Shown piece after piece: positions 1-60,432 of a stretch of 60,432 nt of DNA. Each line of letters opens with the position of its first letter. The first letter of the stretch is position 1. A program made the translations under genes and the position numbers. The notes beneath the pieces were generated by a model that saw nothing but the letters and a program-made list of their open reading frames with translations, had not been told where the DNA came from and made no database searches. The DNA is from Sinomonas atrocyanea. Its GTDB lineage: Bacteria; Actinomycetota; Actinomycetes; Actinomycetales; Micrococcaceae. The DNA lies in the NCBI RefSeq assembly GCF_030811715.1, contig NZ_JAUSRH010000019.1:1-60432 (forward strand), written 5' to 3'.

Positions 1-128
1 CGCCCAACCCCCCCCCCCCCCCCCCCCCCGCGGGGGGGGGGCCCCCCCCCCCGGGGGGCCCCCCCCCCCCGGGGGGGGGGGCGGGGGGCCCCGCCGGGGC
101 GGGGCGCGCTCTCTGGCAGGATGGTTCC
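1..128. other. C/G homopolymer edge, probable assembly artefact
   Basis: Bases 1 to about 105 are almost entirely alternating runs of C and G, several of them ten or more bases long, with no codon structure. Ordinary actinobacterial sequence starts at about 106. No gene can be read here. A contig edge or base-calling artefact is more likely than real biology. The bases just before the first gene hold a weak -10-like hexamer (CAGGAT, 117-122), placed as expected for a leaderless transcript. Confidence 0.6.
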
Positions 129-1112
129 ATGACGATCACTGCCGCCGCGGACGGCTCTGCCCTCGGCAACCCTGGACCGGCCGGCTGGGCCTGGTACATC
201 GACGAGGAGACGTGGCACGCCGGCGGGTGGCCGCACGGGACCAACAACCAGGGCGAGCTCATGGCCGTGCTCGACCTCTTCCGCTCCACCGCTGCCCTCG
301 GCCAGGAGCCCCTCCGCATCCTGTGTGACAGCCAGTATGTGATCAATTGCGTGACAAAGTGGATGCCCGGGTGGAAGCGCCGGGGCTGGAAGAAGGCCGA
401 CGGCAAGCCGGTCCTCAACGTCGACCTGCTCTCGCAGATTGACGCGGAGCTCGCGGGCCGGAACTACACCTTCGAGTGGGTCAAGGGCCATGCCGGGCAC
501 CCGCTCAACGAGGCCGCGGACACGAAGGCCCGCGCGGTGGCGCTGGCCTACCAGTCGGGACGGGCGCCCGTCGAGGGTCCTGGATTCGGCGGGAACGGGG
601 GAGCGGCGCCCTCCCCCGCGCCCTCGTCCGCGGCGGCCCCCCAGCGGCCGGCGGACCGGGGCGCCTCGCTGGGAGCGGCCGAGGGCGCGGGCGCCGGCGC
701 CCTCGGCGCGGTGCCCGAGCAGGCGGGCCTCTTCGACGAGATCGCCCCGGAGCCCGAGCAGGCGGAGCGGGCCCGGGACGTCGAGGCGGTCGTCGAGCTC
801 GAGCAGGAGCTCCTGGACCCGGGCGTGCGGGGCGACTACGGCCAGCTGGCCTTCCTCCTCCACCCCGAGTACCGCGAGATCGGCGCCTCCGGCCGCCTCT
901 GGGGGCGGGAGGAGCTCATCGAGGAGCTCGTGGCAGCCCCGGGATCGCAGGCGCGCTTCGAGCTCGTGGACGCCGTCCCCCTCGCCAGCGACCTCGTCCA
1001 GGTCGTGTACCGGACGGTCAACGGCACCGGCTCGGCGCTGCGCTCATCGCTCTGGCAGCGGACCGAGGGCCGCTGGCGCCTCCGCTTCCATCAGGGCACG
1101 TCCGAGGGCTGA
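129..1112 (+). CDS. rnhA: Ribonuclease HI with C-terminal NTF2-like (DUF4440) domain
   Basis: 327 aa. Residues 1-140 form a type 1 RNase H domain, which cleaves the RNA strand of RNA-DNA hybrids using two metal ions. The acidic residues D8, E43, D67 and D131 are all present, with the GHAGHPLNE loop at 120-128. An Ala/Pro-rich linker of about 70 residues follows. Residues ~215-325 look like a DUF4440/SnoaL NTF2-like fold (LEQELLDP near the start, SSLWQRTEGRWRLRFHQG near the end). Classical RNase HI is about 155 aa, so the gene is a fusion. The role of the second domain is unknown. The gene converges on groEL across a strong hairpin. Confidence 0.9.
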   Translation: MTITAAADGSALGNPGPAGWAWYIDEETWHAGGWPHGTNNQGELMAVLDLFRSTAALGQEPLRILCDSQYVINCVTKWMPGWKRRGWKKADGKPVLNVDLLSQIDAELAGRNYTFEWVKGHAGHPLNEAADTKARAVALAYQSGRAPVEGPGFGGNGGAAPSPAPSSAAAPQRPADRGASLGAAEGAGAGALGAVPEQAGLFDEIAPEPEQAERARDVEAVVELEQELLDPGVRGDYGQLAFLLHPEYREIGASGRLWGREELIEELVAAPGSQARFELVDAVPLASDLVQVVYRTVNGTGSALRSSLWQRTEGRWRLRFHQGTSEG

Positions 1113-1159
1113 AACACCGGCTGCTCCGCGGCCGCCCCTTCCTGCACTCCGGGAACGCC

Positions 1160-1197
1160 GACGGCGGGGCTCCCACCGAAGTGGGAACCCCGCCGTC
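1160..1197. terminator. Bidirectional terminator between rnhA and groEL
   Basis: A 10-bp outer stem (GACGGCGGGG / CCCCGCCGTC) and, after a single mismatch, a 6-bp inner stem (TCCCAC / GTGGGA) close on a CGAA tetraloop. It sits between two convergent genes, so it probably stops transcription from both sides. Confidence 0.75.
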
Positions 1198-1278
1198 GTC
1201 CATTCAGAGCCGTCGCGTACCCGGAAGGGCTGGACCGCGACGAGATCTGTACCCGAAACGGGTGGGGAGGCTAGCGGA

Positions 1279-3048
<1,770 letters not shown>

Positions 3049-3066
3049 TTAGCAGTCTGGCCGCCG

Positions 3067-3110
3067 GAGTGCTAGGTCCATAATTAGCACTCACCCACCC
3101 CGAGTGCAAG
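3067..3110 (-). promoter_or_regulatory. groEL promoter with CIRCE operator and an extra third arm
   Basis: On the minus strand CTTGCACTC (3110-3102), nine bases, then GAGTGCTAA (3092-3084) form a near-canonical CIRCE, the HrcA operator. Eight bases further down lies another arm, CTAGCACTC (3075-3067), which pairs with the middle arm, so three arms make two overlapping inverted repeats. A sigma-A promoter is embedded: -35 TTGCAC (3109-3104), 17-bp spacer, -10 TAATTA (3086-3081). Bound HrcA would cover both promoter boxes. Confidence 0.85.
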
Positions 3111-3142
3111 CGCAGGCGACGCCGTACGCCCGCGGCGGAACC

Positions 3143-4387
3143 CTATCGCGCGACCGTGACGTCGCCGTCCCGGACGGGCAGGTTGTCGGCGCCGTAGGTG
3201 AAGGCCATGAAGCGGGCGGTGGTGACGTCGCCGTGCTCGTCGAAGGCGACCGGCCCGGACTGGCCCTCGTAGTCGACGGCGGCCCCCTTGGCCTGCGCCG
3301 CGAGGCATGCGGGCAGCCCCGTGCACTTCTCGCGCGCGCCACTGCTGGCTCCCGGCACGTCTCCGCCCGAGACGTCGATGAGCTTCGAGGCGATGGAGGC
3401 CCCGCCGTCGTCCTTAGCGGCACCCGCGGCGAGGATCGCGAGCGAGGCCGCGTCGTAGGCCTCGCCGGCGAAGGTCAGGTCGTTCAGGCCCGGGGCGTGC
3501 TCGAGGAGGTCGGCCTGAAACTCCGGGGTCGGGTACACGCCGGGGACGAGTGCGCGGGCGCCGTCGAGTGCACCGTTGGCGAGTGCGGAGCCGTAGCGGC
3601 CGTAGATCCCGCTCGAGGCCAGCAGCTTCGAGCCCGGGACCCCGGCGTCGGCGACGCTCGCGAGGATGGCCTGGCCGTCGCCCTGGCCGATGACGAGGAC
3701 CGCGTCGGCGCCTTTGGCCCCGGCTGCTGCGGCCCCGGCGGAGTGCCCGGTGAACTCGGCGCTGCCGGACTCGGCCAGCCCGGCGGCGCGGGCGGCCGCC
3801 GAGGCGCCGTCCGCCTCGGCCTTCCCGTGGTCGCCGGCCTGGTGGAGGATCGCGATGCGCTTGGCGCCCGAGCGCCTGGCGAGCTCCACGAGGGCGGCGC
3901 CCTCGGCGCCCTCCGGCGCCGCGGTGCGGAAGTAGAACCCGCCGCTGCGGTAGGAAGTCAGCCCGGCGGCCGTGTTGGCGGGCGAGATGAGGGGGACCTT
4001 GGCCTTCGAGAGCACGTCGATCGCGGCGGGGGCGCGGCTTGAGTCCGTGGGGCCGATCACGGCGTCGGCACCGGCCTGGGCGAGGCGGCGGGACTCGGCG
4101 CCGGTGTCCTGCCCGGGCTGGACCGGGAGCAGTTCCACCGGCTTGCCGGCGTAGCCGCCGGCGGCGTTGGCCTGCTGCACGGCGAGCACCACGGCGGCCC
4201 GCTGGGCGTCGCCCAGGTACGCCGAGTCGCCCGTCGAGTCGAGCAGGAGACCCAGGCGCAGCACGCCGTCCCCGGACGGCACGGGGTGGTCGGTGCGGGC
4301 CTCGCCGGTGGCGCCGCAGCCGGAGGCGGACAGGCCGAGGGCCAGGATCCCGGCGACCGCCGCGGCCCTGGCCTTCGGTGCCCGCAT
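3143..4387 (-). CDS. ABC transporter substrate-binding lipoprotein, branched-chain amino acid type
   Basis: 414 aa. Type I periplasmic-binding-protein fold of the LivJ/LivK kind (Peripla_BP_6). The N terminus is a signal peptide ending in a lipobox-like ASGC at about residues 21-24, so the protein should be lipid-anchored outside the membrane. The core begins LRLGLLLDSTGDSAYLGDAQR and contains VIGPTDSSRAPAAID and LISPANTAAGLT, typical of the ligand-binding lobes. No permease or ATPase genes are adjacent. Its start nearly touches the upstream LytR_C stop (a GTG at 4393 would overlap it as GTGA), implying co-transcription. The ligand is not determined; a role in sensing or envelope function is possible. 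Confidence 0.85.
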   Translation of the reverse strand: MRAPKARAAAVAGILALGLSASGCGATGEARTDHPVPSGDGVLRLGLLLDSTGDSAYLGDAQRAAVVLAVQQANAAGGYAGKPVELLPVQPGQDTGAESRRLAQAGADAVIGPTDSSRAPAAIDVLSKAKVPLISPANTAAGLTSYRSGGFYFRTAAPEGAEGAALVELARRSGAKRIAILHQAGDHGKAEADGASAAARAAGLAESGSAEFTGHSAGAAAAGAKGADAVLVIGQGDGQAILASVADAGVPGSKLLASSGIYGRYGSALANGALDGARALVPGVYPTPEFQADLLEHAPGLNDLTFAGEAYDAASLAILAAGAAKDDGGASIASKLIDVSGGDVPGASSGAREKCTGLPACLAAQAKGAAVDYEGQSGPVAFDEHGDVTTARFMAFTYGADNLPVRDGDVTVAR

Positions 4388-4389
4388 GC

Positions 4390-5037
4390 TCACCCGGTGT
4401 ACCCGGGTCCGATCACGACGGCGAGCGGCAGCCCGAGTGCGGGGGCCTCGAGGACCGTGGGGACCCCGACCTCGGCGGCGAGGGCCTTCGCCGAGGCAGC
4501 GTCCTCGGCCGAGCGGTAGTAGACCACCGGGCCATCGACCGGCGAGCCGCTCCAGTTGCCGACGGTGGAGACGGTCCACCCGGCCGAGCGCGCGGTGGCC
4601 GCGACGCGGTTGCCCAGGCCCGCGGTCGAGGTCGCGTTGTAGACGCCCACCTCGAGGGACTGGTCGGCTCCCGCGGGCGCGGACGCCGTGGGGGTGGAGC
4701 CGGCCGCGGCGGACGACGGCGCCTGGCTCGGGGACGCGGACTGCTTGCCCGGGGCGGAGGTGCTCGGCGCGGGGGTGCTCCGGGCGGAGGACGGCGCCGG
4801 AGACGTGGCGGCGGACGCGGCCGCGGGCTCGCCGGGCAGGCCCAGCCGGGGCAGCACGAAGAAGGAGACGGCGCCGATGACGAGGGCGAGGATGCCTGCG
4901 GCGAGGATCCACCGCAGGCCGCGCCCGGACGGGGTCCGGCCGCTGTCCGCGCTGCTCTCGCCGCGGGTCCGGTGCACGCCCTGCCGGCGCGGCGCCTCGG
5001 GGACTGCGTCGAATTCGTCGCGGGGATAGGTGTTCAT
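4390..5037 (-). CDS. LytR C-terminal domain (LytR_C) membrane protein
   Basis: 215 aa. A cytoplasmic N-terminal segment of about 45 residues, one membrane helix (LRWILAAGILALVIGAVSFF), a Ser/Ala/Pro-rich linker of about 55 residues, and a C-terminal LytR_C domain beginning SLEVGVYNATSTAGLGNRVA. LytR_C domains occur at the end of LCP wall-polymer ligases or alone, as here, and face the cell wall. The catalytic LCP domain is absent, so an accessory wall role is only an inference. It follows the DUF3263 gene by 48 nt and is tightly linked to the binding-protein gene. Confidence 0.85.
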   Translation of the reverse strand: MNTYPRDEFDAVPEAPRRQGVHRTRGESSADSGRTPSGRGLRWILAAGILALVIGAVSFFVLPRLGLPGEPAAASAATSPAPSSARSTPAPSTSAPGKQSASPSQAPSSAAAGSTPTASAPAGADQSLEVGVYNATSTAGLGNRVAATARSAGWTVSTVGNWSGSPVDGPVVYYRSAEDAASAKALAAEVGVPTVLEAPALGLPLAVVIGPGYTG

Positions 5038-5085
5038 GCGTGCGTCAGGTCCTTGTCGGTGGCCGGCTGGGGACGGCGCGCAGCG

Positions 5086-5472
5086 TCAGGCGCCGCCGCC
5101 GAGCCGGCGGGCGGTGCGCGCACGCTGCCGCGACATCCTCAGTCTACGCAACCGCTTGACCAGCATCGGATCGTGGGCCAGCGCGTCCTCGGTGTCGATG
5201 AGGGCGTTGAGCAGCTGGTAGTAGTGGGTCGCGGACAGGTCGAACAGCTCGCGGATGGCCTGCTCCTTGGCGCCGGCGTACTTCCACCAGCCGCGCTCGA
5301 GGGCGAGCATCTGGATCTCGCGCTCGGTCAGTCCGCCGGTCGGGCGGCCCGCCTCGGGGCCGTCGTGCCCGGCCTCCGGCTCGGCTTCCCGCCCGGCGGG
5401 CGAGGGCCCGTCCCCGGGGTGCTCGGCGGCGTCGTCGAAGGCATGGGCGTGGTGGGCTGCTGCTGACGACAT
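5086..5472 (-). CDS. DUF3263 family protein
   Basis: 128 aa. The core LTEREIQMLALERGWWKYAG with the following IRELFDLSATHYYQLLNALID is characteristic of DUF3263, an actinobacterial family of unknown function that looks like a small helix-turn-helix protein. The C terminus is strongly basic (VKRLRRLRMSRQRARTARR), compatible with nucleic-acid binding. The N-terminal ~45 residues are low-complexity. CTGGAGG lies just upstream of the ATG. First gene of a leftward three-gene unit with LytR_C and the binding lipoprotein; divergent from ung. Confidence 0.85.
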   Translation of the reverse strand: MSSAAAHHAHAFDDAAEHPGDGPSPAGREAEPEAGHDGPEAGRPTGGLTEREIQMLALERGWWKYAGAKEQAIRELFDLSATHYYQLLNALIDTEDALAHDPMLVKRLRRLRMSRQRARTARRLGGGA

Positions 5473-5555
5473 GGCCTCCAGTTTAAGAGGGAACTACAGC
5501 TCTGTCATTTCCCGCCGGGGCGCGCCGCACGGTCTTCTCTGGCACACTGGCTCGC

Positions 5556-6335
5556 GTGATGGACGCCGAACCGCTCTTCGACCTGCCCGACGCGCCCGGC
5601 GGGACGGCGGCGAGAGGCGAGGTGCCGGCGTCGTGCGCCGAGGACGCCCGTGAGCTCGAGGCGATGTCCGCCGCGCCCCTGGCGGACCTCGTCCACCCCG
5701 AGTGGGTGCCCGCGCTCTCGGCCTGCGAGCCGACGCTGCGCTCGGCGCTGCGCGCCCTCGCCGCCGAGGCCCACGGCGGCGCACGCATCCTCCCGGCCCC
5801 GTCGCGCCTGCTGCGCGCGTTCGCCCGGCCCCTCGGCGCGGTCAAGGTCCTCGTGCTCGGCCAGGACCCCTACCCCACTCCCGGGCACGCGATCGGGCTC
5901 TCCTTCGCGTGCGATGCCGCGGTGAGCCCGCTCCCGCGGAGCCTCGCGAACATCTTCCGCGAGCTCTCCTCCGACCTCGGCGCCCCGGCACCCGCCACGG
6001 GCGACCTCTCCCGCTGGGCCGACGAGGGAGTCCTCCTGCTCAACAGGGTCCTCTCGGTGCGCGCGGGCGCCGCCGGGTCCCACCGGAGGCTCGGATGGGA
6101 GCACGTCACGGACGCCGCCGTCCGCGCCGTCGCCGAGCGCGGCGCGCCCCTCGTGGCCATCCTCTGGGGCAGGGACGCCCAGGCCGTCGCCCCGCTGCTG
6201 GGCGCGACGCCGGTGATCGCCTCCGCGCACCCCTCGCCGCTGAGCGCCTCCCGCGGATTCTTCGGCTCGAGGCCGTTCAGCCGGGCCAACGAGCTGCTCG
6301 CCGCCCAGGGCGCCGATCCCGTGCGCTGGGTGTGA
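5556..6335 (+). CDS. ung: Uracil-DNA glycosylase, family 1
   Basis: 259 aa. Removes uracil from DNA as the first step of base excision repair. The water-activating loop GQDPYPTPGHAIGLSF (catalytic Asp104) and the minor-groove loop HPSPLSASRGFFGSRPFS (His225) are intact. Having PYP instead of the PYH of E. coli is normal for actinobacterial Ung. LLNRVLSVR in the middle is also typical. A GTG at 5556 and an ATG at 5559 are both possible starts. No ribosome-binding site is visible, and a -10-like CACACT ends 7 nt before the GTG, which suggests a leaderless mRNA. Confidence 0.96.
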   Translation: MMDAEPLFDLPDAPGGTAARGEVPASCAEDARELEAMSAAPLADLVHPEWVPALSACEPTLRSALRALAAEAHGGARILPAPSRLLRAFARPLGAVKVLVLGQDPYPTPGHAIGLSFACDAAVSPLPRSLANIFRELSSDLGAPAPATGDLSRWADEGVLLLNRVLSVRAGAAGSHRRLGWEHVTDAAVRAVAERGAPLVAILWGRDAQAVAPLLGATPVIASAHPSPLSASRGFFGSRPFSRANELLAAQGADPVRWV

Positions 6336-6386
6336 GGGGCGTCATGCACCACGGGAGGTGATCGCGCGGCCGGTAGGGTGGGCGGC

Positions 6387-7268
6387 ATGACTTCCCCAGC
6401 AGAGGGGGCAGCCCAGCCGGGCACCCAGGCAGCGGCCCCCGCGGCCGCGCCCGCCCCGCGCACCCGCCCGACCCTCGACCTCGTGGTGGTCCGCACCGAG
6501 CAGCTGAGCCCGCACCTGGTCCGCGTGGTCGCCGGCGGCCCGGGGTTCGGCGCCTTCGCGGACAACGGGTTCACGGACAAGTACGTCAAGATCGCGTTCC
6601 CGGACGCCCTGCCCGGCGGGGCGTGGCCCGAGGGCCCGGTGGACCTCGCGGTGCTGAAGGCCTCGCTGCCGCGGACCTCCTGGCCCGTGACGCGCACGTA
6701 CACGGTGCGGTGGTTCGATGCCGCAGCCGGCGAGCTGGCGATCGACTTCGTGGTGCACGGCGACGAGGGCCTCGCGGGCCCGTGGGCCGCCGCGGCGCGC
6801 CCCGGCGACCGGCTCGTCTGCTCGGGCCCCGGCGGCGCCTACTCCCCCGACCCCGAGGCCGAGTGGCACCTGTTCGCAGGGGACGAGTCCGCCCTCCCCG
6901 CCATCGCCGCCGCCCTCGAGGCGCTGCCCGCCGCGGCGCGGGGCCTCGCGTTCCTCGAGGTGGCCTCGGCGGAGGAGACGGTGGACCTGGGCGCGCCGGA
7001 GGGCGTGGAGGTCCACTGGCTCTCCCGCGACGGCCGCCCGGCGGGCGAGACGCTCGTGCTCGCTGAGGCCGTCGCCGACGCGGACTGGCCGGACGGGACG
7101 CCGAGCGTGTTCGCCCACGGCGAGCGCGGTGCGATGAAGGAGCTGCGCGCCGTCTTCAAGGGCCGCGGGGTGCCGCGCGAGAAGCTCTCCCTGTCCGGCT
7201 ACTGGGCGCACGGCCGCGCCGAGGACCAGTTCCAGGCCGAGAAGAAGCTGCCCGTCGGCAAGGTCTAG
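6387..7268 (+). CDS. Siderophore-interacting protein (FAD/NAD(P)H ferric-siderophore reductase)
   Basis: 293 aa. The N-terminal FAD-binding barrel contains the flavin motif RTYTVRWFD, followed by the siderophore-interacting C-terminal domain (HLFAGDESALPAIAAAL) and the family ending SGYWAHGRAEDQFQAEKK. Members reduce ferric siderophores in the cytosol to release iron. About 25 N-terminal residues are Ala/Pro-rich and probably disordered. TAGGGT (6374-6379) ends 7 nt before the ATG, with no ribosome-binding site, fitting a leaderless transcript. The stop codon lies 3 nt from the stop of the convergent thrE gene. Confidence 0.9.
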   Translation: MTSPAEGAAQPGTQAAAPAAAPAPRTRPTLDLVVVRTEQLSPHLVRVVAGGPGFGAFADNGFTDKYVKIAFPDALPGGAWPEGPVDLAVLKASLPRTSWPVTRTYTVRWFDAAAGELAIDFVVHGDEGLAGPWAAAARPGDRLVCSGPGGAYSPDPEAEWHLFAGDESALPAIAAALEALPAAARGLAFLEVASAEETVDLGAPEGVEVHWLSRDGRPAGETLVLAEAVADADWPDGTPSVFAHGERGAMKELRAVFKGRGVPREKLSLSGYWAHGRAEDQFQAEKKLPVGKV

Positions 7269-7271
7269 CGC

Positions 7272-9089
7272 CTACCGCCGCCGGGAGCGGCGCCGGCGCT
7301 CGAGCGAGGTGGCGCTGCGGGTGAACGGGCGGGCCAGGTTGTCCCCGAGCACCACGCCGGCCGCGGCCGCGAGGATGATCGCCATGGCCGTCAGCATCCC
7401 GCCGGCGCCCGTGGTGATCTGCGTGGCGTCGACCGTCGCCACGTACATCGACCGGAAGATCGTCAGGCCGGGCAGGAGGATGAGCGCGGCCGGCACGGCG
7501 ACGACGAGCTGCGGCGCGCCGAGCCGCAGTGCCACGATCCGCGCGAGGAAGCCCATGACCACGGCGGAGGCTGCCGGGGCCAGCCGGTCCCCGACCCCTA
7601 GGAGCCCGACGCCCGTCAGCGCGAGGTAGCCGACGATGCCCACCGCCGCGGTGGGCAGCACGAGGCGCCGGGACGTCTGCTCGGTGACCGCGATCGCCGC
7701 CACCGCCGCGCCGATCATGAGCACCTCCACCGGATAGGGGTACGCCGGCGGGAAGGTCTCCGTGACATTGATGCGCGCGATGCCGAGCATCTCCCCCACC
7801 GCGGAGGCCACGGCGATGCCGGCCACGAGGGCGGCGAACGTGAGGAACGCCGAGAGGTACCGGCCCGCGGCGGTCACGGGGAAGCCGTTGATCGCGTCCT
7901 GCGTCGCCGAGACGAGCCGCGCCGTCGGCAGGAGCAGGAGGATGCCGCCCACCACCACGATCGCCGGCGCAATGGGCAGGTGCACGGCGAAGAGCATCAG
8001 GGCGATGATCGTCACGAGGAACGAGCTGGCCATCGTGACGAAGAAGTCCGGGACGCGCCACCGGCCGAGGACCCGCCACACGAGCGAGACGAGCAGGTTG
8101 GAGCCGAACGCGATGAGCGAGGCCAGCTGGCCGCCGCCGAGCACGCCGACGAAGAGCGCCGCGAACATGCCGAACGCGACCGTGACCGACCACTTGGGGA
8201 AGGGCTTGGCCCGCCGCGCGATCCCCTGGAGCCTGCGCGATGCCTCGTTCAGCGCCACGCCCCCGGCCGCGATCTCGGTCACGAGCTGGTGCACGAGCAC
8301 GAGGCCGGCATAGTTGCTCGTCCAGGAGCGCACCACGCGCAGCAGGGTGCTCGGGGTGCCGTCCTTGGGGGCGTGGTTGATCGCGACGGATTGGTTGGTG
8401 ATGTCCACCTCGACGTGCCGCAGCCCGAGGGCCGTGGTGACGGCGATCATGGACGTCTCCACCTCGAGCGCCCCGGCGCCGTACCGGAACATGGTCTCGG
8501 CGAGCTCGAGGGCGAAGTCGAGCGTGCGCCGCTCGGACTCGTGGGGCGCCGCCGGAATGGCCGGATTCGCGTAGGGGCTGCCGGCGAGGCGCTCCACGAG
8601 GCTCATGGGCGCCGTGGGCGGGTTCTCGCCGCGCATGAGCCGCGCGAGCACGCGCTTGGCCGCGGCGTTGGCCCGGACCTGCGAGGCGCTGATCTGCTGG
8701 GTCGCCGGCGGCACCGCGCCCGGGGTCGGCTCGACCGGCTCGGGAACGGTCGGGGCGACCTGCTGGACCGGCGGCGCCACGGCGGGGGGTGGGACGGACG
8801 ACGGCGGCGGGCCGGCCGGCGTCGTGCGCTCGCCGGGGGTGGGGGTGGCCGGGGCGGGGCCGGGACCCACCGTGGGGGTGGGTCCCGCCGCGGGCGTGGG
8901 TCCCGCCGCGGGCGTGGGGCCGGCGGGGGGCGCGGTGGGCGCCTCGGTGGCGCCGCCGGTGGGCGCGGTGGTGAACGCCACCGGCGTGATCTGGGGGATG
9001 GTGCCCGCAGGGATGTCCCCGTGGGGGTCGTACCGCTCCTCCTCCGGGTCGGTGGTGGCGCCGTGCGCTCCGTGCTCCGCCTCAGCCAT
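7272..9089 (-). CDS. thrE: ThrE-family threonine/serine exporter with long N-terminal tail
   Basis: 605 aa. Two-part ThrE protein: a DUF1212-type domain starting near residue 188 (RTLDFALELAETMFRYGAGALEVETSM), followed by about ten membrane helices whose last part corresponds to DUF3815. ThrE of Corynebacterium exports threonine and serine by proton antiport. The unusual part is the first ~135 residues, which are Pro/Ala/Thr/Gly-rich with short internal repeats (GPTPAAGPTPAAGPTP) and presumably disordered in the cytosol. It starts 13 nt after the FemAB-like gene and is probably co-transcribed. A GTG one codon upstream (9092) is an alternative start. Confidence 0.88.
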   Translation of the reverse strand: MAEAEHGAHGATTDPEEERYDPHGDIPAGTIPQITPVAFTTAPTGGATEAPTAPPAGPTPAAGPTPAAGPTPTVGPGPAPATPTPGERTTPAGPPPSSVPPPAVAPPVQQVAPTVPEPVEPTPGAVPPATQQISASQVRANAAAKRVLARLMRGENPPTAPMSLVERLAGSPYANPAIPAAPHESERRTLDFALELAETMFRYGAGALEVETSMIAVTTALGLRHVEVDITNQSVAINHAPKDGTPSTLLRVVRSWTSNYAGLVLVHQLVTEIAAGGVALNEASRRLQGIARRAKPFPKWSVTVAFGMFAALFVGVLGGGQLASLIAFGSNLLVSLVWRVLGRWRVPDFFVTMASSFLVTIIALMLFAVHLPIAPAIVVVGGILLLLPTARLVSATQDAINGFPVTAAGRYLSAFLTFAALVAGIAVASAVGEMLGIARINVTETFPPAYPYPVEVLMIGAAVAAIAVTEQTSRRLVLPTAAVGIVGYLALTGVGLLGVGDRLAPAASAVVMGFLARIVALRLGAPQLVVAVPAALILLPGLTIFRSMYVATVDATQITTGAGGMLTAMAIILAAAAGVVLGDNLARPFTRSATSLERRRRSRRR

Positions 9090-9102
9090 CACGTCAGTCG
9101 GA

Positions 9103-10221
9103 TCAGTAGAACTGCTGGCCGGTACGGCGCGTGTACAGCTGCCGCGCGACGCGCTCGCCCGCGGTGGCCCAGGCCCTGTACCGGAGCGGGTCGATCACGA
9201 AGTCCCAGCAGCCCACGAAGTCGGTCACCGTCTTGGTGAAGGAGGTCTTGAACAGGCCGAGGCCGTGGAACGGGTGCGAGGCGTCCTTGAGGCGGTCCGC
9301 GGGAGGGGTGCCGCAGAAGTCGTACTCGACGCAGCCGAGCTCCTTGGCCTTCAGGATCGCCGTCCACTGCACGAGGTGCGAGTCGCCGTACTGGGTGCGC
9401 TGCTGCAGGGAGCCGCCGTCCTTGTAGGTCCCCTTGCGGCCGTAGTTGATCACGAAGGCCCCCACGGACGGGCGGCCGTTCTCGTAGACGAAGTAGAGCC
9501 GGCCCTGCCCGCGCCGGGTGAACTCGGTCCAGAACTGGCGGTAGTACTCGAAGCTGCGCACGCGTGCGCCCGTGTTCGACTTCGCGTTCAGCGTCCCGGT
9601 CATGAGCGCGTGCATCGTGCGGTAGTTCTCGAGGGTCGGCTCGGCCTCGATGACCTCGACGCCCTCCCTCTCGGCGCGGCGGACGGCGTTGCGGCCGCGG
9701 GAGTGCAGGCTCTTGAGCACGAGCCGGGGCTCGGGGCTGATGTCCAGGATCGCCGTCGAGTCGTTGGGCTGGAGGTTGGGCACCTTGACGAGCCCGGCAC
9801 CGGCGAGGACGGAGCGTGCGGCCTCGGAGTCGGGGATGTCCGGCTCGATCTTCACGGCGAACACGCCGAGCTTCTCGCGCGCCACGAACTCCCTGATCGC
9901 GGCGAGTGCCGCGGGGACGTCGTCGATGCCGGCGACGTCCGGGCCCTTGATGAGGTACCAGAACCGGCCCAGGAGCGGGATCGACTTCTCGAGGACGAGG
10001 TTGTAGCTGGGGTGTGCTGCTTCGGCCGCGTCCACGGGTTCGAGGACGAGGTGGCGCACGTCCCAGCCGAAGTTCCGCTTGACCGCGGCGAACGCCTCGG
10101 ACTGCAGCAGGTTCCCGCCGTTGGGGTTCGCGGTGACGTGCTCGTCCCAGCGGGCGATCTCCTCCTCGTGGGCGAACCGTGCGGCGAAGCGAGCGGCGGT
10201 GCGGGCGGAGAGGGTGGTCAC
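9103..10221 (-). CDS. FemAB/FemX-type peptidoglycan aminoacyltransferase
   Basis: 372 aa. FemAB-family proteins add amino acids from aminoacyl-tRNA to the lipid II stem peptide and have a double GNAT fold. Family features: NGGNLLQSEAFAAVKRNFGW near the N terminus, YLIKGPDV, PNLQPNDSTAILDIS, LHSRGRNAVRRAEREGVEV, and the C-terminal pocket VGAFVINYGRKGTYKDGGS with VEYDFCGTPP. The GTG start fits the family length and has AAGGGA about 14 nt upstream. The amino acid added cannot be read from the sequence. Upstream member of a unit with thrE; divergent from the PfpI gene. Confidence 0.88.
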   Translation of the reverse strand: MTTLSARTAARFAARFAHEEEIARWDEHVTANPNGGNLLQSEAFAAVKRNFGWDVRHLVLEPVDAAEAAHPSYNLVLEKSIPLLGRFWYLIKGPDVAGIDDVPAALAAIREFVAREKLGVFAVKIEPDIPDSEAARSVLAGAGLVKVPNLQPNDSTAILDISPEPRLVLKSLHSRGRNAVRRAEREGVEVIEAEPTLENYRTMHALMTGTLNAKSNTGARVRSFEYYRQFWTEFTRRGQGRLYFVYENGRPSVGAFVINYGRKGTYKDGGSLQQRTQYGDSHLVQWTAILKAKELGCVEYDFCGTPPADRLKDASHPFHGLGLFKTSFTKTVTDFVGCWDFVIDPLRYRAWATAGERVARQLYTRRTGQQFY

Positions 10222-10362
10222 TGTAGGAGGGGTCCCTTCGATCGCAGAAGCGGGCCCTGCCAGTCTAGCCAGTGGGCGGACGGGCCCACGCCACGGGGCC
10301 CCGTGGCAGCCGGCTGGCCGGCGCGGCGTTTGCGCCCGGGCACCGCGGGGAAACTGCTGGGC

Positions 10363-10923
10363 ATGGCACACAACATCACAGGCAAGAAGGTCGCGTTCCT
10401 CCTCACCAACGGTGTGGAGCAGGCAGAGCTCACCGAGCCGTGGAAGGCGGTGGAGCAGGCCGGGGGCCGGCCCGTCCTGGTCTCCCCCCAGTCCGGCTCG
10501 ATCACCGCCATGAAGGGCGACTGGGACCACGCTGACTCGTTCCCCGTGGACGTCCCGCTCGCGCAGGCCCGCGTCGAGGACTTCGACGCGCTCGTGCTGC
10601 CGGGCGGCACCGTCAACGCGGACACGATGCGGCTCGAGAAGGACGCCGTGCAGCTCGTGCGCGGGTTCGCCGAGGCCGGCAAGCCGATCTCGGCGATCTG
10701 TCACGCGCCGTGGATCCTCATCGAGGCCGGCCTCGTCCAGGGCCGCCGCATGACCTCCTACGCCTCCCTGGAGAGCGACCTGAAGAACGCGGGCGCAGAC
10801 TGGGTCGACGAGCAGGTCGTGACCGACCGCGGGCTCACCACCTCGCGCAACCCCGGGGACCTCGAGGCCTTCTGCGCGAAGATGCTCGAGGAGGTCTCCG
10901 AGGGCCGCCACGACGAGGTCTGA
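10363..10923 (+). CDS. DJ-1/PfpI family protein
   Basis: 186 aa, the usual PfpI length. Class I glutamine-amidotransferase-like fold. The nucleophile-elbow cysteine with its neighbouring histidine is seen in ISAICHAPWILIEAGLV, and the strand LVLPGGTVNADTMR is diagnostic. VEQAELTEPWKAVEQAGGRP supplies the conserved acidic residue near the active site. Family members act as stress-related deglycases or peptidases; the substrate here is unknown. It ends just before a 17-bp-stem terminator shared with the convergent sdaA gene. Confidence 0.92.
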   Translation: MAHNITGKKVAFLLTNGVEQAELTEPWKAVEQAGGRPVLVSPQSGSITAMKGDWDHADSFPVDVPLAQARVEDFDALVLPGGTVNADTMRLEKDAVQLVRGFAEAGKPISAICHAPWILIEAGLVQGRRMTSYASLESDLKNAGADWVDEQVVTDRGLTTSRNPGDLEAFCAKMLEEVSEGRHDEV

Positions 10924-10934
10924 GTCCCCCGCAT

Positions 10935-10985
10935 CGCAGGAAAGGGGCGCCGCCGCTGTCTGAGCGGGGGCGCCCCTTTCCTGCG
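10935..10985. terminator. Bidirectional terminator, PfpI gene / sdaA
   Basis: Perfect 17-bp stem (10935-10951 pairs with 10969-10985) around a 17-nt loop. It contains AAAGGGGCGCC on one side and GGCGCCCCTTT on the other, so either strand ends in a short T tract within the stem. It closes the glycine catabolic operon on the minus strand and the PfpI gene on the plus strand. Confidence 0.85.
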
Positions 10986-11011
10986 TGCCGCGTCTCCGCC
11001 TGGCGCGGCCG

Positions 11012-12424
<1,413 letters not shown>

Positions 12425-12493
12425 TGTCGGTGTCTCCTTCCTCGGAAATAAGGTGACCGCGCGGGCCCGGGTGTGCCGGGCCCGCGCGCGGGG

Positions 12494-13822
12494 TCATGCC
12501 AGGTCGGCGACCCCCGGGTAGAGCGGGTGGGCGGCCGCGAGGGCATCCACCCGTGCCTTCAGGCCGGACAGGTCCTCGTCGGGGCCCGCGATGAGGGCCT
12601 CGGCGATGATGTCGGCGACCTCGCGGAAGGCGGCCTCGCCGAAGCCGCGGGTCGCGAGGGCGGGGGTACCGATCCGCAGGCCGGAGGTGACCATCGGCGG
12701 GCGCGGGTCGAACGGGACGGCGTTGCGGTTGACGGTGATGTCGATGGCCGCGAGCCGGTCCTCGGCCTGCTGGCCGTCGAGGGCCGCGTCGCGCAGGTCC
12801 ACGAGGACCAGGTGCACGTCGGTCCCGCCGGACACCACACCGATCCCGGCCGCCCTGACGTCCTCGGCGGTGAGCCGCTCAGCGAGGATCCTCGCGCCGG
12901 CCAGCACGCGCTCCATCCGCTCCCTGAACTCGGGAGAGCCGGCGATCTTGAAGGCCACTGCCTTGCCTGCGATCACGTGCTCGAGCGGCCCGCCCTGCTG
13001 GCCCGGGAACACCGCCGAGTTGACCTTCTTGGCGATCGCCGCGTCGTTCGTGAGGATGATGCCGCCCCGCGGGCCCGCGAGGGTCTTGTGCGTCGTCGAC
13101 GTCACCACGTGGGCGTGCGGGACGGGCGAGGGGTGCAGGCCCGCGGCCACGAGGCCGGCGAAGTGCGCCATGTCCACCATGAGGTACGCCCCGACGGAGT
13201 CGGCGATGCGGCGGAACTCGGCGAAGTCCAGCTGGCGGGCGTAGGCGGACCAGCCGGCCACGATCAGCTGCGGCCGGTGCTCCTCGGCGAGGCGGGCGAC
13301 CTCGGCCATGTCGATCCGGTGGTCGTCCTCGCGGACCTGGTACGGGATGACGTTGTAGAGCTTGCCGGAGAAGTTGATCTTCATGCCGTGCGTCAGGTGC
13401 CCGCCGTGGGCCAGGTTCAGGCCCATGATCGTGTCGCCCGGCTTGATGAGGGCGTGCATGACCGACGCGTTCGCCTGGGCGCCCGAATGCGGCTGGACGT
13501 TGGCGAACTCGGCGCCGAAGAGCGCCTTGACGCGGTCGATCGCGAGCTGCTCGATGACGTCCACGTGCTCACAGCCGCCGTAGTAGCGCTTGCCCGGGTA
13601 GCCCTCGGCGTACTTGTTCGTCAGCACCGAGCCCTGCGCCTGCATGACGGCGACCGCGGTGTGGTTCTCGGAGGCGATCATCTCGAGGCCGCCGCGCTGG
13701 CGGCCCGCCTCGGCGTCGATGCTCGCCGCGATCTCGGGGTCGAGGGCGGCGAGGTCGGCGTCGAGCGAGGCCGAGCGGACCTGCTCGAAGGCGGCAGTCC
13801 CCTGCGTCGGCGCGGCGCTCAC
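12494..13822 (-). CDS. glyA: Serine hydroxymethyltransferase
   Basis: 442 aa. PLP enzyme interconverting glycine plus methylene-THF and serine plus THF. The PLP lysine K246 lies in [34 protein letters not shown] and [17 protein letters not shown] are typical substrate and cofactor elements. The GTG start at 13822 overlaps the gcvH stop as GTGA, implying translational coupling. Together with GcvPTH it can capture the one-carbon unit released from one glycine onto a second glycine, giving serine for SdaA. Confidence 0.97.
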
Positions 13823-14199
13823 AGCTCGCCGCCGTTCTTGCCCGCGTACTCCTCGGCGGTCATGAGCGGGCCTTCCTCGGAGACCTCGACCGTGAAGAGC
13901 CAGCCGGCGCCGTACGGGTCCTCGTTGACGAGGGCAGGGTTGTCGATGGCCTCCTGGTTGACCTCGACCACGGTGCCCGACACGGGCGAGTAGAGGTCGG
14001 AGACGCTCTTGGTCGACTCGATCTCGCCGCAGGTCTGGCCCGCGCTGACAGCGCTGCCGGCCTCCGGCAGGTCGAGGTAGACGACGTCGCCGAGCGCGTC
14101 GGCAGCGACCTGGGAGACGCCGATCTTGGCCGGGGCGGCCTCGGTGTCGAGCCACTCGTGCTCTTCGGAGTACCGGAGACCGGTCTGGACCTTGCTCAT
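13819..14199 (-). CDS. gcvH: Glycine cleavage system H protein
   Basis: 126 aa, standard length. Lipoyl carrier that shuttles the aminomethyl group between the P and T proteins. The lipoylated lysine is K64 in [18 protein letters not shown]. The N terminus [10 protein letters not shown] and the GWLFTVEV segment are characteristic. It sits 57 nt behind gcvT and overlaps glyA by 4 nt. No lipoylation gene or L-protein gene is present in this window. Confidence 0.97.
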
Positions 14200-14256
14200 G
14201 GGCGGTGTTCCTGTTCTTCTCTGAAGGGAATCGGTGGGGCGCGGTGGGCGCCGGGC

Positions 14257-15414
14257 CTACTTCTGGCGCTTGTAGAACGGCAGCGCGACGACCTCGAACG
14301 GCTCGGCCTTGCCGCGCAGGTCCGCGTCGAGGGCGGTGCCGACTGCCGCGTGCTCGACGTCTACGTAGGCGAGGGCCACGGGGTAGCCGAGGGTCGGGCT
14401 CGGCTGGCCGGAGGTGACCTCGCCGACCACCGCGCCGTCCTTGAGGATCGGGTAGTGCGCGCGGGCCGCACGGCGTCCCAGGCCCTTGAGGCCCACGAGG
14501 CGGCGGCCGCTCGTGGCGCCCTCGCCGGCGGCCTTCTTCGCCTCGAGCGCAGCCCGGCCGACGAAGTCGCCCTCCTTGGACTTGAGGGCGACGACGCCGC
14601 CCAGGCCCGCCGCGAAGGGGGACCGCTCGCGGGAGAGTTCGTTGCCGTAGAGCGGCATGCCGGCCTCGAGGCGCAGCGAGTCGCGGGCGGCGAGGCCGCA
14701 TGGGATGAGCCCGTGGCCCTGCCCCGCTTCGGCGAGCGCCTTCCACAGCTGGGCGGCCAGCTCGTTGCCGACGAACAGCTCGAAGCCGTCCTCGCCCGTG
14801 TAGCCGGTCCGGGCCAGGAACACGGGGACGCCCGCGATGTCCGCCTCGATGCCGGCGTAGTACTTGAGCTGGCGGATGTCCTCGTGGTCCTCGGATCCGG
14901 CCACGGAGAGCAGGATCGCCTCGGCGTTGGGTCCCTGGACCGCGATGAGGGAGGTCTCGGCGGAGGCGTCGCGGAGGGCGACCGCGTCGGCTGCGGAGCC
15001 CTCGGCGAAGGCACGACGGCGTGCCTCCAGCTCGGCGGCCACGGTCGCCGCGTTGCCCGCGTTGGGCACGATGAGGAAGTCCTCCTCGGCGACACGGTAG
15101 ACGATGAGGTCGTCGATGATGCCGCCGTCCTCGGCGCAGATGAGCGAGTACTTGGCCTTGCCCACCGCGATCGCCGAGAGCCTGCCCACGAGGGCATAGT
15201 CGAGGAACGCGGCGGCGCCGGGGCCGGTGGCCCAGACCTCGCCCATGTGGGAGAGGTCGAACAGGCCCGCCGCGTCGCGGACGGCGCGGTGCTCGGCGAG
15301 CTCGGAGCCGTACTTCAGGGGCATCTGCCAGCCGCCGAAGTCGGTGAACGAGGCGCCGAGCGCCGCGTGCTCGGCGTAGAGGGCAGTGTGCTTCTCGGTG
15401 GTGGTCTCAGTCAT
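14257..15414 (-). CDS. gcvT: Glycine cleavage system T protein (aminomethyltransferase)
   Basis: 385 aa. Transfers the methylene group from the H protein to tetrahydrofolate, releasing ammonia. N-terminal [24 protein letters not shown], then [10 protein letters not shown], and in the middle [21 protein letters not shown], all diagnostic of GcvT. The C-terminal barrel carries [21 protein letters not shown]. It lies 33 nt downstream of gcvP in the same leftward operon. Confidence 0.97.
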
Positions 15415-15447
15415 GGAAGTCTCCTAGCGGTTCTCCGGCGTGCTCTC

Positions 15448-18318
<2,871 letters not shown>

Positions 18319-18362
18319 GGGGAACTCCATCAATCAGGCCGGCCCGGCCGGGCTGGCTTTTG

Positions 18363-18563
18363 ACTCCAGTTCCTCCCCGCTCTGTATGGGACCTGAGAGA
18401 TTCCGCCGGATGGTATCCGGCTTGCACCGTCGGTGAGCGCCCACAGGAGGCGCTGCTTTCCAGAGTTGCCTTGCCGCAGCGGTACAGGTGCCTGAGAGAT
18501 TCCTGGGGAGGTGTTGCTCCTACGGCGCCTGCTTGCTCTTGCTCGCAGGACTCTCCCGCCGCA
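18363..18563 (-). ncRNA. Tandem glycine riboswitch (gcvT RNA)
   Basis: On the minus strand two aptamers follow each other. The first opens with GCGGGAGAGTCC (from about 18563), contains GGAGCAA and the signature GAATCTCTCAGG near 18490-18505. The second, starting around 18470, repeats GGAATCTCTCAGG near 18390-18405 and closes with AGAGCGGGGAGGAACTGG. Tandem aptamers of this class bind glycine and usually switch on glycine cleavage genes. Only ~30-45 nt separate it from gcvP. The two signature motifs are seen directly; the exact ends are approximate. Confidence 0.93.
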
Positions 18564-18635
18564 GATCAGAGGCTGTGTGTTCAGTTGTCGCCGCCCGGGC
18601 GCGTGCGGACACGCGGATCCAAGGCTGCGTTGACC

Positions 18636-18665
18636 ATTGTGCTATGCCCGAGGTCACAGGGGCAA
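18636..18665 (-). promoter_or_regulatory. Candidate promoter of the gcv operon
   Basis: Minus-strand -35 TTGCCC (18665-18660), 18-nt spacer, -10 CACAAT (18641-18636). Transcription would start near 18630, about 65 nt before the first glycine aptamer. The boxes are only moderate matches; the placement is the main support. Confidence 0.35.
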
Positions 18666-18775
18666 ATGCCTCCGGCCACATGGACGCGCCTTCCTTCATC
18701 TGGGAGCCACCTCCCGCGAGTGCCCTTCTGGGAGGCGCGTCCTGCTGCTCGTCGCATGCGCCCCTCCCGGAATGC

Positions 18776-18812
18776 GGCAGGCCCCCGATCCGCGGTGGAT
18801 CGGGGGCCTGCC
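18776..18812. terminator. Terminator downstream of the 62-aa membrane protein gene
   Basis: Perfect 16-bp stem (18776-18791 with 18797-18812) and 5-nt loop, very GC-rich. It lies just past the leftward small gene ending at 18827 and upstream of the gcv operon promoter, so it insulates the two units. The stem shares the core CCCGATCC / GGATCGGG with the hairpin at 19071-19098. Confidence 0.75.
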
Positions 18813-18826
18813 GTCATTGCCGCCGG

Positions 18827-19015
18827 TCAGCCGGCCAGGCGGGAATGATCGCGGTGCAGCCGCTCCTGCGCCGCCTCCGTGGTGTGCCTGATGCCGCGGA
18901 AGGCACCGAGCATGAGGGTCGCCCCGAACAGCGCCACGACGGCCAGGGTGAACAGCAGCGCTCCCAGCGCCACGGTGCCGAAGAACACGGCAGTCTGAAG
19001 GTTGAACTCGAACAT
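18827..19015 (-). CDS. Small membrane protein, 62 aa
   Basis: I recognise no family. Residues ~8-38 form one long hydrophobic stretch (TAVFFGTVALGALLFTLAVV and onward), followed by a basic, polar tail (RGIRHTTEAAQERLHRDHSR), so a single-span or hairpin membrane protein with a cytoplasmic tail is likely. The ATG at 19015 has GTGGAG 2-7 nt upstream. It lies between two hairpins with the same stem core, one before its start and one after its stop. Longer open frames through this region have no coherent protein sequence upstream of this start. Confidence 0.7.
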   Translation of the reverse strand: MFEFNLQTAVFFGTVALGALLFTLAVVALFGATLMLGAFRGIRHTTEAAQERLHRDHSRLAG

Positions 19016-19070
19016 CGCTCCACTCGATCTGCGCCCCTCCCGTGGGGGCCCACCACCTATTGTGGCGGCG

Positions 19071-19098
19071 CCCGATCCGCGCCATGGCGCGGATCGGG
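19071..19098. terminator. Perfect 28-bp palindrome, probable terminator
   Basis: Self-complementary over 28 bases with no loop bases outside the symmetric centre (CCATGG). It lies 62 nt downstream of the leftward gene ending at 19161 and upstream of the 62-aa gene. The position fits a terminator. A loop-free palindrome could also be a protein-binding site. Confidence 0.55.
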
Positions 19099-19160
19099 GG
19101 CGGGACGATGTGAATTCGCCCACACCGGGGTCCGGCCGCGCCGAGGACTCCCCCAGATGC

Positions 19161-20009
19161 CTAGTTGCAGGAGCTGCCGTCGCCGGTTCCGGAGACTGTG
19201 GCGCCGATTCCCAGGACGCCGATCTGGACCGTGGGCAGGCCGCTCGTCTGGTCCGGGCCGCACGTGGACGGGGCCGGCGCGGGCCGGGTCTGGGAGCCGC
19301 CGGACGTCGGCGGTGGTGCCGGCGCCGACGGTGCCGGATGCTGGCTCGGCGGAGCCGGGGCGGGGCCGGGCTGTGTGGAGGCGGACGACGGTGCCGGCGC
19401 CGGTTGGGCGGGGACCGGGGCCTGCTGCTCGGGGCTCGTGTGGGGTGGCGGGGCGGGGGCGGCCGGCTGGGTCGGCTGGGGCATCCCCGCGGAGTCGCGC
19501 GAGGGGGCCGCTCCCGGCGCGGCGCTCGGGGCAGCGGTGGAGGCCGAGGGCACGGGCGTGGTCGACGACGCCCGCACGGCCGGGACGGCGCTTGATGCGG
19601 CGGCGGGCGGCGCGCTGTCCTGCCGCGGCGCATGCGCCGTGGCCTGAGGGCCCTGCCCCACGATGACGTGGAGCGAGAGGGCGGCGAGGGAGAGCAGCGA
19701 GGCAGCTCCCGCGCCCCAGACGGCCGCCGCGGGGACCACAGCCGTCCCCGCGGAGCGCGGCGCCCTGGACTTCCAGAGCAGGGCCGCGCCGAGCACGGCG
19801 GCCGCCACGGCGAGCACGAGCGCAGGGACCGTGGCCACGCCGAGGCAGACGAGGGCCGCGCCCCCGGCCACCACCGCCCACGGGGTGCGCCGGAGCCTCC
19901 CGGGCCGGGGTCGAGGGCGCCGGGGAACGGTGCCCCTCCCACGGGCAGTCCCGGATGGTGCCCCGCCGGCGTCAGGCTCCCCTCCGCTCAGCAGGTCGTC
20001 ACGCTCCAC
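19161..20009 (-). CDS. Membrane protein with Pro/Ala/Ser-rich extracellular tail
   Basis: 282 aa, no family recognised. A basic N-terminal segment (VPRRPRPRPGRLRRTP), two or three hydrophobic segments at ~44-75 and ~90-115, then ~125 residues of Pro/Ala/Ser/Gln low complexity ending in a short C-terminal part with two cysteines (STCGPDQTSGLPTVQIGVLG ... SSCN) that could form a disulfide. The layout suggests a cell-wall-spanning tail. The GTG start overlaps the end of the acetyltransferase gene by 11 nt, so the two are probably co-transcribed. Confidence 0.65.
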   Translation of the reverse strand: MERDDLLSGGEPDAGGAPSGTARGRGTVPRRPRPRPGRLRRTPWAVVAGGAALVCLGVATVPALVLAVAAAVLGAALLWKSRAPRSAGTAVVPAAAVWGAGAASLLSLAALSLHVIVGQGPQATAHAPRQDSAPPAAASSAVPAVRASSTTPVPSASTAAPSAAPGAAPSRDSAGMPQPTQPAAPAPPPHTSPEQQAPVPAQPAPAPSSASTQPGPAPAPPSQHPAPSAPAPPPTSGGSQTRPAPAPSTCGPDQTSGLPTVQIGVLGIGATVSGTGDGSSCN

Positions 20010-20622
20010 GATCGGCGCCCTCCCACTCCTCGCGCAGGATCCCGTACACGACCGCGTCGTACAGCTCGCCGCGGACCTTGCGCGCGTTCCGGTACCTGGC
20101 TTCCAGGGTGAACCCGAGCTTCTCCCCCACCCGGCACATGCCGGGGTTCCCGCTCCAGGTCGCGAAGTCCAGGCGGCCGCTGTCCGTAGCGGCGAAGAGG
20201 TAGCCGGTCCACAGGTCGAGCGCCTCGGTGCCGTAGCCGCCGGACCAGCGGGCCGGGTCGTAGACCGCCAGCCCGAGCCGGCGCCACGGGAGCAGGGCCG
20301 TCCCGTCCTCGGACTCGGGGCCGGGCTTCTCCTCCCAGTACCAGGACACCTGCCCCACGAACTCTCCCGAGGCGGCGTCCACGATCGCGAGGTGCTCGCG
20401 CACGGGCGGCCACCCGCCGTCGGCTGCCAGCGCCAGAAGGCCGTCGCACCAGCCGTTGGCGCCCTCCGCGCTCCAGCGGCCGTAGAACGGGCCGTCGTAG
20501 AGCTGCCATTCGTGGACCCCGGCGGGAGGCGGAACGATCCAGCGTCGCAGGCCCTCGACGTCGTCCGGCGTCCAGTCCCGCAAGGTGATGCGGGAACCTG
20601 TCAGGGTCACGGGGAAATTCAT
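19999..20622 (-). CDS. GNAT family N-acetyltransferase
   Basis: 207 aa. Starts with the typical first strand and helix of RimJ-like GNAT enzymes (LTGSRITLRDWTPDDVEGLRRW). The acetyl-CoA region is GLAVYDPARWSGGYGTEALDLW, and NPGMCRVGEKLGFTLEARYRNA is the usual C-terminal motif B. Substrate unknown. TAGGGT (minus strand 20635-20630) ends 7 nt before the ATG and there is no ribosome-binding site, so the mRNA may be leaderless. Overlaps the downstream membrane-protein gene. Confidence 0.9.
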   Translation of the reverse strand: MNFPVTLTGSRITLRDWTPDDVEGLRRWIVPPPAGVHEWQLYDGPFYGRWSAEGANGWCDGLLALAADGGWPPVREHLAIVDAASGEFVGQVSWYWEEKPGPESEDGTALLPWRRLGLAVYDPARWSGGYGTEALDLWTGYLFAATDSGRLDFATWSGNPGMCRVGEKLGFTLEARYRNARKVRGELYDAVVYGILREEWEGADRGA

Positions 20623-20675
20623 CCGGACTACCCTACAGGCCCTGGCTGGGGCGTCAGCCACTGGCCAGCGCGGCA

Positions 20676-23177
20676 TCAGCGGGCCAGCCCGGCCCTCCTG
20701 AGGGCGTCCGCGAGTGCGGTGTCGGCGGCCGGCTGGGCCTTCCCGCCCCGCTGGGCCGCCCCGGGCTGGCCACCGCTGTCGCGTTGGCCGCGGCCCGTTG
20801 GAGCGCCGCCGCTGCGCTGGTTCCCGCCGTTCTGGTTCCCGCTGCGCTGGTTCCCGCCGCCGGGCGCACGACGCCGGTCCTCGCCGCCGCGGGCCGGCTT
20901 CCGCTCGCCCCGCTCGCCGCCCGGCTCGTCGTCCAGCCGCAGCGTCAGCGAGATGCGCTTGCGGGGAACGTCGACGTCGAGGACCTTGACCTTGACCACC
21001 TGCCCGGACTGGACCACCTCGCGGGGGTCGGAGATGAACTTCGTGCTCATGGCGGAGACGTGGACGAGGCCGTCCTGGTGGACCCCGAGGTCCACGAACG
21101 CGCCGAAGGCGGCGACGTTGGAGACCGTGCCCTCGAGGATCATGCCGGGACGGAGGTCGTTGATCGTCTCGACGCCCTCCGTGAGGGACGCGGTGACGAA
21201 CTCGGGCCGCGGGTCGCGGCCCGGGCGGACCAGCTCGGTCATGACGTCGCGGACCGTGGGCAGCCCGAACCGCTCGTCGGCGAACTGAGTGGGGTCCAGG
21301 GTCGCCACGCGCTCCTTCGACCCTCCGGCAGCCGTGAGGATGCGGCCGGCCAGCCCATAGGCCTCGGGGTGGACGGCGGAGGCGTCCAGGGGCTCGGAGC
21401 CGCCCGTGATGCGCAGGAAGCCCGCGCACTGCTCGAACGCCTTCGCGCCGAGGCGCGGGACCTCCTTCAGCTCAGCCCGGGAGGCGAAGGCGCCGTGGGC
21501 GTCACGGTACTCGACGATGTTGCGGCTCAGAGTCGGGCCGAGGCCCGCGACCCGTGCGAGCAGCGCGGGCGAGGCAGTGTTGACGTCCACGCCGACGGCG
21601 TTGACGCAGTCCTCGACCACCGCGTCGAGGGTGCGCTCGAGCTTGGACTGGGTGACGTCGTGCTGGTACTGGCCCACCCCGATCGACTTCGGGTCGATCT
21701 TCACGAGCTCCGCGAGGGGGTCCTGGAGCCGGCGGGCGATCGAGACCGCGCCGCGCAGCGAGACGTCGAGGTCCGGCAGCTCGGCGGAGGCCAGGGCGGA
21801 CGCCGAGTAGACCGACGCTCCGGCCTCCGAGACGATCACCTTGGACCCGCGGGGCAGCCCGATTCGGGCCAGGAGGTCTCCCGCGAGCCGGTCCGTCTCG
21901 CGGCTCGCCGTCCCGTTGCCCACGGCGACGAGTTCGACGTTGTGCCGCCGCGCGAGCTTCTCCAGGACGGCCAGGGACTCGTCCCACTTCTTCGCCGGAG
22001 CGTGCGGGTACACGGTGGCGGTGTCCAGGACCTTGCCCGTGCCGTCGACCACCGCGACCTTCACGCCCGTGCGCAGCCCGGGGTCGAGGCCCAGCACAGC
22101 ACGGTTCCCTGCCGGCGCTGCGAGGAGCACGTCGCGGAGGTTGGCGGCGAAGACCTTCACCGACTCCTCCTCGGCGGCGTCGAACAGCCGCGCCCTGAGA
22201 TCGGATTCGAGCTTGGCCAGGAGGCGGCCCTGCCAGGCGACCTTGACCGTCTGCGCGAGCCACTTCCCGGCGGGGGTGCCGGCGCCGCCGTGCACTCCCA
22301 GTGCCCGCGCCACGGCGGCCTCGTAGGCCGCCCGCGCCTCGGTCCGGGCGGCCTCGTCGCGCGGATCGGCCTCCGCGATCTCGAGCGACAGGGCTCCCTC
22401 TCGCTCGCCACGCAGGAGGGCCAGGACGCGGTGGCCGGGCAGCGCGTCCACGGGCTGGACGTAGTCCTCGAAGTCGGCGTACTTGCCCTCTGCAGCGGTG
22501 GCGGCGGTACCCGCACCGGCTCCGCCGGCCTTGGCGGCGGAGCGCAGCCGGCCGCCGCGGAAGAGCCGTTCGCGGAGGTCCGCCACGAGGGCGGCGTCCT
22601 GCCCGGCGCGCTCGGTGAGGATCGCGCGGGCGCCCGCGAGCGCCTCGGCGGCTCCGGTGATGCCCTTCTCCTCGTTGAGGTAGGACTCGGCGAGGGCGTC
22701 GAGGTCCTGGGAGGGGTCGGCGAGGATCGAGTCCGCGAGGGGCTCGAGGCCGGCCTCGCGGGCGACCTGGGCGCGGGTGCGCCGCTTCGACTTGTAGGGC
22801 AGGTAGAGGTCCTCGAGCTCCGACTTCGTCGTGGCCGCGAGCAGCGCGGCCCGGAGCTCCTCGGTGAGCGCACCCTGCTCGGCGACGGCGGCGAGGATGG
22901 CACGGCGGCGGTCCTCGAGCTCGCGAAGATAGCGCAGGCGCTCCTCGAGGTCGCGCAGCTGGGCGTCGTCGAGGGTTCCTGTGGCCTCCTTGCGGTACCG
23001 CGCGATGAAGGGCACGGTCGCGCCGCCGTCGATCAGGCCGACCGCGGCCTTCACCTGCCAGGGGGCCACGCCGAGCTCGGCGGCGATGGTCCGGGCGATC
23101 GCCTCGGCGGTCTCCGCCTCCCCCGGAGGGGAGGGCACGGCAGGGGACGGCTGGGGCAGGGAGGTCTCGGTGCTCAC
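20676..23177 (-). CDS. Tex family RNA-binding transcription accessory protein
   Basis: 833 aa. Order: N-terminal helical Tex domain (VKAAVGLIDGGATVPFIARYRKEATG), a YqgF-like RNase H fold (NRAVLGLDPGLRTGVKVAVVD), two helix-hairpin-helix regions (VDVNTASPALLARVAGLGPTL and RLGAKAFEQCAGFLRI), and an S1 RNA-binding domain at ~655-725 (GMILEGTVSNVAAFGAFVDLG). The last ~80 residues are Arg/Gly/Asn/Gln-rich and disordered (GGGNQRSGNQNGGNQRSGG), an RGG-like tail that could strengthen RNA binding. Start is GTG at 23177. Confidence 0.95.
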   Translation of the reverse strand: MSTETSLPQPSPAVPSPPGEAETAEAIARTIAAELGVAPWQVKAAVGLIDGGATVPFIARYRKEATGTLDDAQLRDLEERLRYLRELEDRRRAILAAVAEQGALTEELRAALLAATTKSELEDLYLPYKSKRRTRAQVAREAGLEPLADSILADPSQDLDALAESYLNEEKGITGAAEALAGARAILTERAGQDAALVADLRERLFRGGRLRSAAKAGGAGAGTAATAAEGKYADFEDYVQPVDALPGHRVLALLRGEREGALSLEIAEADPRDEAARTEARAAYEAAVARALGVHGGAGTPAGKWLAQTVKVAWQGRLLAKLESDLRARLFDAAEEESVKVFAANLRDVLLAAPAGNRAVLGLDPGLRTGVKVAVVDGTGKVLDTATVYPHAPAKKWDESLAVLEKLARRHNVELVAVGNGTASRETDRLAGDLLARIGLPRGSKVIVSEAGASVYSASALASAELPDLDVSLRGAVSIARRLQDPLAELVKIDPKSIGVGQYQHDVTQSKLERTLDAVVEDCVNAVGVDVNTASPALLARVAGLGPTLSRNIVEYRDAHGAFASRAELKEVPRLGAKAFEQCAGFLRITGGSEPLDASAVHPEAYGLAGRILTAAGGSKERVATLDPTQFADERFGLPTVRDVMTELVRPGRDPRPEFVTASLTEGVETINDLRPGMILEGTVSNVAAFGAFVDLGVHQDGLVHVSAMSTKFISDPREVVQSGQVVKVKVLDVDVPRKRISLTLRLDDEPGGERGERKPARGGEDRRRAPGGGNQRSGNQNGGNQRSGGAPTGRGQRDSGGQPGAAQRGGKAQPAADTALADALRRAGLAR

Positions 23178-23212
23178 GGTTCTACTGTGCCCTATCCCTC
23201 CGACAGCGGTGG

Positions 23213-24076
23213 TCATCGGCCTCCCACGCCCCACGTGGCGATGGCCCACAGGACTCCGGGACGGCCGAGGTCCACGATCGAGGTCCCGACCCCGACGATG
23301 GCGTAGAGGCTCACCGGGACCAGCATGAGCCACTCCCTCCATGAGCCCGCGTCGCCGAGGACGGGGATGCTCAGGTGGCCGCCGCGGCGCCAGACCCAGC
23401 GGATGATCGGGGTCTTGTGCATGAACTTCGGCCGGCGGAAGCGGAAGGGCCAGATCAGGTTGCAGCCGCCAGTCGTGAGGAGGTCCCCCGCGATGTGAAC
23501 CGCTGTCCCGATGGCTACGGCCAGCGGGAACCAGTCCTGCTCGTCGGGGGCGCAGAGGGCCACGAAGACGGCCAGCGGCACGGCCAGGATCCAGGGCAGC
23601 TTCTGGACGCCGTCCGGCAGGATGCCGAGCACCTTGGCGGCGAAGGAGACCAGGAGCAGCGACACGAGTCCGGCCCCCAGGTACACGGTCCCCCACAGCG
23701 GGGTGTCGAGGGTCCAGTGCCCTGCGAACCACGCCAGGGTGACGAAGCCGGCGATGCCCACGAGCGAATGGGTGCCGTTGCGGTGGCCGCCGGCGATCGC
23801 CCCGATGCCCGCGCACACCGCGTTCGAGACGGGCGGAAGGGACTGGGCGATCGTCGCGCTGCGGTGGTCGGCGTCGGGCAGGAGCGCCGCTCCCGCCGTG
23901 ACGAGCGCGCCGACGACGACGCCGACCGGCGAGGCCTCGAACAGCGGCCAGCCGAGGTCGAAGGCGACGTGCCCGAGGCCGAGCGGCGCGGTGGCCGCGG
24001 AGAGGTCGAAGTGGACACGGGTGGTCAGCGCGACCCAGGCTGCTGCGCCACAGGCCGCGTGGTGGGGCCCCATCAT
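23213..24076 (-). CDS. Membrane-bound metal-dependent hydrolase (YdjM/DUF457 family)
   Basis: 287 aa. Polytopic inner-membrane protein. N-terminal MMGPHHAACGAAAW and LLPDADHRSATIAQ give the conserved His and Asp residues, and GGHRNGTHSLVGI plus AVHIAGDLLTTGGC give the remaining histidines of the LexA-binding, inner-membrane-associated hydrolase family. These residues probably bind metal; the substrate is unknown. GGGAGGG lies 9 nt before the first ATG (24076). It ends 36 nt from the Tex start. Confidence 0.85.
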   Translation of the reverse strand: MMGPHHAACGAAAWVALTTRVHFDLSAATAPLGLGHVAFDLGWPLFEASPVGVVVGALVTAGAALLPDADHRSATIAQSLPPVSNAVCAGIGAIAGGHRNGTHSLVGIAGFVTLAWFAGHWTLDTPLWGTVYLGAGLVSLLLVSFAAKVLGILPDGVQKLPWILAVPLAVFVALCAPDEQDWFPLAVAIGTAVHIAGDLLTTGGCNLIWPFRFRRPKFMHKTPIIRWVWRRGGHLSIPVLGDAGSWREWLMLVPVSLYAIVGVGTSIVDLGRPGVLWAIATWGVGGR

Positions 24077-24134
24077 GCTGCGGGACCCTCCCGTCGGAGA
24101 CGGGACGGTGGAACGGTGGTGCTCACGGGACGGC

Positions 24135-24386
24135 TCAGGCCTCGCAGGAGGCGCAGGCGCCGGAGTCGAGGTCCGCGTCGGTGAGCACCGCGCCGCAGTC
24201 ACGGCACCACGCGTGGGCCGTCAGGTCCAGGCAGTCCGCGCAGCGGTGCTCCTCGGACTCCGCCAGGCCCCTGCCGCACTCGGCGCAGTCGTCCTCGCGT
24301 GCCCGGGCAGGACGGGCGGGGGCGAGGGGATGGGGGCCGGTTCCGTGAGGGACGGAGACCGGCGTCAGGACCGTTGCAGTGCTCAT
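24135..24386 (-). CDS. Small double zinc-ribbon protein
   Basis: 83 aa. After ~30 residues rich in Pro and Ala come four CxxC pairs: CAEC, CADC, CRDC and CASC. These can form two zinc knuckles. No enzyme domain is present. Such small ribbons often mediate protein or RNA contacts; nothing more specific can be said. Its start is only 83 nt from the divergent Sua5/YciO-like gene. Confidence 0.7.
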   Translation of the reverse strand: MSTATVLTPVSVPHGTGPHPLAPARPARAREDDCAECGRGLAESEEHRCADCLDLTAHAWCRDCGAVLTDADLDSGACASCEA

Positions 24387-24469
24387 GATTCGAGGCTAGG
24401 CAGGGGGTCCGACATTTCTCGAACACGGCCTCGGAGAGTTGCGGATTCGGCAGGCGTAGGCTGGCGGGC

Positions 24470-25096
24470 ATGGCGAGATTCTTCGATGTCCACCCCGTCG
24501 ACCCGCAGCCTCGGGCGATCAGCCAGGCCGTGCAGATCCTGCGCGAGGGCGGACTCATCGCGTACCCCACGGATTCCTGCTACGCGCTCGGCGCGATGAT
24601 GGGCAACCGCGAGGCGCTGGAACGGATCCGGCAGATCCGGCACCTCGACGAGAAGCACCACTTCACGCTCGTGTGTGCCGAGTTCGCCCAGCTCGGGCAG
24701 CTCGTCGAGATGCCCAACGACGTCTTCCGGGCCATCAAGGCCGTCACCCCCGGGCCCTACACCTTCATCCTGCCGGCCACCCGGGAGGTGCCGAAGCGGA
24801 TGCTCCACCCGAAGAAGAAGTCGGTGGGCGTGCGCATCCCGGACAACGCCGTGGTGCGCGCCCTGCTGCGGGAACTCGGCGAGCCGCTGCTGTCCTCGAC
24901 CCTCCTCCTGCCCGGAGAGGAGGCTCCGCTCACCGACGGCTGGGAGATCAAGGAACGGCTCGACAATGCGGTGGACGCCGTCATCGACGCCGGCGAATGC
25001 GGCTCCGAACCGACCACGGTGGTCGACTTCACCTCCGGTACCGCGGAGATCGCCCGCTACGGGGCCGGGGACCCGAGCCGGTTCGAGGAGTCCTAG
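24470..25096 (+). CDS. L-threonylcarbamoyladenylate synthase-like protein (Sua5/YciO/YrdC)
   Basis: 208 aa, a single YrdC-like domain. MARFFDVHPVDPQPRAISQA and LIAYPTDSCYALGAMM form the nucleotide pocket, and TPGPYTFILPATREVPKR with KSVGVRIPDN is typical. The N terminus and length resemble the YciO branch rather than TsaC, so a direct role in t6A tRNA modification is likely but not certain. TAGGCT (24457-24462) ends 7 nt before the ATG, compatible with a leaderless mRNA. Its stop overlaps the convergent next gene in the palindrome CTAG. Confidence 0.92.
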   Translation: MARFFDVHPVDPQPRAISQAVQILREGGLIAYPTDSCYALGAMMGNREALERIRQIRHLDEKHHFTLVCAEFAQLGQLVEMPNDVFRAIKAVTPGPYTFILPATREVPKRMLHPKKKSVGVRIPDNAVVRALLRELGEPLLSSTLLLPGEEAPLTDGWEIKERLDNAVDAVIDAGECGSEPTTVVDFTSGTAEIARYGAGDPSRFEES

Positions 25097-25557
25097 GCCA
25101 GCCGCGCCCGCACGATCTCGCTGACGGCCTTGCCGTCGAACCGGCCTGCCACGGCGGCGGTCACCGGCTTCATGACCTGGCCCATCTGCCGCACGGACAG
25201 CTCGGCGCCGTGCGCCCTGAGCGCGGCGATGGCATCGTCGACGATGCCCTCGACCTCCTCGCGGGTGAGCGGCTGCGGCAGGTACGCCTCGATGACCTCG
25301 GCCTCGGCGACCTCCGCCGCGGCGCGGGCGTCCTCCCCTGCCCCGGCGTAGATCTCGGCCGTCTCGCGCCGCTTGGAGGCCTCCTTCTGCAGCAGCGAGG
25401 TGACCTGCGCGTCGTCGAGCGTCACGGGGGTCTTGCCGGACTTCTCCCGCGTCTCGATCTCGCCCAGGACGTTGCGGACCGCGGTGAGCGCGGTCCGGTC
25501 GCCGGACTTCATGTGGGTGACGAGGTCGGCCTGGAGCCGCTCCTTGAGCGTGGACAT
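25093..25557 (-). CDS. GatB/YqeY domain-containing protein
   Basis: 154 aa. The complete YqeY-type protein: MSTLKERLQADLVTHMKSGD, then the helical bundle with EIEAYLPQPL-like sequence (VIEAYLPQPLTREEVEGIV) and MGQVMKPVTAAVAGRFDGKA at the end. The domain resembles the tRNA-contacting tail of GatB and Asp/Glu amidotransferases, but stand-alone members have no proven activity. AGAAGAAGG precedes the ATG. The stop codon overlaps that of the convergent gene by 4 nt. Confidence 0.93.
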   Translation of the reverse strand: MSTLKERLQADLVTHMKSGDRTALTAVRNVLGEIETREKSGKTPVTLDDAQVTSLLQKEASKRRETAEIYAGAGEDARAAAEVAEAEVIEAYLPQPLTREEVEGIVDDAIAALRAHGAELSVRQMGQVMKPVTAAVAGRFDGKAVSEIVRARLA

Positions 25558-25664
25558 CGGGCACCTTCTTCTGGGGACGTCGTGGGATGCGGCGCGGGCG
25601 CGGGCACCCGCCTGCCTCAAGGGTAGGCGCTCCTACAATGGAGGGAGGCCAGCAGGAGGCTCCC

Positions 25665-26132
25665 GTGGGACGCAGGCACTACAGGGTCCGGCACCGGCGG
25701 CGCGCCGACGGGCGCCGGCGCCTCGAACAACGCCGGCCCCTCGAACAGCGCCGGCCCATCGAACAGCACCGGCGCGCTGCGGATACGCTGCGGCCCCGCA
25801 CCCCCCGGCAGGAGCCGCAGGCCGTCCTCGAGTGGGCGGCCCTGAAGAGGGTGCGGCCGCTCCCCCTCGCCGCCCTCGTGCTCCGGTGGCTCCTCATCGC
25901 GGTCCTGTGCCTGGCGGTGCTCGACGTCGCCCGGGCCGCCGGCGTGCCGATCGTGCTCATCGTGCTCGTCTGGGCGTGGTCCGCGGCCGTGCGGGGGCGC
26001 CGCCGGGCCGGGTACCGGGGACCGGAGCGCGCGCGCCCGCCCGTCCCGCCGACGGCGGCCAGCGGTCCGCCCCGCGGGAACCCGTACGACCTCGAGACGT
26101 ACCTGAGCCGGCTCCGCGAGGACGGCCGATGA
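25665..26132 (+). CDS. Small basic membrane protein
   Basis: 155 aa, family not recognised. The first ~60 residues are extremely Arg-rich and include a repeated RRxLEQ unit (RRLEQRRPLEQRRPIEQHRR). One or two hydrophobic segments (VLRWLLIAVLCLAVLDVARA and VPIVLIVLVWAWSAAV) follow, then a basic Pro-rich tail ending NPYDLETYLSRLREDG. AGGAGG six nt before the GTG at 25665 decides this start over the ATG at 25638. It sits 40 nt upstream of the penicillin-binding protein gene and may be co-transcribed with it, so a wall-related role is conceivable. Confidence 0.7.
   Translation: MGRRHYRVRHRRRADGRRRLEQRRPLEQRRPIEQHRRAADTLRPRTPRQEPQAVLEWAALKRVRPLPLAALVLRWLLIAVLCLAVLDVARAAGVPIVLIVLVWAWSAAVRGRRRAGYRGPERARPPVPPTAASGPPRGNPYDLETYLSRLREDGR
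25713..25766. repeat. Three 18-bp tandem repeats inside a coding region
   Basis: Three units of CGCCGGCCCCTCGAACAG with one to three differences, in frame. They encode the RRPLEQ repeat of the basic membrane protein. Length variation between strains is plausible. Confidence 0.75.
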
Positions 26133-26172
26133 TGGCTCGCCCGCACCTACCCGACCCCCTAAGCTGCTGAAC

Positions 26173-28374
26173 ATGGCCCGAGTCCTGAAAGCAGCCGCAG
26201 TCCTCGGGCGGCTCGTCGCCTTCGTCGTGGTGAGCGCGGTGTGCGGCGCGCTCGTCGCCGGCATCTTCATGCCGGTCGCCGCGGCGGCCTGGGGCGCCAC
26301 GAACGGCACGGTGCAGTTCTTCGACGACCTCCCCTCGGAGCTGACGGTCACGCCCCCCGCACGCGTGACGAGCATCGTCGCTGCCGACGGCTCCCCGATC
26401 GCGTCGCTCTACAGCGAGAACCGCACGCCGGTGGGGCTCGATGCCATGTCGCCCGACATCAGGAACGCGATCGTGGCCATCGAGGACTACCGCTTCTACG
26501 AGCACGGCGGCGTGGACACGACCGGCATCCTCCGGGCCGTCATCGCGAACCTGCGCGGCGACCGGCAGGGCGCCTCGACCCTGACCCAGCAGTACGTGGC
26601 GAACGTCCTCAAGGAGAACCTGATCGCCCAGGGGCAGGATCCCACCGTGGTGCTCAACGGCCAGAAGGACCTCGGGGACAAGCTGCGCGAGATGAAGCTC
26701 GCGATCGCGCTGGAGAAGAAGTACTCCAAGGACGAGATCCTCGCGGGCTACCTGAACCTGGTCTTCTTCAACCCCAACGCCTACGGGATCCAGGCCGCGA
26801 GCCGGTACTTCTTCTCGGTGGATGCCAAGGACCTCACGCTCCCCCAGGCCGCCCTCCTCGCCGGGGTCGTCAACGGCCCCTCGGTCTACGACCCCACAGC
26901 CCACCCCGACGCCTCGGTCCAGCGCCGCAACCTCGTGCTCGACGCCATGCTCAAGCACGGCTACGTGACGCAGAAGCAGCACGACGATGCCGCCGCGGCC
27001 CCGCTCAAGCTCAAGGTGAGCCCGCCCCATCAGGGCTGCGCCTACGCCGCCCAGGCCCAGTACTTCTGCGACTACGTGCTGCACCAGATCCTGAACGACC
27101 CGGCCTACGGGAAGACCCCGGACGACCGCTACGCGACCGTCACCCGCGGCGGCCTGACCATCACCACGACCCTCGACCCCCGCCTGCAGGGGCCGGCCCA
27201 GGCCCAGGTCGACGCGACCGCCGGCGCCAACCCGGACAAGTGGGGCACGTCGCTCGTGACCGTCCAGCCCGGCACGGGCAAGGTCCTCGCCATGGCGCAG
27301 AACACCCGGATGCTCCCGGCCCAGGGCCTCGGCTTCGTCACCACCTACAACTTCAACGTGGACCGGACGGATGCGCACGGCAACGACCTCGGCGGGGCCG
27401 GAGGGTTCCAGCCGGGCTCGTCCGCGAAGCCGCTGACGTTGACGGCGTGGCTGAACGAGGGAAAGACGACGGACGAGAAGGTCAACGCCGCGCAGCGCCG
27501 CTACCCCCTGAACCACCCGTGGCATGACACGTGCGCCAAGGTCACCGGTGCCTATGACGACACCACCGCGCGCCCGCCCTGGAACACCGCCCCGGACCTG
27601 CAGAACGACGAGCCCAACTGGTACCGCCCCATGTCGGTGCGCGAGGGCATCTACCAGTCGATCAACACGGCCACCTTCGCCTCCGCCGCGGGCCTGAGCG
27701 ACTTCTGCGACATCCAGCGCGCAACGGACGCGCTCGGCATGCACGACGGCGAGGGCGGCGGCAGGAAACTGGACATGTCCACCCTCGGCAACCTCCTGGG
27801 CGGCATGAACGTCTCCCCGATGACCATGGCCTCCGCCTACGCGACCTTCGCCGCCAACGGCACCTACTGCACCCCGAGGTCCATCACCTCGGTCAAGGAC
27901 GCCCAGGGCAACAAGATCGGCGGCCAGTCGAAGGACTGCCACGAGGGCGCGGTCAAGCCGGACGTCGCCAAGGCCGTCACGAACGTCCTCCAGGACGTGC
28001 TGACCAAGGGCTCGGGCTACAACATCAAGGACAACGCCGGCAAGACCATCAAGCTCGGGCTGCCGGACGCCGCCAAGACCGGCACCAACCAGTACAACAG
28101 CGAGACGTGGCTCGTCGGCTACACCCGCGGGCTCTCCACCGCCTCCTACTTCGGCGAGGCTCTCCACAATCCGGAGGACCACCTCGGCCGCAACGTCTAC
28201 GTCAACGGCCGGTTCTGGCCCGTGATCGACGGCGCCTACATCGCCGGCCCGCAGTGGGCGTACTACATGCAGAAGGTCGCCGGCCTGTACAGCCACGGCG
28301 CCTTCGATGCACCCCCGCCGAGCCTCATCAGCGGCGACAAGCACGACGACAAGCACCAGGACAAGAAGAAGTAG
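26173..28374 (+). CDS. Class A penicillin-binding protein (transglycosylase/transpeptidase)
   Basis: 733 aa. Bifunctional peptidoglycan synthase anchored by one N-terminal helix (~10-40). The glycosyltransferase 51 domain has E104 in EDYRFYEHGG, then GASTLTQQYVANVL. The transpeptidase domain has S416-K419 (PGSSAKPLT), S496-N498 (SIN) and K635-T-G (AAKTGTN). The layout is like mycobacterial PonA2, but there is no PASTA domain; the chain ends in a Lys/Asp/His-rich tail (KHDDKHQDKKK). A hairpin terminator follows. Confidence 0.95.
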   Translation: MARVLKAAAVLGRLVAFVVVSAVCGALVAGIFMPVAAAAWGATNGTVQFFDDLPSELTVTPPARVTSIVAADGSPIASLYSENRTPVGLDAMSPDIRNAIVAIEDYRFYEHGGVDTTGILRAVIANLRGDRQGASTLTQQYVANVLKENLIAQGQDPTVVLNGQKDLGDKLREMKLAIALEKKYSKDEILAGYLNLVFFNPNAYGIQAASRYFFSVDAKDLTLPQAALLAGVVNGPSVYDPTAHPDASVQRRNLVLDAMLKHGYVTQKQHDDAAAAPLKLKVSPPHQGCAYAAQAQYFCDYVLHQILNDPAYGKTPDDRYATVTRGGLTITTTLDPRLQGPAQAQVDATAGANPDKWGTSLVTVQPGTGKVLAMAQNTRMLPAQGLGFVTTYNFNVDRTDAHGNDLGGAGGFQPGSSAKPLTLTAWLNEGKTTDEKVNAAQRRYPLNHPWHDTCAKVTGAYDDTTARPPWNTAPDLQNDEPNWYRPMSVREGIYQSINTATFASAAGLSDFCDIQRATDALGMHDGEGGGRKLDMSTLGNLLGGMNVSPMTMASAYATFAANGTYCTPRSITSVKDAQGNKIGGQSKDCHEGAVKPDVAKAVTNVLQDVLTKGSGYNIKDNAGKTIKLGLPDAAKTGTNQYNSETWLVGYTRGLSTASYFGEALHNPEDHLGRNVYVNGRFWPVIDGAYIAGPQWAYYMQKVAGLYSHGAFDAPPPSLISGDKHDDKHQDKKK

Positions 28375-28401
28375 CGCCGGGTCCCCCGCATGAGGCGCGC
28401 A

Positions 28402-28430
28402 GACGACGGCGGGCGCCTCCCGCCGTCGTC
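28402..28430. terminator. Terminator between the penicillin-binding protein and dienelactone hydrolase genes
   Basis: 12-bp perfect stem (GACGACGGCGGG / CCCGCCGTCGTC) with a 5-nt loop, between two convergent genes. Confidence 0.75.
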
Positions 28431-28455
28431 CGCCCGCCGCGCGCCGGGGCCGGCC

Positions 28456-29211
28456 TCAGGCGGCCAGGGTCGCGTCGAAGAGGTCGCGGAGCTCGCGGAA
28501 GTGGCGCTCGGTGGCTTCCTCGTCGTAGGCGGAGGTGTCCGCCATCGAGTAGCCGTGCGAGGCGCCGGGGTAGATGACGTTGGAAGCCTCGAGGCCGGCC
28601 GCTGCGAGCGCGTCACCGAGGCGGGCCACGGCCTCGGGTCCCATGCTCCTGTCGTGGTCCGCGTGGCCGAACACGAACCGGGCCCGGGCGCCGGGGAGGC
28701 CGAGGTGCGGGCTGTCGGCGTCGTCCGTGGCGAGGCCGCCCCCGTGGAAGCCGCCGCACGCCGCGACCTCGGGGTGGGCGTTCGCGGTCCGCACGGCGAG
28801 GCGCGCGCCCATGCAGTAGCCGGTGACGCCGATGGGGCCCGGCGTCACCCCCTCGAGTCCGCGCAGGGCCGCGGTCCAGGCGTCGATGTCCGGCAGGGCC
28901 TTCTCGGCGGTGAGCCGGCCGACCCGCGGGAACGCCGCCTTGCCGGCCTCCTCGCGGCCCTCGGCGGTGGTCATGTCGAGGCTCGGGGCGAGCTCGGCCA
29001 CGCTGCCCTCGCGGTAGAACACGTTCGGGGCCAGGACCACATACCCCCAGTCCGCGATGCGCTGCGCCATCTCCTCGATACGGGGGCGGATGCCGAACGC
29101 GTCCATGTAGAGGATGACTCCGGGAAAGGGGCCCTCGCCGGCAGGGGGCCGGGCGACGACCGCCTCGGCGGGGCCGTCGGGGGCGGGAATCTCGATCAGC
29201 TCGGTAGACAT
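28456..29211 (-). CDS. Dienelactone hydrolase family protein
   Basis: 251 aa, alpha/beta-hydrolase. The cysteine nucleophile C133 lies in GVTGYCMGARLAV, the acid is in FGHADHDR (185-187) and the histidine is H219 in GASHGYS. This Cys-Asp-His triad is specific for the dienelactone hydrolase branch, which in Pseudomonas hydrolyses dienelactones in chlorocatechol breakdown. No aromatic pathway genes are adjacent, so the substrate is unknown. There is no clear ribosome-binding site before the ATG at 29211. Ends 34 nt before the MFS gene in the same direction, reading leftward. Confidence 0.92.
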   Translation of the reverse strand: MSTELIEIPAPDGPAEAVVARPPAGEGPFPGVILYMDAFGIRPRIEEMAQRIADWGYVVLAPNVFYREGSVAELAPSLDMTTAEGREEAGKAAFPRVGRLTAEKALPDIDAWTAALRGLEGVTPGPIGVTGYCMGARLAVRTANAHPEVAACGGFHGGGLATDDADSPHLGLPGARARFVFGHADHDRSMGPEAVARLGDALAAAGLEASNVIYPGASHGYSMADTSAYDEEATERHFRELRDLFDATLAA

Positions 29212-29245
29212 GGGCACAGGATAGCGGCGGCCGCTGGGCGCGCCC

Positions 29246-30931
29246 TCAGGCCCGTTGGGCCTCCCGGTCCGCTGACGACGGCTCGCCGGCGGCGCGGCGC
29301 CGGCCGCGCCCCGAGCCGAGGGAGAGGGTTGCGAGGAGCCCCACGGCAAGGAAGCTCGCGGCCGAGAAGGCGGCGTACCGGGTGCCTTCGGAGAACGCCG
29401 TCTTCGCGTCCTCGGCCACCGGCGCGGTGGCCGGCGAGCCCGCGAGTCCGGCGATCGCCGCCCCCGAGCTGTCGACCACCGCGGAGACGATGGAGCCGCG
29501 CTGCTCGGCCGGCACGCCGCGGCTCTCCAGCGAGCCGCCCAGAAGCCCCCCGGCCGAGGAGAACAGGACCGTGCCGAGCACGGCGATGCCCAGCGCCGAG
29601 CCGATCTGCCGCGCGGTGCTCTGGGTGCCGGAGGCCTGCCCGCTCAGGGCGACGGGGACGTCCTTGAGGACCACTCCGGTCAGCTGCGCCGTGGCGAGCC
29701 CCACCCCGAAGCCGTAGACGAACAGGAACGGGACCAGCAGGCCCCATGGCGTGTCGGGCCCGATGACCGCCCCGAGCCCGGCCACGCCCACGATCTCGGC
29801 CACGAGGCCGACCCGGACGATCATGACGGGCGAGGCGCGGTGGCTGAGCGCCCCGGCGAGGCCGCTCGCCGCGAACGAGCCGAGGGCGAGGGCCAGCAGG
29901 ATCAGGCCGGTGTCCAGGGCGCTGAAGCCGAGGACGTTCTGGAGCCAGATCGGCAGCGCGAGGATGATCCCGAACTCGCCGAGCGAGACGATGAGCGCGG
30001 CCAGGTTGCCGTTGCGGAACGAGGGGATGCGCAGGAGCTCGACGGAGAACATGCTGGCCATTCCGCGGCGCTCGCGGCGGACTGCCCAGAGCGCGCAGGC
30101 GGCCATGCCCGCGAGCGCGAGCCCGAACACGAACGGGATGGGCGAGACCTGCCCCGGCCAGTCCCAGGACCCGATCCTCGGGCGGTGGTCCACGGCCCAC
30201 CAGCCATAGGTGCGGCCCTCGATGAGGGCGAAGACGAGGGAGGCGGAGGCGACGACGGACAGGGTGGCGCCGACCGGGTCGAGGGGCCGGCGGGCGCCGT
30301 CCTTCGACTCCGCGACCGCGGCGAAGGCGCCGACCACGATCACCGCTGCGACCGGGATGTTGATGCCGAAGGCCCAGCGCCACGAGAACGAGGTGGTCAG
30401 CCATCCGCCAAGGAGGGGGCCGACCGCGGACATGCCGCCGATCGTGGAGCCCCAGACGGCGAACGCTATGGCCCGCTCCGACCCTCTGAAGCCGGCGTTG
30501 ATGAGCGAGAGCGTGGAGGGCAGGACCATTGCCCCGCCCACGCCCTGGACGAGGCGGGAGCCGATGAGGACGGCCCCGCTGGGAGCGAGGGCCGCGGCCA
30601 CTGAGGAGAGCGCGAACACCACCACGCCGAGCAGCAGCAGGCGTCGGCGCCCGATGCGGTCGCCGAGAGTGCCGAAGACCAGCAGCAGGGCCGCGAACAC
30701 GAGGGTGTAGGACTCCTGCACCCACTGCACCCCGGTGGAGTCGACGCCGAGGTCCTTCACGATCGACGGGACGGCGACGTTGACGATCGTCGAGTCCACG
30801 ATGATGAGCGAGACCGCGAGGCTGATGACCACGAGCCCGACCCAACGCCGTCGTCCGCTGGGGGCGCCGTCCTCCCCGGTGCGGGCGTCAGCGCTGGAGG
30901 GCGAGGCCGAGGGGCGGGGATGGGATGCCAT
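29246..30931 (-). CDS. MFS transporter, DHA2 (EmrB/QacA) family
   Basis: 561 aa with about 14 membrane helices. Motif A is GTLGDRIGRRRLLLLG. The helix-1 signature VVISLAVSLIIVDSTIVNVAVPSI and the antiporter motif C-like VGPLLGGWLTTSFSWRWAFGINIP match drug:H+ antiporters of the QacA type. It probably exports a toxic compound; the substrate is not predictable. The ATG at 30931 has GGAGG 7 nt upstream. The promoter carries an inverted repeat like a TetR/MarR operator, but no regulator gene is adjacent. Confidence 0.93.
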   Translation of the reverse strand: MASHPRPSASPSSADARTGEDGAPSGRRRWVGLVVISLAVSLIIVDSTIVNVAVPSIVKDLGVDSTGVQWVQESYTLVFAALLLVFGTLGDRIGRRRLLLLGVVVFALSSVAAALAPSGAVLIGSRLVQGVGGAMVLPSTLSLINAGFRGSERAIAFAVWGSTIGGMSAVGPLLGGWLTTSFSWRWAFGINIPVAAVIVVGAFAAVAESKDGARRPLDPVGATLSVVASASLVFALIEGRTYGWWAVDHRPRIGSWDWPGQVSPIPFVFGLALAGMAACALWAVRRERRGMASMFSVELLRIPSFRNGNLAALIVSLGEFGIILALPIWLQNVLGFSALDTGLILLALALGSFAASGLAGALSHRASPVMIVRVGLVAEIVGVAGLGAVIGPDTPWGLLVPFLFVYGFGVGLATAQLTGVVLKDVPVALSGQASGTQSTARQIGSALGIAVLGTVLFSSAGGLLGGSLESRGVPAEQRGSIVSAVVDSSGAAIAGLAGSPATAPVAEDAKTAFSEGTRYAAFSAASFLAVGLLATLSLGSGRGRRRAAGEPSSADREAQRA

Positions 30932-30961
30932 GACTGAGCCTCCGGGGAGCCGAGCCGATCT

Positions 30962-31000
30962 TGTCTCGATCATCATATTTCTCGCCTATCGAGACATCAA
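30962..31000 (-). promoter_or_regulatory. MFS gene promoter overlapped by an inverted-repeat operator
   Basis: Minus-strand -35 TTGATG (31000-30995), 17-nt spacer, -10 TATGAT (30977-30972). An inverted repeat, TGTCTCGAT (30962-30970) and ATCGAGACA (30988-30996), flanks the -10 box; one arm enters the -35. A further half-site TTTCTCG lies at 30978-30984. The arrangement fits repression by a TetR- or MarR-type protein. Confidence 0.7.
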
Positions 31001-31051
31001 CCCCTGCGGCGCCCCTGCATGGAGCGACAGGGTGCCCGCTACGATGGCGCC

Positions 31052-31801
31052 ATGGAACTGCGCCCCGGGCTGCACCGGATCGGCAATGACATCGTCGCGG
31101 CCTACCTCGTGGTCGACGACTCGGGCATCACCGTCGTCGACGCGGGCCTCCCGGGTCACTGGCGGGACCTCGAGCGGGAGCTCGCGGCCCTCGGCCGCTC
31201 CGTCGCAGACATCCGGGCGGTGCTCCTGACCCACGGCGATCCTGACCACCTCGGCTTCGCGGAACGGCTGCGCCGCGACCACGGGATCCCCGTCTACGTG
31301 CACCCGGCGGACAGTGCGAGGGCCCGCGGCCAAGGGTCCACGAGCCCGGCCTGGGGGCGGGTGCGCCTCGGGCCCCTCGTCCGATTCCTGGCCTACGCGG
31401 TGGGCAAGGGCGCGCTGCGGCCGGTCCATGTGGAGCAGGTGCGCGAGTTCGCCGACGGCGACGTGCTCGACCTCCCCGGCTCACCGCGGATCGTCGCCCT
31501 GCCCGGCCACTCCCCCGGCAGCGTCGCGGTCCATGTTCCCGCCGTCGACGCCGTGTTCGTCGGCGACGCGCTGACCACGCGCCACGTCCTCACGGGACAG
31601 GAGGGGCCGCAGCCCGCCCCGTTCACCGACAACCCCGCGCAGGCCCTGGGCTCCCTCGAGCGGCTGCGCCCCACCGGAGCGCGGTGGGTGCTGCCGGGGC
31701 ACGGGACACCGTGGCGGGACGGTGTCGACGCGGCGATCGACGCCGTCGCGCGTGCGGCGGCCGACGGCGCGCGGTCACCACAGAGGCGCGGGCGCCGCTA
31801 G
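31052..31801 (+). CDS. Metallo-beta-lactamase-fold hydrolase
   Basis: 249 aa. MBL fold with LLTHGDPDHLGF (HxHxDH variant THGDPDH, where the second metal-binding His of the motif is replaced by Asp), LPGHSPGSVAVHVP and VFVGDALTTRH, and LPGHGTPW near the end. It resembles glyoxalase-II-like hydrolases; substrate unknown. TACGAT (31040-31045) ends exactly 6 nt before the ATG at 31052, which supports that start and a leaderless mRNA over the ATG at 31019. The C-terminal tail is Arg-rich. Confidence 0.9.
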   Translation: MELRPGLHRIGNDIVAAYLVVDDSGITVVDAGLPGHWRDLERELAALGRSVADIRAVLLTHGDPDHLGFAERLRRDHGIPVYVHPADSARARGQGSTSPAWGRVRLGPLVRFLAYAVGKGALRPVHVEQVREFADGDVLDLPGSPRIVALPGHSPGSVAVHVPAVDAVFVGDALTTRHVLTGQEGPQPAPFTDNPAQALGSLERLRPTGARWVLPGHGTPWRDGVDAAIDAVARAAADGARSPQRRGRR

Positions 31802-31817
31802 GCGTCACCCGCGCCTC
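31783..31817. terminator. Bidirectional terminator at the end of the MBL gene
   Basis: 10-bp perfect stem GAGGCGCGGG / CCCGCGCCTC with a 15-nt loop. It includes the last codons of the MBL gene and precedes the stop of the convergent 72-aa gene. Confidence 0.6.
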
Positions 31818-31843
31818 GTCCATGGCGGGTCAGCGACGGAGCG

Positions 31844-32062
31844 TCAGCGGCCCTTCTCCTCGAGCTTGAGCGCGATCCCGATCGTGAAGAACGTCGGGGC
31901 CCAGTGGCCCACGAAGATCCCCCAGCGGTCGGACTGGGCGCGGTCGTGGCGCGGATTCATCCTGCTCACGAGCCAGGAGACGAAGGAGAATCCGATGGAT
32001 CCGAAGCCGGCCATGTAGGCGTATTCGCTTCTGACTCCCATTTCGTGCAGCTTCTCGAGCAT
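31844..32062 (-). CDS. Small membrane protein, 72 aa
   Basis: No named family recognised. It begins MLEKLHEMGVRSEYAYMAGF, followed by two hydrophobic segments (GSIGFSFVSWLVS and GHWAPTFFTIGIALKL) separated by a charged loop (RMNPRHDRAQSDRWGIFV). The layout is like a small two-helix membrane protein with both ends inside. AGGAGG 8 nt before the ATG at 32062 fixes the start; longer frames upstream are not supported. Confidence 0.75.
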   Translation of the reverse strand: MLEKLHEMGVRSEYAYMAGFGSIGFSFVSWLVSRMNPRHDRAQSDRWGIFVGHWAPTFFTIGIALKLEEKGR

Positions 32063-32264
32063 GACAGCATCCTCCTGGTGGGGCGGTGACGAGTTCCGGA
32101 CGCTGTGAGGTTGCCCACTCGCGGGCCCGTTGAACCCGATCCGGGGCCGCAATGTTGGTCGGGGCGCCCGGAGGCGGGAAGCCGGGCGCCCTCCGATGGG
32201 ATATGTTGTACATGTCCATCTGCGGGAGCTGGGGTCCCGCGGACATCGTGATCAGGGGGACCAG

Positions 32265-32585
32265 ATGGACTCGTCAGGGAGCGGCGCCTACACCGAGCGG
32301 CGCGGGAGCATCGAGTCTGCCCGCCTGCGCGCGGCCCTGAACCGCGAGGCGGCCCGCCGGCCCGTCCGGCGTGCCGAACGACCGTATGCCGCCGACGCGC
32401 CTCTCCTGGCCGGCACCCCGGACCTGGCTGCGGTGCGGCAGAGGGCTTGGCTGATCCCCAAGGGCCCCTTCGTGGCCGTGGGCCGCCTGGCGCTGGCCCT
32501 TGCCGGCATCACTGGCCTCGTCCTGCTCGGGCTGCTGCTGGCCGCGGCCGTGGCGATGGTCCAGCTGCACTTCCAGGGGCACTGA
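32265..32585 (+). CDS. Small single-span membrane protein
   Basis: 106 aa, family not recognised. A basic hydrophilic N-terminal half (ESARLRAALNREAARRPVRR) and one C-terminal membrane helix (LALALAGITGLVLLGLLLAA) ending in a short periplasmic tail. AGGGGGA lies 4 nt before the ATG at 32265. Converges on the L,D-transpeptidase-like gene, with only 4 nt between the stops and no visible terminator. Confidence 0.7.
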   Translation: MDSSGSGAYTERRGSIESARLRAALNREAARRPVRRAERPYAADAPLLAGTPDLAAVRQRAWLIPKGPFVAVGRLALALAGITGLVLLGLLLAAAVAMVQLHFQGH

Positions 32586-32589
32586 CAGC

Positions 32590-34311
32590 TCAGGCACCCG
32601 CTCCGGGCTGGGACCCGGTGATCGTCACTGCCCCGCCCGCCGCGATGGCGATCCTCCCGTGCTCGTAGTCCTGCACCAAGGCTCCGCCTGGTCCTGAGTA
32701 GGGGTCGCTCGTCGGGTAGCCCAGCGGGCCGCGCTCGAAGTCCGTCCTGCCCCAGGCCGTGCGGAGCGGGCCCGCGCTCACGTGGACGCCCGTGGAAGGG
32801 GAAGCAATGAGGAGCCCGTTCTGGAAGCTCTGGTAGGCGCCTCCCCGGACGAGCCCGGCGACCTGGTCCCCGACCGGGAATCCGACAGCCGCGAACGCTC
32901 CCCCGGTGGTCATGGCGGCCGCGAAGTCCCCCACGACCGCATGGGCACCGGTGGCCGGCGACCAGTAGAGCGCCCCACCCTGGTAGCGCTGGTAGACGCC
33001 GGTTCCCACACGCAGCTCATCGCTGGTCGGATAGCCGAGTGGCCCGGCCTCGTAGCCCGTGCGGGCCCAGGCGGTGCGGATCGCGCCGAGGGACGGGTGG
33101 GCGCCGGCCGCCGGTGACCAGTAGACGGCGCCGCCCTGGAACAGCTGGAAGGCGCCGCCGTCCCGGAGGCCGCCAGTCTCGTCGCTGACCGCGTAGCCGA
33201 GCGGGCCGCCTTCGAAGCCGGCAGCGGCGTAGGCCGAACGGATCGCGCCCCGGGTGGCGTAGGCGCCCACTCCGGGCGCCCAGACGATCGCCCCACCTTG
33301 GTAGGTCTGGTAGACGCCTCCACGCCGCAGTCCCCCGACCTCCTCGGAGGTCGGGTAGCCGAGCGGGCCGTCCTCGAAGCCGTTGCGCGCCCACGCTGAG
33401 CGGATCGCCCCCTGGGATATGTGGGCCCCGGTCCTCGGCGACCAGTTGATGGCGCCGTTCCGGAAGATCTGGTAGGCGCCGCCGTCGCGGCGCGCGCCGA
33501 CCTCGTCCGAGGCCGGCGCGCCGAGCGGCCCGAAGGTGCCCCCGGCGCTGCCGTACTTGGCGCTGATGGCGCCGAACGGGTTGGACGAGTAGGGGGTGAA
33601 CACGTCGTCGACCGCGCCCATGATGATCCTGTCTCCCGGCCGGTTGGTCTGCAGCAGGCGCGTCACCCTCGGCAGGGAGGTGGAGACGCAGCCCGCGGAG
33701 GGGACGCGCCCCGCATGGAAGAAGATCGCGAAAGACGCGCCCTGGACGGTGGGCATGTCAGGGCGGCGGTTGTAATTGATGACCGCAGCCTGCTCGTAGT
33801 AGCCCTGATTCATGTAGTACCAGAGGTTCTCGTCGGACTCCCCGCCCGCACCCTCGAAGTACTGGTTGTAGGTGGCACCCCGCTCGCCGCCCCAGCGGGA
33901 CCTCGGGTTCACGGTGTGGTACTGGAGCGCCGTCCCGGGGTTGCGGCGGCCCAGCGCCTCGGTGATGCTGAACGAGCCGCTCGGGGACTTCCACGTGTCC
34001 TCCCACGTGCTGCCCGCAGCGAACCCCTTCTGGCCGACATAGCCCCAGTCCTGCCACTCCTGGGCGTAGCCGGCGCCGGAGCGCACGCACCCCGTGATGG
34101 TGACGGTGTCCGAGCTCCGGCTGGCCGCCGTGGCGAACGTGACGCGGTGGGCGCCGTAGGCCGAGAACCGCACCTGGCCCGCGCTGAGCCGCGTGCACGG
34201 GTTGTACACCTGGGGCGAGGCCTCGGCGTCGGGAGCGGGCCCGACGAGGGAAGCTGCGGCGAGCGCCGCGGCGCCGAGCAGGCTCAGCGATGCCCTGAGG
34301 ACAGGCTTCAT
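32590..34311 (-). CDS. Secreted L,D-transpeptidase-like protein with LGFP repeats
   Basis: 573 aa. Sec signal peptide (1-31, ending EASPQ). The catalytic-type domain up to ~residue 225 ends with FFHAGRVPSAGCVSTS: H199 and C208 match the HxxxxxxSxGC signature of YkuD L,D-transpeptidases, which cross-link peptidoglycan or attach proteins to it. Residues ~240-565 are six LGFP repeats (for example GPLGYPTSEEVGGLRRGGVY). LGFP modules are thought to bind the cell envelope in corynebacteria and relatives. GGAG precedes the ATG by about 7 nt. Whether the enzyme domain is active is an inference from the His/Cys pair alone. Confidence 0.82.
   Translation of the reverse strand: MKPVLRASLSLLGAAALAAASLVGPAPDAEASPQVYNPCTRLSAGQVRFSAYGAHRVTFATAASRSSDTVTITGCVRSGAGYAQEWQDWGYVGQKGFAAGSTWEDTWKSPSGSFSITEALGRRNPGTALQYHTVNPRSRWGGERGATYNQYFEGAGGESDENLWYYMNQGYYEQAAVINYNRRPDMPTVQGASFAIFFHAGRVPSAGCVSTSLPRVTRLLQTNRPGDRIIMGAVDDVFTPYSSNPFGAISAKYGSAGGTFGPLGAPASDEVGARRDGGAYQIFRNGAINWSPRTGAHISQGAIRSAWARNGFEDGPLGYPTSEEVGGLRRGGVYQTYQGGAIVWAPGVGAYATRGAIRSAYAAAGFEGGPLGYAVSDETGGLRDGGAFQLFQGGAVYWSPAAGAHPSLGAIRTAWARTGYEAGPLGYPTSDELRVGTGVYQRYQGGALYWSPATGAHAVVGDFAAAMTTGGAFAAVGFPVGDQVAGLVRGGAYQSFQNGLLIASPSTGVHVSAGPLRTAWGRTDFERGPLGYPTSDPYSGPGGALVQDYEHGRIAIAAGGAVTITGSQPGAGA
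32620..33610 (-). repeat. LGFP repeat array (six units)
   Basis: Six in-frame units of about 159 bp. Each encodes W..xGFExGPLGYPTSxE, then GGLRxGGxYQxYQGGAI and VYWSPxxGAH. Units are divergent (roughly half identical), unlike the near-identical array at 38605-39700. Boundaries are approximate. Confidence 0.8.
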
Positions 34312-34434
34312 GGGTTCTCCAGCGGTGGGAAGGTACTCCGGGGCGTGGTTCAGGCGCCGTCGGAGCCCCCTTCTCCACAGGAGAAGCATATGTACCGCAG
34401 GGCCGCCGCCTCGTGAGGCAGGCCTAGGACCCGC

Positions 34435-34854
34435 TCAGATGTCTGTCCTGTCCCGGCCCAGAGTCCACACATTGACGTCCCCGGCGCGCTCGTACCGGAC
34501 CTCGGTCATCAGCTGCTTGAGCATGGCCAGTCCGCGGCCGGCCGCGGGTGCAGCACCCGGTTCATGGCGCAACGACGGCGTGGGCTGGGCGCCGACCTCG
34601 CGCAGCTCTGCCTCGAGCCGCCGGTAGGTGGGCCGGAGCTCGATCTCCAGGACCATCGGCGTCCCCGCCCGGGCGATGGCGTGGCGGATCGAATTGGAGA
34701 CGGCCTCGATGACGGCAATCTCGAACGCGGTCCTGTCGGCAAGGCCGGCCCAGGGGTCGTCGTGCCACAGTCGCTCGAGCAGGCCCTCCACTGTCGTGAG
34801 GAACGCCTCGCTCCGCTTTCCGCTTGCTCTGAGCACTACTGCCGCGCCGGACAC
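34435..34854 (-). CDS. RsbW/SpoIIAB-like ATP-binding anti-sigma regulatory protein
   Basis: 139 aa. GHKL ATPase fold: N box EIAVIEAVSNSIRHAI and a shortened G box GRGLAMLKQLMTEV. Proteins like this are anti-sigma factor kinases or stand-alone switch proteins of partner-switching systems. No sigma factor, anti-anti-sigma factor or PP2C phosphatase gene lies nearby, so the partner must be elsewhere. GTG start at 34854 with AAGGGA 7 nt upstream. Confidence 0.88.
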   Translation of the reverse strand: MSGAAVVLRASGKRSEAFLTTVEGLLERLWHDDPWAGLADRTAFEIAVIEAVSNSIRHAIARAGTPMVLEIELRPTYRRLEAELREVGAQPTPSLRHEPGAAPAAGRGLAMLKQLMTEVRYERAGDVNVWTLGRDRTDI

Positions 34855-35055
34855 GAGACGTCCCTTCGATGGAGTTATGGGGTCCGGTGATGCTTACCCG
34901 CACGCCGTGCCGCCCAATCAGACAGGGTCGGGCGCAGTTGCTCGCGCCACACGGGCGCCATCCCTCGCCCTGCGCGGCGACGCGGGTAGCCTCGGCACTG
35001 CAAGCACCCTGACCCCGGGCGGGAAGCCGGCACGGGGCCCACTGGAAGGACCCGA

Positions 35056-35802
35056 ATGGGCATCTCCCTGGACAAGGTGGAGCAGAAGGCGCCCGAGCTG
35101 CTCACCCTCGCCAAGACAGCGGCCGACGCGATCGACACAGCCCGTCTGGCCGGGCAGAGGGCCAAAGTCGCGCTCGTGCTCGACTACTCCGGCTCCATGC
35201 GCAAGGAATACAAGTCCGGGGCCATGCAGCGCCTGACCCAGACCGTCCTCGCGCTGGGCGTCCATCTCGACGACGACGGCGAGATCGACCTGTTCACCTT
35301 CGACAGCGGGGCCCGGCACGAGGGCACCGTGACCCTCGAGAACTTCCGCGACGTCATCGCCAAGATCGTCGCGAAACGCCATATGGGCACCACGAACTAT
35401 GCCGCCGCCTTCCGCACGGTGCTGGACCATTTCAAGCTCGCCCCGAAGGCAGGCGGGTTCTTCCGCAGGAGCGCCGGCCCGGCACCAGTGGACGCCAGGG
35501 ACGGCCAGCCCGTCCTGGCGGTGTTCCTCACCGACGGCTCCCCTGACAGCAGGACCGAGGCAGTCCAGGAGATCATCCGGGCCTCCTACGCGCCGGTGTT
35601 CTGGCAGTTCCTCTCCATCGGCAAGGAGAACATCGCCTTCCTGCAGAAGCTCGATGACCTCGACGGCCGGTACGTGGACAACGCCGACTACAAGCCGGTC
35701 GGAGACGTGGACCGCACGAGCCCCCAGGACCTCTACGCGATGCTCCTCGACGAGTACCCGGGCTGGCTGGCCGACCAACGCCGGCGGGGCCACATCCGCT
35801 GA
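35056..35802 (+). CDS. VWA domain protein, TerF/TerY type
   Basis: 248 aa, nearly all one von Willebrand factor A domain. The MIDAS metal site is D43-Y-S45-G-S47 (ALVLDYSGSM), completed by GTTNYAAAF and FLTDGSPDSRTEA. ALGVHLDDDGEIDLFTFDSG is the TerF-like hallmark, so it is closest to the VWA proteins found with tellurium-resistance (ter) genes. No other ter genes are in the window. GGAAGGA stands 5 nt before the ATG. Divergent from the RsbW-like gene. Confidence 0.88.
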   Translation: MGISLDKVEQKAPELLTLAKTAADAIDTARLAGQRAKVALVLDYSGSMRKEYKSGAMQRLTQTVLALGVHLDDDGEIDLFTFDSGARHEGTVTLENFRDVIAKIVAKRHMGTTNYAAAFRTVLDHFKLAPKAGGFFRRSAGPAPVDARDGQPVLAVFLTDGSPDSRTEAVQEIIRASYAPVFWQFLSIGKENIAFLQKLDDLDGRYVDNADYKPVGDVDRTSPQDLYAMLLDEYPGWLADQRRRGHIR

Positions 35803-35817
35803 CGGCCGGATGGGGGG

Positions 35818-36465
35818 CTACATGTCCCGGTAGCGCTTCGCCTCGGCGAGGGCCTTCGTGAGCCCGGCCCTGTCGAGCCGGGGGCCGTATCCGGGGGTGT
35901 CCCGCTGGATACGCCAGCCCTCCGCGAGCGGCCCGGCGTCGACGACGTCGAAACCGAACTCGTCGATCAGACGGCTCACCTGCGCCTTGGCGTTCTCATC
36001 GTCTCCGGCGATCACCAGGGCGCGGCGGTCCGGCGCGCCGGCCGGCAGCGGGTCGGAGGTGAGGTCCCGGGCATAGATGTGGTTGAACGCCTTCACGACG
36101 TGCGAGGACGGCAGGTGGGCCTGGAGCATCTCGGCGGTCGTCGTCTCCTCGGTGTCGAGCGCACGGATCGAGCCGTCCCGCTGCGGGTAGTAGTTGTTGG
36201 TGTCGACGACCGTCTTCCCGGACAGTTCCTCGACCGGAACCTGGTCGATGTTCTTGAGCGGGATGGTGACGACGGCGAGGTCCGCGGCGGCAGCAGCCTC
36301 GCGGGCGGTCGCGGCGCGCGCGTGCGGGCCGAGCTCGCCGACGAGCCCCGAGAGGGTCTCGGGGCCGCGCGAGTTGCTCACCACCACGTCGTAGCCGGAA
36401 CGCACGGCCAGGCGTGCGAGCTGGGAGCCGATGTGTCCACTGCCGATGAAGCCGATCGTTGTCAT
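35818..36465 (-). CDS. F420-dependent-oxidoreductase-like NAD(P)-binding protein
   Basis: 215 aa. Rossmann fold with GFIGSGHIGSQLARLAV at the N terminus (GxGxxG) and VVVSNSRGPETL after the second strand. The middle TVVDTNNYYPQRDGSI and SSHVVKAFNHIYARDL are typical of COG2085 (NADP oxidoreductase, coenzyme F420-dependent). Whether it uses F420 or acts as a plain NADP reductase is unclear. The ATG at 36465 begins exactly at the Rossmann strand; upstream in-frame codons have no support. Confidence 0.9.
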   Translation of the reverse strand: MTTIGFIGSGHIGSQLARLAVRSGYDVVVSNSRGPETLSGLVGELGPHARAATAREAAAAADLAVVTIPLKNIDQVPVEELSGKTVVDTNNYYPQRDGSIRALDTEETTTAEMLQAHLPSSHVVKAFNHIYARDLTSDPLPAGAPDRRALVIAGDDENAKAQVSRLIDEFGFDVVDAGPLAEGWRIQRDTPGYGPRLDRAGLTKALAEAKRYRDM

Positions 36466-36658
36466 GTGGGATGCAACCACGGGGGACGCCCAGTATTCCC
36501 AGGCTCCGCGGATTCCCGGGGGCTCCGCTGGGCGGGCAGGCATGGCGGCCCACTGGCCGCGGGTCTAGATTGGGGGCCGGGGCGCCACGCAGGCGCGCCC
36601 GGGCCACAGCGCCGCGCTGGACAGACACCAAGGACCGCCCTGCGAGAAGAGGCCCTGC

Positions 36659-37468
36659 ATGAGCGACGAGGACCGCCGGCGAGAACTCGGCAACAACGAT
36701 GCCCCAGTCGAGGAGGAGATCGAGGAGTCCTTCGACCGCATCGTGGCCGAAGGGGCGCAGCGCCTGCACCGCACGTGGCGCTCGGTCCTGATCACCGGAT
36801 TCTTCGGGGGCGTCGACGTCGGGCTCGGCGTCATGGCCTACCTCGCGGTCGAGCACTCCACCGGGAGCAAGCTGCTGGCCGGGCTTGCCTTCGGCGTCGG
36901 GTTCATCGCCCTCCTGCTGGCCAAGAGCGAGTTGTTCACCGAGGGCTTCCTCGTGCCCATCGCGGCAGTGGCCGCCCGACAGGCGCGGCTCGCCCAGCTC
37001 ATCAAGCTGTGGACAGGAACGCTTGTGGCGAACCTCGTGGGCGGCTGGTGCTTCATGTGGCTCGTCATGAAGGCCTTTCCCGAATGGGCGCCCACCGTGG
37101 TCGATTCCGCCCGGCATTTTGCGGAGGCGCCGCCGTCCCTCCAATCCCTCTGCCTGGCCACTCTGGGCGGCAGCACCATCACGCTGATGACCCGCATGCA
37201 GCAGGGCACGGAGTCTGTTCCCGGCAAGATTGCGGCAGCCGTCGGGGGCGGGTTCCTGCTCTCGGGACTGCCCCTGTTCCACTCGGTGCTCGACTCCCTG
37301 CTGATCTTCGGCGCCCTCCATGCCGGCGCGCCCTTCGGCTATGGCCAGTGGCTCGGCTGGTTCGCCTACACCGCCGCGTTCAACGTCCTCGGGGGACTGC
37401 TGCTGGTAACCGCGCTGCGGCTGCTGCGCAGCAAGGAACTCCTGAGCGAGCGCCGGGCGAGCTCCTGA
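36659..37468 (+). CDS. Formate/nitrite transporter (FNT) family membrane protein
   Basis: 269 aa. Six predicted membrane helices after a charged N-terminal ~45 residues. The FNT signature appears as LLAKSELFTEGFLVPIAAV, and NLVGGWCFMWLV corresponds to the second half. The family conducts small monovalent anions such as formate or nitrite; this branch in actinobacteria is uncharacterised. A -10-like TAGATT lies near 36565 and GAAGAGG precedes the start. Confidence 0.88.
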   Translation: MSDEDRRRELGNNDAPVEEEIEESFDRIVAEGAQRLHRTWRSVLITGFFGGVDVGLGVMAYLAVEHSTGSKLLAGLAFGVGFIALLLAKSELFTEGFLVPIAAVAARQARLAQLIKLWTGTLVANLVGGWCFMWLVMKAFPEWAPTVVDSARHFAEAPPSLQSLCLATLGGSTITLMTRMQQGTESVPGKIAAAVGGGFLLSGLPLFHSVLDSLLIFGALHAGAPFGYGQWLGWFAYTAAFNVLGGLLLVTALRLLRSKELLSERRASS

Positions 37469-37490
37469 TCGCCGCGGGCACGCCGTGGTG

Positions 37491-37496
37491 TACGGT
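37491..37496 (+). promoter_or_regulatory. -10 element of DUF4193 copy A
   Basis: TACGGT in the context GTGGTGTACGGTTGCT. The same context with TACNGT is found 39-41 nt before the start codons of the two other DUF4193 copies, so the promoter was duplicated with the gene. Confidence 0.5.
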
Positions 37497-37536
37497 TGCT
37501 GCTCGCACTCTCCCAGCCGAAAGGAAGGCCAGGCCC

Positions 37537-37839
37537 ATGGCCGCCGACTACGACGAACTGCGCTCCGACGTCAAGGAATCCCAGAACGACTCGCTCGAGG
37601 CCGTGAAGTCGGCCAGTGCGCCAGACCCGCAGAGCGTCGTGCGCGAGCTCGACGGCGACGACAGCGGCGAGAGCGGCGATCTTCCGGGCGGGGAGATCCT
37701 CACGGGTGAGCTGGCCGTGCAGGTCATCCCGCAGGGCGAGGACGAGTTCGTCTGCCAGTCCTGCTTCCTGGTCCGGCACCGCTCCCAGAAGGCCGTGGAG
37801 AAGGACGGGAACGCCTACTGCCGGGACTGCGAGGGCTGA
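37537..37839 (+). CDS. DUF4193 zinc-ribbon protein, copy A
   Basis: 100 aa. Conserved actinobacterial family of unknown function. The N terminus AADYDELRSDVKESQNDSLE is acidic and helical, the middle is an acidic linker, and the C terminus has C73, C76, C95 and C98 (CQSC ... CRDC), a four-Cys zinc ribbon. Only this copy starts with ATG; copies B and C use GTG. It is identical to copy B at 82 of 100 positions by my count. AAAGGAAGG precedes the start. A transcription-related role is sometimes guessed for the family but nothing here proves it. Confidence 0.92.
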   Translation: MAADYDELRSDVKESQNDSLEAVKSASAPDPQSVVRELDGDDSGESGDLPGGEILTGELAVQVIPQGEDEFVCQSCFLVRHRSQKAVEKDGNAYCRDCEG

Positions 37840-37935
37840 GCAGGGGCATCCCCCGGGCTACGGGCCAGGGGAAGCAGGTAGGGTGGCTGTTCGAGGCGGG
37901 GCATCGGGCCCGGCCAGCTACCTGTAGGGACCAGA

Positions 37936-38280
37936 TTGAAGAAGACCGCCGTCCTCGTGCCAGCCCTGCTCACCGCCGCCGCCCTCGGCCTGTCCGGCTG
38001 CTCGGCCCAGCTGTCCACGAAGGATTCCTGCACCCAGTTCCTGTCGATCGAGAAGAACGTGTCGACTCTCGGAGGCACCCCCAGCCCGAGTCAGGTCAGC
38101 GGGGTGGCCGGGGAGATGGGCACCCTGGCCCAGAAGGCGTCCGACGACGTGAAGAAGGACATTGCGGCGCTCGCCGACGGCCTCGAGGGCTACGCGAACG
38201 GCGACAAGTCGGCGCTCAGCACCTCCAAGGTCAGCGGGGCCGTCAACCACCTCCAGACCGTCTGCGGAGCCGGCAACTGA
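37936..38280 (+). CDS. Small lipoprotein
   Basis: 114 aa. Signal peptide with lipobox LSGC (cysteine ~22), then a mostly helical, hydrophilic domain with two further cysteines (KDSCTQF and LQTVCGAGN) that may form a disulfide. No family recognised. TTG start with TAGGGA upstream; no ATG/GTG would keep the signal peptide intact. Two hairpins follow. Confidence 0.75.
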   Translation: MKKTAVLVPALLTAAALGLSGCSAQLSTKDSCTQFLSIEKNVSTLGGTPSPSQVSGVAGEMGTLAQKASDDVKKDIAALADGLEGYANGDKSALSTSKVSGAVNHLQTVCGAGN

Positions 38281-38345
38281 CCTGCTCGCAACGAACCTGC
38301 GAGCAGGCAGCAGGGCCCCGGACTCCTGTGGAGTCCGGGGCCCTG
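38281..38345. terminator. Double terminator between two convergent genes
   Basis: First hairpin CCTGCTCGCA / TGCGAGCAGG (38281-38290 with 38298-38307). Second, 16-bp perfect stem with a 3-nt loop (38311-38326 with 38330-38345). They separate the small lipoprotein from the metalloprotease gene. Confidence 0.8.
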
Positions 38346-38363
38346 CGTCTTCCGCCTTCCGCC

Positions 38364-40919
38364 CTAGTGACTCGGCGCAGCCGTTCCCGTCGGGGTCGCT
38401 GACGGGCTCGGGGCCGTTGCCCCGGCCGGACCCGCAGTGGCCGACGCGCTAGGGGCCGGAGTGGACCGCGGGCTCGCCGTCGCCGTGGCGGACGGGCTGG
38501 GCGTCGCGGCCGTCGTCGTCGGGGCCGGCGTTGTCGGAGTCGGGGTGCTCGAGGCCGACGCGCTCGGGGTCGGGGCGGCAGTCCCGTTGGCGGTCACCGT
38601 GATCCCGGACGTTGGGCTCCACACGATCCTGCCGCCCTGGTAGTCCTGGGCGACTCCGCCTGCGACGGCGTACTCACCGCTGGTGGGGTAGCCGAGCTGG
38701 CCGTCCTGGGATCCGAGCGACAGCCAGGCGGAGCGGATCGCGCCCTTGCTCTCGAAGGCGCCGGTGGCCGGGGACCAGACGATCGCCCCGCCTTGGTATG
38801 CCTGGGCCACACCGCCGCCCGTGAGGCCCGGCACCTCGTTGCCCGTGGGGTAGCCCATGGCCCCGTTCTCGAACCCGAGCTGTCCGTACCGCGCACGGAT
38901 CGCACCGGTGGACTCGTGGGCCCCGGTGGCCGGGGACCAGACGATCGCCCCGCCCTGGTACATCTGGTAGACGCCTCCGTCCTTCAGCCCGGGCACCTCG
39001 CCAGTCGTCGGGTAGCCCATGGCGCCGCCCTCGAGCCCGAGGGACTGCCAGGCCCCGCGGATCGCGCCGGTGGACTCGTGGGCCCCAGTGGCCGGGGACC
39101 AGACGATCGCCCCGCCCTGATAGGCCTGGCTGACGCCGCCGCCCTTGAGGCCCGCCGTCTCGCCGCTCGTCGGGTAGCCCATCTTCCCGTTTTCGGAGGC
39201 CAGTGACTGCCAATCGCTCCGGATCGCGCCCTTGGACTCGAATGCCCCGGTAGCCGGGGACCAGACGATCGCGCCGCCCTGGTACATCTGGTAGACGCCG
39301 CCGTTCTTCAGGCCCGGCGTCTCCCCGCTGGTGGGGTAGCCCATGACGCCGTTCTCGAACCCGAGCTGCGAGTAGCGGCCCCGGATCGCCCCGGTGGACT
39401 CGTGGGCACCGCTGGCCGGGGACCAGACGATCGCCCCGCCCTCGTACATCTGGTAGACGCCACCGTTCTTGAGGCCGCCCACCTCGTCGGTGGTGGGGTA
39501 GCCCATGCGGCCGTTCTCGAACCCGAGGGCCTGCCAGACGGAGCGGATTGCCCCGTGGGAGACCATGGCACCGTTGGCCGGGGTCCAGATGACTGCGCCG
39601 CCCTGGTACATGTGGTACCAGCCGCCGTTCCGGGAGATTCCGTAGCCGCCGAACCCGGTGCCGAGGCCGAACTGGGCAGCCTTGGCGTCCATGAGGTCAG
39701 CGACGCCGGGCGGGGGGACGTTCCCACCGGTGACCGTGACCGTGGCCGAGGCGGCCGAGACGGAGTTCACCGTGACCCGCGTGCCGCCGGCGCTCGTGAA
39801 GGTCTGGCCGGGCTGCCAGGCCAGGTTGGACGCGTAGTACCCGAGGAACGGCATGGTGCTCGGCGCGAGGAGCAGCGACTCGCTCGAGTTCAGTCCCCCC
39901 TTGAGGATCTCCACGCCCTGGTTGCCGCCCACGGCAGTGGGGGCGTCGTACCCGACAGGGGCCTTGTACTGCAGGTAGTACCACTCCCCCGTCAGCGGGT
40001 CCTGGAACTTCGCTGCCCGTGCCGCGCCGCTTCCGGCCCAGGGCGTCAGGGTGAGGGTCCTCGGGGCGCCGGCGGTGCCGACGTTCTGGATCTCGTTGCC
40101 GGTTCCGAAGCCGCCGTACTCGTACAGGTAGGAGTTCAGCTGCGGCTCGCTGTACTGGGAGACGCCCATGAGGTCGGTGCGGTCACCGTAGAAGCGGGTG
40201 GTGCAGGCCGGGTCTGTGAAGTCGGTGCCCGCAAGGGTCGAGTCGGCGGCCCCGTCCGTGCATTGCAGTGCGTTGGCGTGACCGAGCCCGAGGACGTGGC
40301 CGAACTCGTGGGCGGTGACGGGGGAGGTGAAGTTGGACGGGCTCGGCAGGAGGACGAGGCCGCTGGTCTGGCCCGTTTCAGCACCGGCGCCGAGGTTCCC
40401 GGTGGTTCCGTACACGATCACGTCGGTGCGGGGAACGGCAAGGAGCAGGACATTGGACGCGCTCGGCGTCCATCCGATCTCCTGGGCGACCGTGTTCATG
40501 ATGACCGTGAAGTCGTCGCCCGAGGAGGCGGCGGTCTTGAACCCCGCCATGACCTTGTCGACGCGCATGCTGATGCGGCCGGCCGACATCGTGGACCAGT
40601 ACGCACTCGCCGAGGAGACGGCGCTCTTGTAGGCATTGACGTCCAGCGCGGCGGCGTCGGCAGCGGTCTTGTCGCTGGTCTGCAGCGTGACGATAGTGAC
40701 GGAGAGCTGCGCTGTCCGCTGTGGGAGGACCGCCGGAGCCAGCGCGGGCAGCGGGGCGGCCTGGGCGGGCGCCAGGCCCTGCCCGGAGACCATCGGGACC
40801 GTGGCGACGGCCAGGGCAAGGGCAGCCGAGGCGAGGGCGCGGGGCGCCGGGCTGCCGGCTCGTCGGTGACGGCGCTTCTTGACGGACTGGGAACGGTGGT
40901 GGGGAGCGCGTCGGCGCAT
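38364..40919 (-). CDS. Secreted metzincin-type zinc metalloprotease with LGFP repeats
   Basis: 851 aa. Basic N terminus and signal peptide ending near AQAAP (~55). The protease domain has H204-E205, H208 and H214 in HEFGHVLGLGH, plus a Met-turn-like DLMG. This is the extended zinc motif of metzincins (M10/M12-like). Residues ~425-780 hold seven near-identical LGFP units. The last ~70 residues are Ser/Thr/Pro/Ala-rich. TTTGGAGG precedes the ATG at 40919. It probably acts outside the cell, tethered to the envelope by the repeats. Confidence 0.9.
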   Translation of the reverse strand: MRRRAPHHRSQSVKKRRHRRAGSPAPRALASAALALAVATVPMVSGQGLAPAQAAPLPALAPAVLPQRTAQLSVTIVTLQTSDKTAADAAALDVNAYKSAVSSASAYWSTMSAGRISMRVDKVMAGFKTAASSGDDFTVIMNTVAQEIGWTPSASNVLLLAVPRTDVIVYGTTGNLGAGAETGQTSGLVLLPSPSNFTSPVTAHEFGHVLGLGHANALQCTDGAADSTLAGTDFTDPACTTRFYGDRTDLMGVSQYSEPQLNSYLYEYGGFGTGNEIQNVGTAGAPRTLTLTPWAGSGAARAAKFQDPLTGEWYYLQYKAPVGYDAPTAVGGNQGVEILKGGLNSSESLLLAPSTMPFLGYYASNLAWQPGQTFTSAGGTRVTVNSVSAASATVTVTGGNVPPPGVADLMDAKAAQFGLGTGFGGYGISRNGGWYHMYQGGAVIWTPANGAMVSHGAIRSVWQALGFENGRMGYPTTDEVGGLKNGGVYQMYEGGAIVWSPASGAHESTGAIRGRYSQLGFENGVMGYPTSGETPGLKNGGVYQMYQGGAIVWSPATGAFESKGAIRSDWQSLASENGKMGYPTSGETAGLKGGGVSQAYQGGAIVWSPATGAHESTGAIRGAWQSLGLEGGAMGYPTTGEVPGLKDGGVYQMYQGGAIVWSPATGAHESTGAIRARYGQLGFENGAMGYPTGNEVPGLTGGGVAQAYQGGAIVWSPATGAFESKGAIRSAWLSLGSQDGQLGYPTSGEYAVAGGVAQDYQGGRIVWSPTSGITVTANGTAAPTPSASASSTPTPTTPAPTTTAATPSPSATATASPRSTPAPSASATAGPAGATAPSPSATPTGTAAPSH
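38605..39700 (-). repeat. Tandem LGFP repeat array, seven near-identical units
   Basis: Units of about 159-162 bp. The DNA of most units is nearly the same over long stretches; GGCCGGGGACCAGACGATCG recurs in almost every one. Each unit encodes GYPTSGE, GLKxGGVYQMYQGGAIVWSP and ATGAHESTGAIR. The high DNA identity points to recent unit duplication or gene conversion. Ends approximate. Confidence 0.85.
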
Positions 40920-40964
40920 GGGGGCCTCCAAAGGCGGGATTGCTGCGGATTCGATCCTAGGCGA

Positions 40965-40982
40965 CGTTGGACTTGTCCAACG
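40965..40982 (-). promoter_or_regulatory. Operator-like palindrome upstream of the metalloprotease
   Basis: CGTTGGAC-TT-GTCCAACG, a perfect 8-bp inverted repeat around two bases, 46-63 nt before the start codon. Size and placement fit a dimeric repressor or activator site. Confidence 0.45.
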
Positions 40983-41000
40983 CGGACCCTGCGCAATCCT

Positions 41001-41060
41001 CGGCTGACCTTTGGGCAATAGTTGGCTGACGCTTGGGCCAGAGCTGGCTGGCCCTTGGGG
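41001..41060. repeat. 22-bp tandem repeats, intergenic
   Basis: Nearly three copies with a 22-bp period of GGCTGACCTTTGGGCAATAG-like sequence (second copy GGCTGACGCTTGGGCCAGAG, third shortened). They lie between the metalloprotease promoter region and the end of the His-rich lipoprotein gene. Function unknown; two helical turns between units would suit repeated protein binding. Confidence 0.6.
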
Positions 41061-41101
41061 TTGGGGTGGGTGCGGGGGCCCGGCAGTGCCGGGGCCGCTA
41101 C

Positions 41102-41773
41102 TCAGTACCCGTCGGGGAAGCTGTAGGAGCTGGGAATGGTGGCAGGTGCCGCACCGTGCACCAGCAGCACCTCGTCGTGGGCCTTCAGTTTGATGTCCCG
41201 GGGGCTTCCGGGCTGCTTCGCGCCGTTCACGTAGGCCTGCCAGTCGGCCGCGCTCGAATGGGGGCTTCCCGGGGCACTATTCGAGCCGTCCAGGACGCCC
41301 CACTCGGTGAGCACCTGCCCGAGGGTGTAGGTGAGGCCCGCTGTGGGCGCCTCGATGTGGATGATCCCGGACTCATCGTGGGTGTGCAGCGCGGAGATGC
41401 CGTTGGGCTGCCCGTCCGCCCCGAAGCTGAAGCCGATGTCCGCCGGCACGGGGATACGCTTGCCGTCCGCGATGACGTCGAGGTGCGCGTGGTAGTGCTC
41501 GGCGCTGCCCTCTTCGGAGAGGACCTGGAGCCCCGCAGCCTTGATCCCTGCTGCACCGTTCGCGGGCACCAGCTGCCAGCCGGAGCTGGTGCCACCGGCC
41601 TCTCCCTCGCCCGGGCCGGCCGCGGACGCGGACGCGGAGGCGGAGGCCGAGGCTGGAGCGGCCTCGGACGTTGCTGAGGCGGTGGGCCGCGCGTCCGGGG
41701 CTGCAGCGGAGCAGCCTGCCACACAGAGGGTGAGCGCCGCGAGGGCCACGGCGAGGGCGGGCTTGGAGTTCAC
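41102..41773 (-). CDS. His-rich lipoprotein, possible metal binding
   Basis: 223 aa. Signal peptide with lipobox VAGC (C21), then ~45 residues of Ala/Ser/Thr repeats. The folded part contains HYHAHLDVIADGKRIPVPAD, then ALHTHDESGIIHIEAP, YTLGQVLTEWGV and LKAHDEVLLVHG. I have seen this combination in unnamed actinobacterial proteins but know of no assigned function. The clustered histidines suggest a metal site on the outer face of the membrane. GTG start; it lies about 180 nt from the convergent-side metalloprotease promoter and is divergent from the phospholipase gene. Confidence 0.8.
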   Translation of the reverse strand: MNSKPALAVALAALTLCVAGCSAAAPDARPTASATSEAAPASASASASASAAGPGEGEAGGTSSGWQLVPANGAAGIKAAGLQVLSEEGSAEHYHAHLDVIADGKRIPVPADIGFSFGADGQPNGISALHTHDESGIIHIEAPTAGLTYTLGQVLTEWGVLDGSNSAPGSPHSSAADWQAYVNGAKQPGSPRDIKLKAHDEVLLVHGAAPATIPSSYSFPDGY

Positions 41774-41875
41774 TGGCGGCGTCGCTTTCGTCGGTCGGAC
41801 GAGGCCAGTCTAGGGGTGCGGGCCGCAGCGGCGCTCACGCGTCCCTCTCCCACGGCGGCTCCCGGACCTCCCAAA

Positions 41876-41908
41876 GTTCACGGGGCCTCCACCCAGCCGT
41901 CACTTTCA
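41876..41908 (+). promoter_or_regulatory. PHO-box-like direct repeats upstream of phospholipase C
   Basis: Three consecutive 11-nt units: GTTCACGGGGC, CTCCACCCAGC, CGTCACTTTCA. They share TTCAC/TCCAC/GTCAC at the same place in each unit. This is the layout of actinobacterial PhoP (phosphate regulon) binding sites. It ends 52 nt before the plc start. Confidence 0.5.
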
Positions 41909-41960
41909 AGGGGGAGGCTGCCTCGCGGGGGACGCCACCATCGTGCACTAGGAGCAGTCC

Positions 41961-44057
41961 ATGACAAGCATGAACCGTCGTCGTTTCCTCCAACTCTCGG
42001 CCGTGACGGCCGCGGGGACTGCCATGTCCCAGATGCTCGGCCAGAGCATCGCCCGCGCCGCGACCATCCCCGCGAACCGGGCCACCGGCTCCATCAAGGA
42101 CGTCGAGCACGTCATCGTCTTCATGCAGGAGAACCGGGCGTTCGACCACTACTTCGGCACACTCAAGGGCGTGCGCGGTTTCTCGGACCCCCACCCGGCG
42201 ATCCTCCCGAGTGGGAAGGACTCCTTCCACCAGGCCAACGCCACGCGGGAGATCACGCCCTTCCACCCGAGCGCCCCCAACCTCGGCCTCCAGTTCGTGG
42301 AAGACCTCGACCACTCGTGGAAGATGACCCACGAGGCGTTCAACGCGGGCAAGTACGACCAGTGGCTCCCCGCGAAGTCCGACGCGACCATGGCCTTCTA
42401 CGAGCGGGGCGACATCCCGTTCCACTTCGCCCTCGCCGACGCGTTCACGGTCTGCGACCAGTACCACTGCTCCGTCCTGGGCCCCACCGACCCGAACCGC
42501 TACTTCATGTTCGCTGGCGGCGACGACCCGTCGGGGAAGGGCAACGGCTCCGGTACGGGCGGCGGCCCCGACCTGTGGAACGCCGAGACGGGCTACACGT
42601 GGAGCACCTATCCCGAGGAGCTCGAGAAGGCGGGCGTGAGCTGGAAGGTCTACCAGGACATCGGGCAGGGCCTCGACCCGGCGCACTACGAGGGCTGGAC
42701 CGGCAACCCGTACGTCGGCAACTACGGCGACAACTCGCTGCTGTACTTCCTGCAGTACCAGAACGCGAAGCCCGGGACGCCGCTCTACGACAAGGCCAGG
42801 ACCGGGACCGACGTCCTCGGCGGCCACGACGACCTGTTCCGCATCTTCCGTGACGACGTCGCCAAGGGCACGCTCCCCCAGGTCTCCTACATCGTCGCCC
42901 CCGAGGCGTACACCGAGCACTCGAACTGGCCGGCCGACTACGGCGCCTGGTACACCGCCAACATCCTGGACATCCTCACCTCGAACCCGGATGTGTGGAG
43001 CAAGACCGCGGTGTTCTTCATGTACGACGAGAACGACGGCTTCTACGATCACATCGTCCCGCCGCACCCCAACACCCCGCAGATCCCCGGCGCCTCGACG
43101 GTCCCCACCGACGGCGAGTGGTACGACGGCCGCATGACGTACTCCGGCAAGGCGGACGTCCCCGGCCACTTCGGCCTGGGCGTGCGCGTGCCCATGATCG
43201 TGGTCTCGCCGTGGAGCATGGGCGGCTGGGTCTGCTCGGAGACGTTCGACCACACGTCGATCGTGCGCTTCCTCGAGGCCCGGTTCGGGGTGAAGTCGCC
43301 CAACATCACCCCGTGGCGACGGGCGGTCTGCGGCGACCTCACCAGTGCCTTCGACTTCTCGGCCACGGCGGGCACGGTCCCGTCCCTGCCGGACGCCGCC
43401 TCGTACAAGCCGAGCGACGCGGACATCGCTGCCGCCAAGAAGTACCCCAGCTACGTCCCTGCACCGCCCGCGGCGAACACCATGCCCCGCCAGGAGAAGG
43501 GCACGCGGCCCTCCCGCGGCCTCGGCTACGCGCTCGAGGTGGAGACGACGGTCGACGGCGGGAAGCTCACCGCGCGCTGGAAGAACTCCGGGACGCTGGG
43601 CGCGCACGTGCAGGTCCGCTCGAATCTCCTGCCGGCGGCCCCGTACTCCTACACCATCGGCGCCGGCGCGTCGCTGGACGCCGCGTGGCCCCTCGGCACC
43701 GCGTATGACGTGCAGATGCATGGCCCTGCCGGCTGGTACCGCCGCGTCGCCGGCACTGCGGCCGCCGCGGATGTCCGCGTGGCCGTGGCTGCCGACGGGG
43801 CGGCCGGCCATGCCCGGTTCCGGATCGAGAACGGCGGATCCGCCAAGGCCGACCTCACGCTCAAGGACGCCTACGGCGCCGGAACCCAGGCCCTCTCGCT
43901 GAACCCAGGCCAGGCCAGGACCGTCGTCCTGCCGACCTCGGGCGGCTGGTACGACCTCACGGTCACGTCCGCGGCAGACCCCACGCTCGTCCGCGTCGTC
44001 GCCGGACGGCTCGAAAACACAGCCTCCCTCACGAGCGACCCACAGCTCGGCCGATGA
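41961..44057 (+). CDS. Phosphocholine-type phospholipase C, Tat-secreted
   Basis: 698 aa. Tat signal MNRRRFLQLSAVTAAGTAMS, cleavage after about ARAA. Residues ~45-420 are the phosphoesterase domain with HVIVFMQENRAFDHYFGTLKGV, LADAFTVCDQYHCSVLGPTDPNR, and FMYDENDGFYDHIVPP with its downstream DHTSIVRFLEARFGV. Two DUF756-type C-terminal beta domains follow (GLGYALEVET, then ADVRVAVAADGAAGHAR). Length and domain order match bacterial non-haemolytic phospholipases C. AGGAG precedes the ATG. Next to a second phosphoesterase gene, so phosphate scavenging is likely. Confidence 0.95.
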   Translation: MTSMNRRRFLQLSAVTAAGTAMSQMLGQSIARAATIPANRATGSIKDVEHVIVFMQENRAFDHYFGTLKGVRGFSDPHPAILPSGKDSFHQANATREITPFHPSAPNLGLQFVEDLDHSWKMTHEAFNAGKYDQWLPAKSDATMAFYERGDIPFHFALADAFTVCDQYHCSVLGPTDPNRYFMFAGGDDPSGKGNGSGTGGGPDLWNAETGYTWSTYPEELEKAGVSWKVYQDIGQGLDPAHYEGWTGNPYVGNYGDNSLLYFLQYQNAKPGTPLYDKARTGTDVLGGHDDLFRIFRDDVAKGTLPQVSYIVAPEAYTEHSNWPADYGAWYTANILDILTSNPDVWSKTAVFFMYDENDGFYDHIVPPHPNTPQIPGASTVPTDGEWYDGRMTYSGKADVPGHFGLGVRVPMIVVSPWSMGGWVCSETFDHTSIVRFLEARFGVKSPNITPWRRAVCGDLTSAFDFSATAGTVPSLPDAASYKPSDADIAAAKKYPSYVPAPPAANTMPRQEKGTRPSRGLGYALEVETTVDGGKLTARWKNSGTLGAHVQVRSNLLPAAPYSYTIGAGASLDAAWPLGTAYDVQMHGPAGWYRRVAGTAAAADVRVAVAADGAAGHARFRIENGGSAKADLTLKDAYGAGTQALSLNPGQARTVVLPTSGGWYDLTVTSAADPTLVRVVAGRLENTASLTSDPQLGR

Positions 44058-44086
44058 GCCGACGCGCCCCGACAAAGGAGAATCGA

Positions 44087-45277
44087 ATGCTCAACCTGCT
44101 CAAGAGCCGTGCCGCTGGCACTGCCGCGGCGATGGCCGCCACGGTGGCGCTCACCGGCGCCGCTGCGGTCGCGCCCTCCGCAGCCCTGGCGGCTCCCGGC
44201 GCTCCCGCCGCGACGGCTGCGCACGGCGCCGGCGGTCCCGACCACGTCTTCGTCATCATGATGGAGGACCACGGCCGCGACCAGATCATCGGCAATACCG
44301 CCGACGCGCCCTACATCACCTCCCTCGCGCAGAAGTACAACGTCGCCACCAACTACCACGGGGTGACCCACCCGAGCCTGACGAACTACCTCGCCACGGT
44401 CTCCGGCGACTTCCAGGGCATCTGGGACGACTGCAAGGCAGGCGCGGACGTCACGTGCGCCCCGGAGGAGTTTGTGCCCGGCTCGGGCGACGCCACCGAC
44501 ACTGCCTCGCTCACCCCCGCGCAGATCGCAAGTGCCTCCGCCAAGCCGCACATGTTCTCCGGAAAGAACATCGTCGACCAGCTCGAGGCGAAGGGGCTCT
44601 CCTGGAAGGCGTACATGCAGTCGATGCCCTCGGCCGGGTCCACCGTCGAGTATGCGCCGACGATCGGCTCGACGACGGTCAAGCTCTACGCCGAGAAGCA
44701 CAACCCCTTCATGTACTTCTCCGACATCGCGGACAACCCCGCCCGAACCTCGAAGATCGTCCCGCTGGAGAACAACCTGGCCGGCGACCTCTCCTCGGGG
44801 AACGTCCCCAACTTCGTGTGGATCAGCCCGGACCAGTGCCACGACATGCACGGCACCTCCCCCTCGGGCGCAAACCTGATCGGCATCCCGTCCTGCGGCT
44901 ACCCGGACTCCGGGCTCGACCACGGCGCGATCAAGCTCGGCGACGACTACCTCAAGCAGCAGGTCGCGCAGATCATGGACTCCGAGACGTGGAAGACCTC
45001 GAACTCGAGCATCGTGCTGGCGTGGGACGAGAACGACTACTCCGGCTACTCGGGCGGTCCCGGGAGCCCCGTGGGCGCCGACGGAAAGGTGCTCGGCGGC
45101 GGCGACGCCCCGTTCATCGTGATCAACTCGGCCCAGGGGCCGCACAAGACGACGGACAGGCTCTCCGACCACTACACGCTGCTCTCGACCATCGAGCACC
45201 TGTGGCACCTCGGCTGCCTGGCGAACACGTGCTCGCCCAGCACGTCCGGCACTCTGGAAGAGCTCTTCCGACCCTGA
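44087..45277 (+). CDS. Secreted phosphoesterase-family acid phosphatase-like protein
   Basis: 396 aa. Sec signal peptide to about ALAAP (35). The rest is one phosphoesterase (PF04185-like) domain: HVFVIMMEDHGRDQIIGNT, THPSLTNYLATVSGD, NFVWISPDQCHDMHG, IVLAWDENDYSGY and DHYTLLSTIEHLWHLGC. It lacks the DUF756 tail of its neighbour and resembles acid phosphatases of this superfamily. AAAGGAG lies before the ATG at 44087, 29 nt past the phospholipase stop, so the two form one operon. Confidence 0.9.
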   Translation: MLNLLKSRAAGTAAAMAATVALTGAAAVAPSAALAAPGAPAATAAHGAGGPDHVFVIMMEDHGRDQIIGNTADAPYITSLAQKYNVATNYHGVTHPSLTNYLATVSGDFQGIWDDCKAGADVTCAPEEFVPGSGDATDTASLTPAQIASASAKPHMFSGKNIVDQLEAKGLSWKAYMQSMPSAGSTVEYAPTIGSTTVKLYAEKHNPFMYFSDIADNPARTSKIVPLENNLAGDLSSGNVPNFVWISPDQCHDMHGTSPSGANLIGIPSCGYPDSGLDHGAIKLGDDYLKQQVAQIMDSETWKTSNSSIVLAWDENDYSGYSGGPGSPVGADGKVLGGGDAPFIVINSAQGPHKTTDRLSDHYTLLSTIEHLWHLGCLANTCSPSTSGTLEELFRP

Positions 45278-45293
45278 CGGTCGGCCCCTGACA

Positions 45294-45324
45294 GCGCGGC
45301 CAGGTCGAGGACATCTGGCCGCGC
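45294..45324. terminator. Bidirectional terminator after the phosphoesterase gene
   Basis: 10-bp perfect stem GCGCGGCCAG / CTGGCCGCGC with an 11-nt loop between two convergent genes. Confidence 0.75.
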
Positions 45325-45326
45325 GG

Positions 45327-45674
45327 TCAGCAGGGCCCGGCCTGGCCTCCGGGTCGGGCGTATTCCACGGTGCAGCCGAAGAGGACCAGGTTGCGCCAGT
45401 TCGGTGGGAGCGGCCTCTGGGGCCGAACAGCTATGGCTTCGAGCCACTCGGGAAGCTGGCTCGGGTAGTCCATCTCGAACAGGATGCACCCGCGGCCGTC
45501 CCCGGAGAACGCCGTGCCGATCTGCTCGGGCCTGCCGATCGCGGCCCTCCAGCGCGCCCCTGGGGTGTGCCGAGCGCTCCGGACTTCGAACCAGAGCGGC
45601 TCGTCGGGTCCGAGCTCGCGCACCATGCGCTCTATCCGTGCCCTCTGGACGTGCGCCGAATGCCTGTCGATCAT
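45327..45674 (-). CDS. Hypothetical protein, 115 aa
   Basis: No family recognised. Soluble and basic at the N terminus (MIDRHSAHVQRARIERMVRE), with LWFEVRSARHTPGARWRAAI and CILFEMDYPSQLPEWLEAI looking like a small alpha/beta fold, and two cysteines near the end. AAGGGG is placed well before the ATG at 45674. Codon use is normal for the window, so I take it as real. Confidence 0.65.
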   Translation of the reverse strand: MIDRHSAHVQRARIERMVRELGPDEPLWFEVRSARHTPGARWRAAIGRPEQIGTAFSGDGRGCILFEMDYPSQLPEWLEAIAVRPQRPLPPNWRNLVLFGCTVEYARPGGQAGPC

Positions 45675-45719
45675 GCCACCCCTTGTGTCGGGTAGCTCCT
45701 TTCCCAGAGACGCGCGCCT

Positions 45720-46013
45720 TCACACAATGTCACGGGGCGAGGACCAGCCCGGGCCCAGAACGCCTTGGAGGGCACCGGCGCGCTGGGCGCTCAGCCTCCC
45801 GCGGCGGTCGGCGGCCCGCTGCCCGTCCAGCCAGGATCCCAGCGTGGCCTCTGTCGCGTCGTGCGCGGCACCGGCCTCCGGTGCTCGGCCGCGCTCACGG
45901 AGGAAGGCCGACAGCTCGTTGGCTCTGACGGTGAAGTCCTGGTCTCCCTGCTGCCGCAGTGCCGGCAGGCCGGTGAAGTCCCGCGCGAACCCTGTGTGCA
46001 CGTTCCTGTTCAT
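45720..46013 (-). CDS. Isolated helicase-associated (HA) domain protein
   Basis: 97 aa. The middle reads TLGSWLDGQRAADRRGRLSA followed by QRAGALQGVLGPGW, which matches the helicase-associated domain seen repeated at the C end of some large actinobacterial helicases. No helicase domain is present and no adjacent frame extends it, so it is a stand-alone module. The ATG at 46013 has GGGGG upstream. The HA domain is thought to bind nucleic acid; role here unknown. Confidence 0.7.
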   Translation of the reverse strand: MNRNVHTGFARDFTGLPALRQQGDQDFTVRANELSAFLRERGRAPEAGAAHDATEATLGSWLDGQRAADRRGRLSAQRAGALQGVLGPGWSSPRDIV

Positions 46014-46335
46014 GCGACCCCCAATAGCCGAATGTGCGTGAGGCGAGCGCGAAAGCGGGCCCCGCTGCGGGGGCCGACTGGTCCCCGGTGACCGCGACGA
46101 TAATGCCGCATCCGTGATGCCGACAAGGGCCCTTGGGACGGGTCCATGGCCGCCCCTTCCGGCCTTGTCACACCGTCCCCGCATCACCGACGGCCGCGAA
46201 TGCGCGGCAGATCCAGCGCAGCGGGACGTGATCTCGGGGCAGCATGACAGGCAGGTGCGCAGGAATTGTCAAGTCCGTGGAGACAGCGTGGTCCCCCGGG
46301 AGGCCATCGGTGCACGCCGGCCCGGCGCGGTGGTG
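46014..46335. other. Intergenic region, no gene seen
   Basis: Between the divergent HA-domain gene and DUF4193 copy B. All frames read as out-of-phase GC-rich sequence without coherent proteins. It should hold the two promoters; no strong hairpin was found. Confidence 0.5.
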
Positions 46336-46341
46336 TACCGT
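46336..46341 (+). promoter_or_regulatory. -10 element of DUF4193 copy B
   Basis: TACCGT in GTGGTGTACCGTTGCT, 39 nt before the GTG start. The flank matches that of copy A at 15 of 16 bases. Confidence 0.5.
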
Positions 46342-46379
46342 TGCTTCGCTATTCTCCCGTTGAAAGGAACATCAAGCCG

Positions 46380-46682
46380 GTGGCCGCCGATTACGACGAA
46401 CTGCGCTCGGACGTCAAGGAATCCCAGAACGAATCACTCGAGGCGCTCAAGTCAGCCAGCGCCCCCGACCCGCGCAGCGTGGTGCGCGAGCTCGACGGGG
46501 ACGACAGCGGCGAGGACACCGGCCTCCCGGGGGGCGAGTTCGTCAATGACGAGCTCACCGTCCACGTCATCCCGCAGGGCGCCGACGAGTTCGTCTGCCA
46601 GTCCTGCTTCCTCGTCCGCCACCGCTCCCAGAAGGCCACCGAGATCGACGGCGTGGCCTACTGCAGCGACTGCGAAGGCTGA
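46380..46682 (+). CDS. DUF4193 zinc-ribbon protein, copy B
   Basis: 100 aa. Same structure as copy A, with the four ribbon cysteines at 73, 76, 95 and 98 (CQSC ... CSDC). GTG start; GAAAGGAAC is the likely ribosome-binding site and is shared with copy C (GGAAGGAAC). Most differences from copy A lie in the acidic linker (46-62) and near the second Cys pair. It is followed, after a small minus-strand frame, by a small Cys-protein gene that also follows copy C. Confidence 0.92.
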   Translation: MAADYDELRSDVKESQNESLEALKSASAPDPRSVVRELDGDDSGEDTGLPGGEFVNDELTVHVIPQGADEFVCQSCFLVRHRSQKATEIDGVAYCSDCEG

Positions 46683-46704
46683 GACTTCCTCGGGGCGGCG
46701 GCCC

Positions 46705-46800
46705 TCACTTTCTGCGGCGCACCACCAGCACGACGTAGATAGCGACGGCCACCGCCACCAGGGCGCCGGCACTGATCCCTGCGCTTCCACCGTTGAGCAC
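46705..46800 (-). CDS. Possible 31-aa membrane peptide
   Basis: GTG start with AGGGGGG 8 nt upstream. The peptide is a short polar N terminus (VLNGGSAGISAG), one hydrophobic stretch (ALVAVAVAIYVVLVV) and RRRK at the end, a plausible single-span micro-protein. It lies opposite to the DUF4193 copy B to small Cys-protein interval. Too short to be certain; no counterpart is seen near copy C. Confidence 0.35.
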   Translation of the reverse strand: MLNGGSAGISAGALVAVAVAIYVVLVVRRRK

Positions 46801-46922
46801 GCTAGAACCCCCCTGACGCTCTCCGTTTCCCCGACAGGGTAGCTCGTCTCCGGAGGCCCAGCCGCTCCTTCGATTCGGCAGGGATGGTTTCTCGGTCCTG
46901 CCCCTGGGGTAATTCATCCGCC

Positions 46923-47198
46923 ATGCCGCACCCAGAACCAGCCTCGCCGCTGCATGAGACGATGCTCGAGGTGCTCCGTGAGGCCCGCAGACGCGGGATG
47001 TCGCACAGCAGGCACTCGCTGCAGGACTGCCAGCTCCTGCTGGCAATCCATGCGCCAGCAGGCGATGTGACCGGAGACCCCTGCGAGGCCTGTCTGGAGC
47101 CTTGGCCCTGCAGGACCGTGCTGGGCATCCTCGGCGGCCTGCATCCCACCTCTGCGCCGCGGGCTCCCTCTGGCGACCGCAGCAACCACCACCGCTGA
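46923..47198 (+). CDS. Small Cys-containing protein, paralogue 1 (module partner of DUF4193 copy B)
   Basis: 91 aa, no known family. The first 60 residues align without gaps to the protein at 51477: PEPASPLHETMLEVLREARR, GMSHSRHSLQDC, then IHAPAGDVTGDPCEACLEP. By my count 38 of 60 positions are identical, including C36, C54 and C57. The last 30 residues are unrelated and may be read-through into non-conserved sequence. One Cys plus a CxxC pair and nearby His residues suggest metal binding or thiol chemistry. It follows DUF4193 copy B by 240 nt. Confidence 0.7.
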   Translation: MPHPEPASPLHETMLEVLREARRRGMSHSRHSLQDCQLLLAIHAPAGDVTGDPCEACLEPWPCRTVLGILGGLHPTSAPRAPSGDRSNHHR

Positions 47199-47552
47199 AC
47201 TCGACCTGCCCGAAACGGGCCCAGGATGCTCGGGTCGCCCCTCCCGCCGATCACCGCCCACGTCTGCACCGCCGCCGGGCATGAGTGTCCTAGGGCGCGG
47301 GGAAGGCGCCCGACTGGCCAATGGCCTCGATCTGGACCGGGCGCCAGCCAGACGCCTCCCGCACGCACGCCGGGCCCGGTGTCCGCACCGGCCCGTCCGC
47401 ACGCTCCCACCGTTTCTACCAAAGCGCCTCTCCCTGCGACAGGGCCGGCCGCGCGAGTCGCGGCATGTCGTTCACCCTGGCCTGGGCTCCGCACACATGG
47501 TCCGCGGCGGCCGTGTCCTCGTGTCCGATCGGCGTGCCCGTCCGAGGGGCCG
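47199..47552. other. Intergenic region, no gene seen
   Basis: About 350 nt without a supported gene. Open frames here lack coherent composition. Its right end holds TAGGAT (47553-47558), a likely -10 box for the DUF805 gene. Confidence 0.5.
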
Positions 47553-47585
47553 TAGGATCAGCTCGTCACCGACCCAGGGGGAACC

Positions 47586-48212
47586 ATGTCCAACCCGCAG
47601 CAGCCTAACCCGTACTCCTCGGACCCTCAGCGCCCCAGCCCGTACTCGTCCGAGCAGCACACCGGCCCGTACTCCCCCCAGCCGCCGTACCCGAACCCGC
47701 AGTACCAGCCACCGCAGTACCCGAACCCGGCCGGCTACCAGAGCGAGCCGCCACTGTGGGCCCCCTGGTACGACGCCCCGTTCAAGGCCGCCGTCCGGCG
47801 CGTCTTCACGAAGTACGCCACCTTCACCGGCCGCGCGAGCCGCGCCGAATACTGGTGGTGGGCGATGGTCAGCGTCGTGGTCTGGGCCGTCCTGAACATC
47901 ATCACGACTCTCGGTTCGCTCAGCGCACCGAGCCCCGCCAACGGCTACACCTACACCTCCCCCACCCCTGGGCCGCTCACGGTCATCAGCTCCATCCTGC
48001 TGGTCCTGTGGGGGCTGGCCATCGCCGTCCCGACCCTGGCGCTGACCGTCCGCCGCCTCCACGACGTGAACATGAGCGGCTGGGTGGTCCTCCTCGGCCT
48101 CATCCCGTTCGTCGGCAACATCATCGTCCTCGTCTTCACCCTGCTGCGGTCCAACCCGGCCGGCCAGCGGTTCGACCGGCCCACCGCTCCTGCCCCGGCC
48201 TACAGCGCCTGA
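47586..48212 (+). CDS. DUF805 family membrane protein
   Basis: 208 aa. An N-terminal ~55 residues rich in Pro, Tyr, Gln and Ser (NPYSSDPQRPSPYSSEQ) precedes the DUF805 core: KYATFTGRASRAEYWWWAMV, then three more hydrophobic segments and LALTVRRLHDVNMSGWVVLL, the family signature. Function unknown, probably four membrane helices. AGGGGGAACC precedes the ATG and a -10-like TAGGAT lies ~28 nt upstream. A terminator follows at 48333. Confidence 0.9.
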   Translation: MSNPQQPNPYSSDPQRPSPYSSEQHTGPYSPQPPYPNPQYQPPQYPNPAGYQSEPPLWAPWYDAPFKAAVRRVFTKYATFTGRASRAEYWWWAMVSVVVWAVLNIITTLGSLSAPSPANGYTYTSPTPGPLTVISSILLVLWGLAIAVPTLALTVRRLHDVNMSGWVVLLGLIPFVGNIIVLVFTLLRSNPAGQRFDRPTAPAPAYSA

Positions 48213-48332
48213 CCCCCAACGCGCTCCTGCGGCCCCAGCCGATGTAGCTCGCCGAGGCCGGGAACGCCACCAGGGCCGCGACCAAGCCCACGGCGCCGTG
48301 CACCGAACGCGACGACTGACTCGGACACAGAA

Positions 48333-48366
48333 GTGGAGGGGCCCCCAGCTGCCGGGGCCCCTCCAC
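48333..48366 (+). terminator. Terminator after the DUF805 gene
   Basis: 13-bp perfect stem GTGGAGGGGCCCC / GGGGCCCCTCCAC with an 8-nt loop, 121 nt past the stop codon. No T tract. Confidence 0.6.
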
Positions 48367-48515
48367 GGTGCGGGTTACCAATCCGCCGAGCTTGTTGGGA
48401 GAGGGAAGCTCACCTCTGCCTTATCCGGTACCCCAGACAGCGAAACCACCCGCCCGGTGCGCCCCGCCCATGCACCTCCCCGGCCCGGGCGCGGCCCGCA
48501 CATAGGATCGGCGGC

Positions 48516-48992
48516 GTGAGCACGACCCCGCACCACCGCCGGACCCTTCACGCGCTCGGCCTCCACGGCCCCTGGCTCGCCGCCCGCATCGAGGAGAGCC
48601 CCATCCTCCTCGACATCACCGAAGGCATGCCCAAGTTCGAACGCACCGTCCCCCGCCACGACCCGGAACACTTCGCCGTGCTCATCTTCGACCCGGCCGA
48701 CGGGACCCGCTTCATCGTCGAAGTCCAGACTGGGGACGCCGACACCGACCAGCTCGCCCGCGCCCTCGAACTCTGGGAGGCCGAGCGCACGCGCCTGCCC
48801 GTCGCGCACCGGGTCGTCGTAGCTGCCGAGCACATCCCGGCCGACGTCGCCCACGCCGCCGCGCTCGCTCAGGCCACCGCCCCGGTCGAACTCCTCGAGC
48901 TCCACGCCGAGCAGACCGGCAACATCGTCACTGTCCACGGCGAACCCGTCCGCCTGCCCGGCCCGGACGACCCCATCGCGCCCGGCCCCTGA
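48516..48992 (+). CDS. PD-(D/E)XK-like hypothetical protein
   Basis: 158 aa. The centre reads AVLIFDPADGTRFIVEVQTG, then DADTDQLARALELWEAERTR and HRVVVAAEHIPADVAHAAAL. A D, ten residues, then E-V-Q on a strand, followed by a helix with DQLxRAL and a VVVAAE strand, is like the nuclease core of some PD-(D/E)XK families in which Lys is replaced by Gln. This is my inference from motif spacing only. GTG start; TAGGAT (48503-48508) ends 7 nt before it, with no ribosome-binding site, so the mRNA is probably leaderless. Confidence 0.75.
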   Translation: MSTTPHHRRTLHALGLHGPWLAARIEESPILLDITEGMPKFERTVPRHDPEHFAVLIFDPADGTRFIVEVQTGDADTDQLARALELWEAERTRLPVAHRVVVAAEHIPADVAHAAALAQATAPVELLELHAEQTGNIVTVHGEPVRLPGPDDPIAPGP

Positions 48993-49004
48993 TCCGGAGG
49001 CTCG

Positions 49005-49424
49005 TCAGCGGCCCTCGGGCGTGCCCTGTTCCGTCACGGTGTCCGCGTGGCGGTGGGCGACCTTCCACTCCCCGCCCTCGCGCCGGTACACCTGCGTCGA
49101 ACGGAGCGTGAAGGTCCGCGGCTTCCCATCGATCGAGGCGGAGACGTGCTCGAGTCCTGCAGTGTAGGCCGCGTCGCCCATCACATCGAACGCTTGGAGC
49201 TCGAACTCGTACCATGTGCAGTCGGAGAAGCTCTGCTCGAGGAATTGGAACGCCTCCTCGACCTGCTGCTGCCCGTACGCGTTCCGCCATGCGCCCAGGA
49301 TGCTGACGGGCTCGTCCCGTGACCAGATGGCCCGGCGCGGGTCGGCGTCCCCGTTGTGCAGGGCCACCTCCGCATCGCGCAGCGTGCTCCTGATCCAGTC
49401 CAGGAAGGCGTCTCGGTCGGTCAT
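49005..49424 (-). CDS. NTF2-like (SnoaL/DUF4440) protein
   Basis: 139 aa, full-length cone-shaped NTF2 fold. RDAFLDWIRSTLRDAEVALH forms the first helix, PVSILGAWRNAYGQQQVEEA the usual turn, and FTLRSTQVYRREGGEWKVAH the last strands. Such proteins are small-molecule binders or isomerases, or have unknown stress roles. The stop is 12 nt from the convergent PD-(D/E)XK-like gene. The 279 nt beyond its start, up to 49703, contain no supported gene. Confidence 0.88.
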   Translation of the reverse strand: MTDRDAFLDWIRSTLRDAEVALHNGDADPRRAIWSRDEPVSILGAWRNAYGQQQVEEAFQFLEQSFSDCTWYEFELQAFDVMGDAAYTAGLEHVSASIDGKPRTFTLRSTQVYRREGGEWKVAHRHADTVTEQGTPEGR

Positions 49425-49703
49425 GCCGCCAAGGTACGCGCGGCCCCACTCCTCGGCAACGGCCCAGCAGGACCCACTGCCCCCCTGCCCGACCCGATCA
49501 GGCCCGGCCTCTGACGAGGGGCCCTGACAGGCAGTCCCATTGATCTCGCTCCTGCACCATGCGGAGCATGCCCCGTCGTCCTCGATCATGACGCCGAGGG
49601 AGTCTGTTGCCCCCCCAAGACCCCCCGGGGGCCGGCTCGGTGACGAGCCGATGCGTGTTCCGACGCCCCACTGCCAGTCGCTCGTTCGGTACGACGGCCG
49701 GAT

Positions 49704-50561
49704 TCAGAAGAGTGTGAAGCCGTTCCACCCGTGGCTGACCCTGTGTGGTGCCGTTGTTGGGCTGAACACATAGAGGACACCGCGGCTGTCACGGCCCATC
49801 AGGTCGGGTTCGCCGTCCTTTCCGTCCCAGTCCACAGGGGAGATGACCGCGGTGTACGAGGGTCCGGTGGGGCTGATCTGGCGGCGCGGGTAGAACGTGC
49901 CGTAGGGGTCGTGGGCGTAGAGCCAGAACTTGCCGGACTTGTCGATGGCGACGACGTCCCCATAGTTGCCGTCATTGCTCCAGTCGCCCACCGAGAGCAC
50001 TTTCGTGTATTGGCCGAAGCCTCCGGCGACTCTCCTGGGGCTGAAGTGGCGGGTGGCGGTGTTGAACAGGTAGTTCCACAGGACGCCGCACTTGTCGCGG
50101 ACTAGGATGCCGCTGCTCGTAGGCGTCCCTATGTAATTCTGGATCGTGGTGAAGGTGTTCCAGCCGGAGCCGATCTTCACCCGGGGCTTGAACGTTCCGT
50201 TGCCGTTGCCCGCGTAGAGCCAGAGGTTGCCGTCATAGCCCCGGGCGACGATGTCGTTGTGGCCGCTCCGGGTGAAGTATCCGGTGATGATGGCGGTCAT
50301 GTGGCTCCACCCGCCACTGATCCTCTTCCGTGCCAGGAAGCCGCCATAGCCGTTGCCGGGGTAGAGCCACAGGGTGCCGGAGCTGTCGCGTGCGAGGACG
50401 TCCGGGTTGCCGTCGCCATCGAAGTCACGCGGGTAGTCGAAACGGGTGGATGCGGCCTGCACCGTTGCGGGCAGCGGAGCGGCTTGAGCCGTCCCGGCAA
50501 GCCCCGTCGTCATGACGAGCGCAGCGATGCCTGTTACTACACGCAATGTGGCTTTGTTCAT
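49704..50561 (-). CDS. Secreted VCBS/FG-GAP repeat protein
   Basis: 285 aa. Signal peptide to about AQAAP (28). Then repeats of ~55 residues, each with an acidic loop and WLY: DFDGDGNPDVLARDSSGTLW, GHNDIVARGYDGNLWLYAGN, YGDVVAIDKSGKFWLYAHD, GEPDLMGRDSRGVLYVF. They form an incomplete beta-propeller with calcium-type DxDGDG loops. Such proteins bind surfaces or polymers. The predicted transcript begins at the ATG itself (see the promoter), with no ribosome-binding site. Confidence 0.88.
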   Translation of the reverse strand: MNKATLRVVTGIAALVMTTGLAGTAQAAPLPATVQAASTRFDYPRDFDGDGNPDVLARDSSGTLWLYPGNGYGGFLARKRISGGWSHMTAIITGYFTRSGHNDIVARGYDGNLWLYAGNGNGTFKPRVKIGSGWNTFTTIQNYIGTPTSSGILVRDKCGVLWNYLFNTATRHFSPRRVAGGFGQYTKVLSVGDWSNDGNYGDVVAIDKSGKFWLYAHDPYGTFYPRRQISPTGPSYTAVISPVDWDGKDGEPDLMGRDSRGVLYVFSPTTAPHRVSHGWNGFTLF

Positions 50562-50566
50562 GCTGC

Positions 50567-50617
50567 AAGGTAGGCCCGCCGTTTTTTCCCGTCAATGAGG
50601 AGTAACCGGTGAGTAAC
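50567..50617 (-). promoter_or_regulatory. Leaderless promoter of the VCBS gene with upstream direct repeats
   Basis: Minus-strand -35 TTGACG (50595-50590), 17-nt spacer, -10 TACCTT (50572-50567). The start point falls on the ATG (50561). Just upstream GTTACTC occurs twice, 11 nt apart (50617-50611 and 50606-50600), and GGTGAG-TAACG-CTCACC overlaps them. This resembles a response-regulator activation site. Confidence 0.6.
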
Positions 50618-51073
50618 GCTCACCCTTTTGGCACGAGCGAGGGGATAACCAGTCCGACCACTCCTTCCTGGTAACGCTTGCACGACCGTATGCGTGCAAA
50701 GACGAGTGGATGGCCGACGGCCGGTTGCAGACAATTGCATCGCCCTGAGCAACGTACGCAATGTGCATTCGACTCGGTGATAGCGGCCGGCAACTATGGG
50801 AATGAGCAGGCTGGCGCCGCTACGGTCTACGGCAGACCGATTGGTCAGCAGGCGTAGGGGTGCGCTCCGTTGCAGGGCCGGGAGGTAGGGCGGCATGGAT
50901 GGCGGCTCATCTCCGGCAGCGGCAGCACCGTCGCGCTCACCACCCGGCCCAGAGTAGAGCCCGGGGCACGGCCGCGGAACACCTCGCGGGGCCTGCACCG
51001 TAGCGGGATCTGGGCGCAGGTCCTCTCTCGGTGATTCCGCACACGTTATGAAGACGGGCGCATCCAGCTGGGG
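50618..51073. other. Intergenic region, no gene seen
   Basis: 456 nt, lower in GC than its surroundings. The minus-strand frame across it has no recognisable protein character. Possible small RNA or regulatory space; no clear tRNA, riboswitch or strong hairpin was found. Confidence 0.4.
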
Positions 51074-51079
51074 TACAGT
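51074..51079 (+). promoter_or_regulatory. -10 element of DUF4193 copy C
   Basis: TACAGT in CTGGGGTACAGTTACG, 41 nt before the GTG. It fits the TACNGT pattern of copies A and B. Confidence 0.45.
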
Positions 51080-51119
51080 TACGTCGCTCATCAGCTCTCT
51101 GGAAGGAACAGCGCGCCAA

Positions 51120-51416
51120 GTGGCAGCCGATTACGACGAACTTCGCTCTGATGTGAAGGAATCCCAGCATGAGTCGCTGGAGGCCGTGAAGTCGGCCAAC
51201 AAGCCCGATCCGCGGTCTGTGGTGCTCGAGCTCGATGGGGACGACTCCGCCGAGGAAGGCCTGTCCGGTGGCGAGATCGTCAACGACGAGCTCACCGTCA
51301 TGGTGGTCCCGCAGGGCGCCGACGAGTTCGTGTGCCAGTCCTGCTTCCTGGTCCGCCACCGCACGCAGAAGGTGGTTCTGGGCGGGGTCGAGTACTGCCG
51401 CGACTGCGAGGGCTGA
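51120..51416 (+). CDS. DUF4193 zinc-ribbon protein, copy C
   Basis: 98 aa. Same N terminus and ribbon (CQSC ... CRDC). The acidic linker is two residues shorter (DDSAEEGLSGGE) and RSQKAVEKDGN is replaced by RTQKVVLGGVE. GTG start with GGAAGGAAC upstream. It is the most divergent of the three copies. Followed after 60 nt by the second small Cys-protein gene. Confidence 0.92.
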   Translation: MAADYDELRSDVKESQHESLEAVKSANKPDPRSVVLELDGDDSAEEGLSGGEIVNDELTVMVVPQGADEFVCQSCFLVRHRTQKVVLGGVEYCRDCEG

Positions 51417-51476
51417 CCCACGGGTTCTGCCGTACCCCCGGCTTCCCCTCCCGGCCGTTCGGGCAATGTCTTCTCC

Positions 51477-51668
51477 ATGTTTCCACCGGAACCGGCCCTG
51501 CCGCTGCACGAGACGATGCTTGAGATGCTGCACGCTGCCCGCCGGCGCGGCATGGCGCACGAGGAGCACTCCCTCCCCGTGTGCGAGCTCCCGCTGGAGA
51601 TCCATGCCGCGGCCGGCGCGCTGGTAGGAGAACCCTGTGCCGGCTGCCGTGAGCCGCACAACGACTGA
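51477..51668 (+). CDS. Small Cys-containing protein, paralogue 2 (module partner of DUF4193 copy C)
   Basis: 63 aa, no known family. PEPALPLHETMLEMLHAARR, GMAHEEHSLPVC and IHAAAGALVGEPCAGCREP line up without gaps with the protein at 46923, with Cys at 36, 54 and 57. It ends soon after the CxxC motif, which suggests that the conserved ~60 residues are the whole functional unit. Start ATG; no strong ribosome-binding site. With copy C upstream it forms the same two-gene order as at 46380-47198. Confidence 0.7.
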   Translation: MFPPEPALPLHETMLEMLHAARRRGMAHEEHSLPVCELPLEIHAAAGALVGEPCAGCREPHND

Positions 51669-52063
51669 CATTGGAGGCCTCAAGCGGTCGCCCCGCCGGC
51701 CGGGGGGATCCGAGACGGGGCGCCGCGTGCCGGCTTCCCATCCCGAAAGGCGGCAGGCCGGCCACCTTCAAGGTATGGCCGGGCGCCGCGTCGGCCCAGA
51801 GGACTTCGTCCCCGGCACTTGGCCGGCCGGCCGGGGACGGTAAAGAGGTGCTTTCCCAAGGGCCGCCCGCGGAGCGGAGAGCAGCTTCCGCACTTCGCCT
51901 CCCAACCCCCCGGACACCGGCAAACGAGGGGCTCGAGGAACTGGGCGTGGGCGAAGGTCCGCCGTGACTCTCGGACGCGGTGCGGATCGGGAAGTGCGCA
52001 GACCCATCATCTGCGATCTGTCCGGGTGTCTGTCGGCCAGGCCTCCCCTCGCGCGGCAGGAAG
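51669..52063. other. Intergenic region with one hairpin
   Basis: About 395 nt, no gene supported. CCGGCC-ACCTT / AGGT-AT-GGCCGG (51758-51782) forms a hairpin about 90 nt past the small Cys-protein gene and could be its terminator. Confidence 0.45.
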
Positions 52064-52327
52064 CTACGCCTCGACGAGGATCACCAAGGTTTCAGGCAGC
52101 ACGCCGTCGTAGTCCATAGCCTCGGCAGCCGCCTTGGACTGCATCGCGGCCACCAGGGCATCCATGTCGGGTACGTCCATCAGGACCGCGACCTGAGTCG
52201 GGTTCTGCGGGTTGACGAACGTGCGGATGTTGGTGATGCCCAATGGCCCGAAGAGCTCCTCGCGCTTCGGCGAGGCAAGCCAATGATCCTTGTCCTTCAC
52301 ATCGTGGTGGCCGATCACAGTGGGCAT
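52064..52327 (-). CDS. Hypothetical ferredoxin-like-fold protein, 87 aa
   Basis: Compact soluble protein: MPTVIGHHDVKDKDHWLASP, IRTFVNPQNPTQVAVLMDVP, then DMDALVAAMQSKAAAEAMDY and LPETLVILVEA. The pattern beta-alpha-beta-beta-alpha-beta suggests a dimeric alpha/beta-barrel like monooxygenase-type (ABM) proteins, but no catalytic residues can be named. GAGAGGA precedes the ATG at 52327. Function unknown. Confidence 0.75.
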   Translation of the reverse strand: MPTVIGHHDVKDKDHWLASPKREELFGPLGITNIRTFVNPQNPTQVAVLMDVPDMDALVAAMQSKAAAEAMDYDGVLPETLVILVEA

Positions 52328-52533
52328 GGCGTGTCCTCTCGACGGGGGCCGGCGGTCCGCGGACCCGGTGCGCAGACGCTACCGGGGGCTGCGCGCCCCG
52401 GAGAAGGGTATTCGTGCCCGCATCTAGCTCAGGCGGTGTGCTCGGCGCTGTCGGACCCGCCGCGCACCATCTGTGGGCAACGGACTTCTCCCCACTTCCC
52501 CGGCATGGGAGCGAGCCGCGTGCCACATGGAAA

Positions 52534-52577
52534 GAACCCCTCTCTCGTCTGCGTTTCCGCAGGTCAGAGAGGGGTTC
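52534..52577 (-). terminator. Terminator of tRNA-Thr
   Basis: 12-bp perfect stem GAACCCCTCTCT / AGAGAGGGGTTC (52534-52545 with 52566-52577); the loop contains a second small hairpin. Minus-strand transcription from the tRNA meets it immediately and continues into CTTTCC. Confidence 0.8.
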
Positions 52578-52578
52578 G

Positions 52579-52655
52579 TGGAGCCCCCTGCCGGATTCGA
52601 ACCGGCGACCCTCTGTTTACAAGACAGATGCTCTGGCCAACTGAGCTAAGGGGGC
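52579..52655 (-). tRNA. tRNA-Thr (anticodon TGT)
   Basis: 77 nt with encoded CCA (52579-52581). The 7-bp acceptor is GCCCCCT / AGGGGGC, the D arm includes AGCTCAGTTGGCCAGAGC, the anticodon loop is CTTGTAA with anticodon TGT, and the T arm is GCCGGTTCGAATCCGGC. TGT reads ACA (and by wobble ACG) threonine codons. Stand-alone transcription unit with its own terminator. Confidence 0.97.
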
Positions 52656-52715
52656 GCGGCGCCCACGCGGCGCGCACGCACAAGCCTACCGGCTCCGCCC
52701 GGGAGCCAGAAACAC

Positions 52716-52751
52716 CGGCGGCCCGGCCCCCGCGAGGGGACCGGGCCGCCG
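52716..52751 (-). terminator. Terminator of the DsbA-like gene
   Basis: 11-bp stem CGGCGGCCCGG / CCGGGCCGCCG, extended inward by CCCC / GGGG with one bulged A. It lies 47 nt past the stop of the leftward gene. Confidence 0.7.
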
Positions 52752-52798
52752 TCGTCCGTCAGCCTCAAGGGGACGGAAGCAAGAAGTGCGAGGCGCGA

Positions 52799-53695
52799 TC
52801 AGCCCTTCGCGGCGACCGCCGCGTCCAGGAACTGGTCGAACGGGGTGTTGGCGGCGGCCCCCACGCCCCACTGCTTGCCGTCGACGAACACGGTGGGCGT
52901 CCCGCTCACGCCCGAGGAGGCAGCGAGCTGGGTGTCGTACTTGACCTGCGGGCGGTAGGTCTTGTCGTCCACGGCCTGGTCGATGTCCGCCCCGAGGCCC
53001 TTCGCGATGTCCTTGAGCTTCTGGTCGGTGAGCCCGGCGCTGCCTTCACCGGGCTGCTGCGCATAGAGCGCGTTGATGAAGTCGGCGTACTTGTCCGGGT
53101 GCGAGTTGGCCACAGCCGCGGCCGCGGCCGCGGCGCGGGAGGAGTAGTTGGTGGTCGACTGCTGGTCGAGGAAGCCGAGCGGGCGGTACTCGAGGGTGAT
53201 CTTCCCGTCGTTGCGCTCCTGCGTCAGCTTGGAGCCGTAGGTGTCCTCGAACTGCTTGCAGATCGGGCAGATGAAGTCGATGTACATGACCACCTTCACC
53301 GGCTGCCCCTTCGGGGAGGCCTCGACCGCGGGGGCGTTGGCCGGCTGCCCCTGGGTGGGCTTGGAGGTGGCGGAGGGGACGTCGGCGACGTTCACGGTCG
53401 AGGCCGGCACGGGCGTCACCGCGCTGCCCTTGCCCAGCGTCACGCCGCCGTACTGGTTGGTGTTCGCCGCGCGCGGCCCCGTGTCCCCGATCGGTGCGTT
53501 CTGCCGCATCGACGTCGTGACGACGAGCGCGACCACGGCGATCACGGCGACGAGCGCCACGACGACGCCCCAGCGGATGAGCAGCTTGTTGCGTCGCTCC
53601 CTCTTCTGCTGCGCCTCTCGGATCTGGCGGGCCTTCTCACGGGCGGCGGCGGTGCGCTCTGCCTTGGTCTGTCGTGGCTGATTGGCGGGGCTCAT
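52799..53695 (-). CDS. Membrane-anchored DsbA-family thioredoxin-like protein
   Basis: 298 aa. A charged cytoplasmic N terminus of ~38 residues (KAERTAAAREKARQIREAQQ), one membrane helix (~40-60), an extracellular linker, and a DsbA-like domain from ~130. The active site is C143-P-I-C146 (FICPICKQFE) and the cis-Pro loop is SGTPTVFVDGKQWG. It resembles the actinobacterial oxidoreductases that introduce or isomerise disulfides in exported proteins. Many secreted Cys-containing proteins are coded upstream in the window. GAGGAACG precedes the ATG. Confidence 0.93.
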   Translation of the reverse strand: MSPANQPRQTKAERTAAAREKARQIREAQQKRERRNKLLIRWGVVVALVAVIAVVALVVTTSMRQNAPIGDTGPRAANTNQYGGVTLGKGSAVTPVPASTVNVADVPSATSKPTQGQPANAPAVEASPKGQPVKVVMYIDFICPICKQFEDTYGSKLTQERNDGKITLEYRPLGFLDQQSTTNYSSRAAAAAAAVANSHPDKYADFINALYAQQPGEGSAGLTDQKLKDIAKGLGADIDQAVDDKTYRPQVKYDTQLAASSGVSGTPTVFVDGKQWGVGAAANTPFDQFLDAAVAAKG

Positions 53696-53929
53696 CGTTC
53701 CTCATGATCGGTTCGCGGCACCTTCCGGCGCGCATGGCGGCGACGGGCTCAGTGTAGTGCAGCGCCGCCGCGCCCTCCCGGCCGCGCCCGCGCCTCACCC
53801 TGCCCGCGCAGGTCTTCCGTACTGCGCAACGACCTGCGCCGCCGGGCAGTTCCGGACCCCGCTGTGACGTGCTGCGCACCGCTCACCGGTACGCTGGAGG
53901 ACAATGAGGAATAGTTGAGGGGGCTGAGC

Positions 53930-55405
53930 GTGAGCCAGAGCAGTGCCACCAAGACCGCAGGAGAAGCCGCCGGCGAGACCCCGGGAGAGCTGTACGACTT
54001 CCTGGTGGTCTCGAACCGCCTTCCCGTGGACAGGGTCGAGGAGGGGAACGGCTCCGGCTGGCGGCGCTCCCCCGGAGGGCTCGTGACCGCGCTCGCGCCG
54101 GTCATGGAGAAGTCCGACGGCGCGTGGGTGGGCTGGCACGGCGCCCCCGACGAGGTGCTGGAGCCGTTCGAGCACGAGGGCATCACCATCCTGCCCGTGC
54201 CGCTCTCGGCCCAGGAGGTCGAGAACTACTACGAGGGCTTCTCCAACGCGACCCTGTGGCCCCTCTACCACGACGTCATCGCGCCGCCGGAGTTCCACCG
54301 GGCCTGGTGGGACTCGTACCAGCGCGTGAACCAGCGCTTCGCGGACGCCGCAGCCGAGCGCGCCGCCGAGGGCGCCACCGTGTGGGTGCAGGACTACCAG
54401 CTCCAGCTCGTCCCGGCGATGCTGCGCCGGCTCCGCCCGGACCTGAAGATCGGCTTCTTCAACCACATCCCGTTCCCGCCGCAGGAGATCTTCGCCCAGC
54501 TGCCGTGGCGGCGGCAGGTCCTCGAGGGCCTCCTCGGCGCGGACCTGCTCGGCTTCCAGCGGCCCAACGACGCCGCGAACTTCGCGCGCGCCGCCCGCCG
54601 CTACGCCCGCGCTGGAGGCAAGGGCTCCCGCCTCGCGGTGACGGATCCCGCGCACGACGGCGAGTGGTCGCCCCGGGAGCGCACGGTGCGGGCCGAAGCG
54701 TTCCCCATCTCGATCGACACAGCGCGCATCAGCGAGCTCGCCGAGCGTCCGGAGATCATCGAGCGTGCTCGGCAGATCCGCCACGACCTCGGCGACCCCA
54801 CCACGATCATGCTGGGCGTGGACCGCCTCGACTACACCAAGGGCATCCGCCACCGCCTCAAGGCGTTCGAGGAGCTCCTCACGGACGGCCGGGCCCGGGT
54901 CGGAGACGTCGCCCTCATCCAGGTCGCGAGCCCGAGCCGCGAGCGGGTCGAGCAGTACAGGATCCTGCGCGAGGAGATCGAAGGCACCGTCGGCCGCATC
55001 AACGGCACCTTCGACACGATGCAGCACACGGCCGTCCGCTACCTGCACCACTCCTACCCGGTCGAGGAGATGGTCGCCCTCTACCTCGCCGCCGACGTCA
55101 TGCTCGTCACCGCGCTGCGCGACGGCATGAACCTCGTGGCCAAGGAGTACGTCGCGGCCCGCCGCGACGGGACCGGGGCGCTCGTGCTCTCCGAGTTCGC
55201 CGGCGCCGCGGACCAGCTCAAGCAGGCGCTGCTGGTGAACCCGCACGACATCGCGGGCCTCAAGGACGCCATCACCACGGCCATCAGCCTCCCCCGCGGC
55301 GTCGCGGCCCGCCGCATGAAGGCCATGCGCCGCCAGATCGTGGTCCACAACGTCGAGGAATGGTCCGCCTCGTTCCTCGCCCGCCTCAAGGAGGTCTGCC
55401 CGTGA
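53930..55405 (+). CDS. otsA: Trehalose-6-phosphate synthase
   Basis: 491 aa, GT20 family. Makes trehalose-6-phosphate from a nucleotide-glucose and glucose-6-phosphate. Motifs in order: LVVSNRLPV, WRRSPGGLVTAL, WPLYHD, VWVQDYQLQLVPAMLR, FFNHIPFPPQEIF, GVDRLDYTKGIRHRL, and ALRDGMNLVAKEYVA with SEFAGAADQL for the donor. The GTG at 53930 has GAGGGGG 7 nt upstream. A -10-like TACGCT (53890-53895) lies ahead, followed by a four-codon ATG frame (53904-53918). Its stop overlaps otsB as GTGA. Confidence 0.96.
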   Translation: MSQSSATKTAGEAAGETPGELYDFLVVSNRLPVDRVEEGNGSGWRRSPGGLVTALAPVMEKSDGAWVGWHGAPDEVLEPFEHEGITILPVPLSAQEVENYYEGFSNATLWPLYHDVIAPPEFHRAWWDSYQRVNQRFADAAAERAAEGATVWVQDYQLQLVPAMLRRLRPDLKIGFFNHIPFPPQEIFAQLPWRRQVLEGLLGADLLGFQRPNDAANFARAARRYARAGGKGSRLAVTDPAHDGEWSPRERTVRAEAFPISIDTARISELAERPEIIERARQIRHDLGDPTTIMLGVDRLDYTKGIRHRLKAFEELLTDGRARVGDVALIQVASPSRERVEQYRILREEIEGTVGRINGTFDTMQHTAVRYLHHSYPVEEMVALYLAADVMLVTALRDGMNLVAKEYVAARRDGTGALVLSEFAGAADQLKQALLVNPHDIAGLKDAITTAISLPRGVAARRMKAMRRQIVVHNVEEWSASFLARLKEVCP

Positions 55406-56190
55406 GCATCGACGGGGAACTGCGCGAAGCCCTCGCGCGCCTCGCCAAGGTCGACAAGCTCCTCGTGGCCCTGGACTTCGACGGCGTGGTCGCGCCGATC
55501 GTTCCGCGGGCCGAGGACGCGCGGCCCCTTCCGGCGACGGGCGACGCCGTCGTGCGGCTCGCCGCGCTCCCCCACACGTGGACGGCCTATGTCTCCGGCC
55601 GATCGCTCGCGAGCCTCGTCACGGTTGCCTCCCCGGACACGCGCACGCTGCTCATCGGCAGCCACGGTGCCGAGGTCCGCCTCGGCGGCGAGGAGCAGCC
55701 GATCACCCTCGACCCTGACCAGCGCGACGCGCTGGACATCCTGCACCGCGTCTTCACCGAGATCGCGTCGCAGGCCCCGGGCACCTGGGTCGAGGAGAAG
55801 CCCGCCGGCCGCGTCCTGCACACCCGCCAGGCCGACCGGGAGGACGCCGCCGAGGCGGTCACCGGCGCCAAGAAGCTGCTCGCGGCCCGCCGCGACATCT
55901 TCCTCAAGGACGGCAAGGAAGTGCTCGAGGGCTCGGTCGTGCACGCGACAAAGGGCGAGGGCCTCGCCTTCCTGCGGCAGGTCACCGAGGCGGACGCCGT
56001 GTTCTTCGCCGGCGACGACGTCACGGACGAGGACGGGTTCCACGCCCTCGAGACGGGCGACGTCGGCCTCAAGGTCGGCGACGGCGAGACCGCGGCCGGG
56101 TTCCGGGTCGAAAGCCCCGAGGACGTGGCCGACGTCGTGGCACTCCTCGCGCGGCTGCGCTCGGAGCTCCCGGCCCAGCGGACGCCCTGA
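55402..56190 (+). CDS. otsB: Trehalose-6-phosphate phosphatase
   Basis: 262 aa, HAD superfamily. The nucleophile and acid are D25 and D27 in LLVALDFDGVVAPI. SGRSLASLV and GSHGAEVR are typical of OtsB, and FFAGDDVTDEDGFHAL carries the Mg-binding aspartates. It removes phosphate from the OtsA product to give trehalose, an osmo- and desiccation protectant. GTG start overlaps the otsA stop by 4 nt. The 228 nt after it, up to the ABC gene, hold a small hairpin CGAGGGC / GCCCTCG at 56271-56287. Confidence 0.95.
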   Translation: MSIDGELREALARLAKVDKLLVALDFDGVVAPIVPRAEDARPLPATGDAVVRLAALPHTWTAYVSGRSLASLVTVASPDTRTLLIGSHGAEVRLGGEEQPITLDPDQRDALDILHRVFTEIASQAPGTWVEEKPAGRVLHTRQADREDAAEAVTGAKKLLAARRDIFLKDGKEVLEGSVVHATKGEGLAFLRQVTEADAVFFAGDDVTDEDGFHALETGDVGLKVGDGETAAGFRVESPEDVADVVALLARLRSELPAQRTP

Positions 56191-56418
56191 GGCGCATCGT
56201 CCGCATCGTGGACGTTGCGCACGTCACATTATTCAACTCGATGTGATCCATGCCATACTCACTGTGTGAGCGAGGGCGCTGCCCTCGTTCCTGATGCTGT
56301 GGCACACTGGCGGCGCCACCTTCGGCGGCCAGTGCACCACACCCCTCGGGGACACAACTGAACAACAAGAACCATTCACTACGGATCGTCCGGCACGTAC
56401 CTGCCGGTGAAGGGATCG

Positions 56419-57507
<1,089 letters not shown>

Positions 57508-57512
57508 CCCCC

Positions 57513-57573
57513 GGGGCGGCTGAGCCGCCCCACCACACCACAGCGACGTGCCCGCCGGGTCCTCCCGGCGGGC
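57513..57573 (+). terminator. Two hairpins after the ABC ATPase gene
   Basis: GGGGCGGC-TGA-GCCGCCCC (57513-57531) directly past the stop, then GCCCGCCGGG-TCCT-CCCGGCGGGC (57550-57573) followed by ATTCG. The second is the more likely terminator. Confidence 0.75.
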
Positions 57574-57626
57574 ATTCGCGTGAGCGGGGCTGCGCGCCCT
57601 GCGCCATCAGCGGAAGAATGGAAGCC

Positions 57627-59021
57627 ATGACCGACCAGAGCGCCACGTGGCAGGACGAGCCCACCGACTACGAGGAAGTGGGCAAGCTCGCCCGCCGGCA
57701 GCAGCCCGACCCGGAGGCCCCGGCGCTGGGGTCGCTGAACATCACCGCCGCGGTGGCCGATCCGGAGCTGCTCGACCTGCCCTGGCACGTGGCCCTCGAG
57801 GACTGGCCCGAGCAGTACCTCGCCGCGCTCCCCCGCGGCATCTCCCGGCACATCGTCCGCTTCGCCAGGCTCGGCGGGTCGGTGATCGCGGTCAAGGAGA
57901 CGAGCGAGCACGTGGCCCGGCACGAATACCACATGCTGCGCAAGCTCCAGCGGCTCGATGTGCCGTGCGTCGAGCCCGTCGCGGTGATCCGCGACCGCCA
58001 GACCCCGGATGGAAGGCCCCTGGACACGGTCCTCGTGACCCGCCACCTCAAGTTCTCCCTCCCCTACCGCGCCCTCTTCTCGCAGAAGCTGCGCAGGGAC
58101 ACCCTCACGCGCCTCATCGACGCCCAGGCGCTCCTGCTGGTCCGCCTCCACCTCGTGGGCTTCTACTGGGGCGATGTCTCCCTCTCCAACACCCTCTTCC
58201 GGCGCGACGCGGGAGCGTTTGCCGCCTACCTCGTCGACGCCGAGACGGGTGAGCTGTACCCCGACCTGTCCACCGGCCAGCGCGAGTACGACCTGGAGAT
58301 CGCGCGGGTCAACATCGCCGGCGAGCTCATGGACCTCCTCGACGGCGGCCTCATAGACGAGGAAGTCGACCCTGTCGCCACGAGCGAGCGGATCATGGAC
58401 TCCTACCGCAACCTGTGGAACGAGCTGACCGAGAAGGAATCGTTCGAGCTCGGCGAGCGGTGGCGGCTCGGGGCGCGCATCCGCCGGCTCAATGAGCTCG
58501 GGTTCGATGTGGAGGAGTACGCGATCAAGACCACCCCGGACGGCTCCACGATCCACCTCCAGCCGAAGGTCGTCGACGCCGGCCACCACCAGCGGCGGCT
58601 CCTGCGGCTCACCGGAATCGACGCCCAGGAGAACCAGGCCCGGCGGCTGCTGAACGACATGGACACGTTCCGCGCCGAGAACTATCCCGGTCAGGATGAG
58701 GAGATCAGCGCGCACGCGTGGGTCAGCCAGGTGTTCGAGCCCATCGTCAAGGCCATTCCCCGCGAGCTCTCCGGCAAGCTCGAGCCGGCCGAGGTGGTGC
58801 ACCAGGTGCTCGAGCACCGGTGGTACATGTCCGAGCGGCTCGACCGCTACGTCCCGCTCGCCGAGACGGTGCAGTCCTACATCGACAGCGTCCTGCGGCA
58901 CCGCCGGGACGAGGCGGCCATCATGCTCAACCCGGACACCCAGATGCTCAAGGTCATCGAGCAGGAGGAGGCCCGGCACCAGGAGGACGAGTACGACGAC
59001 GAGGACCTCGTCGACGACTGA
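57627..59021 (+). CDS. DUF4032 protein with kinase-like N-terminal domain
   Basis: 464 aa. The C-terminal half is DUF4032 (FELGERWRLGARIRRLNELG, ending in an acidic tail). The N-terminal part reads like a small kinase fold: SVIAVKETSEHVARHEYHML gives a Lys and a helix Glu (K90, E100 in this numbering), FYWGDVSLSNTLF a catalytic-loop-like Asp and Asn (D183, N188), and YLVDAETGE a second Asp (D204). This is known as a lipopolysaccharide-kinase-like association in the family; activity is unproven. ATG at 57618 is an alternative start. Confidence 0.88.
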   Translation: MTDQSATWQDEPTDYEEVGKLARRQQPDPEAPALGSLNITAAVADPELLDLPWHVALEDWPEQYLAALPRGISRHIVRFARLGGSVIAVKETSEHVARHEYHMLRKLQRLDVPCVEPVAVIRDRQTPDGRPLDTVLVTRHLKFSLPYRALFSQKLRRDTLTRLIDAQALLLVRLHLVGFYWGDVSLSNTLFRRDAGAFAAYLVDAETGELYPDLSTGQREYDLEIARVNIAGELMDLLDGGLIDEEVDPVATSERIMDSYRNLWNELTEKESFELGERWRLGARIRRLNELGFDVEEYAIKTTPDGSTIHLQPKVVDAGHHQRRLLRLTGIDAQENQARRLLNDMDTFRAENYPGQDEEISAHAWVSQVFEPIVKAIPRELSGKLEPAEVVHQVLEHRWYMSERLDRYVPLAETVQSYIDSVLRHRRDEAAIMLNPDTQMLKVIEQEEARHQEDEYDDEDLVDD

Positions 59022-59023
59022 CC

Positions 59024-59656
59024 TCAGCCCAGGTGCCCCATGAGCCACTCCACGAGCGGGCGCAGCTCGGACCAGCTGGCGCGGATGTGCTCGAGCGCGT
59101 CGGCCGATCCCAGCCACGCAGGCGTGCCGAATGGCCTCCCCGCCGTGAGGGTCTTGTGCCTGAGCAGCTCCGCGCGAGGATGGTCCGTCGCGTAGCCGCG
59201 CGGCACCGTCTTGAGCCGCTCGCCCTCAATCGCGTATCCGGCACGGCGCAGCGACTCGAGGATTGCCTCGAGCGTGGCGCCGTCGCCCGCCGCGTCGACC
59301 GCTTCCCGGAATCGCGCCACTTGGGCGGGCGCTGCGGTGTGGCATCCTGCACCGACCGCGAGCCCGTCGGCGTCGAGGTGGACGTAGTAGCCGATCCCCT
59401 CCGCGGTCTGGACGAAGCCCCCCTGGGCGGTCTTGTACGGCGACTTGTCCCGGCTGAACCGCACGTCGCGGTTCGGTCTGAACACCTTTCCCACGCCGAA
59501 CTCGGCGGAGAGCCCGTCCAGCAGCGCCGCCATCGGCGCCCTGACCGCACGCTCGTAGACGTCCCGGTGCTCGGCCCACCACTCCTTGGTGTTGTTCTCC
59601 TCAAGATCGGCATAGAACGCAGGCCCGGCAGCGGGAAAGCCCGTGAATGTACCCAT
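59024..59656 (-). CDS. DUF2461 family protein
   Basis: 210 aa, complete DUF2461 (TIGR02453-like) protein: FPAAGPAFYADLEENNTKEW near the start, then KVFRPNRDVRFSRDKSPYKT, the family hallmark, and GYYVHLDADGLAVGAG. Function unknown in all members I know. Converges on the DUF4032 gene with 2 nt between the stops. ATG at 59656 chosen; an ATG at 59665 would add three residues. Confidence 0.93.
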   Translation of the reverse strand: MGTFTGFPAAGPAFYADLEENNTKEWWAEHRDVYERAVRAPMAALLDGLSAEFGVGKVFRPNRDVRFSRDKSPYKTAQGGFVQTAEGIGYYVHLDADGLAVGAGCHTAAPAQVARFREAVDAAGDGATLEAILESLRRAGYAIEGERLKTVPRGYATDHPRAELLRHKTLTAGRPFGTPAWLGSADALEHIRASWSELRPLVEWLMGHLG

Positions 59657-59696
59657 AGCCAGCATCTTCAACGGCAGGAGGCGGACGCGTCCAGCG

Positions 59697-60200
59697 TCAT
59701 TCGGTCTCCACCGCGTCCGCCGGCTGGCCGAAGAAGGCCGCGAAGCGGCCGAGGATCACGGGCCACTCGCTGTACTTGGCGTACTGCTGCGCCCCCTCGG
59801 GGCCTCGCGCCCAGCCCTGATGGGTGAAGACCACGACGGTCCCACCGTCGGCGTCACCGAACTGGACCCGCACGCGGGTCGGGGCATCGGGGCTCCACGC
59901 CAGCGTCCACGCGATCTCGAGCAGCTCGCCTGGGCGTTCCTCCGTGACGGTGCCCCACACCTGGAGCTGTCCATCCGGGCCCTCCTCGCCCACGACCGTG
60001 TCCTCGATGAACGCGTGTGTCCCCTCACCGAATCCGGTGTAGGCCGCCGGCCACCACAGATGGAGGTCTCCTACGAAGGCGCTGTAGACGATCTCGCGGG
60101 GCGCGGGGAGCAGCAGGCGGAAGACGCGCGACGGCGGCGCCTCGCCGCCGTGCTCCGGCTCGCCGGAGGGCTGGGGGGCATGGGAGAAGAGGGATTCCAC
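59697..60200 (-). CDS. SRPBCC (START-like, AHSA1-type) protein
   Basis: 167 aa. After ~22 disordered residues the START-like fold is seen: SRVFRLLLPAPREIVYSAFV, LHLWWPAAYTGFGEGTHAFI, ERPGELLEIAWTLAWSP and GTVVVFTHQGWARGPEGAQQ, with the long C-terminal helix. AHSA1/CalC-type proteins bind hydrophobic ligands or chaperones; ligand unknown. GTG start. 40 nt upstream of the DUF2461 gene on the same strand. Confidence 0.88.
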   Translation of the reverse strand: MESLFSHAPQPSGEPEHGGEAPPSRVFRLLLPAPREIVYSAFVGDLHLWWPAAYTGFGEGTHAFIEDTVVGEEGPDGQLQVWGTVTEERPGELLEIAWTLAWSPDAPTRVRVQFGDADGGTVVVFTHQGWARGPEGAQQYAKYSEWPVILGRFAAFFGQPADAVETE

Positions 60201-60347
60201 GCCTTTGATCGTAGGGCCGGATCGCCGCCGCGATCTACGGACGCAGCGATCTGCCGACGCAAAGCTTCTCCGGGCCGGAGGGCTGCCGGAGGGCGGTGGT
60301 GCCCGGTGTGGTGGTGTGGGGGTGGGTGCTTTGCTGGTTAAGTGCGG

Positions 60348-60379
60348 GAGCCCCCCGACCCTGGTGGGTTGGGGGGCTC
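60348..60379 (-). terminator. Terminator of the rRNA operon
   Basis: 13-bp stem GAGCCCCCCGACC / GGTTGGGGGGCTC with one G-T pair and a 6-nt loop, 13 nt downstream of the 5S rRNA 3' end on the minus strand. The ~150 nt between it and the SRPBCC gene hold no gene. Confidence 0.85.
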
Positions 60380-60392
60380 GACCGTGTGGTGT

Positions 60393-60432
60393 TGTCCGGC
60401 GGTGTCCTACTCTCCCACACCCTGGCGGGTGC
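60393..60432 (-). rRNA. 5S ribosomal RNA, 3' end (cut by window edge)
   Basis: The minus strand reads GGGTGTGGGAGAGTAGGACA and then CCGCCGGACAA, the universal 3' part of actinobacterial 5S rRNA. Only ~40 of ~120 nt lie in the window. The rest, and presumably 23S and 16S rRNA genes, are to the right. Confidence 0.95.

Follow-up and report, generated by a model that had tools for sequence, protein, structure and literature searches.

Two small genes that follow DUF4193 genes in the same direction on a contig of Sinomonas atrocyanea (NZ_JAUSRH010000019.1; the window, the whole stretch of DNA analysed, is 60,432 nucleotides long) encode members of a family of small Cys proteins, here termed SCP. 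Judged from its sequences, SCP is a little-known, multi-copy family of tiny proteins that occurs mainly in Sinomonas. To the following reading we give about an even chance: SCP are stress-induced small regulatory adaptors with a putative metal site, which were co-duplicated with DUF4193 in one block and are not its obligate partners. What is new here is the promoter of the SCP genes.

A duplicated DUF4193-SCP block

The features of the window are as follows.

37537..37839, + strand: DUF4193 variant copy A (PF13834, 105 bits; no SCP match nearby)
46380..46682, + strand: DUF4193 variant copy B (start GTG; PF13834, 102 bits; C73, C76, C95, C98)
46887..46911, + strand: predicted SigF-type promoter of SCP-B (GTTT-N16-GGGTA, ends 11 nt before the ATG; position common to SCP copies)
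46923..47198, + strand: SCP-B, putative metal-site protein of 91 aa (H43/C54/C57/C63, plus C36)
51120..51416, + strand: DUF4193 variant copy C (start GTG; PF13834, 83.5 bits)
51441..51465, + strand: predicted SigF-type promoter of SCP-C (GCTT-N16-GGGCA, one mismatch, ends 11 nt before the ATG)
51477..51668, + strand: SCP-C, truncated, 63 aa (without C63 and the C-terminal stretch; final 3 residues non-homologous)
51656..51679, no strand: junction of a net ~70-nt deletion relative to the C1 paralogous block (from alignment with that block)
51684..51806, + strand: conserved structured RNA-like element behind the module (5 copies in the genome; no Rfam match)

Compared to the curated cut-off of PF13834 (25 bits), copies A, B and C score 105, 102 and 84 bits, with the matches of B and C spanning 46383-46676 and 51123-51410. 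The four-Cys ribbon (C73, C76, C95 and C98) is invariant across the three copies, and the DUF4193 variants are likely zinc ribbons. A meeting abstract calls the DUF4193 protein Rv2699c a Zn-binding protein in its title (reference 67 of PMC11767811). The original prediction that a homologous small Cys gene lies behind each of copies B and C was confirmed: the small ORFs start 240 nt (46923) and 60 nt (51477) behind the DUF4193 stop codons, and an ungapped alignment of residues 1 to 60 of the two proteins has 38 identities, compared to at most 14 when one of the proteins was shuffled 10,000 times. Beside copy A no small Cys gene was matched. The identities at codon positions 1, 2 and 3 (49, 44 and 32 of 60), together with a dN of 0.27 below a dS of 0.97, indicate that SCP-B and SCP-C are, or recently were, translated genes.

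The pair was indeed duplicated as one DNA unit, as had been supposed. Over 537 nt, from 51120 to 51656 and with the intergenic region included, the DNA and the C1 paralogous block match at 90.9%, and the match resumes at 51679; the net gap of ~70 nt took W61-P62-C63 and the C-terminal GILGGL-type stretch from SCP-C. SCP-C was thus truncated by a deletion, and what the family conserves is not three Cys but four, together with a His. Thus, of the proposed three-Cys partner, the cysteines common to SCP-B and SCP-C (C36, C54 and C57) stand, but the three-Cys family does not.

Conserved site and distribution of SCP

The S. atrocyanea genome has six SCP copies, three of them far from DUF4193, and SCP is present in 11 of 15 Sinomonas genomes. 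Conserved across the family is a putative metal site, H-x10-C-x2-C-x5-C, of which H43, C54, C57 and C63 are found in 16, 16, 17 and 16 of the 18 close copies, respectively, with all deviations confined to four copies, and in 15/15 divergent rows (G001:C8, G011:C1 and G014:C1:3519425 left out). C36 is present in 17/18 close copies and in none of the 15 divergent ones, which all carry W instead. The W-P pair, the His and the flanking residues are strongly conserved, and by eye the stretch [GDAV]-[IV]-[LIF]-G-G follows C-x2-C-x5-C in 16/18 close copies and is absent from the divergent ones. A metal site in SCP is plausible, with zinc as the most likely metal, and that part of the earlier metal idea is supported.

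SCP has syntenic orthologues, and dS exceeds dN in 17/17 pairs computed, which were hand-picked out of many; the sequences show purifying selection on SCP. Start codons were set by alignment, under which three C3-type copies start with CTG or CTA, so that their true start may differ. Outside Sinomonas, four weak matches to the family were obtained, at least one of which looks false, being inside a response-regulator frame. The absence of SCP outside the genus is not firm, because at most 19 and at most 14 candidates were scored per genome in these searches.

The statement that the small protein is unassignable to a family was upheld by the profile searches. Pfam gave no family at E<=10 for the four close and five divergent SCP scanned, NCBIfam no match to the two window SCP, and the PDB no convincing relative; a PDB match to a designed TIM barrel (E 0.0031) was rejected as chance, its single stretches having i-Evalues >500. 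PHROGs returned only weak matches to SCP (best E 0.0066), PADLOC no match for three proteins, phages no match to a divergent SCP and viral contigs no relative of DUF4193. Among plasmids, SCP-B had one match, a fusion on pSA01. In the open-access literature no mention of SCP was found, and no term names the family. AlphaFold2 gave no usable model of SCP-B (pLDDT 44, 4 sequences) and reached a pLDDT of 62 for DUF4193-B (~80 in the ribbon part), and Foldseek gave no match to the latter at E<=0.001.

Pairing of SCP with DUF4193

In the genome of the window, 3/6 SCP and 3/6 DUF4193 are paired. Across the 15 Sinomonas genomes, the pairing extends to 9/18 close SCP, 0/17 divergent hits examined (G014:C1:3519425, left out, also has coordinates far from DUF4193) and 9/22 variant DUF4193, the other 13 being unpaired. 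The adjacency recurs in five Sinomonas genomes and in both gene orders, with a chance of 0.1-0.4% per copy. In another genus with SCP-like proteins, a single DUF4193 lies on another contig or >0.8 Mb off in 12/12 genomes, although contig ends could hide a neighbouring DUF4193. Adjacency to DUF4193 is common for SCP, but not required. Of the claim that selection kept the pair together, a recurrence far above chance is supported, but staying together is not, with half of the copies in this genome apart. Homologues without DUF4193 nearby in most genomes were to count against the pair, and on this point the outcome was mixed.

A strong (~147-bit) DUF4193 copy is present in 15/15 Sinomonas genomes, and among 14 control genomes DUF4193 was matched only in Corynebacterium glutamicum. 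None of the 10 branches of the DUF4193 tree, built for comparison with that of SCP, was supported.

A predicted SigF-type promoter ahead of SCP

Most SCP copies seem to carry their own predicted stress-type promoter. The SCP box matches the published SigF-type consensus of mycobacteria, GTTT-N14-19-GGGTA (PMC4694148), which comes from another bacterial family than the host's. GTTT-N15/16-GGG(T/C)A precedes, always at the same distance from the start codon, 13/18 close SCP (nine with GGGTA, four with GGGCA) compared to 1/344 background genes; with up to one mismatch, the counts are 16/18 and 3/344. The exact box is missing in 5/18 close SCP, and in 2/18 even with one mismatch. GGGTA at -20..-10 occurs ahead of 9/18 close SCP, 7/13 divergent SCP (missing in 6/13) and 5/362 background genes. 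The 13 divergent loci leave out L168, which has two candidate starts, as well as the fusion, G001, G011 and G014:C1:3519425; the background consists of genes of at least 120 aa, called with our own codon-usage script in fetched loci, where wrong starts would lower the rate. Mean column identity is higher in the box (0.85) than in the spacer (0.46) or upstream (0.37). The conservation of the box in SCP partly reflects descent.

The box of SCP-B is the window's sole match to GGTTTN(15-17)GGGTA, against an expectation of 0.03. Genome-wide, GGTTT-N15-17-GGGTA has 10 sites compared to three for the reversed control pattern, and all 10 forward-pattern sites lie upstream of a gene start, at a distance of no more than 125 nt. 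The genes behind them encode two SCP, a ferritin-like protein, which we take to be of the Dps type, a proteasomal ATPase, an SDR, an ADH, a Na/H exchanger, a PAP2 and two proteins without a Pfam family. The position of the box would predict near-leaderless SCP mRNAs.

None of the 12 DUF4193 variants tested (out of 22) has the box, so the pair is not simply one operon; GGGTA without GTTT stands ~50 nt ahead of the start in two of the 12 (copy C and G003b). At the SCP-like loci of the other genus, GTTT plus GGGTA was found in 0/12 and a loose pattern in 4/12, with the matches of the further genera G299, G381 and G511 left out. Gene neighbourhood alone misled about the partnership, and the promoter points to when SCP is used.

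A receiver-like fusion and signalling neighbours

Plasmid pSA01 encodes a protein in which a receiver-like domain is joined to a divergent SCP (SA2016_RS20320; one fusion found). Its record is named response regulator transcription factor; the N-terminal match to PF00072 is weak (E 1.9e-5, 25.2 bits compared to a cut-off of 30.2), and all of the 25 NCBIfam families listed for this protein, the sole divergent SCP compared with NCBIfam, match outside the SCP part. At C4 and at G003:C9, SCP lies tail-to-tail with a sigma-70 factor gene. Two-component neighbours were rejected as evidence in the window's genome, where 1/6 SCP has a receiver gene within 5 kb (~0.4 expected, not above chance). In the genome G002, a sensor kinase gene adjoins a divergent SCP, and further along there is a stand-alone receiver as well as an Hpt-like gene (22.6 versus 24.6 bits); we give these neighbours no weight as evidence.

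Proposed role and alternatives

We propose that SCP folds into a helical N-terminal part followed by the putative H-x10-C-x2-C-x5-C site, where helix and metal are both predicted. A SigF/SigB-type sigma factor would switch SCP on under general stress, and the DUF4193 variants would be transcribed from a different promoter type. The protein might then act as a small regulatory adaptor or output module in transcription or signal control, because one natural copy follows a receiver-like domain at the place where the DNA-binding domain would be. The two genes would adjoin because one DUF4193-SCP block duplicated and was then partly broken up; a common stress response may involve both proteins, yet SCP needs no DUF4193 beside it.

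An obligate SCP-DUF4193 complex with a common metal, in which unpaired copies act in trans, would account for the duplication of the unit as a whole, the Cys-rich nature of both proteins and the recurrence in five genomes, both orders and 9/18 close copies. It is nevertheless unlikely, given that half of the close SCP, 17/17 divergent hits and 13/22 variant DUF4193 are unpaired, that 0/12 variants have the SCP box, and that a truncated SCP-C sits beside an intact DUF4193C. Moreover, the C13 copy of DUF4193, 95.5% identical to copy C, has a small HTH-like ORF where SCP would be. Unexpressed remnants of a repeated block would fit the truncation of SCP-C, the disrupted copy at G002 C1:1045570 and the negative codon scores of both window SCP, but with dN below dS in every pair computed, a conserved box and syntenic orthologues this explanation has very little probability.

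A stress-induced thiol or zinc buffer or store, which has no regulatory partner and came beside DUF4193 by hitchhiking duplication, is suggested by small, Cys-rich proteins with a stress-type promoter and many dispersed copies; the strong conservation of W-P, His and flanking residues and the receiver fusion make it rather unlikely. A further alternative is a sigma-factor-binding [4Fe-4S] regulator of the WhiB-like (Wbl) type: close SCP have C-x17-C-x2-C-x5-C plus a GILGGL-type stretch, reminiscent of C-xn-C-x2-C-x5-C plus GVWGG in Wbl, and hhalign pairs CxxCx5C..GILGGL with CxxCx5C..GVWGGL (P 0.016). However, the hhalign probability is 2.8%, or 0.2% with the wider family, W replaces C36 in 15/15 divergent SCP, WGG is lacking and no Pfam family appears at E<=10 (four close and five divergent SCP), all of which renders it decidedly improbable.

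Beyond the adaptor reading, we tentatively envisage, at a probability well below even, that a stress sigma factor drives a lineage-specific, expanding set of HCCC metal switches with near-leaderless mRNAs, whose modules can stand in for the DNA-binding domain in a response regulator. They would constitute an undescribed transcription-output or redox/zinc-sensing module that duplicates with the zinc-ribbon DUF4193 and a structured RNA. The analysis connects a family of small proteins that had no assignment, in a way that can be tested, with how soil actinobacteria respond to general stress. Should both the metal site and the receiver fusion hold, SCP would join Wbl and zinc anti-sigma factors as a new small module, for output or sensing, in actinobacterial stress control.

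Comparison with known families

The gene beside SCP encodes a clear DUF4193 member (PF13834; M. tuberculosis Rv2699c) with a four-Cys ribbon; besides the ~147-bit copy of the genus, those in the window are additional paralogues that have diverged (84-105 bits). By profile, SCP and DUF4193 are unrelated (hhalign 0.1%). Wbl proteins bind [4Fe-4S] through four invariant Cys (PMC6282962). Like them, SCP is small and has C-x2-C-x5-C followed by [GDAV]-[IV]-[LIF]-G-G in 16/18 close copies; unlike them, divergent SCP lack the first Cys (17/18 close, 0/15 divergent) and have a conserved His instead, no G[V/I]WGG motif occurs in 33 SCP rows, and the profile match to 10 phage/plasmid Wbl is not significant (hhalign 2.8% and 0.2%). 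Zinc-binding class I anti-sigma factors (ZAS) have the signature Hx3Cx2C (PMC7406223). With the RsrA type of ZAS, SCP shares the small size, His and Cys ligands and, presumably, stress control, but its spacing is H-x10-C-x2-C-x5-C and no Pfam match was found. Among NarL/FixJ-type response regulators, the comparison is with SA2016_RS20320, which opens with a receiver-like domain that scores below the PF00072 cut-off and then has the SCP domain where the C1 and C13 regulators have a LuxR/GerE domain. Finally, the SCP box shares GTTT-N14-19-GGGTA with mycobacterial SigF promoters and in this genome also precedes stress-type genes, but differs from them in ending ~11 nt from the start codon, which would make the mRNA near-leaderless.

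Small cysteine proteins encoded beside DUF4193

The 4.23-Mb genome that has the window as its contig C19 carries six copies of DUF4193: a strong one on contig C8 (147 bits), of a kind present in 15/15 Sinomonas genomes, and five divergent ones, three of which are located in the window. Copies B and C are each followed on the same strand by a small ORF encoding a small Cys protein (SCP). SCP-B and SCP-C share 38 identities in their first 60 residues. The duplicated module described in the original prediction stands.

46380-46682 (+): DUF4193 copy B, with the small ORF of SCP-B at 46923 downstream
51120-51416 (+): DUF4193 copy C, with the small ORF of SCP-C at 51477 downstream
SCP copies of this genome (n=6): window B, window C, C1:32616, C3:344726, C4:173165, C13:31697

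Only three of the six SCP genes follow a DUF4193: window B, window C and the one on C1. A search with close members (near SCP-B and SCP-C in sequence) and divergent members together found SCP in 11/15 Sinomonas genomes, and the close-member profile found it in 9/15. Outside Sinomonas, a search of the 280 remaining family genomes gave four weak matches. When 394 genomes were drawn class-wide, 15 besides the window's own matched weakly, 12 of them from a second genus, whose 12 SCP-like proteins are short and finish with a comparable LH.P...C.GC...WPC stretch.

When 18 close sequences were compared with 15 divergent ones, H43, C54 and C63 are each present in 16/18 close members and C57 in 17/18, and all four positions are conserved in 15/15 divergent members, which points to H-x10-C-x2-C-x5-C as the likely, still putative, metal site. 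P45, G51, W61 and P62 are also conserved. Position 36 is Cys in 17/18 close but Trp in 15/15 divergent members; thus, C36 is an additional Cys of the close members. In all 17 pairs computed, dS exceeds dN, which shows selection on the family. Searches of Pfam and NCBIfam found no SCP relative and those of the PDB no convincing one, in keeping with the original prediction, which could assign the small protein to no family. Profile comparison found SCP and DUF4193 unrelated, and AlphaFold2 on SCP was uninformative.

Block duplication and truncation of copy C

Window 51120-51656 is 90.9% identical to a block on contig C1, intergenic DNA included; the DUF4193-SCP pair was thus duplicated as a single DNA unit, with copy C damaged afterwards. 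The match breaks off inside SCP-C and picks up again at 51679, a net loss of ~70 nt that removed W61, P62, C63 and the C-terminal stretch. The three-Cys partner described earlier is explained by this deletion: three Cys are indeed seen in the alignment, but the fourth, C63, has been lost from the truncated SCP-C. A second close copy of DUF4193-C, 95.5% identical over 51060-51416, retains ~60 nt of upstream DNA and has, in the place of SCP, an HTH-like ORF of 70 aa whose Pfam matches fall under their cut-offs.

G000:C13:84152-84800 (locus L121, 6153-6793): DUF4193-C copy of contig C13 and the HTH-like ORF

Between DUF4193-B and SCP-B, a possible 31-aa membrane peptide ORF was seen by eye (46705-46800, -), which would account in part for the longer spacing there; the gap is just 53 nt in the G003 counterpart (another Sinomonas genome). 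The FG-GAP repeat protein gene at 49704-50561 (-) has an 88.6% identical DNA copy on contig C3, located <1 kb from another SCP copy, and the same layout occurs in G003:C14. A small ORF at 45720-46187 (-) resembles the helicase-associated (HA) domain (27.7 bits vs 28.4), and its paralogue adjoins the C13 SCP copy. The unassigned small protein at 48516-48992 (+) has paralogues in the corresponding region of three other Sinomonas genomes (G002, G003, G005) and by eye is similar to proteins just upstream of divergent SCP in loci L056, L057 and L058. RNA features in the window are as follows.

18372-18568 (-): tandem glycine riboswitch
51684-51806 (+): conserved three-hairpin element, RNA-like, ~125-130 nt
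52582-52655 (-): tRNA
56364-56422 (+): msiK RNA

The RNA-like element, which has no Rfam match, has five copies in the window's genome (a sixth match spans just 22 nt) and 14 in 4/118 genomes searched, one of them on an 81,963-base contig of G002. Changes on both sides are seen in 14/41 pairs, and 87% of cells are paired vs 35-52% when slid, in an alignment that was fitted to the model and so favours structure. Of 88 pairs, most lose similarity abruptly where the element ends, and some stay similar beyond it. The element may represent a small RNA or else a small mobile element.

Adjacency of SCP and DUF4193

A DUF4193 lies on the same strand within 250 nt of 9/18 close SCP of Sinomonas, with SCP downstream in eight and upstream in one. 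As the chance of an SCP within 1 kb of DUF4193 is 0.1-0.4% per copy, this adjacency is not chance. The original prediction, in which SCP is a DUF4193 partner kept beside it after duplication, is thus partly right, in that the pair was copied as one unit and adjoins beyond chance; however, many members are unpaired. None of 17 divergent hits examined adjoins DUF4193, 13/22 variant DUF4193 (divergent paralogues) lack an SCP, and in 12/12 genomes of the second genus the single DUF4193 is on another contig or >0.8 Mb from the SCP-like gene. Descent from a single block accounts for these data no less well than functional coupling does, and the DUF4193 tree has too little support to separate the two.

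Clues to SCP action

On plasmid pSA01, SA2016_RS20320 (210 aa) consists of a receiver-like N-terminus (PF00072, E 1.9e-5, 25.2 bits, under the cut-off of 30.2), an Ala/Thr-rich linker and an SCP domain, which occupies the slot of the LuxR domain in receiver proteins of C1 and C13. By eye, the acidic pair of its receiver is lost, so normal phosphorylation may not occur. The fusion (L147 3569-4201) sits amid MarR regulators, with two more receiver-like ORFs seen by eye. The apparently orthologous C4 and G003:C9 SCP are each arranged tail-to-tail with a gene that has sigma-70 regions 2, 3 and 4 and whose SigB/SigF subtype is our guess. A regulatory role of SCP is probable, though only 1/6 SCP of the window's genome has a receiver gene within 5 kb and the second-genus proteins lack the promoter box, which calls for caution. 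At G002:C1:944000-964000 (L168, L124), a sensor histidine kinase adjoins a divergent SCP; further along lie an Hpt-like gene, a solitary receiver and what by eye is a transposase.

Promoter box upstream of SCP

Ungapped alignment of SCP upstream regions on the start codon revealed two boxes, GTTT at -36 and GGG(T/C)A at -16, separated by a 16-nt spacer of variable sequence (15 nt in two copies). GTTT with GGGTA (9) or GGGCA (4) precedes 13/18 close SCP vs 1/344 background genes; allowing one GTTT mismatch and GGGAA, the counts are 16/18 vs 3/344. GGGTA at -20..-10 occurs in 9/18 close and 7/13 divergent SCP vs 5/362 background. Pairwise identity averages 0.85 over the box columns, compared with 0.46 for the spacer and 0.37 for the sequence further upstream (0.78, 0.45 and 0.34 for the six paralogues of the window's genome). 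The -10-like box ends 11 nt from the ATG, which predicts that SCP messages would start near-leaderless.

GGTTT-N15-17-GGGTA has 10 sites in this genome vs 3 for the reversed control, and 10/10 forward-pattern sites, the only ones whose placement was scored, lie <=125 nt upstream of a gene: two SCP (for SCP-B the ORF itself, not a script-called gene), a ferritin-like protein (presumably Dps-type), a proteasomal ATPase, an SDR, a zinc ADH, a Na/H exchanger, a PAP2 protein and two proteins that match no Pfam family. The set looks like a general-stress regulon.

None of the 12 DUF4193 variants tested (of 22) has the SCP-type box within 150 nt; GGTGTAC ~50 nt upstream of the start is common to 8/12, and a ribosome site resembling GAAAGGAA is present in most. 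In DUF4193 copy C and in its counterpart from G003, GGGTA without GTTT stands ~50 nt upstream of the start. DUF4193 is therefore probably transcribed from a different promoter type.

Comparison with known systems

Cys spacing and GILGGL make SCP look Wbl-like, but membership is not supported: hhalign probability is just 2.8% and 0.2%, the first Cys is missing from divergent SCP, and there is no WGG. ZAS proteins are ruled out since their spacing differs. The best account is that the SCP are small proteins, encoded in multiple copies and probably regulatory, which stress would induce; their putative metal site may hold zinc, and in part they co-duplicated with DUF4193. The SCP box is identical to the SigF consensus of M. 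smegmatis, GTTT-N(14-19)-GGGTA (PMC4694148); that consensus is mycobacterial whereas the host is Sinomonas, in which a SigF-type sigma factor would turn on the SCP genes under stress.
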